From contig NC_134026.1 in NCBI RefSeq assembly GCF_964204645.1, positions 20,788,650 to 20,852,649 of the forward strand: a stretch of DNA of 64,000 nucleotides. The letters are read 5' to 3'. Position numbers and translations under genes: made by a program. The notes beneath the pieces are model-generated. The model was not told the DNA's origin. It was given only the letters and a program-made list of their open reading frames with translations, and searched no databases. The stretch's first letter is position 1; each line of letters opens with the position of its first letter. The stretch comes from Tubulanus polymorphus. Its lineage: Eukaryota > Nemertea > Palaeonemertea > Tubulaniformes > Tubulanidae. This document shows, one piece after another, positions 1 to 64,000 of the stretch.

Positions 1-1706
1 GATATAAGCGTATTCAATTTTTTCATTAGGCTTAAACGTTTGACTCACACATGGTTTACTATTGGAATTTATTGTTGGAAGGGTTTTGTGTAGTGTAGTT
101 TGGTAGCTACACGTTGTGATGTCAGTCACATGTCCACACATAAACACACAAAGAGATTCTGGAAGATTTCTTGTTCTAGAGATCTAGAGATGGAAAAATG
201 TATAGCGTTTTTGTTTTAAATATTTCTGGAATAATTGTAGTTTGGCTTTAGTCATTAATCAACAGTTCAAAATCAAATACGTGCCTTTTTGATGATTATT
301 TGGACGCAGCCATTTTGAACCTAGCTGTAATGAAGTATTGTATGGAGAAAAGCATTTCTCTCGAAATTCCAGCCAAAGATTTTTTCAATGCAGCGAGCGC
401 CGGAGGCATAGAATACTCACCCTTATAATACCTGTAACTGTGATGCTACTACATTTCACATGATTTTCGAGTAGCAACTTTTTGAACTGAAAGAATATCG
501 CTCAAATGCTTTCGGTGGTTAGAGGGCGTTTGTGCTGTTGAACGGAGACACAGTGAATGTTTTGAACAATGATGAGGAATGCTCTCGGCGTTTTTCTAAT
601 CAGAAGACTTTATGTGCTTTATTTTGAAAAAGTACAGTTCTCGCGACAGAGTCAGGGATGAAAATCCTTCGACCATAGACGGATTTCCGACCTTTTCTAA
701 CATTTTCTTTATTCCTGAGAACAGTGTAAATCACCTCAATCGCTTTAATCACCTAAATCGCGGGCGTCACATCGGAGCGCTCCGTAGTTAGGAGTGCTCC
801 TTAAGACGGTTTTCGGCAGTTGTTAGCGCAACTGTGGAGTCGGAGAAACCAATATGGCATCTCATTCAAAAAGCGGCTCTAATTCAGGCCCAAACTATTA
901 ACATTTTGACCAAAAGGAAGTAAGTTTTTTGGCTAAAAGTTACTGATTTTTGTTCCCCAAAAAAATTCTTTTTTTTTGAAAATATTTTCCGACTTTTTCA
1001 TCCCTGAGAGATTGTCTCTAATGATACTGACGCATCACCCCCTCCCCCAACAACTTGAAGAGAAATCTCTAGAAAGAAATCTTCCTTTTAACTTATTTGT
1101 CTGTTTATCTATTTTTTCGTGTGAATATGTCTGGGTGTGATGACACGGATGGTGATAGGATAGAACAGGAGTGATGGAGTAGGGTAATGGGGTAATGTTC
1201 GGGCTGGTGGAACGAAGGAGAACTGAATTTTGAAACCTCATGATTTCACAAAGAAATGTATTAATCTTTCAATTTCACGGCTTCTGGAAAGAGAACCTAA
1301 ACGAAATAGAAAAATTGAGTTATATTTCTGACAAACTGCTTCATTCGATTTCACTATCACGATTATTCGGGTTTGTGTTAAAGCGCCTCCAGGTGGCGCA
1401 CTGATCAAACGATGGATTGGTTCACTTGCAGATCGACCCGATTATTTCTCACATCCAGATTCAAATCTTTGTCATCGGGAGTTTTTTTAAATCAGGATTG
1501 AATGCAGGACTCAACTAGTGACGTAACAAGTGTGAACAATTCCGCACCGGTCCGGTCCTGTGGGTTCATACACAGGGTCTATAGGATGCTGTATTACCGT
1601 GGGTCACTACAATCAGCGATGCGTGTCGGTTATTTGGTTATCGTCATGTGTAACAATTTCAACCGTTAATACCCTTTGATAAACTATGAGATATTTGGAT
1701 ATCTAA

Positions 1707-1738
1707 GGATTTCACAATTTGGCAAACTTGTGAAATCC
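1707..1738. repeat. Short perfect hairpin
   Basis: GGATTTCACAA at 1707-1717 is followed after a 10-base loop by its exact reverse complement at 1728-1738, an 11-base-pair stem. No gene is adjacent, so its role, if any, is unknown. Confidence 0.6.
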
Positions 1739-1887
1739 TCCGGAGTCAGAAACTTTTGGCTTTTCAATAGATTCTGAATGGACGAAATCTGAACTATTGC
1801 GGAAAAGATGAGAAAATTGAGACAAATTACGGACACATTTCTCATATAGATAGCTGTAAAGATTCACCTATGTAAAGTTCACGAGTA

Positions 1888-1912
1888 GTTGGAGTTGGAG
1901 TTGGAGCTGGAG
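1888..1912. repeat. Microsatellite (GTTGGA)n
   Basis: About four copies of the hexamer GTTGGA, the last with one change (GCTGGA). Simple tandem repeat. Confidence 0.8.
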
Positions 1913-2828
1913 TGACACAAGTATTTTATTCAGTGCAAGCGCGTGCAGAAAAGCCCATCATTTCGAGTGATGGGTATTTTTGAAATTGGTTTCTCTCAAA
2001 ATATATGTGTACTGAAAATACTCACTTGTATTTGTATGAAATACCGATAGAAAATACTCAAATCTGTATTTTCTTATCTCTAGTTCAACTTAGTGTTATG
2101 TTCTGCATTCATTATGAACAAATTACTGACGTAATTATCTTTGAATGTTTATGGTGCATCAGGGTGCGATCTAAGGAATGAAAGCCACTTGCCCGGGGGA
2201 CAAGCATATCTGAAATTTCGCTTGCCCCCTCCAAAAGCTATTTGCCCTTCACAGGCAGTCTGATTGCTGGCACTATCATCCGTTGTATCGAGTTTGAAAA
2301 AAGTTTTCTGACATTAAATTGCACAAGCCCGGCGGACAGTGATAATGATAACACACTCGCCCTGATGAGAATATACTTGTCTCGGGCAATCGGACAAGTG
2401 CATAGATCAGACCCTGTGCTTTCAATACAAGCCTGTATGAAGCCCGTCCTTTCGAACACACACGGGACATTTTCGAAAAATACTCAAAATTCTATTGCGT
2501 CTTTATTTTCTTAGTCGTTGACACAAGTTATAAGGCAAATGATGTTATCTTAAAAAATGTGCTTTCAGCATGTCCTAGAAGGATAGAACTCGAACAGCGT
2601 GACTTCAACTGGGATGTAAATACTCGGGTTTATATCCTTGTTTTAGACCCAGCCTTACCATCCCTACCTCCTTCCCTCACTATTCTAAAATCTCTATATG
2701 AGATACATCGAGAATGATGCTTGTGAAGATTGAATTCATTGATTCATTTTGGAATTGAAACTTGTTTCATGGAACAAATGGTGCTGCAAATAAACAATAT
2801 CATCAAACAATGATTTATTCTGATTGAC

Positions 2829-2983
2829 TACAGTGGACTTCGCTCAAGTCTTTTTGGGACCGTAAAAATGTGTCCGACTTGAGAGTGACATCTGAGTGGG
2901 ATGTTATTATGTATTTCACCTCACAAAAATATCAGAGTTGAACGGATCAGATTTGATCGGATCTGACTACAGAGTCTACTGTA
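2829..2983. mobile_element. MITE, family also at 57.2 kb
   Basis: The left end TACAGTGGACTT and the right end, read in reverse complement as TACAGTAGACTC, form imperfect terminal inverted repeats. The inner text (GGGACCGT..AA, TGTCCG, GAGTTGAACGG, GATCGGATC) recurs near 57155-57330. Ends beginning TACAGT suggest a Tc1/mariner-type MITE, but no transposase is present and target duplication is unclear. Confidence 0.65.
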
Positions 2984-3149
2984 AAGTGAATCGCCCTGCC
3001 CTACTACTGGTTTTAAAAGGAATTATTGAGATAGATTCAAACCCAGTTCAATTGCTATATTTCCTATATATACACTTACTGCCGGGTGGTACTGATACAT
3101 AGCCATGTGAGAGAGGAGAGAGAGAGAGCCATGAAGAACCTGAAGAGTG

Positions 3150-3410
3150 GAGGGTTTAGTCCAGTGGTCTATTCCTACCTCGACTCAAAAAAAAGAAAAA
3201 ATGACATAAAGAGTGGGGTCCGAGAGCAATTCGAAGGTTTAGTCCCCTGTCCGCCTAGCGGGTAGGCAGCGGTCTATTCCTACCTCAACTCAAAAAATCG
3301 GTCAGCTTAAAGCGACCAAGCACTAAAGTGTGGTCCGAAGGGTAGTCCTCTGCTGGCTTAAAGGGCGGGCAGTGGACTATTCTTACCTCCCGTGCTTAAA
3401 AGTGTTCACA
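3150..3410. repeat. Degenerate ~104-base tandem repeat
   Basis: The phrase GG(T/A)CTATTC(C/T)TACCTC occurs near 3166, 3271 and 3373, each preceded by AGTCC and followed by similar A-rich text, giving a period of about 104 bases. The copies are diverged. Nothing suggests coding. Confidence 0.5.
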
Positions 3411-4209
3411 AAAAATGGCTATTGAGATGTAGTGTGAGAGTGAGAGAGAGGAGGTGCTGAGTTTCATGTACCTCTGGGCTTTACTTGATACATATAGGAA
3501 ATAATTAATGGTTTAAACCTTGAATTTACTAACAATTTATTGTGGGTTCAGAGTCTATTTCTCAACAGTTTACTGTTAACAAGCTGGTAGTAGGGTAAAA
3601 ACTACCGGTATTCAGAGATTTGTGAATCAGAAGTTTTGCCGTCATTTGCTTCATGAATCGTTCACTTGTTAAAATGAATGATGTGACACCCATGTAAAAT
3701 ACTGTTACTGGTTTATCATTGTTTTGATGGTGTCTTGGTATTCAATATCTTGCAGGTATCGTCTCCTAGTATTTCACATGGAATTGAGGAGTGTCTGAGT
3801 GAATGGGAGACATAGAGAGATTGGGCTCAAAATATCTCACTCGTTCGTTTAGGTTTAGTTTGAGATCATCTAATCAATTTTAGTGTATACATCGTGGACT
3901 ACTTTCAACTAGTAGTTCATCGTAGGTTTTAGACGTCACATCCGTAGCTCCTTCCACCACTCGTGAATTTACAATTCATTCCTATCCGATGATGTTATTT
4001 ATGATGGAATGTGTTAAAGTAGATGTCTATATTTTCATCTTTTCATAAATCGTGAAAAAATCTGGCTCATTTGAATCGAAAGCCATCAAAAGACAATAGT
4101 CTTACGCGATAATGATGGAAAATTCAAAATACAAATAGCTGTAAGGATTAAGGCATAGTTTTGAAGGGATAGAAGGCATTGAGATGTCTAAAGGGATTGC
4201 CTGTAGGTG

Positions 4210-4760
4210 GCTGAGAGATGGATGCCATTTCCTCCGAGCCCATACCTATCACTCATCACATCCTGTTGTGTCCTAGCCTCACCCCCTACATCACATCGTG
4301 TACCTCCCAAACTACACTACCAACCTTCTTCAGACGCCACCCATCCCGACCATTTCTACCGAATTCACCCTCGCCTCAACAACACCAAACATCCTTCCCC
4401 CACATCACCCAAACTTACACTTTCATATTTCTGTGACCATGCCTTACCCTATCCTTAACCTATCCTTAACCCTTATCCTACACAAACCATGCCATCATCA
4501 CACCTGTACCGCCCTCTACAAGCAACATTTCAATCCGTTATTATACACCTCCCTAACTATACATCGTACACTACCACATACACCCAACTCAAACAGTTCT
4601 ATATTAAACTTATCATCTAATCCAGCCATATCAAACAACCCTGCATCATCCAACCTGACCTTACCTTATCACAATGTCCCATCCTCCCCTAACGCGTCAA
4701 CTCCCATACCCTGTCTCATTCCATACCCAAGCGCCATACTCCTCATTCCCTCTATGATTA
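4210..4760. other. G-poor, C/A/T-rich strand-asymmetric block
   Basis: The plus strand is almost devoid of G for about 550 bases. TAG and TGA stops need G, so frames stay open here by composition. The longest, 4298-4765 (155 codons), reads as a low-complexity Pro/Thr/Leu/His string with no domain. I do not call it a gene. Such skew may reflect an expanded pyrimidine-rich repeat. Confidence 0.6.
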
Positions 4761-7042
4761 GATGAGTAGAAATGTTATGATGTTGTAGTTAGACAGATGG
4801 GATTGATTCTCATTGCTAATGAAGGTGAGAGAACAAACATTCTTCAAACTGAGGAGGAATAAGTGAACAAATGACTGCTACAGTGTTACACAGTCAGTGT
4901 TACATGTACATCAGTCACAACTCTATTAGACTGAAACAATGAGTGAAACTTCTACGGTTACAATGTGACACAAATCAGCCCGAATTAGAAAATGTTTCAC
5001 AACTTTCTATTTTTTAGACACTTTGGTTTCAGATGTGCTTTAAGATCTATTCAAATAGAATCTGATATCATCATTTCAGTTGCTATAATTTGGTTGATTC
5101 ACTTGGTTACTGTACGGAACTGATCTAGAGCTGATGTGAAGTGAGCTTAACCCAAAACGGTTCATAACTCTAAAGCTAGCTTCATATGGAGTGAGACATA
5201 TGGAGCCGAATTCAATTCATTTCAGCAACCTTTTCTTTCATATTGATTGGGAGTCCACTGTTTGCGCTACATACAAACATACATCTGCACATTTTGTATG
5301 AAGTGAATTTATTAATTAATTAATACTCTTATTTCTTAGTTTGAGAGGAAGAGGATGTCCCCTTGAATATATTTCAATTCCACACGACAAGTGGTATGTA
5401 TGAAGGTATAATTTCATAATTTCCTGCGATAGAATCTGATAAAATGATATCTATTGTTTTCATTTCAGTGTCAAATGAATGAACTAGTAGCTGATTTGAA
5501 CGGAACTCTACTGTCTGACACTTGTGGTTTGTATTGAGACTTTTCATATAAAGATCAACAACTTATTTCATCATTAACAATTTTATAATTTGTATTCCTT
5601 CAGTTTAAAGAATCTGATAAAGGAGGTGATGATCCGTTTATTAAACTCATAGTTGCGCTGGCTACTGATATGGGAGGTATGTATCGTATCTGGAGCCAAT
5701 TTTACTCTTGATTTCAACAACTGATTCCTTATGATTTTGTCCATCATTTTTCATTAGAAGGAACTGTGTAATTTGTCTGAGTGTCCGTTAATGTTAGTTG
5801 AACTATAACTCAGAGAAATGAACCGTGGATGTGATAACTACACACAGATTTCATGTAAGTATCTGGACAATTTTCATTATCAATATCTTCCGCTGAAGAA
5901 TCTGATAAATATAATGTTATGGACTTTGTGTTTTTCTTTTTAGTTTAACTGTAGCCGATAACTTAAAACCTAAACCAAGGATGTAATATTGCCACAGATA
6001 TCAGGAGTCGGCTACTGGTGTGCGGTATGTGTATGAAGACAAAATTCTATTTGAACAACTGATTTTGTGCCTATATAATGATTGAATCTGTTATTTTCAT
6101 TTCAGTGTTTGTCATTATAAGCTGAACTGGTAAATAATAAACGTACAAACTCCACTGGTTTAGTCACCTACAGACACATGGTATGTGTATAGAGACAAAT
6201 TCAATGAATCTGAAATACTTAGTTTCTTAGTTATAAATGATTTTCCATTTTGTTTTAATCTGTTAGGAGATGAACTGAACAAATCATCTGTTCAAATCCT
6301 CCATCAATAAGCGGTATGTATAAAGACAAAATTTAGACAACTTATTTCATAATTTCCTGCAATAGAATCTGATAAATCTGAATCTGTTGTTTTCATTTCA
6401 GTGTCAATCATTGTTCTTTGTTGAACTGTAAAGAATGAATGAACCAACATCTTATTTGAACTGAACTCTACGGTCCATGGTTGAACAGCTATAGACATAC
6501 AGTACGTGGTATGTGTGTATGGAGGCAATTTCAATTTATTTGAAACGCTTGTTTCATTATAATTATTGTTAATTATTATCATGATTATCCATTTTGTTTT
6601 AATCTGTTTAGGAGAAACCTGAACCAAGGATGTTATATTCCCACAGAAGTCATGTATGTATCACAACAACTTTCATTATCAATGAATATCTGTTATTTTC
6701 ATTTCAGTGTCCTAAGTTGAACTGTAAGGAATAGAACCAATGGCTGAATTGTTCAGTCAATGTTTGAGTCGGCTTCAGATATGAGTGGTATGTGTGTATG
6801 GAGACAATTCAATTTCTACAACTGATTTTGTGTTTTGTTTTTTGAAGAGGAATCTGTGAGAGATAGATGTTATAATGTAGAATTTGTTATTCTCATTTCA
6901 GTGTCCATCAATATTAAGCTGAACTGATTCAGAATGGACTTATAGATAATGAACTGTATTGCTGGAGTCAGCTACTAGTATGTGGTATGTGGTTGGAGTC
7001 AGAAATTCATCAATTACTTCATAATTTCCTATAATATAATCT

Positions 7043-7188
7043 CAGAGCTGCCAACTGTTCCTGATTTTTAGTATTTGCTACTATTTTGTAATGAGAAATA
7101 CTGATTTAGTTAATTCACATTTTGATGAAATGTTACTGAAAAAAAGCTCAATTTGTTACTGAAAGCATCTCAGAGTTTGGCAGCCCTG
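7043..7188. mobile_element. hAT-like MITE
   Basis: Terminal inverted repeats CAGAGCTGCCAAC and, in reverse complement, CAGGGCTGCCAAA enclose AT-rich filler. TAATCT flanks both sides (7037-7042 and 7189-7194) as a possible target duplication, shorter than the 8 bp usual for hAT. A second copy lies at 54965-55188. It sits in an intron of the splice array. Confidence 0.75.
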
Positions 7189-7829
7189 TAATCTGATAAA
7201 TATATGTAATAAAACCTATTGTTCTCATTTCAGTGTCCGATCAATGTTAGTTACACTGTAAGGAATAGACCTAGTAGCTGAATTGAACTGAACTGATCCA
7301 CAGTGAATGTTTGAGTCACCACTGATTTAGTCACCTACAGACACATGGTATGTGTATAGAGACAAATTCAATGAATCTGAAATACTTTGTTTCTTAGTTA
7401 TAAATCATTATCCATTTTGTTTTAATCTGTTAGGAGATGAACTGAACAAATCAACAGTTCAAATCCTGTATCAATAAGTGGTATGTATGAAGACAGAATT
7501 TTAACAACTTACTTCATAATTTCCTGCAATAGAATCTGATAAATCTGAATCTGTTGTTTTCATTTCAGTGTCAATCATAGCTGAATTGTCGAACCAAACT
7601 CCTGATTTTGTGTTTCGATTTCTGAAGAGGAATCTTACAAAGATAAATGTTATAGAATCTGATGTTTCCATTTCAGTGTCCAACATTATCATTAGTTGAA
7701 CTAAGGAGTTGAACCATGATCGCTGAATTGAACTGAACTCCTCAGTCCGTGGTTGAGTCACCTTCGGATATGAGTGGTATGTTGTATGCAGACAAATTCA
7801 ATTTCCGATTTTGGGTTTTATTTTCTGTA

Positions 7830-7994
7830 GGGGATCATTCATTTATTACGTACACATAAAATTTGAAATTTTCAACCCCCCTCCCCCTCTGTACGCAAAA
7901 TCGGCCTTTTTTCATATACATTTAGCATTACAGTACGCAATTGCACTGACCCCCTACCCCTCCCCTAATGCGTATGTAATAAATGAATGACCCC
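7830..7994. mobile_element. MITE with GGGG(A)TCATTCATTTATTAC ends
   Basis: The left end GGGGATCATTCATTTATTAC matches the reverse complement of the right end, GGGGTCATTCATTTATTAC, apart from one extra base. Both are followed inward by C/G-rich tracts, and TA lies on each flank. No transposase is encoded. It interrupts a splice-array intron. Confidence 0.8.
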
Positions 7995-8173
7995 TAGAGG
8001 ATCTTTGAAAGATAAATGTTATAGAATCTGTTGTTTTCATTTCAGTGTCAGTCATTATTAGTTGAACTGTAAGGAGTGAAACCAATAGCTGATTTTAAGT
8101 GAGCTCCACGGTCAATGTTTGAGTTGTACCGGTATGTATTGCCAGCAGATAAAACAGCTGACATTAATAATTA

Positions 8174-8351
8174 CAGTGAACCCCAGATATACCACCCTCC
8201 CATTTACCGCCATCCCCGGCTACCGCCAGGTTTTCTCAATGTACATCTCTATACAAATACATAGGAAAACAACCCCGATATACCGCCATACTCTGATCTA
8301 TAGCGCCAAAATCGTGTGCACTGATGTGGGCGGTATATCGGGGGTTGACTG
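8174..8351. mobile_element. Tc1/mariner-type MITE
   Basis: CAGTGAACCCC..ATATACC at the left matches CAGTCAACCCCCGATATACC read backwards from the right, with TTA outside both ends. The interior repeats TACCGCCA. Non-autonomous and inserted within the splice array. Confidence 0.75.
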
Positions 8352-8352
8352 T

Positions 8353-8482
8353 TATAGTAACTTCACCTTACTCGGAAATGGCACAGAGACAAAAAAAGAT
8401 TTTTCTGACTCCCTAATGCATTTTCCTATTGTTATCCTAAACAATTTTGCTGGTTTGTGCGAGTAAGGCGAGGTCTACTGTA
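8353..8482. mobile_element. Second MITE abutting the first
   Basis: The left TATAGTAACTTCACCTTACTCG and the right end (reverse complement TACAGTAGACCTCGCCTTACTCG, here split for length as TACAGTAGACC then TCGCCTTACTCG) form inverted termini. The element directly adjoins the preceding MITE, sharing the TTA between them. Confidence 0.65.
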
Positions 8483-9232
8483 TTTTACCACAAAACAATA
8501 ATCATTGAATCTGTTATTTTCATTTCAGAGTTCGTCATTATTAGCTGAACTGGTAAATAATAAACGTACAAACTCCACTGGTTTAGTCACCTACAGACAC
8601 ATGGTATGTGTATAGAGACAAATTCAATGAATCTGAAATACTTTGTTTCTTAGTTATAAATGATTTTCCATTTTGTTTTAATCCGTTAGGAGATGAACTG
8701 AACAAATCAACAGTCTTATCCTCCATCAATAAGTGGTATGAAGACAGAATTTCAACAACTTATTTCATAATTTGCTGCAATTGAAATGAATGTTATGGAA
8801 TCTGTTGTTTTCATTTCAGTGTCAATCATTGTTTGTTGAACTGTAAAGAATGATTGAACCAAAAGCTTATTTGAAGCGAGTTCCACAGTCCATGGTCGCT
8901 TCAGCTACAAACATACAGTACGTGGTATGTGTGTATGGAGGCAATTTCAATAAATTTGAAACACTTATTTCATTACTATTATCAATAATTTTCCATTTTG
9001 TTATAATTTGTTTAGGAGATGACAAATTGCCAGAGATGACCATGGATCAGTCGACATGTATGTGTCAGGACAATATTTTGTTGGGTAGAGGAATCTAGAG
9101 AGGGATAAATCTTAAAGAATCTGTCATTTCTAATTTCAGTGTCCATCATGATGAGTTGACACGAATAATATCTGATTTGAACTGAACTCGGCAGTCATTC
9201 AACAGATGTGGAGCCTGTCACACATATAAGTT

Positions 9233-9265
9233 ATGTATATATATTATATATATATATATATATAT

Positions 9266-9303
<38 letters not shown>
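9233..9303. repeat. (TA)n microsatellite
   Basis: About 70 bases of nearly pure TA, broken by one GA near the centre. Self-complementary. It lies between two cassettes of the splice array and may blur the donor of the exon starting at 9140. Confidence 0.9.
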
Positions 9304-9304
<1 letters not shown>

Positions 9305-9880
9305 GTATTTACCGCCAGCAGACAATTAAAACAACTTGCATCATTAATGATTTACTGGTTGTGAATGAACTTGAGAACAGTCGCTGCTCCTGCTCCTTAA
9401 TACCATCATTTATAGCCAGCTTTTGATAGAATCTTAACTTCTTGCACACACTTCTATCTCAAACCTAATTACCTTAATATATACTAATTCTTCCTTCTAA
9501 CTACTCGAGTCAAAAGACTGTGGTTATCATTGATAGAATTAAGGACATTATACTGACTAATTGTCATAATCTAAAAAAAAACCCAGAGTTCATTACTGCA
9601 TACTCTGCACACTCTTACAGTAAGTCCTTTTCAGAAATTGAATCAATTAATGATTCAATATCACCAACTTGTTATCTTCATTTCAGTGTCAGTCATTATT
9701 AGCTGATCTACAAATACTTGAACTCATGTTGTCTGCAGGCTACACTGATACATATCAGAGACAAGTTCAATCGATTTGAGACACTTATTCTAAGTGGTAT
9801 GTATTGAGATATATTGAGGGGTGCATCTAGTGAAATTGAAAAACTGATTGAAATTGATATGTCATTTTATGTATTTTCAG

Positions 9881-10727
9881 CTACAAATATCATGTCCCCA
9901 TTATTTCTACCACACTGACCAAAATGAATTCTTGAAAGAATCGCGTACAATTAAGAAAGATTCACACAAACATAAGGTAATTAGAATTTTATGAATGAAT
10001 GATTTATTTACGTATAATATGTATAAGGTTATAAACATAATTTCTTTAGATATACTTTCATAGATTAAGAGGTATGTTTATTGAAGATTTTAATCAGTAA
10101 ATTGGTGCTAATATTAGATGACAATAGTAGTTGATAAATTCATTATTGAAAGTGCTTAGATCTTAGAATCGTATTTATTAAAGGTGCCGCCGCACACCAG
10201 ATGGCACCATTTTACGGTCATTTTTACTACTAGACTGGTTGCCTGTGTAATAAGTACAATGCAATGAACTTTATTCACATCTAGTAACTGATACTAACCG
10301 CAATCATTTGTGGCACCCGTTTGAACAGTTTATCTGGGCCAAATTTGGCCGGACCAAAAACGTCAGACCAGGCCGAGCCACGGGACAAATGATTGCGTTT
10401 GAAATGCGACTTGTTCCTGAAACTGCTCACGCTTTCAGTTTGAACGTTGGTTTAGTATCGAGGTTTGCGTGTGAGCCAGTCGGGCTCGGGTCTGATCTGT
10501 GCTTGGTCTGGGCCACGTACGTGTGGTCGCAGTCAAAGCCTGCAGGCTGCATGATTCTGGCATAGCTTGTCGAATTCTTCATTCGCAACTGGCAACCATC
10601 TATATAGATAGCTATCGGAATCATCGCTTGCCATAGTTAGCAGTGCTGTCTCGTGTAATTAATAAGTGTTTATGTATTAATTGTAGGAATGCCTGGTGAT
10701 GTAGAGCTTGAAGTTCACAGAAGCTAA
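9881..10727 (+). CDS. Terminal exons of the array transcript, with a 52-codon open frame
   Basis: Three exons are well delimited: 9881-9976 (after TATGTATTTTCAG, donor GTAATT), 10050-10071 (after TTTCTTTAG, donor GTATGT) and 10687 to the poly(A) site (after TTAATTGTAG). Joined, they keep one frame open: 32 codons, then 7, then a split glycine codon and 12 more residues to TAA at 10725-10727. The peptide ends PGDVELEVHRS and I recognise no family. Exon phases are consistent (0, then 1), which favours coding. However, 52 open codons can arise by chance and the cassettes upstream are closed, so this may simply be the 3' part of a non-coding transcript. Confidence 0.3.
10303..10540. repeat. Rearranged copy of the GGCC-rich MITE family
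   Basis: It shares CTGGGCCAAATTTGGCCGGACCA, written here in parts (CTGGGCCAAATTT, GGCCGGACCA), TTTAGTATCGAG, GTGTGAGCCAG and GTGGTCGCAG with copies at 20218, 24853 and 54231. The order of pieces differs, so it looks nested or rearranged. It lies in the last intron of the array gene. Confidence 0.5.
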
Positions 10728-10763
10728 AACAGAGAAACCGACTCGGAATCTATATTGTGTATA

Positions 10764-10769
10764 AATAAA
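10764..10769 (+). terminator. Poly(A) signal of the splice-array transcript
   Basis: AATAAA lies 78 bases into the last exon, followed by an AT-rich and then GT-rich tract (TTGTGTTGTGTTG), the usual downstream element. This supports a genuine transcript end near 10785. Confidence 0.6.
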
Positions 10770-11025
10770 TATATTTATTATTGTGTTGTGTTGTTTATTC
10801 AGTGGGATTTGTGGTGATTCAACCACTTGATCCTGCAAGTGTTTTTTGCCCATCCAAACCCCAAATCCATTTGCGTCGTTTTGAATGACTTAAGTTTCAA
10901 AGTGATACACAAATCTTAAGGAAATCTAAAGACTAGTACCGGTAATAAGATTTATTGATCACTTTTTAAACTTCCGACAAGAAGATAAAGAAAAGACTGT
11001 ACTTTAACGACTGTTCAACTGGGCC

Positions 11026-11330
11026 AGTCTTGAATCCATTCAGTCATGACTGTGCACCTTTGCCAAGGTCTTTAACTCTATTAGATATCAGTTGCAGCTA
11101 CCTCTTGACGAATGATCTAACCATCCTAACATGATAAATACTAATCATACACTGCTTAATTCTCTATCACCAATTTCACAAGTCAAAAGGTAGTTGTCAT
11201 TGATAAAATAGATATAATCACTGCGAAACAATTGTAATTGCATGTAATTTGAAATTTGATGCATTATGATTGATGTCCACTCTGAGTGTTTACTTTCATC
11301 ATCAGCAACTTGCAATTCGTCTTGGTCGGT
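11026..11330 (+). repeat. Segmental duplicate A (partner 11528-11800)
   Basis: GTCTTGAATCCATTC(A/G)GTCATG at 11026 and 11529 starts two parallel stretches with the same order of phrases (TTGCAG.TACCTCTTGACGAA, GCATGTAATTTGA or ACATGTAATTTGA, TACTTTCATCATC). They are about 500 bases apart, diverged by substitutions and small indels. No gene is recognised. Confidence 0.65.
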
Positions 11331-11527
11331 TGGTCAAAGGTTGCGTCACTATGTCAGATCCACAGAGACTAAAAGTGATACAATGTATAAATCTTATTAC
11401 CGAAGTTCAGACAAGTCTTTAAATGTTGCTAATTTGTTAGATTGGCTATAGAACTAACATGGTCTTAGACTGAAGTCTAAACCATGACTATGGAACTAGG
11501 CCCTGGTCTTGCGACTTCAGACTGCTT

Positions 11528-11800
11528 GTCTTGAATCCATTCGGTCATGGCTGTGCCCCAATCCAAGGTCTTTTAACTCCATTAAATATCGGTTGCAGTT
11601 ACCTCTTGACGAAATCTAACCTTATCTTCTTACCCCCTAATACCTCCATACTGTATACCTTCGCGGGTGGTTTATATCTTATTGCAAATACAATTACATG
11701 TAATTTGAGACTTGACTCAATGATGATACTTTATGCCACTCTTCGAGTATGTACTTTCATCATCGGCAATTTGATATTTGTCTGGGTTAGTTGATCAAAA
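11528..11800 (+). repeat. Segmental duplicate B (partner 11026-11330)
   Basis: Second member of the direct pair. Short open frames inside (for example 11531-11794) shift between the two copies, which argues against coding. Confidence 0.65.
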
Positions 11801-12104
11801 GGATGCTTCAATCAGCGGATAAGTATCATTGTAAAACAAACTACCGGTATTAGTTGTCACTAGTATGTCAAATCCACTAGTTAATTCTAACTACCTATGA
11901 GCAACTGATCCGTGGTTAAAGATAATTTTCGCACCATTTGACCCTACCTCGTGACCCGTTGTAGTGTAGGCCTATACTCGTCTAGGCCACAATACCATAA
12001 AGGTTCATGCGATGTAGGGTTGGATAATGCGTGCTGCGAATCAAGATGCACTGAAACATATCTAACTGTGCATCAAATCAGAACTGATATTCTTTTACCA
12101 ATAA

Positions 12105-12230
12105 ATACATTTATCGTCGTGTTGCCTTGTTTATTGCGGTGATTCAACTATCATCTTCCACACAATATTTCAACGAAACCCATCCAAACTTGCGATTGTC
12201 GTGTTCAATCTCGGTATATCGCGTTTGGAC
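12105..12230 (+). repeat. Duplicate of the 3' end of the array gene
   Basis: AATAAATACATTTAT, GTGTTG.CTTGTTTAT, GGTGATTCAAC and CCCATCCAAAC occur in the same order as at 10763-10870. The terminal exon region and its poly(A) signal therefore appear duplicated about 1.3 kb downstream. This copy also has an AATAAA. Confidence 0.55.
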
Positions 12231-12267
12231 GAATTTTCTCCTTAAAACGTAAGTCGTAACTCGTGCG

Positions 12268-12620
12268 TCGTAAAACGCATCCTCCCGGCAGGGATTCGAA
12301 CCTGATGGCATCAAGATTGCCACGGCACGAAATCCTGCCATATAATCGACCGTGTGCGCATATACATGCGCAGTTCAGATGATGTGATTTTTAGCCAATC
12401 AGAAATCCCGTTTTATTTTAGCCCGGGTTTTCCCATTTATAGTTCTTCCTTGAAATTTGCCTCAACGATTTTACAACGAGCAATCTGATTGGTGCCGCCA
12501 GTTTTCGTTCGGAAAGCTGCGCACCCGGTCTACTGATGCAGGGGTTCGTGCCGTGGTTGAGTGTAGCGATGCCATCAGGTTCGAGTCCCTGCAGAGGGAG
12601 GATGCGTAAAACGTAAGTCG
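12268..12620. mobile_element. Palindromic element with tRNA-like ends, copy 1
   Basis: Left end: ACGCATCCTCCC then GCAGGGATTCGAACCTGATG. The right end is its inverse, with GCCATCAGGTTCGAGTCCC then GGGAGGATGCGT. GGTTCGAATCC and GGTTCGAGTCC match the tRNA B box (internal RNA polymerase III promoter), so each arm looks like a tRNA-derived SINE end and the two face opposite ways. The centre is also partly self-complementary (CCAATCAGA against TCTGATTGG). Related copies lie at 31993-32240 and 45738-46060. Confidence 0.65.
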
Positions 12621-12740
12621 TATATCGTACTCTTATATCGTAAAACGTAACTCGTAAAACGTAATTCGTATGGCCCAAGGTATTCCATACAGATGAAACG
12701 ACATAACGAATTACGTTTTACGAATTGTGTTTTCCTTTTA
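12605..12740. repeat. Cluster of CGTAAAACGTAANTCGTA words
   Basis: About eight near-repeats of ACGTAATTCGTA or AAAACGTAAGTCGTA occur in both orientations, adjoining the palindromic element on its right, with more at 12240-12275 and 13330-13375. This appears to be a short-period satellite spread around the palindromic element. Confidence 0.55.
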
Positions 12741-13276
12741 CTTATTGGCTATTGCTACAAGAGTTTTTCGGAAAAACACTGGCTTTGCAATGAAGTCGAA
12801 TCATGACGAAGAATGAATCTGACTGAATTTATTTTGCATTTCGAAATATATACATACATGTATATCAATCGTCAAATTGAGGGAGTTGCGTATGCATTCT
12901 ATACTACAATATAGAGTAATAATGAGACCAAGGAAGTCAAGTGACTTATGATAATTTCAAATGATTAATAGTATATTGTAGATTCAGCCAGCATACGTCC
13001 AGATTGATTAATTAATAAATTACATACGCTGACACTGTCCTGTTTGGCAAGGGCACGATGATTTAGACGATACAAAACTGCAAATTATTCGGGGTTCATG
13101 GAGATAAAAAGGAATTGAAGTCTAGCTTTTAATGATGAAAATTTATATTTGAAAGCAAAGCTTTTTGGCTGCAATGTCATCCGGGCATCATATCATTATT
13201 AGTTGAGGAAGCATTCGGCAAAAAATTACAACCGATCACACTACAGTGCTGCCTTTTGCCTGCTACCCAAAGTTAT

Positions 13277-13549
13277 TCACGACACGGAGAGTGCACCACA
13301 ACCTTGACCTCGTGATAAATTGAACCGAAATGTGAGTCGGAAAACGTAATTCGTACAACGTAATTCGTAATGTCGTTTCAGGGCTTCCATATCTATTGCC
13401 ATGATTTGCTCCATCGGTGGGCCATTGTCTGGCCCAAAACTAGTTCCGTGTTGGTTATGGCAGTAGGTGGGTTGCGATGGTCCCGACGATGGTAAACTAC
13501 GTATGCTAACGTCGGACTTGAATCCAATTTCGCCGAATAACGTTGACAC
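13277..13549 (-). CDS. Open frame divergent from SELENOS, function unknown
   Basis: A minus-strand frame of 90 codons starts 260 bases upstream of the SELENOS start, in the opposite direction. The first ~57 residues (ending MAIDMEALK) look protein-like and are Ser/Pro/Gly-rich. After that the frame runs into the CGTAATTCGTA repeat, so any real coding part would end or splice before about 13375. I see no good donor there. It could be the first exon of a gene sharing a bidirectional promoter, a processed relic, or chance. Confidence 0.2.
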   Translation of the reverse strand: MSTLFGEIGFKSDVSIRSLPSSGPSQPTYCHNQHGTSFGPDNGPPMEQIMAIDMEALKRHYELRCTNYVFRLTFRFNLSRGQGCGALSVS

Positions 13550-13793
13550 ACGTCATTGTTTGGTTAGCGTGCTATGTAGCGAACATCTGGCACTTCTACG
13601 TCCCAACTTATCGATTAATAATTAAAACAGCGCTTTATTATGTAAATTAGAGACGTTTTCTTCAGATATATATTCAAATACTTATCAAAACGCTTTCAGT
13701 TGAAAATAAAATGCCACTTGATCGCGTTTAAACGTCGTTTCTTTAGTTTCGTTTTGTTTACATTTTCACCGAAACCGCTACACCACACACAAC

Positions 13794-13801
13794 CCGGAAG
13801 T
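13794..13801 (+). promoter_or_regulatory. ETS-type site CCGGAAGT in the SELENOS promoter
   Basis: CCGGAAGT, a consensus ETS/GABP core typical of housekeeping promoters, lies 9 bases before the SELENOS start codon. The surrounding 250 bases have no TATA box. The position suggests a TATA-less start a short way upstream or at this site. Motif seen; role inferred. Confidence 0.4.
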
Positions 13802-13809
13802 AAAATCAC

Positions 13810-13975
13810 ATGGCAGATTTCGCTGACGCTTTCGACCATAGAGAGTTGGAAGACGAAGTAAACATGGATCGTCAAGAAGTGCCGGACGCAGAAGTTCACG
13901 TCGAACCCGACGACGTGGGATTCGACGCCCAACAGCATCAGGATGTCAATGTTAATCTTGATTGGTATTCCACAG
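13810..13975 (+). CDS. SELENOS: Selenoprotein S, exon 1 (residues 1-55)
   Basis: Selenoprotein S (VIMP) is a single-pass ER membrane protein that links the Derlin retrotranslocation complex to the ATPase p97/VCP in ER-associated degradation. Exon 1 begins with ATG in good context (cacATGGCA) and encodes an acidic 55-residue N-terminal stretch (MADFADAFDHRELEDE...), on the ER-lumen/membrane side before the hydrophobic segment. It ends CACAG with donor GTTAGC and leaves one base of a split alanine codon that completes exactly in exon 2. The human protein also has a polar segment before its membrane helix, though somewhat shorter. I see no similarity strong enough in this exon alone; the assignment comes from exons 2-4. 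Confidence 0.75.
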
Positions 13976-14147
13976 GTTAGCATGAAGAAAGAAGAGAGTA
14001 AATCATTAAAAAGAAGGCTAAGAAAGTGGAAATCAATTTATATTTGCCGACGCGGCAGTATAAAAACGTTGACACCACCCTCTATGTGTTACAAGATATT
14101 GATTTTCATAAAAATATCAATATCAATTAGGTTTAAGGTTAGGGTAC

Positions 14148-14740
14148 ATAGGGTAAGCACAGGGGCTGTTATCAGAGTTGTAGGTAATGTAAAAACGATA
14201 ATCTGTTAATCCAATGTACAGTATATATAAAATAACAAGGGGGCTAACGACGCTCACTAACTACTCAACTTCAGTCGCTTACTATTTCGTTATTTCTCAT
14301 CCGATTTTGATAATCCAGGCATGATATGAAAGCTAATAGCTTCCTGCTTCTAACAAAACTAATCTCGTCAACTTCCAATGAATAGTTTGTGAATTATATG
14401 TCTTTCAACCGAAATTAGGGCCGAAATCGCCTGGACTGAAAATGCTATGACGCCGGTTTTTGCCGATTTCGAAATTTAAAATGTTGAAATCGACACGAAA
14501 TCCTTCACCGATTTTGATGATCGAGGGCTTCAAATGCGCAAAACATTCTACATTTTCTGGATATTGTGGTTGTCTCGTTAATCCATACGATCCAGCTTTG
14601 CAAACGCGAATTTTCCGATTTTACGTCAATTCACGCACTCGACACGCAATCTCAAGATATACTACATACATTGGATTAACAGATTATCGTTTTTACATTA
14701 CCTACAATTCTGATACGAGCTGCTGTGAGGGTAAGGGTTA
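14148..14740. mobile_element. Element with long inverted repeats in SELENOS intron 1
   Basis: About 60 bases at 14160-14222 (with GTAGGTAATGTAAAAACG, ATAATCTGTTAATCCAATGT) recur inverted at 14661-14730. The arms enclose ~440 bases with no coding sign. GGGTTAGG-type words lie just outside both arms. It resembles a fold-back or MITE-type element; no transposase is seen. Confidence 0.65.
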
Positions 14741-15234
14741 GGTTGAGAAAAGGGTTAGGTTTCATTTGTTATGGGCAGGAATGATTAGTAGGTAGGGCAA
14801 GTAGCACTTTAGGCCTACCACAGGCACTTGAATACTGGCTAAGATGATGGATAAATATTAAATTATTCACCGGCAATATGTTATTCCTACTTTGATAATC
14901 TACCCAGAATTTACGCGCCCGTCGTTTAACTATACTAAGCCTATACAGAAAGGCAGGAAACACTCCTATCTCTGTAATGCCTTAATCTACCTGCAAATAT
15001 CGGGACTGCCGAACTCTGCCGACGATTGTCAAAGTTCATTCCGAGGTGTCCTTTTCAATCCTGAAATATAAGGAGCGCCCATAACTTCAATTGTGGACAA
15101 TTTTTGGAAAACATTGACACTGTTTTAGCATTGGAACATTAAGGCAAAATTATCATCCATTTCCTACTTTCACAATAAGCTCTTACCTATTCAGTGCAGA
15201 ATTTGTCATTTAGCCTACGTTGAATTGATTTCAG

Positions 15235-15375
15235 CCGTGATACTCATTAAGTCATATGGTTGGTATATCGTTTTGGCCGTTGTTGCTGTCGCTTTCCTAA
15301 AGAATAGATATGAGCACAAATTCAGGAATCTCATGTTTTGGAAGAGGAAAAAGAAGAACGAAGGACTGCAATATG
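15235..15375 (+). CDS. SELENOS: Selenoprotein S, exon 2 (membrane helix)
   Basis: After the acceptor TTGATTTCAG, the exon completes A56 and encodes residues 57-102. It contains SYGWYIVLAVVAVAFL (residues 62-77). The YGWYI motif and the hydrophobic run match the single transmembrane segment of vertebrate SELENOS, followed by a basic cytosolic stretch (NRYEHKFRNLMFWKRKKK). It ends ATATG with donor GTAAAT and leaves one base of codon 103. The phase agrees on both sides, so this is a true internal exon. The membrane segment places the rest of the protein in the cytosol. Confidence 0.88.
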
Positions 15376-16023
15376 GTAAATTTAAAGAAAATCCCTTAGA
15401 CTTGTCAGAAGTCATCTGTTATCATTAGATTGCTATTATTCTTGAAATGAGCTACACGTTTAAACACAAGAATTGGATCTATCCCACAACTGTAGAACTT
15501 GTTTGACATAGCCTACTTAGAACCTGCGTTGTCCTTGCTGGTGTGTGGGCATCCAGGCTTGCTTGATGAAGTCAAGAGTCTTCGGTCTGCTAGTTTCACA
15601 TGTCGTCAGTCTTTTTATTTCCATTTCATTGACCATGGAATACCTCCACGTTTCTCTGGGCCATCCCCTATTTATTTGGGTTGACTAGTTGAGAGTGGTA
15701 TTAGGACGAGCATTAGAGGGCATCCTGAGTAAGCTTACATGTTCTGGCCAGTTCCACTCTAAAAAACTTCGGAAGATGATATTTTCTAATTAAATGTATA
15801 GAATAGTCCTGAGTTCAGTTGCTGAAAATGTGGTTAGATATAACTGTTGGATACACACCATGATTAAAATGCGTTAACAATTTTCACTATGGCATTTACA
15901 TACCTTACAGATAACTCTCCAACCAACATTTCTGCAACTGGCTCATATTGAAGCACACCGAATATACAGCCTGATACTTTGTCGGTAAATTTGCCTCGAG
16001 TTGTATAATCATTTTCGATGTAG

Positions 16024-16130
16024 ATGCGGACACCGCCCTAAAACGCCAGGAAGCTATGGAGAACACACGCCGAAGGTGGCAAGAACAACACGATGCCCAA
16101 GCGGCAAGATTTGCTGAAGAACAACGTAAA
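16024..16130 (+). CDS. SELENOS: Selenoprotein S, exon 3 (helical VCP-binding region)
   Basis: The exon follows TTTTCGATGTAG, completes D103 and encodes residues 103-138: DADTALKRQEAMENTRRR, then WQEQHDAQAARFAEEQRK. DADTALKRQEA aligns with the DVVVKRQEA block of human SELENOS. Residues 108-138 are a charged, Gln/Glu/Arg-rich helix. In vertebrates the VCP-interacting motif RX5AAX2R starts in this block. Here R110 and R120 have the right spacing, but the AA pair is replaced by N116-T117, so VCP binding through this motif may be weakened, or the downstream AQAAR may substitute. The donor is GTAAGC. Confidence 0.9.
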
Positions 16131-16153
16131 GTAAGCAAAATAGTCTCATTTTC

Positions 16154-16330
16154 AGCCCACTTGGGACATAAGTCCCAGCGGGCTATTGCGTTCACTTTTT
16201 ATTTGTTGTCTGTCCATCCGGAATTCATTTATGTTATTTTAGGAAGATTTGAAGATGCTTCAATGGATAATCTTGATATTTGGTTTGTTCCTACCTGATT
16301 GCTTGGTGCTTCTTGACCACCCGTCCTTGG
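16154..16330 (+). mobile_element. Truncated copy of the AGCCCACTTGGGA element
   Basis: It starts 23 bases after the exon 3 donor with AGCCCACTTGGGAC and CCCAGCGGGCTATTGCGT, the left end of the larger element at 16648. It then continues through the same GAAGATTTGAAGATGCTTC region before similarity fades near 16330. Probably an older, 3'-truncated insertion. Confidence 0.6.
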
Positions 16331-16647
16331 TCAGGTCAATATTTCAATCATATAGGTTCCACTTAGGTATAAATTTTCCAAAATTTATCAAAAAAATTTG
16401 ACAATGAATCAATAGTTTACTACAGTTTTTCCTTAATTAAATCTCAGTGCTTTGCAAGAAATCTTGCGACAAAACAAAATATTACTGGCCCTGACGAGCA
16501 TTATATCCATTAATTGCAAACAGTAGCCAAAGATTGTCATACTGTAACCGAATGATTTTTTAACTGGGTCAAAATACCCAGTAAAGTTTACTTTGGCAGT
16601 CCACCAAACAGCTTTTGAACGCTTAAATTCGTAGAATTTCAATTTTT

Positions 16648-17902
16648 AGCCCACTTAGGACTTTAGTCCCAGCGGGCTATTGCGTCCACTTTTCGTCCGT
16701 CCGTTCGTCCGTCCGTCCGTCCGTAGCCGGAATCCAGTTATTTTGGGAAGTTTTGAAGACGCTTCAAGGTAATGTCTTGATATTTGGTTTATACATGTAT
16801 CTACCCTAGACACATCTTCAGCCCAAAAACTGGCCCTATCAGAATCAAGATGGCCGACTGGCAGCCATTGTTGTTCGCCAAAATCAGCACTTTTTACACA
16901 TTTTCGAAGTTTACGAGGGAAATTTTGAAGACGATATGATCAATTACCTTGATCTTTCGAATATATTTGAATCTACCAAGGGCCCATCAGCATAAGAAAC
17001 ATTTGGTCCATCTGACTCAAGATGGCCGTCCTATGACCTTTTTAGTGCCCAAAAATGTCAATTTTGGCTTCCTACTGGTTTGCCATTTCTCATTGCAATT
17101 TGTGATGGGTATTCTTTGTAAAGGGATGTTTTATACCTGAGATAGGTATATTTGATCCGCCAATGATGACGCAATTGGCGGCCATCTTGGTGTCATTAGT
17201 ACTCATTCGTAGGTGGGAAAAAGTTTTTCGACATTATATTGTTACCTAAGCATATTTTGTTATTTTGTTACAACAATGAATTAGAAAGTTGTAGCGTATA
17301 ACGTGTTCTATGATTGGGGTGAGTTTCAAGTTCATTGTTTTTTGTATATGGCCACCAGGGGGCGTTGAATAATACAATATCTTAGTATTTCTATATTATA
17401 TTTGTACCAATACATATTTTGTTACCCCAATCAATTGCAAAGTTGTAGCTCATGACATCATCTATGATTGTGGTGAGTTTTAAGGAAATTAGTTATTCTA
17501 TATGGTCACCAGGGGGCGTTGAATAGTAGAATAACCTGGTATTTCCTTATTATATTGGTACCTAGGCATATTTTGTTGCCATGATCAATTGCAAAGTTGT
17601 AGTTCATGACATGTTCTATGAATATGGTGAGTTACAAGGTTATTGGGTTTTGAATATGGTCACCAGGGGGCGTTGAATAGTAGATTAACTTAGTATTTCC
17701 ATATTAAATTAGTAACGAGGCATTTTTTGTTATCACAATCAATTACAAAATCGTAGCTGCTGACATGTTTTATGATTGTATTGAGTTTCAAGGTCATTGG
17801 TTTTTGTATATGGTCACCAGAGGGCGTTGAATATTGAAATTGTTAGATTGTTGAGCATTTGAAACCACTTCCCAAGTGGGCATGGTGTCCCTGGACCCCT
17901 AG
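16648..17902 (+). mobile_element. 1.25 kb inverted-repeat element carrying tandem CTCF-like cores
   Basis: The left end AGCCCACTTAGGA and a right-end block reading TGCCCACTTGGGA in reverse complement give short inverted ends. TTCAATTTTT lies on both flanks (16638-16647 and 17903-17912) as a 10-base target duplication, although it is AT-rich. The left part contains a (GTCC)n run, and the right half is a 154-base tandem array. No transposase is visible, so this is a non-autonomous element. Copies or pieces occur at 16154, near 18185-18320, and at the right edge of the window from 63884. Confidence 0.65.
17255..17870 (+). repeat. 154-base tandem array with CCACCAGGGGGC cores
   Basis: Four units share the same order: a TATTTTGTTA(C)..ATCAAT block, AAAGTTGTAG or a variant, a TCTATGATTG or variant, GTGAGTT.CAAGG, then TATGG(C/T)CACCAG(G/A)GGGCGTTGAAT. 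The cores start at 17351, 17505, 17659 and 17813, exactly 154 bases apart each time. The core matches the vertebrate and insect CTCF consensus CCASYAGRKGGC in full for the first unit and with one or two changes in the others. The unit lies inside the mobile element in SELENOS intron 3. Confidence 0.75.
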
Positions 17903-18184
17903 TTCAATTTTTGTTTCAATCTTCTTGTTGTCCTTTCATATTGTTTTGCTTGTACCATTGTTTCTAAACTATGATTGACGAGGAACATGTGTATTGATAT
18001 TCCTATAAGAACGTATCACAAAGGATCGAGAGAATGTATCTAACAGCACTTCATAAAGAAAATGATTTTTTAGGGAAGGACCCCCAATCCCCCGCCTCAG
18101 TGCCTACTTTTAACATGTAGGCCCTAACCAAATAATTCTGTGATTCTGTGTAAGATAATGTCAGCCAATTGCAAAATTGACATT

Positions 18185-18320
18185 TTCTATGAATGTGGTC
18201 AGAAAGGTCCTTGGTTACTGTAGTTGTCCACCAGATTGAGGGGGCATTGAACATCGAAATGTCAGATTGTCAAGCATTTCCCCAAGTGGGTACGGTGTCC
18301 CTTCTAAAAAGTAGATTCGT
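18185..18320 (+). repeat. Right-end fragment of the same element family
   Basis: GTCCACCAGATTGAGGGGGC, ATTGAACATCGAAATGTCAG and CCCCAAGTGGGTACGGTGTC match the last unit and right terminus of the element ending at 17902. Here the CCACCAG and GGGGGC halves are separated by an insertion. Confidence 0.55.
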
Positions 18321-19379
18321 AACCCAGTCGCACCAGGAAATGTATAGGATTGCTCCAATTACTCTTCCTTTGTGAATTGGGTTATTTCTGTGTGTTCCGA
18401 AAAAGCATGATATTTGTTTCAATATGATTCCAACACCTACAGTGTCTAGTCAAGAATATGGATGCTGCGACGTCGATAGGATTCAAACCGCTTTTTCGTA
18501 AACTTAACACTAAGCAATGTAAATTTGCGATATAAAACACTGAACATTCGAAAGGATTCTATACATGTATTATATGCAGCAGTACTGAACCAGTGGTAAC
18601 ATCTTGCTAGTGACATGAGGAACAATTGGCTATGGCTTGAGAGTGAACATTTACTAATTGTTCCCACCGTTACTGTGTAGCTCTTTCTATGGAGTTTCCT
18701 ATATTTCACTTAAAGTCGTATCAATTGCGAAGGTTAGCATTTTGTAATATCACCAGTACCGGGTAAAGATAGGCATCAGCTTTATGTAAAAAGAATCCTT
18801 TCTAAAGCAATCTAAAATTCATTCCGAATTATTTTTTGTTTCCATCATTTCTATGAGTCCTACTTTTTATGCCATCCTAACCGAATAATTCAAAGCCATA
18901 TTTGTTGCAGTGTACTTGTCACGTGTTGACAACAGGCTTCAACGACTGTGCAACATCCACTGCATTTATTGAGCTCATACATTCGGAATGTTTGCTTTAT
19001 CAGAAAATAACTCAGTACGAACAAATTAGATACAGTGATAAATTGTTGAGTAATTTTCTATCGGGATTTGGTATGAGTTTCTCGGAAGGCCCTGGTAAAT
19101 CTGTCGAATCTGTGTTTCGATCTCATGCGGCTATTATTTACAGTCAACCTGTAAATGTAAATAAAACATTAATCTGGATGTCCCTACCAGAAACGTCGAA
19201 ACTCATAGCTAGATAAATATGCAGTCTTGAATTGGCCATATTTTGTCGCCACGAAAAAATGTGGTTGCCAAAATGACATTTTAGTTTATTCATCTATTGG
19301 CCTGATTTCAGCACTACCCTCAGCTATTACGATTGTCATTATTAGAAACGTATCACATTTTTAGTAGAACAAGTGTAAA

Positions 19380-19480
19380 AAACCATTTGCTGGGGTTAAC
19401 CCGATTGAAAATGAATTGAGTAAGCCACCCGGGTTAAAGTTAATACCAGTCTATAAAACCAGCCCCAGGGTTTATTGGCT
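19380..19480. repeat. Short dispersed repeat (also near 50.5 kb)
   Basis: CGGGTTAAAGTTAATACCAG and TCTATAAAACCAGCCCCAGGG resemble 50528-50570 (CGGGTTAAAGATAATACCAG, TCTATGAAACTCACGCC). Both have a nearby GGTTAAC. This is probably the end of a MITE. Confidence 0.45.
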
Positions 19481-20217
19481 CCCGCGCTGGAGAAAGGGGC
19501 AACCTGAATCTAATCTTGGAGTAATTCAAATGATTACTCCAAGATCTAATATAGGGAGTTTTGTTTCAAATAGTTTGGCTTATCAAATGACTGGCTCATA
19601 GTATAGGCCTAAAAAAACCAGTTGCAGTGTACCGAACACCTCAGCTACGATCAGAGTTACTCTCAACATTTTCTTCGGAGAGAGCGTTAACTTTACACCG
19701 ACATAACGACCCATTTACCTCGCTGAAAGTGCATTGTTTAGACGATATTCGGATCCATACATGTGGCGTCGCCACTGCACTTCCAGTTCCCGTCATTAAT
19801 CCCGAGTCAAACGGTCGTAAAAATTTGCATAATCGCTCTCTTAACAATGATCGAAATCCGTGACCTGATCGAAATATCCTGAGCACAAAGTAGGGCCTAT
19901 ATAAGAAAGCAAAATGGTTCACACGATAAAGCGGGTTTCGATTTGGTCTCTGCCGATTCCGGAAGTATCTAACTGGCGCGTTCTTTTCGACCATTCGGAA
20001 TAACCTCGGAATAATTGTATGTCTCAAACGATTACTCCGAGGAATACATGTAATCTGTAAACCCGATTGAAGGCCAGTAGAGAGTTCGTAATCCGGAATC
20101 GCTATTCTCAAACATGAATAAGTTCAATCGTAACCTGGCTTATATGATATCAATGTATACCCTTTCAACGCAAGGCGTATGAAAAAAGTTCTGAGGAGAA
20201 AGAAAAACCTATAGCCC

Positions 20218-20453
20218 CGATCACACTTGGAGACGGTTTGGCCTGGGCCAGATTATCGCGGATCAGGCCCCCAAGTCGAATTTGGCATGGCCTAATCAGA
20301 GAGTGGGTACACACGTAAACCACTGACCACTCGATACTAAACAATGCTCAAACAAAGCGCGGAGTGGGTAATTTCCTGAAACTGTTGCAATTTTATACGC
20401 AATCATTTGTCCCGGGCAAAATTTAGGCCGGACCAAAGACGCTCATGTGATCG
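20218..20453. mobile_element. MITE with CGATCACA ends, complete copy
   Basis: The left CGATCACACTTGGAGACGGTTTGG and the reverse complement of the right end (CGATCACATGAGCGTCTTTGG, in parts) form imperfect ~28-base inverted termini rich in GGCC. The interior has ACTCGATACTAAACAATGCT and CAAACAAAGCG, shared with copies at 24853 and 54231. It lies 310 bases before SELENOS exon 4. Confidence 0.7.
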
Positions 20454-20765
20454 CAGCTTTATATGTCTGTAGAACTACTAGCAGCCTCTGTAACTACACT
20501 TCATGGTGTGGCGTAAAAAATTGTCCGACAAAAGTGCCAATGGTTTTCTATTTTCCGTGTTTGTTACCCAGTAATCTTTCACCTTGATGCGAGCTATAAT
20601 TAACCGAATACTTGATCAGTGATTAATTGATTAGAAATGTTTTCTTTAATATCCAAATGAAATGTCCATGAAAAGTTCTGATTTCCGATAGCACTTTCCG
20701 AGATAGAGGTCTACGACGTATTTTTCTCGTACGTAACTATGATATCTGTTTGATGTTTCTTACAG

Positions 20766-20888
20766 AAAGAGGACGAAAAAAGGAAAGATAAAATCGATGA
20801 TTGGGACAGACATCAAAGAGGCGAAGGATACAGATCGAAAGTGTATAAACCGAAGGTAAGCAATTTAAGAGTTTTCAGTGAGAAATAA
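20766..20888 (+). CDS. SELENOS: Selenoprotein S, exon 4 and possible short C-terminus
   Basis: After the acceptor GTTTCTTACAG, 30 codons (20766-20855) encode KEDEKRKDKIDDWDRHQRGE and then GYRSKVYKPK, residues 139-168. This aligns with the [20 protein letters not shown] block of human SELENOS; the KI..WD....G..Y pattern and final KP are kept. GTAAGC at 20856 is a good donor, so further exons are expected. The Gly-rich tail ending in Sec (UGA)-Gly and the SECIS element were not found downstream. If the donor is not used, the frame continues 10 residues (VSNLRVFSEK) to TAA at 20886, giving a 178-residue protein without selenocysteine, and an AATAAA follows at 20969. Confidence 0.87.
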   Translation, partial: KEDEKRKDKIDDWDRHQRGEGYRSKVYKPKVSNLRVFSEK

Positions 20889-20968
20889 CAAAAAATTAAA
20901 TATTATTTGAGATTCTTTTACGTATTTGAATGTATCTATTATCTTGTATCTGTTATGATTTCAATGTT

Positions 20969-20974
20969 AATAAA
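20969..20974 (+). terminator. Possible poly(A) signal for a short SELENOS form
   Basis: AATAAA lies 81 bases after the read-through stop codon of exon 4, within what would otherwise be intron 4. It fits an alternative intronic polyadenylation isoform, but isolated AATAAA words are common in AT-rich DNA. Confidence 0.35.
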
Positions 20975-23900
20975 GCTGTTTACATTTGCAAGTACTAACG
21001 AATATGTAATACGGCATATTCTACTAATCAGGCATTAGGCAAAGCCTCGTAATGCCATTCTTTAAGACCAAAATGTCATCCAACATTACGCTGAATTAAG
21101 TCGCGTCATTATTTTCATGCACTACACTTGTAGGATATGTTGTTTACGGGCAAACAAGTAAGGATCAAATCGAAATTTTCAAATGAGGATTATTCGGTTA
21201 TTTCACTGCAGCCCACAATACCGACAACAATTTTTTTTAACCTTGCTTACCCCATGAGATGGAGTGCCCACGCGTGATAATAAATATGTGCGCGACGCTA
21301 AGCTCATACAATAGGTTAATACCCTTCATTCAGTGTGGGTTTATAAGATGCTACGTATATATCTATAAGCAAGCGTGTATCTTGTTTTGATTGGAATTAG
21401 TTTCTGAGCTGCTCATTCAAGTTTAGAACGAGTCTCCGCTGAAATGTTTTGCAGAGTGTGGGATTAGTTTTTCTAATCACAAAGTGAAGGAACTTCCACG
21501 GAATTAGAATCTAATAAATTTGTGACATTGTAATCTTTTTAGTCACGTGTACGATGTGGCAATTGAAATATTAGATAGCCACTTGATTGCTCGGGCTGCA
21601 ACTGTTCCAACTCTTTCAAGATTTTTATTTTTTTGAACCTGATTCCTGTATATAAGCCGGGGTTGTGAGTTGAGATCGACTCATTGGTCGACTCTGCGAT
21701 TGATTTGTGAATCCAACAGTGGATATCAGTTCTCTAAGTCCAGTTTTTCATTTTTATCGTACCACAGATTTGATGGACTTGAAATAATTTGGAATGAAAA
21801 CATTTTTTTTTAAATTGAATTCGTTACACTAATAAAGTGATCGAGGAGGGGAATTTGAAAAAAAAATCTTTTTAATCGCTTTATTTTGGACAATGATACC
21901 TGAATATTGTCTATTCATTGCCTAAAACACGTAAGTGATGCCACCATTTTTGCAAGTAATGCTTTTTACTGAATGAACCTGACAAATATATCCATGAGAA
22001 CACCATCACCCACCACGATTTATTTTGTGCGTGATGTCAAAAGACGACGTAGTCGTGGAAATGAAATAATAAATGTTTATTTCTGTATCAATATCTATGT
22101 TTAAAAATGAGGGGGTGCCGGGAAAAATATAGAAATTATTTCTTTTTATACCGAGTAATCGGGAAAGTTCGTTGGCGGTTCCATGATAAAAAAAACAACA
22201 AAAGATCTTCATTGAAATATATTCATGTTGTGCGTGAAAAAAATATTTGAACGCATAAGATCGAAGTCCAATTAAGCGAATACAAATTGAGGGCTTTACT
22301 TACTGCATGTTGATTGTAAGTTAAAATGGACGAGTATCATTCGTCGTGTCGATACGTAAGAGATAATTGCTTTTAACTGTCATTCTCGTAAAGTGCCTCT
22401 TCTAAGAAAACTTAAGTGTTTAAACAAAGGGAAGCAAATCTTATGATCAGAACGTGATAATTTACTGTTTTCAAGCGATTAAGTATCGCCATGTATTATT
22501 TCCGAGGGTTCTCGATGTGACAGATTCGCCAGAGACGCACCGCTATTCGAATCATTCTAAAACGCTATACGATGAGCCTAAGTAACGTATCTCCCTAGTA
22601 CCGGTTGTAAATTTACAGTTTTTTTTTCTAAACGCTGAATTTTCGCCGCGACGACTCGAAACTTATGAATACTTACGATGCATATCGGATTTACGACGGA
22701 AGTCGAACGATCTGACTTGTCTACGGTCTAATTTCGATGTTATTGAGTTGACGTTAAGAATAGAGATTGATAGCGTTCTAAGCCATTACCGACGAAGAAC
22801 TTGTGCTCGCGGTTGTTGTTTTCTCGACGGGACACGTCGCGAACTGAAATTCCATATTCTTTCGAAAGTCGTCGTATGCGAGGCGAGAGTGGAGATCGTC
22901 GAACGCGCGTCTCCGCGATTTATATTTCAAGACATCCTATTCGCGGCGTGAGAACGATAGTAGCCAGGCGAAAGGCCAATCCACTAGGTGGCGTGTTGTA
23001 TGTCGGTTATGCTCGGCTGGTAATATTTTTTTTTCGGTGATCAACTAGATTTTATTTTTGAGTACACCCTGAATCCGTGAAAACCGTATGAATTTGAACG
23101 CTTTTCGTAACCTTGATATTTCAACAAATGCAACAAGCCAGTCAGCTAAATTCATCAAAAGATGTATAGAAGTCCCTCCAATGGTTAATATATTGTAGAT
23201 AATGAATGTATGTATTGTTGATACATTTGATATATTTTATTAAGAAAAGTTAATGTTTTCTGTTGTTTTGTAAAATATGTTATACATACTTTATAGTCTC
23301 CCATATTCCGTAGAAATGGTTGGAGTGTAAATAAAATCTTAATTCTAATCCTTACATAGTGAAACAATTGTTTCTATATCTATTTGAAAATCTTGATTTT
23401 GATGTTGTGGCCCTTATAGAAAAATAAATTCATTGTGTAGACGCTGTAACAATGTTCAAACTGTGGACAAGAAAATTTTTACCAACCCTTCAAACCAGTG
23501 TAAAACGCATATGAAATTTATGGTTCATTCTCATCGCCCAAAAATTTAGCTTCTACTCGACAAAAATCTGGAGGAATACAGAAATAGACTACAGCTGTGG
23601 GAAATTTTAGAAGTATTTTTCGTGACTACTTAGAAATGTTTGCGTGAGGTTGAATCATTCTGCCACGGTGTCCAACCGTTCAACATCACATCATTGCGGT
23701 GTCTCACTCTGTGAAACAGGATTTGATACCATCGAATAATCGTACAATTGCTCGGAACGAAAATATTTTTATCGGATAGAAAATGATTCATTTCAAAAGA
23801 ACGATTAAGACGAATCACAAAGTTTTTCGGTGTATGCTGAATATGCGTATATTTTGCGGAGTCTGTGTGTAAACCATTGTAAAAAACGCACTTAACATTG

Positions 23901-24830
23901 TAAAGCTTGAAATTTTGATCGTGCAAGAGACTGGGCCCATATCCATGCATCCACTAGGAAAATATGAAGGAGCGTCCAGAGGCTGATGGATGTGCCAGCA
24001 AAATATGTTTATCCTCCCCCAATAACAACAACTCGACGATAAAGTCGATCTACAAGCGCCAAAGACATACTCTCGGCTTCCGGGTTGAAAATTGCGTGTA
24101 TGTTTCCATTAGAATAGGTTAACTCCCTATATTGGCTGTATCTCAGCTTTCGATTTGTCGCACTGAAGGCCTAAGGCAGAAAAGCGAGGACGAACTTTTT
24201 TATTTTAGGACCAATCAAGGTGCCAGTGGTACGTAGCCCTTCAATTTGTCTATGTATACACAAATAGCTGGATCAATTTTTCAACTGAAGAAAACTTCTT
24301 AACCGCTATCAATAGTGAAAATGAAATGGCGGTCAATAAGTCAAAATATTCATATAATGTCGTAACTTAAAATCAATGTCGTGCCAGTTTCTGCATCATG
24401 CGTGGATGAAGATCTTAACAAATAAAAACCTCCGCGTCATGCGCGCGGTACGGATTCATCAATTATTATCGGCATAACTCGATAGCGATGCGACGATAAA
24501 TCGGAACAATCGTCTATTGTCTTGGGTGTTTTGTTGACGGCTACCGCGTCGATGAGTGACAAAACGCGGAAACCTTCGTATTTCGATTCGCTGACATTTC
24601 GCACCCAGAGACACAAAAGATCGGCTAAAAGTATGTCGCGTGCGCGCACGAGAAAATGAAATACCGAAGTAAAGAAAGTTTTCGGTTTCGGTATCCGGTT
24701 ACTGGTGTAGTTTTGAGACGTAGGAAGGTAACGCTATCCTAGGGTATCAGATTTACTGAATATTTTTCAATCTTGATCTTTGAAGTGTTCGCGTGAAATT
24801 TGTTTTGCACACGACGACAACTTTTACAGG
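20975..24830. other. Spacer or SELENOS intron, no exon recognised
   Basis: I looked on the plus strand for the missing Gly/Arg-rich selenoprotein tail and saw none. A 27-base segment at 21135-21161 is flanked by TTGTAG and GTAAGG, but this is weak. Toward 22620 the sequence becomes CpG-dense. Several open frames at 22748-23040 overlap in different registers and look compositional. Confidence 0.4.
22620..22995. promoter_or_regulatory. CpG-dense block ending in a CTCF-type core
   Basis: CG dinucleotides are much more frequent here than in 0-12 kb (for example CGCCGCGACGACTCG and GATCGTCGAACGCGCG). At 22981-22993 the sequence CCACTAGGTGGCG matches the CTCF core CCASYAGRKGGC at all 12 positions. 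The block lies between SELENOS (+) and the neuropeptide exon (-). Boundary or enhancer function is inference. Confidence 0.35.
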
Positions 24831-24852
24831 CCCAAGGTCGACTTTAAACCCA

Positions 24853-25098
24853 CGATCACACAGCAACGAGTTGAATTTGACCCTTGCCTAATTAGAGAGC
24901 GCGTTTACGCGTTAACCACTCAGACACTCGATACTGAACAATGCTTAAACAAAGCGAAGTGAATCAACTCAGGAACCAGTAGCAATTCACACGCAGTAGT
25001 TTGACCCTGCTAAAATTTGGTTCGGGCCTCGTCTGATGTTGGTCTGGCTAAATTTGTTTAAAACAAACATCGTTTTCAGGTCCATGTGCTCGCAGATG
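24853..25098. mobile_element. Degenerate copy of the CGATCACA MITE
   Basis: It shares CGATCACAC, GAGAGCGCGTTTACGCGTTA, ACTCGATACTGAACAATGCT, AACAAAGCGAAGT and a GGCC/TTGG-rich right half with the 20.2 and 54.2 kb copies. The right terminus is altered (CATGTGCTCGCAG). Confidence 0.6.
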
Positions 25099-25296
25099 AT
25101 TTCGCGGATAAACTTGCGAGTCGTTTTGTGAAGCTCGAAAGCGTAAATATGAGGATTTTGAAACCGTGTCCTGCCTTAGATTGGGCCTCCAACGACATGA
25201 AACTTTCCGGTCAATACGGGGTCGTCACATACCCGAAGCACATTGCTACAACACTGTGAATGCATTTTCTATCAATCATGATTCAGATATAAATGC

Positions 25297-25393
25297 AGTA
25301 GATTTCACTTAATTCTGATGACCATGCCTATGGATTTCTTTGAATTAGTAAGTGAAAATCTGGATTGAAAAATCCGAATTAAGCGAGTTCTCT
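25297..25393. mobile_element. Small MITE with TTAAGC/GCTTAA-type ends
   Basis: CAGTAGATTTCACTTAATTC at the left resembles the inverse of the right GAATTAAGCGAGTTCTCTGG. The family is related to 36572-36745 (CAGTGAAACCCGCTTAATCC) and to a fragment near 46763. Tc1-like by its ends. Confidence 0.5.
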
Positions 25394-27968
25394 GGTAATC
25401 TTACAGCTCTAACTGATGACCAAATACCTCCTGGGTACGGCAGGGACGGATATATGAGGTTCATCCCTGGCAATGACAAAACTATTCGCTATCAGACAAT
25501 GCTATCAGACAATGCTTAGCCCTTATCTCTTATAGAAATTTTCCGGTGACATGTTCAGTCCGTTACTGGATGCTATTTCAGATCTTGCGTCTGTCACAGA
25601 GTCATTAGGAAGTAGTAATTCATGAGTCTCTGGATTATTCACCCATTCGATCGCTGATTGCCCGATTGCCATTTACGGATATACCGTATATAGTGTGCGC
25701 GAATTCTGCGCTGTTCATTATCGCAGCCGGGTTCTTCGGAAAGTCTTCGAAAGTTTTGGAAAATGGGAATTCCTTCATCAGGCCCTAGAAAAGCTATGGA
25801 AATTTTGTTTGTTTTTCTCTAAGGCTATGGGAAATGTGTGGAAAGTCGGAAAATGGCCTAAAAATAAAATTTTCCTTCCATATTCAATTTTAGACGTTGA
25901 GCCCAGATGCCTACTACCCACGTTTCATTTACTCATTGGAATTTTACTCAATCAAGTTTAAAGTTTTGAAGAATTTGTTAAGTAATGAACGTTACACGCA
26001 CACGATGCAGTGAAACGCAGAAACAATAGCGTTGAATGTTTCATGTTTCTCAAACGCGCTCAACGCAGGGAAATGTTCGTAAACATGTTTCTGTCTGCTG
26101 TTTTCCGTGTTTGCCTGAATCATGCGCGTCGGGCTTAGCAAGTCTGGTCCTGTGAAATGACGAACCTGATATAAGTTTGTGGAAAAGACCTCGCTGATTT
26201 TGCACCGTACAACATCATATTTCCCGGCAAACTGCGACTTGCCGTTGTATTTTTTTTTGCGGTGAATAATAGTTTTTGTGATCAGTTTCACTTGAAAGGA
26301 TTAACTCCTAAATCAATTCAATGTAAACTAGGAAGTAATGGAAATGTAATAGAAATTTAATCAATTAGGGAGTTTTTTTTCATTTTTGAGATTTACTGGC
26401 TATGATAGGCTATCATAGCCCATTAGATCCGCAATAGTCAAATTATTTCAAATTGGAAGCACATTGAACGTGGTCTTGGTGTATGTGGTCATATTTATGA
26501 TGCGTAATGGTAATATAAATCTTTGACTGGTTTAAACGTTCCGTACAAAATCCCTTAGCCATTCTCCATATTGTTGGAATACTTGTTGTCGAAATCAACT
26601 GCAGAATAAAAATGTTTCTCATGTGTGTGTTTAATGTATCTGGAATTGAAATGAAAAGCCTAAATAACTTAATGTTTAAAAATAGATTTCTCTTTTACTC
26701 AAACCACTAGAAAAATCAGCGTAAGACAGAAGATGTACTGCTCCTCGAAAGCTACGGGCGACTTCGCGCGGCGTACCTCCCCGATGACTGCCAGAGCAAC
26801 TTTGTCGACGGGAAACGACGTAGTTTTATAACTCCTGCCGGGAATACAAAAAACCCTTTGATTATAGTTCGTACTTCTCCGGCGATAGATTTTCGTGGCC
26901 GAAGGGCGTGAAAAGTCCGCCGAGTCTGCCACCTTTACGACAGCCTTGATTGCTCTGGGACTTTTCATTTTCCGTCCTGAATTCATCACAGACGCGACTA
27001 CGCGCGAAACAAAATGCTTAGTGATTTGAGGGCGAAAATGAGAATTAAGTGAAAAATTAGTCTCTTTTTTGTTGTTTTCGCGTTTCATTTGTTTTGTTTT
27101 CGGGGCATTCCTATAGATCGTGTATTTTCAACGGGCTCATCCATCAATTCCGAGAGAAATAGAAAAAAATCCGTTGATCTCCGACAAGATTTAAATCTCT
27201 CCCGACGCATCGGGATAAACGAGAGAAAAGAACAACGATCACGAATTTACGGTAATTTGAAAAATGCTGTATTTTTTCAACGTCGCACATTCAGAAGGGA
27301 GTGGGTCGTTCGGACATGAACTTCAAAACGATGCGATTGTGGATACTATTTTTTAAACGATTTCGCAGGCACGTGAACGATCGAATGACGTGTATGACAA
27401 ATTTTCAACGTTTGCCCCGGCTCGCCGTGTGGATTGTTCCGATAGATGCGAACTATATTGCCGCCAATAAACAAGTGCTTAGTTGATTTAGGTGCTGTCT
27501 AGATTGACGTGATACCTTACATGGTCACAAATGAGAGCGATTTATATTCTAAAGCCGGCAGCGTTTGATTGGATTTGATGATTGTTTATTTTTTCACCTG
27601 CCCATCGATTCGCGACATATATACACACACGACCATCATCATCATCATCATTATAGTCTATAAAAACTATCGCACACCAGGATCCAGTTCTTACATGTAC
27701 GTAGCGGCATGCAATCGATTTTTCGCATTAATGTTATATTGTCGTAAGATGAACTTCGGAACTGAACAGAAAAACCGTGTTGATATTCGACAATATCGTT
27801 TCTCCCATTTATAAGTTGTTCCATACCGGGACACGATTTCAGCTGGAAACGACGTGCACATACATGAATATATTTACACAGTTTCATAATCGCGAGCCGA
27901 ATTTAGCTGCTTCGATTGGTTCGTTCGTATATTGCCGCGCGTGTGTGTCGTGTGTCTGTGTTTTGGGT

Positions 27969-27974
27969 TTTTAA
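27969..27974 (-). terminator. Candidate poly(A) signal of the neuropeptide gene
   Basis: ATTAAA on the minus strand lies about 155 bases beyond the stop codon. A canonical AATAAA follows much farther out at 27590-27585. Either could end the transcript. Confidence 0.3.
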
Positions 27975-28128
27975 TGTCAAAAAATAAAGTTTTCTAGAAA
28001 AAAAAAACGTTTGCAAGGTCTTATTAGTCTTTTAGTCTTATTTCGTATAAACTCGGCCGTGTGGTGTGGGGGGTTGGAGAGCGCACGTACGCGCGGTGCT
28101 CGCGCCGTCGTCGTCGTTGTCTAGATGA

Positions 28129-28467
28129 TTACCTACGTCTGCCGTAGCGCATCAGTTTGTTCGCGACGCCCTTGTCCGGGATGCCGCCTTGCGCCACCTG
28201 CGCGGCCAGCTCTGCGGGCACCTCGGCGTATCCTTGTCCCGGTAGCCAGATCCACGCCATTTCGCCACGTTTCGACGGCGCGGCGTCTATTTTTAAGTCG
28301 GACATCGCGTTCAGCTGGTGGTGTCGGCGGCCGGCGATTTGTAAGAGGCGCGCGATCGTCGGGTCGAATTTGTTCGTTCGGCGGAGATCTTTGTCGGACA
28401 ACGCGTCAGTTAACACGGCGCTTACGAATACCAGATAAAATAGTTGATATATCGTTGATGTCTTCAT
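28129..28467 (-). CDS. Amidated neuropeptide precursor, NKY-like
   Basis: A complete 112-residue secreted precursor. Residues 1-24 form a signal peptide (MKTSTIYQLFYLVFVSAVLT, then DALS). Dibasic processing sites are R29-R30, R47-R48 and K66-R67. The main product is residues 68-108, 41 residues, starting GEMAWIWLPGQGY and ending ANKLMRY. G109 followed by R110-R112 and the stop makes it a C-terminally amidated ...LMRY-amide. A 17-residue spacer peptide (49-65) lies between the second and third sites. The layout, with a long amidated peptide at the very end, and the W.WLPGQGY..VP.ELA / MRY-amide pattern suggest the spiralian NKY family; this match is from memory. NPF/NPY is less likely, since the Y-rich helix and RPRF/RQRY end are absent. 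Expected role: ligand of a G-protein-coupled receptor, stored in dense-core vesicles. The whole coding region is one exon. Confidence 0.88.
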   Translation of the reverse strand: MKTSTIYQLFYLVFVSAVLTDALSDKDLRRTNKFDPTIARLLQIAGRRHHQLNAMSDLKIDAAPSKRGEMAWIWLPGQGYAEVPAELAAQVAQGGIPDKGVANKLMRYGRRR

Positions 28468-28503
28468 ATCTATATTTGAGGGGAGTTTTTCAGTCTTTTT
28501 TGT

Positions 28504-28520
28504 CCTGAAAAATAGAAAGA
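28504..28520 (-). promoter_or_regulatory. 3' splice site before the neuropeptide coding exon
   Basis: On the minus strand CTCTTTCTATTTTTCAG precedes GACAAAAAAGACTG, and the start codon lies 38 bases into the exon (first base about 28504). The long pyrimidine tract makes this a strong acceptor, so the gene has at least one upstream non-coding exon. Confidence 0.75.
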
Positions 28521-29389
28521 GGTGTACATATATATAGACGTGCTGGGTTAATCAGAAGTACATGATTGTATATGAAAACAAAAGATCAACAATTCAGCAA
28601 TGAAGGAAAAAGGGAAAAAAATTCATATCTATTAAGTGAAACAATATTCTTTGCGTGATATTTACAAATCCATGATATATGAATTTCGCGATGTTTTAGA
28701 AAATCGGTTTGTTAGAATCCGAACAATTTTATTGGAGGCAATTGATGGCCGAATGTAAAGTGTCTAGGTTTAAATATACAATGTCATATTTAATTCTTAT
28801 AGGTTACCTTGAAGTTTACAGTATATTGAAGAACACGAGTTTCGTCGCCGATAACTATAACTTGTGTATTTTAGATTGAATTCATATTGTTTGAATCCAA
28901 ATATGGGGCCGGTTCTGCCAGCCCTGTAGGGAATGTATATACCCTGAAAAGCAGTTCTTCTTAAAGTAGAATGAAATAGATGGATTATTTGATTTCTTAT
29001 CGTCAATATTTCCATTTAAATGTAAGCTTTAGATATTTCATTAGCGATTGAATAACTATTTTATTTCATCATTCGTTCTTGATTAGAAACGTCATCCGTA
29101 GGGCCTTCCTTAAAAGATGGCTGACTCCATTAAACCCCTTTGAGATCATTGAATTGCCAATTGGGTTTAGTTTTTCAGGCACCTCGGGCTTTGTTTTTCA
29201 GTGGTATTAACTCTTAATCCTGGACGTGTTAAATTTCACTATCCCTGTGATTTGAAAATTTGTATCCCCGAGGGAGAGCGATACGTAGCCTAGGAGCGTA
29301 AAGCTTAAGCTTGACAAAATTGTTATGTCTGAATTTTTTGGCTTACTGAAAAATTGGTGAAATTGTATCTAAACCTAAACAAGATAACT

Positions 29390-29720
29390 AACTTGAAAGT
29401 TTATTGCCGCCATAAAAATGACACGTATATTGCTTAATATAGTCGAAAATGAATAATATACAAATTATATATAACTAGTGATCAATGAAGTTGATTTGGA
29501 TTTGAATATATGGCTTATTGAATTCAATTGACCGGCAACCAGTCTAACCCCATGAATTGATGACGTAGAGTACATTTTCTCAAAAGCTATTATTCAAACT
29601 CATCAAAAATAGAATAAGAGTTATGAAATATATTCAGTGACGAAATGAATACCAAAATTCATAATTGTAATCGTATTGTACGCCAATATCGATGACGTAG
29701 TGCACATCGACTCGCACAGA
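29390..29720 (+). repeat. ACCGGCAACCAGTCTA repeat family, copy 1
   Basis: It opens with TGAAAGTTTATTG.CGCC, contains TTTGGATTTGAATATAT and TTGACCGGCAACCAGTCTA, and ends near GATGACGTAGTGCACATCGA. The same order is seen at 32800-33090 and 38015-38400, and inverted at 39640-40085. No terminal inverted repeats or coding sign, so possibly a SINE-like or unclassified element. Confidence 0.7.
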
Positions 29721-31992
29721 ACTCCTTGAATAACTGATACTCGGTATTTGTGTATATATGTACATTATAATAGTGGTATTTACGACGTCAGAAAATCTAG
29801 TTAAAGTTTATCATGAAACAAGGTCTTGTCCTCATAGGGGGATTGAACGGAGGCGGCCATCTTTTCCGGCTAAAAGAATGTCCTACGTATAACCCCGCTA
29901 CTGCATGAATACATCGAGAAGATATTAGTTTATAGCCATCATATTTGTCCAGGATGTAAATCTCTAGCTAGTCAGTTGGCATTTCACGCAATTGTTGATG
30001 ATGATTTTAGAGAACGAGGCGGCCGCGTTGGAGCGTTAACCAAATACGGTCATTAGTTGAATACACAACATTTGCTCTTTACTACATAAATGAACTATCG
30101 TAATCAATCTGTTGCGTGCGAGGTCAACGCCGAGTTTTACAACCGTGAAAACTCATTGAACTCTCTTCAGTCGCACGTCGTGAACTCTTCAGATTTTCGA
30201 GTTTACGGCGGATTGAAATTCCGCACTTGATTCAGCGATTAGATTTCAAGCTATGTTATGTTAAAATGTCTCTATTTCTCTCGTACTGAAACCTCCCGTC
30301 AGAGAAACTCGTCTCCATCATCGCCTAGTTTCGCCGAAAAGATCGGCTTGGCAAGTGACAGAAAATCGTTGGAAAGAAATAAAGTTTACATATACATTTC
30401 TATTTTTATGAAATACAGTAAATATCGCATTAGACAGAGGACTATGTGTCCATGGCAAAATATGAACGAGTCGGGTTTAGGGACGTTTTTGCAAACAAAA
30501 AAACGGATTTAGAATAATAGACATCCTATATACATGACATTCAATTAGAAGATTTATAAGTAGGTGCCATATAAACCAATAAAAAACGTTCGATTTGTAA
30601 TTTCATTCATTTTGGCGATTGATAATGATAATAACAACATAATTAATGTTCGATTCAGGCAATTGCTCGACTTAGGAAATCCGAATTAGAGATAGAATTT
30701 TTAGGAAAACGAATGGCAAAATTTCGGACCTCATTATTTTGGCCGACTTTGCGGAGATTTCTCGATTTAGACGAATCCGACGCACAGAAGTTTTACAATT
30801 GCTTTATACACTGTACATTCCGTGATTACTGAGGTCTTTTCACATTATAATCTTTGCGCTATACTATTACCTAGAATTCAACAAGGCGGCTTCTATGCTT
30901 TAGATTATCATCCTTGCAGGGATTCTACCCGATTTCATCACGACTCAATCAAAAAATCGCGTTGCAGCACCCCGTCTTCGTGCGTGGCAGGTATAATGCC
31001 TGCCAGCCATCGTGTTGGAAACCCCAGCAAGGGTTTTTAGTTTTACTGATATATGTATTAATAATTTCAAAGTATCGCCAATAAAGGCTTATCTGTTCGC
31101 AACCGACGTGAACTACGATTAACCATAAATGATTGCTATCTGATTTGACCGGAAGTTTGAATACAGTCCAAACTATCGACTTTGGTTGGTTTTGCAAAAC
31201 GGTCTCTAGTTCCTGCGGACAAGGAGTTTTGAGAGGTAACGAGAGCTAAGCTTGGTGGTGATTGATTTGTTTATCAGTTTTAAACTGCTGGGTCCGAGAT
31301 TAATGACTCGCCATATTAATAACTGACCACACGACTAAACTGATAATGAATCGTGTGTCCTGAGTGTGTGTAACTGTCGTCTGCGTGTGCGGGGGTTCTC
31401 TATATTGACACCCGTGTAAAGCCGACGATAACAATCTCAATGACAAATTTATGACCACCCACGAAATGCCAGATCGACTGTCTCTTGTGATCGCTTCATT
31501 TGCATGCTCAATTCGCCGACAACCGGTCGTAAAAATCATACCATCTGTGATCGGAATATATACGGAGCCGACCTTTGTAATGCTGCATTCGTGTGTTTGA
31601 TTGCAGCCAGGAGGTTATGGTTTGGTCATCGGTGATGGTGATTTTACGAGCTGTTGTCATTGAAATCTCTGGTGGGCTGGTAACGGTATCAGTTCATATA
31701 TTAATGGAAAATATATTGCATCAGAAACGGTTCTAAGCATTCTCGACTGGATTTAATGATTTCTGACGAAAAAAAAGCTTTGCCAGTGTTTCCATGATTT
31801 CAGATTTCTATTGCGCAGCGCCGTTATTTCATGCCCTTCATTTGGAAAATAGCGCGCTCCCTCGCGCTCCCTTAAATCTTAAAAGCCTATTAGTCGGATG
31901 TTCCACGGCTCTATTTGATCGGCATTGACTCATTCTATTCTCATAAAATGGCTGGCTGAATCCACTCTTAGGCCGTGTAATCATGTGATGTG

Positions 31993-32240
31993 CATCCTTC
32001 CCCGGCAGGGATTCGAACCTGATGGCATCGAGATTGCCACGGTACGAAACGCTGCCCTAGACCGAGGTGCAGCTACACACGCGCGGCTAAGATGATGTTA
32101 TTAAGCTAATCACATATCCCCTTTTATTTTAGCCCGGGTTTTCCGTTTATAGTTCTTCCGTGAAATCTACCTCGGCGATTATATACAACGAGCAATCTGA
32201 TTGGTGCCGCAAGTTTTCGTGCGGTTAATCTGCGCGTGTA
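31993..32240. mobile_element. Palindromic tRNA-like element, copy 2 (right arm eroded)
   Basis: GCATCCTTCCCCGGCAGGG, ATTCGAACCTGATGGCATC and GATTGCCACGG at the left, then TTTTATTTTAGCCCGGGTTTTCC and GAGCAATCTGATTGGTGCCGC (in parts), match copy 1. The right tRNA-like arm is missing beyond about 32240. Confidence 0.6.
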
Positions 32241-32799
32241 CAGAAAAAGAGCACTAAGGACAGTTTCTATTTTCGTACAAAATGTCTAAGAAAGAAAATA
32301 TCGAAGACTTGTCAGACTTGGTTGTTGTTCAGCAGTTTATATTGATAATATTCGATTTTATTCAATTGCCCTCAAGGCTAAACGAAACTCGGTGGAGGTT
32401 AAAAAATACGTGAATATCGACCAATTAAAACCGGAGACCGACGATTAATTTTGATGGAAACAAAACACAAAACGACGTATATACAAACAAAATGATTCAA
32501 CGATCGATTCCGAAGGTATTCAATTCAAAAAAAATAGTCGATCGAACGTACGTGTACCGTCGCGCGCGCGCTGTTGATTTCGTTATAAAAGACCCGTTTT
32601 CGCGCATCGTTAGGCAACGACATTTAAACCTCCCGACAGAGGACAATGATCTCGAAGGCGTGGTTTTAAACGCTGCAAATTGATGCCGTCGCCGCCGTCA
32701 CGGTTCGATCGCCGTCCGTCGATAGATCGAATTGATGCTAATATTTCAATCCATCAAATACCATCCCATATACAAAAATTCGTATGCACAAGAAAAGTA

Positions 32800-33090
32800 A
32801 CTCTAGTAAGTCTATTGACGCCTTGAGAAATAACTCTTATGCGTTGCTTAATATTGTCGACGAAAACAGATTATGAAATCATAATATTAAGGATCAATAA
32901 AGATATTTTGGATTTGAATATATCGATAATTGTATTGAATTGACCGGCAACCAGTCTAGCCCAATATATTGATGACGCATCCTCTCAAAAATGATTATCA
33001 AAATAGAATACGACTTACGAAATATGTTTAAACGCCAAAATTATTAATTGTATAAGACAATATCGGTGACGTAGTGCACATTGACTCACA
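32800..33090 (+). repeat. ACCGGCAACCAGTCTA repeat family, copy 2
   Basis: Shares ATTGACGCCTTGA.AAATAAC, AAGGATCAATAAAG, GAATTGACCGGCAACCAGTC and GGTGACGTAGTGCACATTGA with copies 1, 3 and 4. Confidence 0.7.
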
Positions 33091-33127
33091 TTATCATAAC
33101 GCGCATACTAGGTTTCAGAACATACAA

Positions 33128-33340
33128 TAATATTGTAATGGAACGATGACCACACTCAAACGTGGTGAACGGATAATGAGATAAAATCCCACTATTTACA
33201 GATTAAAAGAATTTAAAATCAGAATTTATTTATTAAATCTAAAATATATAAAAGACACGACGTTTCGATCTCACCCTAGAGATCATCGTCAGGTGATTTT
33301 AATCTGTAAATAGTGGGATTTTATCTTAATATTGTAATGG
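33128..33340 (-). mobile_element. 185-base element with hammerhead-like motif and 14-base target duplication
   Basis: TAATATTGTAATGG occurs at both edges (33128-33141 and 33327-33340), an exact 14-base direct duplication around a 185-base insert. Inside, a 29-base arm at 33180-33208 (GATAAAATCCCACTATTTAC...) recurs inverted at 33297-33325. Between the arms, the minus strand carries a hammerhead-ribozyme-like core (see separate entry). Small elements with type I hammerheads and variable target duplications are known as retrozymes and as terminal repeats of Penelope-like elements. No reverse transcriptase is present here. Confidence 0.65.
33252..33297 (-). ncRNA. Hammerhead-ribozyme-like motif
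   Basis: Reading the minus strand: CAC, CTGACGA (core CUGANGA), T, GATCTC-loop-GAGATC (stem II, 6 bp), GAAA, then C-GTC and GTG. The GTG after the GUC cleavage triplet pairs with the CAC before the core (stem I). Stem III is reduced to AC/GU with no loop, as in type I hammerheads of Penelope-like elements and retrozymes. One extra U between the core and stem II departs from the consensus and may impair activity. Confidence 0.5.
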
Positions 33341-33485
33341 TTTTTACAGCATCAAAAAACTCAGATATTCGATAACACAGTCAAAAGGTGAAGTATGAAA
33401 TGTTAGTTATAATTGAGTCGTAATTAGGTCGTTGATTCTTATTGAAAAACCTTATCTTACTACACAAATTGATACTCTTGAATAG

Positions 33486-33752
33486 AGGCGAAATGATTAG
33501 CGCACATGACGAGATAGAAATCACGAAACAGAAACGTTTTTCTTGCTTGTTTCGTCAACGAGCCTTGCTCGGAAACATGAAACACGACATGATAGCAAAT
33601 CCACAACGGACATTTATAGCGGTTCTCTTGAAAAGTTCACATGAAAAACTCAAGGAAAATTCGTACAAACGAGTCGAGTACGTAGGCTGGCCTTATATAT
33701 ACGTTAAGCCTATTCGGCAGCGTTTTAAGGAATTACAAAGGAAGCAAGGCCT
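33486..33752 (+). CDS. Open frame ending in a consensus donor, unknown
   Basis: A plus-strand frame (M at 33493, open from 33442) runs to a perfect donor (CTCG then GTAAGTG at 33753). An acceptor-like GAATAG lies at 33480-33485. The peptide is basic (RQRFKELQRKQGL near its end) and I recognise no family. Similar open lengths occur by chance in this window, so the donor is the only reason to list it. Confidence 0.15.
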
Positions 33753-36361
33753 CGGTAAGTGATCTTTATTTCGGCGCTGACTTCATATAGCTACATGTAC
33801 TTCCCCCACGGGGCCACATGTGTCTTGAAGTTCATCCGTGGAGCGCGATTGTGAAAACGAAATTGCAAAATCTCCGTTGATCCCAAAGCAACCGCCGATG
33901 CAAATGACAAAAAAAAAACAATAAGCCGACCGAATTTGATCGTGAATATCAGATTATTTCAGAAGTCGCGAGCGTCTGAAAGCTGAAAAAAACTATACCC
34001 GTACATAATACGATAACTTCATTGTTGGAATATTTTATTACGACTAAAGGGGTGGCAATTCCTTCAAAGCCTATTATAGTTTTTAGATTTAGTTTAAACA
34101 TACCCCATTGAGAATTGAATTTTTTCATTCAATTCCTGTTGTCTCATTTCATGTATTCTCGGAATTTGTCATGGTAGTACGGGTTCGAGCAAAAACAAAT
34201 TCTACGACCGAATGTCCTTCATACGAGGACAAGAATGCGGCTTCCATTGTGTACGATTTTTATGAATGTTATCGGCAGTTAAAAAAGCAGTTTGTTAGGT
34301 TGCAGCGTCGTAGATTGCACCCAAGTGACAAAATCCAATGCTTAGCGCACCTGAGAATTTTCAGTGAAACGAAGCATGGCTCTCTTCCTCTCGGGGACAG
34401 GAGTACTTGCCTCACACCAAGGGTGGCACCGTGGGCGTCAGGAGCGCAGTTCGTGTTGCTTTTGTATATGCTGTTTTTCTCAGAAAAAACCTGACGCCTG
34501 ATGTGTGTTCTGTTATTGAGAACTGTAGAATACATGGTGAAATCTTATACCATCTAAAAAGTATGATGAAGTTATACATTAATTTGATCCTTATTTAAGT
34601 CTAAATCGCCTGGTGTTTGTAGTTTATTTTGTCAGTTGGTGGTTTTTTTAAATTCATTTCTTACTTCGAAGGTTTGGAATAACTGACTCGCGCGAAACGC
34701 GTCGGATCCCGGAGTGCGATCAAGCACCATTTTATACTTTATACTTATTAAAGATTGCGAACAGTGGCACGTATGCAATTCCATTAAAAAAACGTTACAG
34801 TAACGTTGTATTTAACACAGATTTAAAGTTGGATATTTTTTTCCGAAAAATTGTTCTTACGAATTGTGGAATTTAATGAAACTCAGCCAAAAACTGGACA
34901 ATTGGCCTCGATCTATTTCAACGTTTTACAATTCAATTCGGCAAATAATGCAGACGCAGTACACTACGTCAAAATACGGGGGACGGTTTTATTCAGCGTA
35001 TTCCGCCCTTCGCCAAATAAATATATCGTATTTGCAGTGCTCGGGTCCATAACACAAGGCAACTCGGAAACACGGAATCGAGCATTTTTCGTTTCGGTGA
35101 AACGCGGTTGTTTCTGTATTTCCCTGTGCTGCTCTAAGTAGCGCTGCTGTCGTTTTGCGTTCGGTAACGAAAATCGTTGATTTATTATACGAATATCACA
35201 TTCGCTATCGTACGAGATTACTGGAATTAATGAAATCATGATTTTCTTGCGACAACTCTTTGTAGGGCACAATTCGCCGCACAGGACTGTGTACAGTACA
35301 TATTCCACGCTATCAATGTACGAACTTATGTACCTTTGGGGTTACGACGGGTGGGCAAAAAAAAACAAACGTGATCAATAATTTCATATGGAGAAACCAT
35401 CTTGCCATAACTAGAGAAAAATCCCTGGAAGCCGCTATTGGAACTAAAACCTGAACTTAAAAAACCCACGGCTCTAACCACTCGGCTGATTTGACCAATG
35501 AGGACACTGACCGAATGTAACCTGTTACTCGTGACGTCCTACTATGGTGGAATGGAATATGAGAAGTGTAGAAATGTTTATGTCGTGAGTAGTCTGCGTA
35601 GTTTCGACGCGGCCAAAAAAGTGTTATCCTATTTATGATGCGTGCATTCTTAAATGCATTTACCACCAAACGAAGTGTCGGAGTCGATCATTCACGCGCG
35701 CTGCGAATTGAAATTGTGAATGAAAATACTGTTGCTTATTTCGAAAAAAAGAATTCCATAGAATTCGCTGGAATTCGCTGGTGTGATCGCTGATTGGTTG
35801 TTCGGAAGAATCAAAAGAATAATCATGGGTATCTGACTGATTAGCTTAATTTCTGGCACGATTAGCTGGACACATGGACGACGGAAGCACAAATTGTTGA
35901 ATTGCCAGTGATTCTATGGGGGATGTTGACATTTTTGCGACAAGTTCATCGCCACTCCTGGACAGATCGTGGACAATAGAGTGCGACCCGAAAGAAATAG
36001 ACCAGGCGCACTCGACGGTCATCAGGGATAAGCGCTCCGTCCGTGGCCTCGCGAAGCAAAATAATCTAAATTTATCTATTTCCTTATGAATAGTCAGTCA
36101 TCGTTTATTTTTGTATACGCGACATCTCTATGGCAGGAAGTCATAGTCAATTGCCGACTGTACCCGCTCGCCACTCGGAAGACCCGTAATAAGTCACTAT
36201 CGTTGCACGAGCAAAGTTGACGAGGAATAGTGAAATACCTGCAGGAAGTGACAAACGAAATTTGTTCTTCGCGATACTTCACGACCGCGTAAAAAGCCTC
36301 TGAACAAACACTTGCGTCTACTAGTTGTATTCCGATTTCAGATTTTAATTTATTGCTCCAG

Positions 36362-36500
36362 AAATTGTACAATTTTTTCGAGCACCTGGCTATATGTCAA
36401 TCCATCCCGTTTCGGAAGTTCTCGCTATAGATTTTAGTCTATCGACATTATATTTCATCGATAACTCGCAAAGACGTACAACAATAATATACATAGATAC
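36362..36500 (+). pseudogene. YWTD-like exon fragment, copy 1
   Basis: After a CTCCAG acceptor-like site, a frame reads PGYMSIHPVSEVLAIDFSLS, then TLYFIDNSQRR. A 94-base core at 36384-36477 is 96% identical to 41057-41150 (4 differences). VLAIDFSLSTLYFID resembles a beta-propeller blade of LDL-receptor-related proteins (pattern ALDFD....IYWTD). YFID in place of YWTD and the closed upstream frame suggest a relic or a misplaced single exon. Family assignment is tentative. Confidence 0.3.
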
Positions 36501-36571
36501 TATTCACGGCCGCGTAAAAAGTTTTTAGATATACAATATTACAGTAACTCCAGGATTTATGAAGTATATAT

Positions 36572-36745
36572 TCAGTGAAACCCGCTTAATCCGGTTCAGC
36601 TGAATCCGGATTTTGGTCTTATTCGGAGAATATTTGCCGTCCATTAATTTGTTCATTAATATATACAGCAAAGTGATTTAATCCGGATTTCCCGTAAGTC
36701 GGGTGAATGTTGATGTTGTGATCCGAATTAAGCGAATTCTGTATA
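36572..36745. mobile_element. Tc1-like MITE
   Basis: CAGTGAAACCCGCTTAATCCGG at the left (in parts CAGTGAAACCC, GCTTAATCCGG) matches the inverse of the right CCGAATTAAGCGAATTCTGTATA. ATCCGGATTT occurs twice inside. TA-rich flanks fit a TA target. Related to the 25297 element. Confidence 0.65.
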
Positions 36746-38014
36746 TCATTTTATACGCAATTTAATGCGTACAATGATGGCTCGACGTTCCATTATTTAT
36801 GTTGCATCATTTTTGAGCATATTTAGACGTCGAAATCTCGCCGAAAATATAATGGGCGATGTTTGTGAATGAAACGAACGAGGCACCTCGTGAAGAAAAC
36901 CCGGCGTTCGGCGCGCGATTATCGCAATAATCCTCACGACGGAGGTGATCGTAAGATGATTTGGGTATGAGGATATCGTGGCTGTAACGATCTCGCGATC
37001 AGCTGCGTCTCCGACTGGCGACGGAAAACTTTTCAAACTCGTCGTCGTCGTATGCGACGCCGCCATTAGACACGCGTACGGTCAGGTGTTTTTGTGGAAT
37101 CACTTCAGGCAGAGAAAAACGATTCGATTGAAGAGTTATCTAGATGATTGAGACATTAATGTATTATTTCAACATGGCAACATTCGTTTGAACAGAAAAT
37201 TAGAAAAAGGTAAATTTTGGACGTTGACCAGCTATTTGGGCGTGGGGATGCTGCCCATATCGCATTTGTATTTCAAAAACATTTCGGACCCGAAAACCTT
37301 TCCGTTCCGCGTGATGACATGACAGGTTTTATCTATACCAGGAAGTGACACCAGGTATCCCACCAGATGGTGTGACGGGCACTCAGTCTTGCGTTGTCAA
37401 AATTAGTTCAATCCTCAATGAAATTTGAACTGAATTTTTAGTCTCCCGAATCAAGATATCATCACAAGACCCACCAAATATACTGAAGATTCATTCATCT
37501 TCTTGGATATCGGTGTATTTTTCATTTTTCTTAAATAATTGATCTATTTAAGACGAAGTTCATTTAGTTTTCATCGCAATACAGAAGAAATTGAACGCGG
37601 AAGACCGAGTAACTACTAGCGAACCTTGTGGATCTTCGCCTGTCACACGTGGAATCCTCGATGGCCACATGGGGTTCGGCTTTCGTTACGTATAGTCATT
37701 GCTTCGACTTTCAATTAACCATGATAACTAACATCGGAAGTCTTGCTCTGTAATGCTATATCGAAATCTATTTTCAGGCGAATTCGAGTTTGCTATTCGA
37801 TGAACACGCGCATCGTTTTTGTAATCAATCATCGAAAAACTTTTTGGTGTAACTGGAGTAATTGGCTATTTAGATAATGGCCGTCGTGTTTCCAGGTGCG
37901 GAGTTGACTCGGTTCGTTGTGCTTTTCGTCGTAATTTTTTTCGCCTTGGTCAGTGTTGTGCATTATGCCCATTTATGCAAAAATCTGACCATGATATCCA
38001 ATCAAACTAGAAAA

Positions 38015-38400
38015 CTAACCTGAAAGTTTATCGACGCCTTGAAAAATAACGCATATATCGCGTAATTTTGTCGAAAATGAATAATATAGTATAAATTATG
38101 TGATATTAAGGCTTGTGCTGTGTTCTTCATTATACTGCCATTCACATTATTTATTGTCTTTTCTTGTTTAATTGACATATTGTTTCGTATTTTAATTGAC
38201 ATATTGTGTAAGATTGTATGTATGATGATACTGTATCCGAAGTATAATGAAAAAAGAAATCCGATTCAATTAAGGATCAATAAAGTTGTTTGGATTTGAA
38301 TCTGTGGGTAATTGAATTGACCGGCAACCAGTCTAGCCCCGATATATTGATGACGTAGTGCACATCTTCTAAAAGTGATTAATATAATCTATCATAAATG
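38015..38400 (+). repeat. ACCGGCAACCAGTCTA repeat family, copy 3, with an insert
   Basis: Matches copies 1 and 2 but is interrupted at about 38112-38268 by ~155 bases that include TTTAATTGACATATTGT twice. After the insert it resumes at AAGGATCAATAAAGTTG. Confidence 0.7.
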
Positions 38401-39639
38401 AAATTAGAGTTATGAAATGTATTTAATTCTAGAATCTTAATATAAAAGATAAGCATCTTCCATGTGACATGATGTCGACTGATCGAACCGAATTGCAGTT
38501 TCGTAATGCCGAATCACACGCACGCGGCGAAAACATATTGAATTAATTTTGTACGGCCAGTAATTTACATCAGGAGTTAGGATTGGCAATGATTTTATAA
38601 TCTTCTGTATCTATGCTGTGCTATTTCGAATGATTTGGACATCACCGGATGATTTTGAAAAACTTGGGATGATAGCGTTTTATACGGCGAAGTCGATGTA
38701 CGCACGCAAAAGGTTAGACTTTGTCGGCAAAGATTAGGAAAGAAATAAATGAAAGCGAAAAACTGGCTGCCGCTGTTTAGAGAATGCCTATACGGAATGA
38801 CGAAATTTCGAATCCGGGATTAAAATTCAATCGAGTGTAGAACGCCCATTGGTTATTACTCGGCGCAAAGTCTCTCCTCCGCTGAGTCGTTGTAAAGCGT
38901 GTGTTTGAAAAGAAATTAGAAAGCTCGGAAAAAAGAAAGGTTGAATTTCCTGAAGCAAGTGTAATTTTCCGTCAATCGCGCGAGTCATGGCGTGTTGCTC
39001 TTAAAGAAACGAACGGTAATAGTCAGTAGTTTTAGTAGCCGAAAAGAAATAGTGGTGATACTGAAAAAAAAAACCACGGAAAACCATTTAATAAAACTGG
39101 CGTGAAAATGATTTAGATGAAATACACTTTTATATCCAATTTTCAATTTTTGAGGCTCACTTATTTCCATCACCGCCCAGAGATTGATACCGTCACTAAT
39201 GTCTGTTTACTAAAGTTAATGATTTGAAATGTTGGAAGATCAAACATTTCAGGCAAATAATTCGGCTTTCTTCATATTTGTTCTACCGATTAATTAATGA
39301 GTCACGGTGTATATAGAAAAATGATGATTTATGTCGAGCAAGATTTCGTAACAATGACGCATTGATTTTGTTCATTAAATCAAATTCGTATTGCAAAATA
39401 TATTTTGGAACATCGTTTAGAATCTCTAAATGGAATAAACTTTGATTTAAGCTTGCTTGGTGCAGATACTGACCATTAAATCATGAGAAAATGACCAGGA
39501 TTTGAGAGATGAGATTTTACAATTCGTTAAGCAATTCATAATTGATTGCGGCCCCAATATCTTGTAAATATGCTTTTTGACGCCGTAAAATCCGTTGCAA
39601 TAATGTTTATATACGTAGATAACTACCATGCTTTAATTA

Positions 39640-40085
39640 AGTAGTACCGTGTGAGTTGATGTGCACTACGTCACCAATCTTGGCATAATAAAAAAACAAT
39701 TACAATTGTGAACTTTGACGTTCATTATGTAATCAAAAATATTTCATGACTTATTTTCTATACAATAGATATTCGCGTCTTTTCAATAATGATTTTGAGT
39801 GGATATAGCCTACGTCATCAATATTGGGGTTAGCTCGGTTAGACTGGTTGCCGGTCAATTCAATCATCGATATATTCAAATCCAAAATAACTTTATCGAT
39901 CGTTAATATTATAAAAAATCGGTGTAAGACTAGTTGCTAGTTGCCGGTCAAATCAATTCAATTGTCGTAATCAAATTTATAATTACTTTATTGATCACTG
40001 ATATTATATTATTCATCGACGATAATATCAGTCAATATGTATGGTTATTTTTTCTTCAAGGCGTCAATAAACTTTCAATAAACAA
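39640..40085 (-). repeat. ACCGGCAACCAGTCTA repeat family, copy 4, inverted
   Basis: Opposite orientation: ATGTGCACTACGTCACCAAT, AGACTGGTTGCCGGTCAATT, TATATTCAAATCCAAAATAA and AAGGCGTCAATAAACTTTCA, in that order. The segment with AGTTGCCGGTCAA is partly duplicated inside (about 39940). Confidence 0.7.
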
Positions 40086-40526
40086 AATTTCCTCGTTCTA
40101 TTATTAGAGCCGCTACTATGCATGGCTTAAAAAATCGAACGCACTGAGTGTCGAATTATGTATGAACTTGGCCGCGGATCTAGTAAAACCTCGCTAATTT
40201 GAACGATCGGATGTTCGGAGTGACTACACCTTCGGCGTGGTCTGTAACGACGCGTACACAGTTATGCGCGCGGGAGGGTCGAGTTTCAAAAATCAAGTGG
40301 ACGGCGTGGAAATTAGAAATACCGTAGTTCAGATTTCTGAAATTCTGATCGGAATGAAGAGGTCCATATCTGAGCTCGACTCAATATGTAATTGATTGTC
40401 TCCGTGGCTCTTCGCCGATGGCAGCTTCGCTTTGCAGGCAATGCGATACCGTGTGCGACGTCACAAACATAATCTCTATATTACAGAGAATACGCTATGC
40501 TCTTGGATTGTCCCTCTTTTCTATTT

Positions 40527-40808
40527 GGGGCCAGTTGCTGAAAAGTTAGTTAAAGATAACCAGCGGATATTAAATTCCATGATCCAGTTGCACTGTCGTG
40601 AGTTAAGATTTGACTCAGAATTAACTCATTGAAAATGAACTAATTTTAACCTAGAGTTAACGCTAACTCACGACTGTGGAACTGGATCCATGGTTATAAC
40701 GAACTATCAAAAGTTGGTGCGAGTTAACTAGTATGGGTAGTTGACGTGGCGACAATATATCAACTTACTATCCACTGGTTAACTCTAACCAACTGAGCAA
40801 CTGGCCCC
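40527..40808. mobile_element. MITE with long GGGGCCAGTTGCT inverted ends
   Basis: GGGGCCAGTTGCTGAAAAGT at the left matches the reverse complement of the right end GGGGCCAGTTGCTCAG. The outer arms continue through GTTA.TTAA and AACCAG.GGAT, and an inner pair (GATCCAGTTGCACTGTCGTG against the inverse of CACGACTGTGGAACTGGATC) makes the whole 280-base element foldable. Confidence 0.8.
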
Positions 40809-41010
40809 CGAGTTGTTTTTATTTGGCCACACCTGGAGCGAAATGGAGACGTGGGGTTATCGCTGGCGCCGAATTCTTCCATTTCATCCGAAGCAAAAAA
40901 AGTAACTTCGAAAAAAGTCGTGCCTTTATGCCATGTCTCGTATTTCAGCAGCGATGTTTGGGAAAATCTGACATTAAAGGATGCAGGTCTACTTTCAATC
41001 TTTTCGCTAG

Positions 41011-41216
41011 TTCGAGCTGAGGATGCCGAAAAAATTAAACTGAACATGCTACGGAGACCTGGCTATATGTCAATCTATCCTGTTTCGGATGTTCTCGCTA
41101 TAGATTTTAGTCTATCGACATTATATTTCATCGATAACTTGCAAAGACGTTCGACGATAATCCATAGTGCGAACCTAGGAAAAGATTTAAAATTTAGAAT
41201 GAGATCTGTTTACTGA
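41011..41216 (+). CDS. YWTD-like exon fragment, copy 2
   Basis: A strong acceptor (CTTTCAATCTTTTCGCTAG) precedes a frame reading RAEDAEKIKLNMLRR, PGYMSIYPVSDVLAIDFSLS, TLYFIDNLQRRSTIIHSANL, then GKDLKFRMRSVY and a stop at 41214. The order (basic start, I/V-K-L, then V.AIDF....LYFID.L....I..ANL) follows one blade of an LDLR/LRP YWTD propeller. The frame is also open upstream to 40851. The stop leaves only one blade, so this is a lone exon of an unseen gene or a duplicated, decaying fragment. Similarity is judged by eye. Confidence 0.35.
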
Positions 41217-41516
41217 ATTATAATCGATTTAAGTTTGGACTGCAAAAACGCGGTGTATTGAGAATCGAGATGTATCCACTCACTTTTCACCAACATGTCA
41301 AATGCATGAAAAGTTATGGCTTTCTCCTTTCCGTTGGGCTTAAAACTTGATTTGGTCTGCCGCCCATCTACCTTTACATTACTTTTTTTTAATCAAGAAC
41401 ATACCCGAAAGCTATAGAAATGTATACCGATTACTAATTTTATTGCGATTTACAAAATTCTGGCAGATTAGGGAAAAATTTAGGTAGGCCTAACATTTTA
41501 GCCTTAGGCCTGATGG

Positions 41517-41740
41517 ATAAATGAAGAAATCCTTCACTTCGAATTAGATTATACAGAATTTATTTTTTTAAATTTTATTTCACAACAGCCGAAACGTTGT
41601 GGTTTCAAAATGATAAATTCTATCGTATAATTTAATTCGAAGTGTGGGATTTCTTCATTTATCTACAGTGTACACGGATAGTGTTATTCCGAAGTGTGGG
41701 ATTTCTTCATTTATCTACAGTGTACACGGATAGTGTTTAT
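41517..41740. mobile_element. Inverted-arm element with CGAAACGTTG centre
   Basis: The arm at 41520-41562 (AATGAAGAAATCCTTCACTT...) recurs inverted at 41612-41660, around CACAACAGCCGAAACGTTGTG, itself a hairpin. The right arm end is duplicated in tandem with a 52-base period (from 41638 and 41690). The architecture resembles the 33.1 kb element, but no CUGANGA core is present. Confidence 0.5.
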
Positions 41741-42403
41741 TCGACTACTAACTAGGCCTGATGGAGTTTCGGAGCAATGTGGGCGAGTGGTTATAGATTT
41801 TGAGTCGGTGGGATTTCAGATTTTGACGTACGAGCGTCCACGAACAAGAAGAGACTATTACCAACCGACAATTGTGTACCTGGGGCCTGATGTATGATTC
41901 CTGAACATTGAGATATTGTAGATGAAAATTCTCCCCGGAGAATGATGACTGGTGCGCAGCCACGTACACGTATAGAGTGCCGCTGATCACATTTATTATG
42001 GATATTACACTTAAAATACTCTTGAAATTATTGTCATGGTTAGACTGCATGCGCATTATTGTCGTTTTAGTGTCTGGAATATTGCTTTCCCCTGTCCAGT
42101 TTTTTTTTTTCAAACAGGCTGTCCGGCTAAGAAACAAGTTATCCTAAATGACAGTGCTTCATCCGATCTGTACCGATTCAGAGTCTTGTATATGTCATGA
42201 CCTAATCGGTGTACATTGTGAATGTTTTTTGAACCGAGTTTTTGGATGGTCGAAATCAGTGTTGCTTAACAACTAAGCTGCCGTATAGCAGTATTTGGTT
42301 TGACCGTTTTCGAAATGATGAGCTTGAAATCATGTTTTGGTCTTCGCGCATCTTTATATCCGAATACGCTTGCTGTGCAAAATCATATCGAAATCCGGAT
42401 TTT

Positions 42404-42527
42404 CGGAGTCATCCTTCTCTTTAAGTGGGTAGCCGTGGATGGACTTGATTTTCGTGTCGGCTTTCGTCGGAGTCATCCTTCTCTTAAGTGGGTAGCCGTG
42501 GATGGACTTGATTTTCGTGTCGGCTTT
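42404..42527 (+). repeat. Two-copy tandem repeat of ~63 bases
   Basis: CGGAGTCATCCTTCTCT(T)TAAGTGG through GATTTTCGTGTCGGCTTT occurs twice in direct succession, nearly identical, starting at 42404 and 42468. An open frame spans both, but no family is recognised. Confidence 0.8.
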
Positions 42528-44989
42528 AAGAGCTTCCATCAGGAAAACTTGTTTTTCGTAGAAGAGTTAGGCTTGGGAGACTGGAAAGCGGAAAACGGAT
42601 TAGGATAAACTCGGAAAATCGTAATCCATTATTGGCAGATTATTGAATATTTGATTTCGATGCAAAAAGCGACGGTTTCTATCCTAACGTTTCGGTTGAC
42701 TGATTACGGAACAAAACACCGGCGAATGGTTTTCCGAAACAAACAACAGAAAAATGCTAAATAATTAAAATGCTGATCTCGCTGTATATACAGAACCCAC
42801 GACGATGTCGTCTGTCGCGAAGTCTCCCATCTTATAAATATGTATACCGGCCGACGAAAAGGAAAGTTACCTTCGATGAGTAAATTAAATTCTGCACAAA
42901 CGTCGGGCTTTTTCACGTGATCTCCTGGCCGTCGCATATTAGCTAATACGCGGAAAAGATTCGCTTTTCGTAGATCCACTTATTCATATTTAACGAAATC
43001 CTATTTATCTATTATTCAGCGACTAAGTTATCGTCGTCATATTTCTCGAATCATCAGTAGCGGATATGTTTTTTTGTTATTGTTTTTATCGTTTAGGGGG
43101 CTATACACCGACGACCTCTTTTGCACCCGCATCCTTCAAAAATGAATTGGATGTCTCTCAATTTTCATCAAAGTCTCCGTTGAAAGTCGATGTTGAAAGA
43201 AAAGTGCACCGTGCATACTGCATTCCAAGAATATACAAAGTCCGTCCGGTTTTGTTGATAAAAGGCATTTTAATTCGTATCAACTAATAAGTCCAAATCA
43301 AATGGGGGGGGGTTAATCTACGATTTGTAGAGTGGGGTTCAACCGTAGGAGAAAAGGGCAAATGAAATACTGAGCAGGACGTAGAAAGGTAGCCGCAGTC
43401 AATCTCAACTGGTAGGTACGGCGGCCGGGACGCTGTATACATGTATATAGACTGTAACACCTCTGCAAATAAAACCATTATGTCAACGAATGCAAAATAA
43501 CCAATGCGTTAAACACGAAGAAAAAGATCAAGTATGAACGGAATAGATCATATCTTGATATTTTGTATTCTTAGAACCGATTTTTCAGGTTAGGCCCCGT
43601 CGTGTAAAAACATGCTCGAGCTTTAATGTTGTAACTTTTTGAAGACCGAGTACCTAAGTAATTATTAGAAGTAGATCTCCGGATGAGGTTATGTTGTTGA
43701 ATTCAGATTCTGAGATGGCATCTTCATTTACGTAATCCCCCCAAGTTCAGAATCCGTAGATGAGGTACACGTTTGAGTACATTTAGGTGAGACCCTTTTT
43801 TAAGGGATGCTCCGAATCCTCAAAATCTCAAGATCTTTGAAATACCACTGAAGTATGAAACAAAACCGACACCATTCTGCTTTCCTAATAAGATCAAAAT
43901 CTGCTGTGTTCCAGAATTGATCGCGACAAACACGGATCTCTTCGTTTTATTATTCGAGGTCGGGATATTTAGCCCGCTGTCTGCCGGCATTCGCGCGACG
44001 GCCGTTTAAAATTTGTCACCCATATGCCTGAGCAATTGATAATAGGCGGTTTATTATTTACCAAGCCATTTCGCTTGGAGAAAATGCCCGGCTAATAGTC
44101 ATCCATATATCAGTAGTTTATAGCGACTGACTTTATAAATCATGTTTTATATCGGCGGATAATTCATGGAAGGTGACTTCGAAGAGCTTCCCGCATAAAA
44201 ATCAAGGTAAATGCTCGCAATATTCGTCTATTTGGAATTGCCGTTCGTTATTGCTGCACCGGTCTACTCTCCGCTCTCTTGCTGACGTGTGCTGTCCGTT
44301 GCCGCCATATTATCGCCGCCATCGTTTGCGCACTTTCTATTTATAGTTTTACGCGTTTATTCGAGGTAGAGATTTAACAATTCGCGCCCGACGTCAAAAC
44401 TGTAAAATTAATCAACATTTTACGGCTCCGTTATGATAGTTAATCTCTTCGTTATTTGGCTGAAAATGTATAACTTGTTTCTCATTCTATGCCGAGTTTC
44501 AAAGTTGACCCGGTCGCCTATCTTCCTCGTACTTAACGCCATGTTTTAAAATCACAACAAGCTAAGCAAAACAGCGCAGGTATTGGAATGATCTGAATAC
44601 AAATTTTTATGCGTTTTATACAATGACCCGGGCAATTAGGAGAAACAAGGTATCATTTTTAGCCCTATACTTTGGTCGACGGAAACCAAAGGTTCGATGA
44701 AAACAAAAAGTTTTCTACACATTGAAAACTTTTTTTATATTACATAACATATTTATGTAATATGTATTATATTCGCTGTTCAGTATAGTCCTGATGATAA
44801 ATTTCGTTCATTAATCAGGCATAATTATCGGTCACAGTTGCTTGAGAGTGACTTTTCCGTAATTACAGGGTATATCATATCAATCACGCAACCACCTTTT
44901 GAAGGCTAGGGGGGCTGAGGTCCATTCCAATTCAGGTGCGTTCTCATTGGCTTATCTAACCGTAACGCATGCGCACTAGCGGGGTCTCT

Positions 44990-45145
44990 TAACCTTCGGT
45001 TTGGTCTCCTAACCCTTAACTCTATACTTATCCTAAGCCTATTCCTAGTCTTAAAACAGACCCTGAACCTTACCCTCTGGACCCTTTTCTCGTCCTCTCA
45101 AGGAGTGTTCTAACCCTAACAAGGAAACCTAACCCTATGTTGGTA
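44990..45145 (-). repeat. Degenerate CCTAA/TTAGG-rich tract
   Basis: CCTAACCC, CCTAAGCC and CCTAACCCTA recur irregularly, resembling decayed telomere-type (TTAGGG) DNA. Similar words occur near 14110-14160 and 14720-14760. It may mark old interstitial telomeric repeats or simply C/T-rich simple DNA. Confidence 0.35.
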
Positions 45146-45737
45146 TAATGTAGGACAGCATATTATAGATCGATTGGAACTAGACCTCCTAGCCATCAAA
45201 AGGTGGTTGTGAGTGATACGATATAGGGAAACCCGCAATGACGTGGTACTGGTTTTTCATATCGTAGTCGACTTATGGCTTGGTCATGTAGCCAATCGCC
45301 GTTTTAATGCTTTTAATGTGTTCTGCTTCGATTAACCGTCATTCTGTGGGCTCTAAGATTGAGGGAAATATAGAGAAAGTTTCTCTTAAGCTGGAGAAGT
45401 GAAGCCTTTTTACTTTCATGTCCTTGTAAAGGCTCGCACCACTACGCCTCCATTAATCGGTAAAGGCTGCTAGACAGGCTATATGGACTGCTGCAACTTA
45501 TTTCTTACTCATCCCGATCATTGATTAAGCTTTCGCATGTCCACAAGCCTAAACAATATCAACATCTGCCTTTTGATGGACACTCGTCGAAGAAATGATT
45601 GAGTACATATCGTGGAATTGGAATTCACCCCGCAAACATGGGACCTGAAATTGTTTATTATGAATTTCTTGTTAAAGTTTTTACGCCCCAATATACTTCA
45701 CTAAGAACTGTAGTGCCTGGTGTTGTTTGTTGCAACG

Positions 45738-46060
45738 GCATCCTACCTCGACAGGGATTCGAACCTGATGGGATCGCTACACTCAGCCACGGCACGAGCC
45801 CCCTGTCACAGTAGACCGGGTGCGCAGATGCATGCGCAGGTTTGCCGCGCGAAAACTTGCGGTACCAATCAGATTTCCCGTTGTGTAATCGCTGAAGCAA
45901 ATTTCACGGCAGAACTATAAGTGGGAAAACCCAGGCTGAAATAAGACGGGATATCTGATTGGCTAGTAATAACATCATCACTCGTCTAGTGCGGCAGGGT
46001 TTCCCACCGTGGCAATATCGATGCCATCGGGTTTGAATCCTTGCCGATGGTGGATGAGCA
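45738..46060. mobile_element. Palindromic tRNA-like element, copy 3
   Basis: Left arm GGCATCCTACC, GACAGGGATTCGAACCTGAT and CAGCCACGGCACGAG. Right arm CCGTGGCAATATCGATGCC, ATCGGGTTTGAATCCTTGCC, GATGGTGGATG. Both arms and the CCAATCAGA / TCTGATTGG centre are present, so it is nearly full length. Confidence 0.65.
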
Positions 46061-46974
46061 ACTGAGAGCACTGCGAGAACAACCACTTCCAGGGATGTCT
46101 GAACCCAATACGTGCCATTGAGCGAAAGTATGCTATGACGATTCGTGCCGCCAGCTATAAGTAAAAAACTCCTCTTTACTGATTCAATTTCTCGCCTCTC
46201 TCAAAAATGAAAAAATATGATTCCTCTGACCGATGGTAATAATATGATTTCCCGCGTATAGGAAAATACCGCGTCACTAAATGATCGCGAGTCTCATATG
46301 GCGCGGCATCGCGCACAGATTTACGGCACGGGCATTTTGATTATAACTCAATTTTGCCGGTGAAAAGTGAAGTAAATTCGCCCGTTCCCGGATCGTTCGC
46401 GAAATCTTCCAACAGCCGCTTCGACGACCGAGATTAGATAGTATTGGAGGTGAAACCGTCGGTAATCAGACGCAATCTCGGGTTTCGCGCCGGCACAGGA
46501 AACCAGATGATCTTTCGCCTTTTTGCGTCGTTATTGGTTCAATTATTCTCGCGCGCGCGAATAAAACAAAGGCAAATTCGACGGCGCTACAGCCGCGTAA
46601 TGGATGTTCGTATACACTCGCCACTTTCGCTGAAGTTTCTATTTCCGTTGCGAGAAAAAAAAACGAATATTAAGAAAATTCTCTACATATTATTATTGTA
46701 TGATGTACGGTACAGAAGAATGATGTACGGATTTCGAACGAAGTTGTACATATATAGTATGCAATAAACCCAACTTAATCCGGATTGATATCACCGATGG
46801 AATTAATCCGTTTTATGGCAAATATACGAAAGAGACTAAGACCAGAGACGCCGTCCTGTTTATACCAAGTCCGGGCCCGGGTAACCGATTAAACTGGGTA
46901 GATTAGTGACCGGAAGACTGATGTCAATCTCACAATTCAGAGGTAACAAGTAAAAAACCTATACGGCGTTTATA

Positions 46975-47016
46975 GTCCGGCGGTTTCGGAGTTTATCTTA
47001 ACTCCATCATCAGAAA
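46975..47016 (-). ncRNA. Degenerate hammerhead-like motif
   Basis: The minus strand reads CTGATGA (exact core), T, GGAGTT-AAGATA-AACTCC (stem II), GAAAC, then CGCC. The same extra U after the core occurs as in the 33.25 kb motif, which suggests a shared family. The GUC cleavage triplet is replaced by GCC, so self-cleavage is doubtful. Confidence 0.4.
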
Positions 47017-48559
47017 AACCAAACTGATATAATATCGAATTACAGAAATTTAAAAATACTGTTGTTACCATGGAAGGTTGTATCGGGGACATAAGACAAG
47101 ATACAATCGCTAAGATACACCAGTTAGATAGGCCTACTGAAAATGTATTATGTAAAGCAGATATGGCTGATTTCACTGCCGTTTTAGATGGCGGTGTCTG
47201 GTGAAATCAAACATGTTTGATATGATGTCCCGCTTCTTCCTAACAACGTAACGGAACTTATTTTAATTTTTCGGCTGATATTTCGGTGGTAAACGAACGT
47301 CGAATCGTGGAAACCTGACTGAAAAGTCAGTGATACGATTTTCAAGACCGCCTATAAATGCTTACGTACAAAAGACCGAAGAACCCCTTAAGACCGAAAA
47401 TATCTCGGTTCATTCTCCCGATTTTATCGCCGCCAACCAGAAAGAAGTCGCCGCGAACGCTCGATACCGCCGTATACAAAGGACTGATAATTGCCACTCG
47501 GTATAATATCGATGACCGAATCCCTCTCTTCCTCGATCGACCGTGGCTCGAGTCATAAAAAAAAAACGATCGTCCGCTGTAATGCAGTTTTAAACGGGGC
47601 TATTATGATTATATCTGTGCGGGCGTATAGATCATCAACCTGCCGAGACTATTAACATCGTCCTTATACCCGCGCGTCAATCCAAGTAACCTTTATATGA
47701 TTGCGCTTTCTGCTCTACGAAATGTACGGCTTCATTAACAACAATGCAATCTGTAGACTGTTGACATTTAATCTATTAGCTTACTTACGAATAAATCTTT
47801 TCCGCTGGTAAACGACTACTGCTGTTTTATATGATGATAACTAAACTATTAAGGACCCTCCTTGATTTTTTTCGAGATGGCATCGATATCTATTCCACGT
47901 CCGGAACGATCATACTCGTGACATTTAATCTAGCATTAATGAGTGCAATTAGTTTTGCAATTCGAAATCGGCGTCTTCACCTCCTTTGGAGTTGCGGGTT
48001 TATTTTCTTGGAAAAACCGCCCAGTTCAGAAGAAAAGAAGAAATTATCATTGTTATTATTATTTTCATTTTTTTTCTAAAAGATTATTATTCTTTATTAT
48101 CATCATTATTATCAAGAATCCTTAAAACCTATTGACCCATGGCAAAAACAAATGGAAAACCACGTGGGCTGTTAAGTATCCTTCATCTGGATGCTATTTT
48201 TGGTTAGTCAAAAGTGTTTGCAATTCTTTGTTGAGAATACTCAAAGCATTTTGGGCGATTTTAACTTGAAGTAAAGGTTTGTCTGAAGCCTTAGTAAATT
48301 CATCAGGGTGGGGGGGGGTCTGGAGTTGGGAAACGAACAGCCTGAATTCATTATCTTTATTGGGTTATTTCCATTGTTCGGGTAAGGAAAGTTTCCTTGG
48401 AATATCATAACAATAGTAATAACGACAATATCTTTTCTTTTATAGTTCAGTACTGTTATAATCACTATACTTTACAATGTATGAATATCAGCGCTTTACT
48501 TGTACTTTTTTACTAGCTTTACCGGTACTTTTATTAACGCACATATATCGGGGATGGAA

Positions 48560-48960
48560 TTTCTTCCGGTTGCGAAACAGGGCGCGAGACTAGTTCGAAC
48601 TGCGCGCAATCGCGTGCGTTCAAATTGTCGACTTACTCGCGGCCATTTGCGAATCGGAGCTATTAAATTGCTGGTAATTGCATTAAAAACATTTGCACGC
48701 CATTCTCGAGGCCAGCACGCGCTCGCTAATTCTAAAACTAGCGTCGTAATTGTGCAAATCTCTCTCGCCCGTTAGAAAACCGTTTCGATTCGCGCTTTGT
48801 TGTCCGCGCGCAATCAAGGATTTCATCGTGTTGCCGATTGTGTATATTTGATGTTTTTTCCCAATTACGTAACTGGATAAGTTAATTACACATATATTAG
48901 CGCTTAATTAGATTTAATTAATATATGATCGATCACATGAAGCCGGTTTATTTCACGTTT
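48560..48960. promoter_or_regulatory. Homeodomain/octamer-rich segment, candidate enhancer
   Basis: TAATTGCATTAAA, CGTAATTGTGCAAATC, TTAATTACACATAT and CGCTTAATTAGATTTAATTA cluster in 400 bases. Octamer-like ATTTGCA words lie next to TAAT cores. This could be regulatory DNA within the proposed neuropeptide intron, but AT-rich sequence yields such words by chance. Confidence 0.25.
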
Positions 48961-49074
48961 TCCACGAAAATATTTTCAAAATTATCATAGTTTCGTCAGG
49001 CGACGATCGCCCCCGAACCAAATAAACTCTCGAATAAACGCCTGCGGGTAAACCCGTAGACAAACTAAGAATAA

Positions 49075-49475
49075 CGCCTGTTCTCAAAGAACTTCCTTGG
49101 CTGCCTGTCCAGGCTAGACGCGGTTAACTATACGAGCAATCGTCTCAAGATCACCTCAAGTTGAGATGATTGCTCCCGACAAAATCTTTAACTCTACGAG
49201 CAATGCTCGTTTTGTCAACAACTGTGCACCGTTGTGTTCGTGGCTGTGGGCCACTCGCCTGAAGTACGGTTGAGGGGCGCTGTCGCTCATCTACCTTCCT
49301 TGCTTTACGTTTTCTCCCGTTTTAAAACTAATAAATATGGCGAGCGTGCATTTTCCACTTTCCACAAACCTTTGGAACAGACTACCAATTTACATCCGTT
49401 GAGCTGATAATGAAGAAACATTTCGCAACTCTCTTAAGACGCATCTGTTTTTGAAGTACTTCTCGCCGATAGCGT
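49075..49475 (+). pseudogene. LINE ORF2 C-terminal relic
   Basis: The frame fragments LKELPWLPVQAR (49087-49123), then LWNRLPIYIR near 49371-49400, then FRNSLKTHLFLKYF near 49422-49465 match, in order, the conserved region after the reverse transcriptase domain of CR1/L2/Jockey-type LINEs (LHWLPVRQRI, LWNSLP..IR, FK..LKTHLF). Frames shift between them and the middle is deleted, so it is dead. Confidence 0.6.
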
Positions 49476-50844
49476 GTTGAGCGTGGGGTACTGCGGAAAA
49501 GCGCTTAACAAGAACTCGTTGTTATTTTCATTATGAAACTTTAGATAGAATGTTTGAAAGCGAAGTGCCCACTGTTTGTTTAGATATTATAATATCGTCG
49601 TGAAATTCTCACATCCTGATCGGTCTGATATTTCAACGAGTTTCTGAAGCCATCGCCCCGAATGGCGACGATTGTGACGCAGACTTCGATTCTCTGCGTT
49701 TTGAACTAAGCTTTCTAAATTTGGAATGTAGACCAGTTTCCGACTATAAGCAAGTTGATTATATTATTCGGCGCTCGCCTGCGATGCAAATTGCGATTAG
49801 GTTCTAGCAGCGAATTTTATTGCGAAGATACCAAACAACGAAGGACAACAACAGCAACGAGACCGCGCCGTCGTGTTCCGTAATGAAGTTTTCTCACGAT
49901 TCAGTTTACGCTTGATTACTCCTCATTTTCTAATCGTGAAATTCTTCATTACGTCGCGAGTTATGATATTACATGGTTCAAACATCACCGCCGCTTATTC
50001 CGACAAGGCGACGAGCGCGCGTCAGGTCGACGAGCTCGGAACTCGGGACCCGCCGCCGTTGTGTCACGTATAATTACAATTTCCGTCCGACGGTAAACGT
50101 ATGAGACGACACGATCCGATTCTCGCTCTTAGTTTGGCTAATTGACGACGTGATTATATTTCGCCGGACGCTCGTTCGTTCTTCGATTTCGATGCGAAAT
50201 TATTCAGATTTCGCCGCGCGATCGGCTGCCAATCGAGTCACGAGAGACGGCTTGAAGTTTGCGCTTTCTTCAGGAAACTTTTCCGCACTTCTTTCCGTGT
50301 AGAGATATTTTCGCTTTAAGAAAAAAACACTTCCTCGCGTGAAAGAAGGCGACGTATTTTTCTCGCTAATGAAAAGGAAAACATTGTTTCTTTATTCAAT
50401 TTCAATTGATGTAATGTTATCTGGCACGTGAAGGCAAAAGTCATCTAAAATCCAGGGGCGAGTTTTATTGGCTGGTGTTAACTTTTACCACCTCCCTGCT
50501 TTAACCCATGGGTTAACTCAACCCGCGGGTTAAAGATAATACCAGTCTATGAAACTCACGCCGGGCTGATTTTGCTGCATGCAGCGGAGTCGGGTGATAT
50601 ATAGCATTTGGTTTTAGTTTAACATTTGATTAACGTCCAGCTCATCGGTGTGAACCCTGTTCAATTTAAAGCACGATCTTTTGCGCTAGAGCATTTTCCC
50701 GCTATGCACCACGCTTAGTTTCACCGCAGTTCAAGGACTCGCCTAAATACAGGCTTTCAGACAACACTTAGAGGCGCCCATCTGAACTTTTTTAAACAGG
50801 ATACCTGATGTATAAGATTTCCTGGACGGATAGGTTGCCGCGGA

Positions 50845-50922
50845 TAGGATGAGGGGCGCAGTGGCCTGTCGCTGGTCTCGTCAATCCAGGGTTTATGGGT
50901 TCGAACCCTGGAGGCGCTAATA
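50845..50922 (+). mobile_element. tRNA-derived SINE head
   Basis: GGGGCGCAGTGGCCTGTCGC resembles an A box region (GGCGCAGTGG). GGGTTCGAACCC is a perfect B box, inside an 8-bp hairpin CCAGGGTT/AACCCTGG. The short GCGC ends could pair as an acceptor remnant. The fold is not a proper cloverleaf, so this is a SINE promoter or tRNA relic rather than a working tRNA. Confidence 0.5.
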
Positions 50923-52380
50923 ATGCCATGCGTAATGCTCGGTGGGTGTTGATGGTATTTTTAAAAATTACGGGAGCGAATCTGCCGGTGAAAAGCAACG
51001 CATAATCGGATCGGCGTAATACATATAGACCTGTCCGCCCAAGAAATCGGCGTCGGCGTCCACACTATTCTCCCGGTTACTTTTTTATTGCGTAAACAGC
51101 CGATCCATACCAATTTTGTCTCGTGTAAACACCATCTCTACACACCAGCGACGACTGGTGATATGTTTTACACGTATCATTATGAAGCGCGTGGAAACTT
51201 TTTTTTATCGCCGACTGCTCCTTCCGTATCAAACATTCAATTATCAGCCGAGTAAATCAACACAAAATACTAGCCGTATTGGCATTTCTGGCGAATACTC
51301 GATGATATCTTTTGTCGACTCGCGTCGGCTATCATCTTCCTACACGCGGCCGATATTGCTAGGCAATACGCGGTATACATCACTCGTAATAGATAGCCCG
51401 TTTTCATCCCCCAAAAATTCTTCTCCTGGCGTGACGATAAGTGATGCTTTCGCTGTTAGATGAAGTTCTATATTCGATACAGTTATGAATAGGCAGCCGG
51501 GAAATGCCACCCGCCTTCAAGCTTTTTATTTTTTACGCGGTGTTAAGATTGCGGTGTTTTATATTCTAACAACGCAAAAACCAAGCGTCACGATGACAGA
51601 TTTTGAGTGATAATATTCTGCTACGTAGTTTGCGTTACTGCTTTCAGTTTTTTTTTCTTTGCCAACCAGACACACTCATTATTTGCTAACGGACAGAGGG
51701 GCGTTGCAGCTCGGAATGTGATATATGTGTCGTCTGCTGGCATCGGCAACGTAATAGTGATGTAAACAAATTTCATCGGACGTTTGGCTTGATTGCTCCA
51801 GGTGTGCACTGTCTATCCTTTTCCAATACCGGTTGTAGTGTCTAATTCTTCCGATTCCGCTTCCAATTATTCTACGTATGTTATTTATTTTCTTCAGTTC
51901 CTCTTTTTCTTAATGCTTTTTGCCTGTTCGCCTTTTCTCTCACATTCCATCAGCGGCTTGGCTTACATTGTCACAGGGTCTATAACCTGGCGGCCTGGAA
52001 GAACCACCGCGTCGACCATTCATTCATAGTTGTATAGCGTGAAGTCTTGGCGATCACTTTTTGCAGTGAAAACTGATGTTTGTAATCTATTTGTTAATTC
52101 ATTTTCGAATAAAGATTCTAAGCGAGGTTTTAGAACACACGTCTGCGCTATAAGAAATAATGGTTGGGGCCCACATGCCTTGTTATTGTCTTGTTGAACA
52201 TCGAGATCACCAATTTTGCTGATGTATACGTCACACAAAATTCAGCGTTTTAGGACGTTCGATGCCGCACGAACGAACGTCCTCGTCTAGAGTTTATCCC
52301 GTTCGATCGTGCAATGCTCCCTGGAAGTTGCTGATAACTCAACTTCGAGCAACTTACGGGAATATGATATGAGAGATCCT

Positions 52381-52447
52381 TCGTACGTACGTACGTACGT
52401 ACGTACATACATACATACATACATACATACATACATACATACATACA

Positions 52448-52512
<65 letters not shown>
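52381..52512. repeat. (CGTA)n(CATA)n(TA)n compound microsatellite
   Basis: About 25 bases of GTAC repeats, ~70 of CATA, then ~36 of TA, with sharp transitions. The reading frames across it (Tyr/Val/Cys/Met or Thr/Tyr/Ile/His repeats) are artefacts. Confidence 0.95.
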
Positions 52513-52517
<5 letters not shown>

Positions 52518-53128
52518 TTTCACCTTGCTTTATAGTCGACATTTGAAATGAAATCGGAGTGAAGGTGGCAGCTCCCGTTGTTCTTAATTGTATTTCTTCG
52601 ATTTTTCAAACGTTCCCAGCGCTCGTGTTCTAATAGGGGATATCGAATGTCTGTTTCAATGACCCGAAAATAATTCAAGATGATACCCCTGCGAATGCAA
52701 TATTTCCATCGTCGCAATATTTGATAATCTTTCCAACGCAATATTTCGCAATGTTGAACTCCAAACATGATTATGTAGTGCGTAAACTTTGTCGGATTAA
52801 AAGATTACGGCTTACCGATCGAAAACGATTACGGTCCTGCGTCTTGCGGTTTGGTCCATGCCACGTGTTAAAGACCCCTCGCCGTTCATTAACCCCAAAT
52901 GATATCATTGAACGGCCAGTAGTGATTCGGTTTATAGATGCTTTCATGCAAAGATCTGATCACTTTAGTGGGCGATTTGATGATGTCATACAGGGGATTC
53001 AAGAGCTGAAATCTTTTAATAGAAAGTTATGAAATCTTGAATACAATTTCCCTCTAAAAGCAGCGATGATTAAAAGGAAATGTAAACGCAAATTGCCGTT
53101 CTGGTATTTCGACCAGATTTGGCGCGAG

Positions 53129-53560
53129 CTAAGCGTCGAGAACGCACTGTTTTTTTACGGCTGTTAATACTGGCGTGGTGAAGCTGTTATTTTTTAGATA
53201 GTCAAAGAATACGCACGCGCGCAGTACAATATACACCGCACCATCTTCATCGTCATCGCTTCGATTCTGAGGAGCTTCAAACGATGAAGGATTGTCCGTA
53301 CACCACTTGAACGTTACATCTGTCGCGTTGCATTGCGAATGTACGTCGATCGGATGGCGAGAGTGGCGTACTCGAGCCGCCAATGAGCCGCGCACGAGCT
53401 CGAGTATAATGATATTCCGTGTACGGCGGCCCCGAGTGAATTTTTTTTTTCGTTTTGCGAATTCAAACAGCGAAACTAGTTCTCTATGAATAGTCAGGAA
53501 ACGAAGGCTATAGCTACATTCGATTTCACTTTTGGCCAAGAGAGCTCTCTGGTCGGTCAC
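53129..53560 (-). other. 143-codon open frame of unknown status
   Basis: A minus-strand frame contains a cysteine/acidic middle (DVHSQCNATDVTFKWCTDNP then EAPQNRSDDDEDG). No signal peptide, known domain or clear splice sites frame it. Base composition is CpG-rich like its surroundings. I list it because it is among the longest frames here, but I do not claim a gene. Confidence 0.12.
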
Positions 53561-54230
53561 ACGAGGGTTCTGCTCAAAGTAAGTTCATTGTACGAGATGA
53601 ATTATTTCATTCCTTCTAAACGTATATTCTGTTGTTCATCGGTGCAGTTGTCAAAGATGGTGCCGTTACAGTTTTAAGTTCAAATGTTGAAAAAGCGAGG
53701 ATGGAAAGCGCAGGTACAGCGCACAGCCGTAGCTGATGCTTCTCGAGTTAGTAGCAGATTAGAATATTCACCTGGCGCGTGTGAAGCCGATGAACGATGG
53801 CTTTTTGTCGACAGTTCGAACACTTTTTGAATGAAGAAAATGAAAACGACTGATCCACTCGCTCGACGACGTTTCGCAAATCCCGTAATCATAACCGACG
53901 CATTATACGATGTGTAGGAAATCGTCGACGCTATCTCACCGGCGAGCTTTTCCAATCAAGAGGCGACGCATTGCAGAGAAAAAATCGTTTCCGTATCTAA
54001 TCGACGCGTGACGAATGATTTCGAAGCAATCGCGACGTTCGTGACGTGTAGCGAAAATTCGGTGTAACCGCCCGGCCTCGCGTGTCGTGGCTGACGGAAA
54101 TTTGCGTTAACCTACGGAAATCCTCGCCTAATCGGACAAGTTTCGACGACGATTATTCGTGTCGCTTCGAGATATCGGACACAAAATTAGCCGGAAACGG
54201 CCCCTTGACTCTCGTCACATTGTCCTAAGC

Positions 54231-54550
54231 CGCGATGATGCGGAGACGATTTGGCCCGGGCCAAATTGGCACGGACCAGGCCCGAGTCAAATTTGGCCCA
54301 CGTTCTCATCAGAGAGCGCGTTCACACATATACCACTCACTCGATACTAAACAATGCTTAAACAAAGCGAGTCACTTCCGGAACCAGCAATTCACACGCA
54401 ATAATTTGACCCGTGCTAAAAATTATTTAGCTCGGGCCTGGTCCGACGTTTTTGGTCGGGCCAAACTGGCACGGGCCCATTTGGCACCCGCGTGTGAACT
54501 GCTGTTCCGAGCCTAATTTTGGCACGGGTCAAAAATGCTCGTGTGATAGG
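54231..54550. mobile_element. CGATCACA-type MITE, GGCC-rich copy
   Basis: ATTTGGCCCGGGCCAAATTGG and inverted forms fill both ends. GAGAGCGCGTTCACACATAT, ACTCGATACTAAACAATGCT and AACAAAGCGAGT in the centre match the 20.2 and 24.9 kb copies. The ends CGATGATGCGGAGACG and TGCTCGTGTGATAGG are eroded. Confidence 0.6.
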
Positions 54551-54964
54551 CATAGACATTGTGGGGAACCACATCCCCAGCTAACCTCCCCCTCCTCCTC
54601 CACCAGAGTGCGTGACGAACACTCGGTTTTACTTTGTAAAAATTATATCATTTTATGCACTTTCATTTTCCCCAAGCCAAATGCCGTACGGCCTCCATTT
54701 ATAAAAGATATGAGATTGACATCTCTACTCGGTGTTTGGTGTAGTTTTCAAACATTGAAACTGAACGCGAAGAGTTCGTTACTCGCGAATTAGCGGATCG
54801 CCATTTGCCACGAGTGGAATCCTCGAATGCGACGGTAGCGTTGAATTCTTTTTGTTCTCTCGAGGGATTTCCACCCGATAGATGTCAAATTCGTCAAATT
54901 TCTCTGGTTCTCTGCACCGAGTAGGTGTGGTTACTTCCGGAACCGAACTGGATAGTCATATATA

Positions 54965-55188
54965 CAGAGCTGCCAACTGTTTCTGATTTTCAGTATTTGC
55001 GACTTGTACCTTGCAACTAGAAATACTGGTTTGATTTGCTATGTGTGGAAATATGGAAGATGTTACTGATGGTCTTACTGTTGAAAACCGATTAACTGAA
55101 CATTTCCTTTCATAATTCAATGAAATTTTACAGAAAAAAAAAATTAATTTTTTTTACTGATAGCACTTTTCAGATGTTGGCAGCCCTG
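54965..55188. mobile_element. hAT-like MITE, second copy
   Basis: CAGAGCTGCCAACTGTT..CTGATTTTCAGTATTTGC at the left and GATGTTGGCAGCCCTG at the right pair as inverted ends, identical in layout to 7043-7188 but longer. No obvious target duplication. Confidence 0.75.
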
Positions 55189-56069
55189 ACAACAGTGAGT
55201 ACAGCAATAGTGGGGGCGGGGTACTTGGCTTTTAAGTGTAAGGGTACCTCAACATAGTACCGATTCCCATCAGTTGTTATTAATTAGATTTAATGTCACT
55301 CCACGATGCCAACACACGCTAACACACGAGATTCTTTTTGTCACAATCTGGAGATTAGCTCAAGTCGTTTCTCGTAATAATCTAACATGAAACGAAGACA
55401 AAAAATCGAGATCCGGATGAACTATTTGGTTGATGTTCGATTGACTAGCACGTTATCCTGACAAAGGCAACCACATCAAAGAACGACAATAAACTATGGT
55501 GAAATTCGATAGCTGTTTAGAATTCTAAAATCGCGAAAGCTAGATTTTAAGTTATTAAGCAAAATACATTTCTCTTAAATCCTTAAATCTTTCGACAGAC
55601 AAATCTTCGGGCGTTTTTTTTTCTTTCTTTTCGTTCGAGCGCTTAATCTCGTCGTATTCATGAAAGTACGTTGCAAATCAAAAAAAGGAATCCGCAATTT
55701 CTGCCCTTTGATCGCTGAAAATACCTGGGTTTTTCAAACCCTCTGGGAAATAATGTAAAGCGAGTAAATTTTATCAGCAGACCGACGTGGAATTGTGGGA
55801 TACCAGTTCCTGTATAGCAGCCGGACACTCAGTTTTCATATGATATCGCATTTCAATGTCGCCAACAGTTGGTTTTTCCTTCAAGGTCGTATACATGAAG
55901 AAAGTCTTTTGCGTCTACAGATACCTTGTGTTGGGTCAGCATCATCCCACACCATTCTTATATACAGGCGCGCGGATTCAGACGGTAGCACCATGTTGGC
56001 AATTGCGCTCCTTTTTTCACCCCCGACGTAAAAAAAGGGGTTCACTTAGTCGTGCCCATCAATCCAGAA

Positions 56070-56300
56070 AATAACAAGATAGGGCACTTTTAGTCGTCTC
56101 TTTCAATCCAGGCAGTATGAAAAAAGGCACATTTTCACAGACGATGCAGATAATCTTAAACGTGAAGCACATTCAGTCGTCCGTCAATTCCAAAAAAACA
56201 AAAACGAGCACTTTTAGTCGGTTCTATCATTCCCAAAAGTATAAGGGCATATTTTTACAAGACGAGGCAGATAATCTTCAACGCCATTCTTCAGGATTTC
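56070..56300 (+). repeat. Diverged ~125-base direct repeat
   Basis: GGGCACTTTTAGTCG, TCCAGGCAGTATGAAAAAAGG and GACGATGCAGATAATCTTAA at 56080-56165 recur as GAGCACTTTTAGTCGG, TCCCAAAAGTATAAGGGC and GACGAGGCAGATAATCTTCA at 56206-56280. A 95-codon frame spans both; it is repeat-derived. Confidence 0.6.
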
Positions 56301-57154
56301 ACCATTATTGTCTGGAAACTACATTTCAATGCAGTAAATTTTCTAGAAGGCACTTTGCATCAAGACTTCATTTATGGCTTGGAAATTGCACCAAAAAGCA
56401 GTAAATTCTCAAAATTCCCAGATCAACCTCGTTTGTTGCGGGTTATGCCATTTTCTATGAGTCGTGCTACCCTCAACAGTGGTCCCTGGATCCGTCCCCG
56501 TTATATGTATTTCCAAATCTCTGTGTAACACATTTATAGGCAGCCAACAAAAATAAACCCTCATCAGCCGCTCGACGATTCAAGCAGGATTAAAAGATTT
56601 TATAAAACAAACCGGCTCCGAAATTTCCAATTCGATTTCGAAAAAAAAAATTCTGTAAATTCGTCCGCCGATCCAATTACATGTATATCTGTACGATATC
56701 TGATTTCAAAAATCCTGTTTCGTTTTCGTCAGCTTTAATGGGTTTAGCATCGAATCAAATCGATCATTTAATCATTAAATCAATCAATCAAATACATAAG
56801 AGGGATAATCAGCCCTATTCCAGGATCAAGCACATTGAGCATCGCCCCCACGTCCCATTCTTCATATAGATCCTGATTGCAACTGGGAATGAAGTACCTC
56901 GCCGTCCATCTCAGTAATCGTGGATTTCAACGAGGCATTAGGTTTTGATCCGCGCCGTTCAATTTCTAATATACAATTCAATTGAAATCGAATCGACTCG
57001 GCAACGAATCAATTCAATTTTCGTTAAAAACTTTTAACATTGACTGCTTGAACCGTCACGAAAGATCCACGATCTTTCGGTGGCAAGGATACTATATGAC
57101 TATCTGAACTCGAAAAGTCGACAATTCGACTTTTTAAGCTATTGAAAAATATAT

Positions 57155-57330
57155 TGAGTAACTTCGGTAAAGTCTGATCTCTTGGGACCGTTAAAGTGTG
57201 TCCGGGTTGAGCAATATCCGAGTTGGATGTTACGTATTTCTTAAATAATGTCTAGAAAAAATGTTTCAACAAACATCCGAGTTGAACGGTTATCAGAGTT
57301 GATCGGATCCGACTCTGGTGGAGTCTATTG
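57155..57330. mobile_element. MITE, second copy of the 2829 family
   Basis: It shares GGGACCGTTAAAGTGTGTCC, ATCCGAGTTGGATGTTA.GTA, GAGTTGAACGGTTATCAGAG and TTGATCGGATCCGACTCTGG with 2829-2983, with eroded ends. Confidence 0.6.
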
Positions 57331-57424
57331 ACTATGGCCGTAATGCTCTTCCCTGCTATCTACACTACAATGTAAGAAATGTTCACTCGATTCCATTCTA
57401 ATGATTTCTTTTGTTATGTTGTTA

Positions 57425-57515
57425 TCGTTTGCCATATAATTAATGCTCGGCATTAAAATTAATTGTTTTCTAATTACCTCATTAATGACTGAGCAAGGTT
57501 TCATTATTAACAGCC
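57425..57515. promoter_or_regulatory. Dense homeodomain-site cluster
   Basis: CATATAATTAATGC, GGCATTAAAATTAATTG, TTCTAATTACCTCATTAATG and a TGACTGAGCA AP-1-like word lie within 90 bases. About 3.4 kb from the proposed minus-strand promoter, it is a candidate enhancer. Based on motif density only. Confidence 0.25.
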
Positions 57516-57699
57516 TCCGGTGTGGCGAAGTGTTATCATTATTACATTCACGTCATCGACTCAAACTCGGATAATTTTTCTCAAAGTTTTCCATTCTAAA
57601 TATTTGTCTCTCGTTGTGTTCAATAGACAATTAATGATCATAATGAACTTTACTTGTCAAAGAAATATTTTATTTTTATGGCAAGACATCGTGATACAT

Positions 57700-57885
57700 T
57701 ACGGAGCCTCGGAGGTGACACGGTGAAAAATGAATATGTTTTAGACGTTAAGACGAAAAAATCTTTTCCTTCGAAAGAAAAAGTCTTTTCGTGGGAACGA
57801 AAAGTTTTTCGTGGCCACGACATAGTCTTTTTGGTGGAACGAAAAAAATATTCATTCTCCACCATGTCGCCTCCGGGGCTCCGTA
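57700..57885. mobile_element. MITE with TACGGAGCC ends
   Basis: TACGGAGCCTCGGAGGTGAC at the left matches TACGGAGCCCCGGAGGCGAC, the inverse of the right end. The arms continue through GGTG and AATGAATAT. CAT flanks both sides. The ~110-base interior is A-rich with inverted CGAAAAG words. Frames across it are artefacts of the symmetry. Confidence 0.85.
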
Positions 57886-60822
57886 CATATCATACAGGGT
57901 GACGGAAAACAAAGCATTTACGTAGATACACATGTACTAGAAATAATGAACATTATTGACAATAGGTTTAATCGAAACTATAAATTGACTGACTCGTGCT
58001 TGATTTTGACCTTTGAAGAAACGAGCGGAGATCATTTGAATTATTGACGACAACGTAGAAGGCGATCTGTATATATGTAAACAACTGATATTTCAAATTC
58101 AGCCACGTCTTTTTTTACACCAAACTATTATGAGTCTTCGAAAGGGAGTGAATCAGCCGCAGCGTTTTCTTAGGGCGAGTTCGTAGATCGTCGAAATCGG
58201 TTACCGGTACGTAACGAGAAAGTAACTGTCTCGTCGCTGGTCGACGGTTGTCTATTCCGTTCACTCATGAAATTATGATTATAATTCTATCGGCGTGTAG
58301 TTTTCACGCTGTGATGAAAATTGGAGAAAATTTTAGCGTGTATTCAATAAGGGCGACTCCGAGAATATCCAAATCACGTTCGGAAGTAGATATTAAATAC
58401 GGTATACCGGACGGACTTGGTTTCGACAAGGGCTGATAATGTTCCGCGTCGGTTATGAAAATTCTTCTATTGTTATGCGTTAGCAGTATCAGAAATACGC
58501 ACCTTTTTGATACGGTAGTTGAAGGGTAACATTAGTGAAAAATTCTGAAAGCATGTTAACTCACATATCCCGCTGACTGAAAATACGAGTGCCTCTGACT
58601 GGGTGTTCTGCCATGTCGGGAAATCGACGATGATTGCAATTCAAAAATTTAGGGGAATTAATGAATAAAACCGAATAAAACATGATTCTAATTTGCCAAG
58701 GGGTCGATCCCGTGGGTTTAAACGGAATTGCATAATACCTTTCAATTTCTCGTGCAGTTAACGATAATACAATTGTTAGATTATCATAAATCCAGTCCAG
58801 ACCGTGCTTTGATGTTTTATCATTGCTTCCAAATAGTAAAAAAAAGGTTTAAACTCATCATTCGGGGTAGGGGGCTGTACACCAATCTTTGGGGAGTTTC
58901 TTCCTTGAACTCCCCATATGCAACCGCGCGATTTTCAATGAAGGTTTAAGCCTCCGAAGAATGGAAGCGAAATACCGTTATCACTTAAAATGATATCCAT
59001 GGTCTAGGTAGATTTGTACTTATAGCGAAGCTGTATTTATATATCCATATATAATATTCTACAGTGACAAATACATAATTGTATTACAATGTTTAGTACA
59101 GAGATGACGGATAAACGTATACAAAGATATTGATATGAATATTAGCGCGGACAGTAGAAAGAGGTCTTCTTTGTACTTATACAACATATTCTCACAACTT
59201 CCACTACTCGCGAAAGTACAATTATGATTAAGCTAATTTGTCGAGAAGTTGCTATTCTAGAAATTGAGTGGGGAATCGCGAGGTGTCGTTGGTTTACGAA
59301 CTCAGATCAGTTATTAAATTTCATAGCTATCTACTAATTATCGAATGCTATTATAAGGTGTTCCCGATACATATGGGTTCGGTTTGAATGCATCTTTACG
59401 GTACGTATCACCAGGACCGCCTGTTCTATCGTCGAGACTTAAGCCCAAAAGTGGTCATAAGTATTAAGAATGGCCATAAGATGGTCTTTGACGTCATGAG
59501 TCTAAGCCATGTCTATGGACCCCCCCGCCCCCTATTGCAGAGGTGGCGACCGAAACGCACTTGCACGAATCACTTTTAAGAAGCGTAGTTTTAATCTCAT
59601 CGAGTTTGAATATCAGACTGTTTGAAGTTGGATGCGCAAAAAATTACGCGAGTAATGAAAATTCATATAGGCTATAAGGCGATTAGAAAAGTGTTTTCTT
59701 GTCACCCGCGGCATTCAGAATTTCGACGTAAACCTTCGGGGGAATGGGATGCAATTATTTGATTAGCGCATTACTTAATGTTTATGCGGATTTGTTGCCG
59801 GAATGGTGAGAGACTGGAAAAAACAGAATTCTCAAACTCGCGGCCTCGAGCAAGATTTCATAAAATATGAAATGAGCTTGAATTTATTTTGTAACCGTCA
59901 TGACCGACACTTCGTCTAACTCGGTCGTACATCGAAAGCGGTTTTGAATTCGTAGCCATCGAGGTCGTGTAATGCCCGTTTTGTAGTTAGCGAAATGAAA
60001 AAAATATTAGTCAGCATCCTTAGTTTCAATCGGTTATAACGAATGTGTCACAAGCGTTGTTTCTCGGTGGAGATTAGAAATTCTTTTTTTATTTCTTTAT
60101 TTCGGTTTAGCCTTCAATCTATGCCTCAAATAAAATAATTTTTTTTCGGAAATCCCGGTCCGATACTTGATCAAGTAAAAACGCTTTCTTCCCCGGAGAG
60201 AGATACATGGCATCGATGTACATACGCTCATCTAATCTCTTCTCATCCCAATTCGTAATGTACTCATTTTAATCGTTCCGAACGTGTTCGGCCATTTTGA
60301 TTGAATAATGAATTATTCAATGTTGCAAAAATTATGCTATAGAGAAATATATTTTCCGAGGTGACATTTTTTAAATTGCTTTTTAAAGTATGATGATACT
60401 CTTGAAAACAAATCACAAAAGGAAACACCATTGCCGTTAGCAAATGCTATTTAAAAAAATACTGTTTAGAGATGTTGTAGAATTTCATGAGTTGTTGATC
60501 TGAAGAATTCTCGATTAAAAGTTGAATATTCGCGAAGTGACTGGTTATCAAGTCGAACAAATTCCTTCAAAACCGAATGACAAGTCGATGAAATGTTTTT
60601 GAAATATTAGTTTCAATTAGGCGCTCTCAAAACAAATAGAATGAAACGGAATGTAAAGTTTTTACGGATAAATCCTACAAAGTTTGAAAAAAGCTTTGAT
60701 ACAATTAGTATTCATCGAAGTGCATTATTTTCCGAAATATCAGACTAACCCGCGTATAAAAACTATTCGAGTAATAACTAAAAATCGCGAATGAGAAAGA
60801 AACGAGAAAAAAGATTTCTTAC

Positions 60823-60918
60823 CTTGAATTACGATATATGTATGGATTATACGGGTTTTAATGATTGATATCCAGCAGGAGTTCAATGATCACTGGCTCT
60901 CCGGCTGTCTGTCTAACT
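60823..60918 (-). ncRNA. Predicted 5' UTR exon (proposed neuropeptide gene first exon)
   Basis: The minus-strand segment from the initiator at 60918 to ATTCAAG at 60823 is 96 bases long, contains no ATG, and ends in a consensus donor (CAAG then GTAAGA). An ATG-free exon with a good donor directly below a TATA/Inr promoter is what a non-coding first exon looks like. The next minus-strand acceptor leading straight to a start codon that I can support is at 28505, in the neuropeptide gene. The link between the two is inferred. Confidence 0.4.
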
Positions 60919-60955
60919 GGTGACAACTGGCTGATAGCGACTACTTATACCACTC
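60916..60955 (-). promoter_or_regulatory. TATA box plus initiator on the minus strand
   Basis: Minus-strand TATAAGTAG starts at 60949, and the initiator CCAGTT places its A at 60918, so TATA begins at -31. This spacing is the textbook value for TATA/Inr core promoters. GAGGCGAGGCGAGTGG lies just upstream. No clear DPE at +28. Confidence 0.5.
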
Positions 60956-61241
60956 GCCTCGCCTCTCAGTCCGTCTCGTGTGCGCGCGCGCGTGCGCATA
61001 AAATCTGTGTGCATCATTATGATGTGCGTGCCCCCGTTAATTTATCTGGCATTATACGTAGTTATCTTCGAAATGCAAAATATCTTTCCTTTTTTATAAT
61101 GGAAGAGGACTGAAAATATAGTTTACGACAGAATTTTAACTTAAGTCCCTCGCTAGCGAGCCGACATATCAGTCCGACAACACGGCGAAACAGCGTTATA
61201 CATGAAGAACGTTATTTTTATTGAATTCGAATCAGAATTGC

Positions 61242-61407
61242 ACGGCAGCATCCTGACGACGATTATATTTATCTTTTTTTTGTAGCTCCCAAAAACATGA
61301 TTATTTTGAATGACAAAAAAATGACTATTTTAAATGAAATTTATTGTATGTGTGAAAAAAATCACACAGAAAAATGATTTATATCTATGTCGTCAGGATG
61401 CTACCGT
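61242..61407. mobile_element. MITE with ACGGCAGCATCCTGACGAC ends
   Basis: ACGGCAGCATCCTGACGACG at the left, then ATTATATTTATC, pairs with the inverse of the right end (ACGGTAGCATCCTGACGACA, then TAGATATAAATC). The interior is A/T-rich with ATGA repeats. It lies about 290 bases upstream of the proposed promoter. Confidence 0.8.
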
Positions 61408-62525
61408 AGAATTGGCGTATTTGTGCTCGTAGAATGTTTGAGTTGAGTTGAGCACCGGCATGAAAGAAAACAACGGCGTTAGAATTGATGAAAATATCGC
61501 GTCCATATTTGAATGCATGAAGTTTTGATTATGATAATGATAATGATATTTACTTTCGTTAACCATGTCACAATTATATATAATTCATACAACTATTTTT
61601 CACTCATCATAAATTGCAACGAAATACAGTTAGTTGCGCAATCTAAATCAAATATAATTCAACTCCGAGATCTTTTTCCGTATATAGCCTGATCGCCTGT
61701 AAGTCGAGAGAAAAAATTTTCATCATCTGCTTTCCTGAGCGTTATCGAATTTATCTAAACAATTTACAAGAAATGATGTCCGCGTGTTATGTGTGTGTGT
61801 GTATTTCATTCGATTCGCTCCGCTGACGCCGCTCGCGCGCGCACGCACGCAGACGATCTCGGCGCAGTGACTTTAGAAAAAAATATGAAGAAATTTCATC
61901 ACGGCTGAAAATTGAAGTAGTAATCCGTCGAAATCAGTCACGGATACCGGCTGTATGAAAGTCGCCTGCTACTGCTGTCGGCGATAATTAATTTGATAAA
62001 CATTCGACTGCCACAGAATGAAAGAAATCTCGGAGTTTATTTGAACCGAAAATCGGGAATCGAGGGACTGTAATCCGCTCGGCTTTTCATCGGTTCTATC
62101 GGCGACGCTGTCACGAATCGTGACTGCAGATCGTTCCAGAAAATGGTCGAAAATTGATGTTTTTTTTTTAATGTTTGACTTAAAAATGAGCTTGTGACAT
62201 TCATTTCGTAGACATTCATTCAGAGGAGGGAACAAGGGAAAAAAATAAAATCGAAAATGTTTTCGAAAATCATCAACATGACCATAACTTTTACAAGTTA
62301 CTCGATTGGAATCAAGACGAGCATAACAAAAACAAAAAACTTTTTTGTTGAAGAATTGTGATGAAAACACGAAGGAGGACTAAGAAGAAAATTTGCTGAT
62401 TTTTGCAGAATTCTGGGGGCGGATCCGTGCCCCGAGTGATTAACAAAAAATGCTTTCCTAGAGAAACAGAAGTTGATGTTGACCACCGGGGCGAAAGGGT
62501 CGAAGAAAGTTAAGCGACTGCCATA

Positions 62526-62798
62526 GTGACAGTTAAAACCATGATACTTGTCGGATGGTCAATGTGGTTTACCTTCATAACCGCATTCAGAGAAACTGAC
62601 CCTGGTGGTCATTATCGAACTTTAAAATATGCACTCGCTCTTTTAATCTATATCGGATCCGTAGCAGAAATGGTTGTAGCAGTCGGTGTAACCGAGCCGC
62701 GATTGAAACATGATAGATGTTCGTGGAGATTTGTGCTAATGACAGGATGCAAAGCCGGTGACGTTTCTACCGATCTCTTAATGTACACTGATACTTAA
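62526..62798 (+). other. 90-codon open frame with a hydrophobic stretch, unknown
   Basis: The frame includes MILVGWSMWFTFITAF and YALALLIYIGSVAEMVVAVG, which could span a membrane. I find no family and no clear acceptor or donor framing it. Probably chance, listed because nothing else is seen between 61.4 and 63.9 kb. Confidence 0.1.
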
Positions 62799-63883
62799 TT
62801 GGAATGTAACGTAAAGCCCGATTTAGTGAAAATGACGCGCGTAATTTCACCGCCGAGGATTCGGCGTACGGTCCCCATCGGACTACCGAGGCTGGGTCTT
62901 TCAACTGCATCGGATTGCATTAAAACAGATGGAAAACAACCGCGTATCGCGTTTGCGTTCATGTTTGGCCAGCCGTGTTAAATCGCAAGCATACGCAATA
63001 CTCTAATGCGCACTATCCCAGACATCTCGATGATCGGACGAATCTACGTATTTCGATATCTTCGAATAGATGGGCGAATATCTTATGAAATTAACAAAAA
63101 CCGACAAAGAGGGTCATTGGCAAAATCTAAACCTGGGGTTAGAAACATAATAGAATAATACGGGATTTCTGATAAGCTTATGATGACATCATCTAAGCCG
63201 CAATAAAATCTATCAGTATAAATTCCATGTGATGACATTGAGTCCAAAAAGAAGCATTCCTCCGCATTTTCCGGAAAAGTTAAGGCGCTAAGCAGGCCTA
63301 TCACAAGTTTTCGTAAAAGTGAACACTTCACAGAATTATTCATATTCGCTACAAACTCTGTAATAACATCACGGTAAAGCGAACGTAATGATATTTTGTA
63401 TCTGTGATCGGAGTTCTGGGATCCCGTGCGTGTAACTCCTCTAGTCAGCCAGCGACAGGTTCTTATGGTGTAAACGCTCGCGAAATCTACTGCAAATCAG
63501 CGAATGAACGACACATTTCTATTCGGCTCACAATCGCGAAGGACCGCCGGATTTCTAGAAATGTGATTTTTGTGTAAATCAAACAGCCCTTTATGCGCTG
63601 CCATCCGCCGAAATCGGCGACGCGATTTTATCGTAGAATTCGCCGTGAAATTTAAAATTAATCCCAAGCCACATGGCGGCTCTCACCGCCGAGCAGAGCA
63701 CGGTGCTTCTAAAAACTGATCGGCGAGGTTAATGCCTGCCTACAATTAGCGCTAAATTCAAGCCGCTTACGACAACAACAGCCATGATGAAATCAGCGGA
63801 TACATTGACCGAGCTGTTTTGATCTTGAAACAGGGATTGACGCTTTTTTTATTTGGTTGATAAATTTCGTTTGATTTTTAGGG

Positions 63884-64000
63884 TTTAATCCAGTTATTTT
63901 GGGAAGTTTTAAAGACGCTTCAATGCAATGTCTTAATATTTGGGTTACACATGTATCTACCCTAGACACACCTTCAGCCCAAAAACTGGCCCTGTCAGAC
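63884..64000 (+). mobile_element. Partial copy of the SELENOS-intron element at the right edge
   Basis: AATCCAGTTATTTTGGGAAG onward through GAAGACGCTTCAA-like text, TTACACATGTATCTACCCTA, GACACACCTTCAGCCCAAAA and ACTGGCCCTGTCAGA matches 16731-16850 closely. The copy lacks the left end here and runs off the window. Confidence 0.8.

Follow-up and report, generated by a model that had tools for sequence, protein, structure and literature searches.

A tandem array of splice-site cassettes in a dispersed, apparently noncoding gene family of Tubulanus polymorphus

Within 64,000 nt of the nemertean Tubulanus polymorphus (NCBI RefSeq assembly GCF_964204645.1, contig NC_134026.1, 20,788,650–20,852,649, forward strand; hereafter the window), we identified a tandem array of acceptor–exon–donor cassettes whose splice dinucleotides changed less than matched AG/GT dinucleotides in two of four comparisons. 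The array is best read as belonging to a noncoding RNA gene family that probably grew by unequal exchange and is kept more for splicing than for exon sequence. In its specific form, this reading makes the array a noncoding RNA gene, the right-hand member of a pair copied as a unit, with multiplied cassettes and selection acting mainly on splicing, a combination whose probability we place at about one half. Transcription would run rightward from an arm at 4427–5241, and the RNA would be spliced by the usual machinery and polyadenylated. Selection would then act in cis, mainly on splicing itself or on the binding of splicing factors, rather than on exon sequence. Because paralogues differ several-fold in cassette number, whether the product or the process of noncoding splicing matters could be tested within one genome.

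Anatomy of the cassette array

Between 5340 and 9976 (plus strand), the window contains 22 candidate exons of 42–114 nt, 13 of which are preceded by an acceptor ending in TTTCAG. An earlier sequence-only reading had described about 18 cassettes, each with a GTATGT donor; the plus-strand array stands, the count is revised to 22, and GTATGT is found at 17 of these, with other donors at five and, by reading, none at a cassette beginning at 7569. The GTATGT donor follows candidate exons 1 (5340–5393), 3 (5604–5676), 5 (5944–6024, the GT of which differs in the copies on contigs C6 and C3), 6 (6106–6180), 7 (6267–6313), 8 (6402–6508, with an alternative GTACGT at 6502), 9 (6612–6653), 10 (6708–6787), 11 (6902–6984, alternative at 6978), 12 (7234–7347), 13 (7434–7480), 14 (7677–7776), 15 (8046–8131), 16 (8529–8603), 18 (8820–8924, alternative GTACGT at 8918), 19 (9016–9057) and 21 (9687–9796). 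The other donors are GTTTGT at exon 2 (5469–5526), GTAAGT at exon 4 (5758–5854), GTATGA at exon 17 (8690–8735), a weak GTATAT continuing into a (TA)n tract at exon 20 (9140–9234) and a weak GTAATT at exon 22 (9881–9976). Exons 5′ of 5340 or 3′ of 9976 are uncertain.

Applied to 5080–9980, a single fixed cassette rule returned 21 cassettes on the plus strand and one on the minus strand, compared with a mean of 2.24 (maximum 7) when the plus-strand sequence was dinucleotide-shuffled 200 times and a mean of 1.02 (maximum 4) in 40 tile-strands from the remaining window. Twelve occurrences of the motif TCATTTCAGTGTC, with at most one mismatch, were counted across the window (0.10 expected), all on the plus strand and all inside 5460–9690. 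The threefold higher-order repeat of about 1.2 kb reported previously was recovered as 260-nt cores of one repeat family (D1) at 6152–6411, 7319–7578 and 8575–8834, spaced by 1,167 and 1,256 nt, with the second and third 95% and 67% identical to the first without gaps. The intron before 8046 carries a MITE-like insert (7831–7994) with 27-nt inverted ends (7831–7857 and 7968–7994), and a second repeat-like insert was noted, by reading only, at about 8190–8350.

Upstream, the right-hand arm (4427–5241, plus strand) is an inverted copy of an arm that lies upstream of the window, at C2:20784887-20785611 (minus strand), with 86% identity over 744 columns in a self-comparison. It overlaps a G-poor, C-rich stretch (4250–4750, plus strand) in which every 50-nt bin from 4250 to 4749 holds only 1–6 G; of all 400-nt stretches in the window, those with the least G begin at 4250–4350. 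This stretch is a possible promoter or first exon; neither the first donor nor the transcription start of the array gene was identified.

Downstream, the array leads, as previously claimed, into a region with a poly(A) signal. A 3′ block common to other copies (10613–10888, plus strand; 37 matches genome-wide) contains AATAAA at 10764–10769, followed by a GT-rich stretch, and an acceptor candidate marks a putative last exon from 10687. The AATAAA was kept in all five aligned compact copies.

A dispersed family of divergent pairs

The array makes up the right-hand one of two genes arranged head to head, both apparently noncoding, and copies of this pair are dispersed over at least eight contigs. 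Among 40 scored arm places, 34 form 17 divergent pairs. In an arm tree of 26 rows, which shows 13 of its 23 inner branches open because their support is weak, the left arms from seven places cluster (7 of 26 rows, support 100/100), and no gene conversion was seen between the left and right arms of a locus. The divergent pair thus appears, from sequence comparison, to be copied as one unit, and would have reached many genomic places in this form. That an apparently noncoding divergent pair should be copied whole beside unrelated genes is a second point of interest. The copy on C1 lies beside ALG3, and the window copy has Selenoprotein S to its right. Family loci are also rich in several kinds of minisatellite.

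Cassette number differs widely between copies. By the same rule, a compact copy has one cassette (about two by eye), which is at chance level (shuffle mean 0.63, maximum 3), two amplified copies have 7 and 11, the window has 21, and a paralogue on chromosome 6 (C6, 2.17–2.21 Mb) has 76 (shuffle mean 10.98, maximum 22). The C6 paralogue carries the same block of about 1.2 kb, repeated more often. In the window copy, cassettes made of an acceptor, a frame-less exon and a donor would have multiplied through unequal exchange, partly as this block.

Copying of the pair as one unit, and its presence at unrelated sites on at least eight contigs with different neighbours (ALG3, Selenoprotein S), would also be expected if the whole pair were a mobile element of several kilobases, or a non-autonomous relative, moving as DNA with its introns and producing its own outward transcripts. 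We regard this as possible, if on the unlikely side, since neither common ends nor target-site duplications could be established at the copy edges examined, and no transposase was present in the part of the copies read. The edges seemed sharp at first look, in part because of nested dispersed repeats, together with a SINE-like insert in one copy.

Sparing of splice sites

Returning to the reading of the family as noncoding RNA genes, we compared changes at splice AG/GT dinucleotides with those at other AG/GT dinucleotides. Among eight copies of the block, 0 of 14 splice dinucleotides had changed, compared with 41 of 113 others (p = 0.005), so splice dinucleotides do not decay like the rest between copies. 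Between the window and its closest paralogue, on C6, the corresponding values were 1 of 36 and 87 of 361 (p = 0.0013). Two more distant paralogues gave differences in the same direction that were not significant (1 of 20 versus 35 of 188, p = 0.21; 2 of 16 versus 30 of 122, p = 0.36). Two of the four matched comparisons therefore support constraint on splice sites and two do not reach significance, and the earlier claim that splice signals are better conserved than exon bodies holds for the block copies and the closest paralogue but was not established for the distant ones.

Exon bodies gave a mixed picture. Relative to the C6 paralogue, 166 of 1,445 exon positions and 239 of 2,095 remaining positions differ, which are equal rates; here the splice signals are spared, and exon bodies drift as fast as other positions. 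Introns change more than exons when copies of the block are compared with one another and when the window is compared with the C3 copy, suggesting that exon sequence may be constrained too. A stronger proposal, which strikes us as rather unlikely, is that what selection preserves is splicing as such, rather than the resulting RNA, with each transcript undergoing more or fewer splicing events as cassettes are gained and lost. If so, the series of 1, 7, 11, 21–22 and 76 cassettes would form a natural dose series for that hypothesis.

The two non-significant tests are also what might be seen if the array were an untranscribed repeat or a decaying relic, its splice-like signals left over from an ancestor. 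The minisatellite richness of the loci fits this explanation, as does the state of the compact copies, at least three of five of which have, by reading of the alignment, lost a donor or acceptor. We nevertheless consider a relic unlikely, given the sparing of splice AG/GT relative to matched AG/GT in two comparisons and the conservation of the 3′ AATAAA region across dispersed copies.

The divergent, multi-copy and noncoding architecture may resemble that of divergent piRNA loci, and the array could in principle be a precursor of piRNAs or other small RNAs read outward from a divergent promoter. This is quite improbable: the 51 matches to one array piece all fall, by position, at loci belonging to the family, and the array showed few apparent pieces of mobile elements; neither observation, limited to the best candidates scored, amounts to a test.

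Coding potential, snoRNAs and structure

Protein genes and snoRNA host genes can also contain tandem exons flanked by good splice sites. For the array, a tandem-exon protein gene, its pseudogene or a snoRNA host is extremely improbable, since exon lengths modulo 3 occupy all classes (9, 5 and 8 of 22), 14 of 22 exons have stops in all plus-strand frames, joined frames are shorter than in shuffles, an exact C box occurs in none of 21 introns (16 of which are 54–114 nt), and Rfam returned no match at the gathering score.

The joined exons (1,713 nt) are stop-rich and without a shared frame; their longest frame, of 48 amino acids, was reached by 492 of 500 composition shuffles. Frames and stops led us to reject a protein-coding array. 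The earlier statement that stops interrupt all frames applies to 14 of the 22 exons, with at least one open plus frame in the other 8. When ten window frames were compared with Pfam, two matches appeared (E = 0.098 and 0.05), both falling well short of the curated cut-off, and a PDB search with one neighbouring frame gave none. An NKY-like precursor was also noted, which suggests a lophotrochozoan source. Passages on the length of NKY and on its RY/Famide ending are found in PMC8557429. Sub-threshold Rfam matches were at chance level, and no snoRNA host, tRNA or known RNA family was detected at the set thresholds, in agreement with the earlier observation that snoRNA boxes are not regularly present. 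Nine of the 22 exons were folded, yielding z-scores of −2.16 (5758–5854), −1.67 (5944–6024) and −0.98 to +0.80 for the other seven, and structured exons were dropped as a candidate. Because the array lacks a shared frame, has spared splice sites, leads to an AATAAA and has a C6 paralogue with further block copies, the proposal of a multi-exon lncRNA grown by cassette duplication survives as regards its noncoding character and its duplication, with transcription, splicing and function of the array gene as predictions.

Relation to known systems

In the part of the article drawn on here, constraint in human lincRNAs is mostly splice-related, and the process of splicing, rather than its product, is raised as an open point about what matters (Schuler et al. 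2014, PMC4245815). The array is similar in that splice-related sequence is what is kept, but it differs from the lincRNAs treated in that part in being known from paralogue comparison within one genome and in being a multi-copy gene with multiplied cassettes. Conserved splicing of multi-exonic enhancer-associated lincRNAs has been proposed to affect activity in cis (Tan et al. 2020, PMC7035876, in the portion used here). Our reading shares conserved splicing and a proposed cis action with that portion, whereas the array exons are tandem copies, known here from sequence alone.

Among the papers listed by searches on tandem-exon or multicopy lncRNAs, on divergent, subtelomeric or inverted-repeat loci and on splice-site constraint, we found no description of such an array, which does not prove its absence. 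Host genes of the SNHG14 type have a noncoding body of repeated exon–intron cassettes, as the array does; it differs from them in that none of its 21 introns carries an exact C box and that a snoRNA family match was not obtained. TERRA and other subtelomeric noncoding transcripts are multi-copy noncoding units, a likeness to the family that extends to the many copies within the outer few megabases of contigs. In contrast to TERRA, the 12 arms inspected out of 26 showed no telomeric repeat array, TTAGGG being absent and CCCTAA occurring once or twice per arm, and a telomere-like origin of the G-poor arm was set aside on these weak motif counts. Copies on C3 are spaced by about 44 kb, a distance that suggested an rDNA spacer, conceivable for the C3 copies themselves; the dispersal of the family makes it unlikely.

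Cassette array in the window

The array occupies positions 5340-9976 (plus strand) of the window and comprises 22 candidate exons, which range from 42 to 114 nt and are each preceded by a pyrimidine-rich acceptor and followed by a donor, with GTATGT as the donor in 17 of 22 and TTTCAG as the acceptor end in 13 of 22. Using one fixed counting rule for 5080-9980, we identified 21 cassettes on the plus strand versus one on the minus strand, compared with a mean of 2.24 (maximum, 7) in 200 dinucleotide-shuffled plus strands and, by the same rule, a mean of 1.02 (maximum, 4) in 40 tile-strands of the window outside the array. All 12 occurrences of TCATTTCAGTGTC with at most one mismatch (expected, 0.10) were on the plus strand and inside the array. 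A block of ~1.2 kb is repeated three times, with 260-nt cores starting at 6152, 7319 and 8575. The tandem array of splice-site cassettes and the threefold higher-order block described by the sequence-only reading were both borne out; its array observation is sound and extends beyond what the window alone could show.

That reading had also excluded coding and regular snoRNA boxes, and both exclusions held. Candidate exon lengths were spread over every class modulo 3 (9, 5 and 8 of the 22). Stops, claimed as early ones in all frames of the consensus exon, were present in all plus-strand frames of 14 of 22 exons, but the other 8 had at least one open plus frame; on the minus strand, 11 of 22 had no open frame. 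When the 22 exons were joined (1713 nt), the longest frame was 48 aa, versus a mean of 73 in shuffles preserving base composition alone (492 of 500 reached at least 48), and the C6 paralogue, represented by its first 22 listed exons, gave 34 aa, versus a mean of 71 (500 of 500 at least 34). Rfam returned no family at gathering score, an exact C box occurred in 0 of 21 introns of the array, and no common structure was seen among the exons, 9 of 22 of which were folded singly.

Copies across the genome

The window (G000:C2:20788650-20852649) belongs to a 268-Mb genome with dispersed copies on other contigs, for which all counts are lower bounds. Its nearest relative among those found lies at C6:2.167-2.207 Mb, where the block is repeated more often (76 cassettes in 20.8 kb by the rule; shuffle mean, 10.98). 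Other amplified copies lie at 0.43-1.34 Mb on C3 and 0.63-1.77 Mb on C6. A single copy from each group was counted by the rule, giving 11 cassettes for C3 and 7 for C6; 4 of the 8 intervals separating the C3 copies matched by the array piece span 44-46 kb. The 3' block (10613-10888, plus strand) had at least 37 genome matches, including 17 short ones on C1, C2, C3, C5, C6, C7, C8 and C10. Six of these short-match loci proved compact on reading, with ~2 cassettes each by eye, and the single compact copy counted had one cassette by the rule, not above chance. Many copies are situated in the outer few megabases of contigs, and three C3 and C6 loci (L011, L016 and L017) carry a 53-bp minisatellite, very different in length per copy, between arm and cassettes.

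Divergent-pair architecture

The array is the putative right-hand gene of a head-to-head pair of apparently noncoding genes with inverted arms (right arm, 4427-5241, plus strand). The inner arm had 40 scored places. Judged by position, 34 of them could be grouped into 17 divergent pairs, and in 17 of 17 the left copy was the one on the minus strand; six stayed unpaired, although one of these has a plus partner in the outer-arm matches (40 scored places among 115 candidates). The partner of the window copy is at C2:20784887 (minus strand), upstream beyond the window. The left-hand gene has a minisatellite of its own and a conserved outer piece, the latter found at 31 places. Both arms have a G-poor stretch on the outward strand; in the window, ~500 nt at 4250-4750 (plus strand) are nearly G-free, a feature retained in the arms of dispersed copies. 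In a tree of 26 arms, in which many remaining forks were weak, seven left arms formed a single clade (100/100), and since they do so, the pair was probably made once and then copied as a unit.

Conservation of splice signals

The alignment contained eight block copies: one from the window and seven from C6. Variable columns comprised 0 of 28 at splice dinucleotides, 2 of 28 at donor +3 to +6, 13 of 91 in polypyrimidine tracts, 77 of 513 in exons and 140 of 531 in the remaining intron. In a matched control, splice AG/GT had changed in 0 of 14 cases versus 41 of 113 for other AG/GT (p 0.005; the p values of all four comparisons are uncorrected). When the window was compared with the segments of the C6 paralogue collinear with it, differences affected 1 of 36 splice AG/GT versus 87 of 361 others (p 0.0013). 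The sequence-only reading, which held splice signals to be better conserved than exon bodies, is therefore favoured by two comparisons, in which splice dinucleotides decayed more slowly than matched AG/GT; two others were weaker (C3 copy, 1 of 20 versus 35 of 188, p 0.21; second C6 copy, 2 of 16 versus 30 of 122, p 0.36), and a donor or acceptor was lost, by reading, in at least three of five compact copies.

Exon bodies and remaining positions of the window and C6 paralogue were equally divergent (166 of 1445 versus 239 of 2095), the latter taking in some sequence from outside the array and a 13-nt overlap of two segments being counted twice here but not in the splice AG/GT comparison; gap positions numbered 14 in exons and 137 in the remainder. 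Changes were rarer in exons than in introns, both across the aligned blocks (117 of 4022 versus 225 of 4092 cells) and in the C3 comparison (59 of 799 versus 115 of 956). Taken together, we read the splice signals as spared and the exon content as weakly constrained, if at all.

Proposed function and main rival

The main rival explanation is that the dispersed pair is a mobile element. The best available reading, judged from sequence, is that the array would be a lncRNA gene. Transcription by RNA polymerase II would start within the arm or close to it; its product would be spliced through successive cassettes and end at the conserved AATAAA, and cassettes would be gained and lost by unequal exchange, the feature kept being the capacity to splice. 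As the leading functional guess, splicing may act in cis on chromatin or neighbouring genes, which agrees with the process hypothesis of noncoding-RNA splicing in PMC4245815 and with PMC7035876.

Neighbouring genes and other features

ALG3 adjoins the C1 copy (Pfam E 2.3e-140). To the right of the array, Pfam matched Selenoprotein S above the cut-off at 15975-16298 and below it at 15129-15428 (both plus strand), and 15129-16298 probably holds a SELENOS gene. The C1 and C7 copies have a common block close to their outer left edge, with motifs that we take to be YY1-like and ETS-like; that this block drives the neighbouring genes is a guess. A 135-bp piece in the flank of the C1 copy (locus L042, ~1050-1190), with 92-100% identity to many genome places, is a young dispersed repeat inserted in the flank of one copy. 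The flank of the C7 copy (locus L033, ~3562-3730) holds a short palindromic dispersed repeat with at least 452 candidates genome-wide, an insert that the C1 copy lacks.

Elsewhere in the window, a frame at 28129-28551 (minus strand) encodes 112 aa from Met, with a signal-like start and a ~41-residue peptide ending in LMRYG, then RRR. It looks like an NKY-type neuropeptide precursor, which would point to a lophotrochozoan animal, and had no Pfam match. NKY peptides are treated in PMC8557429. A tandem repeat with a 154-bp unit (3.7 copies) lies at 17261-17833.
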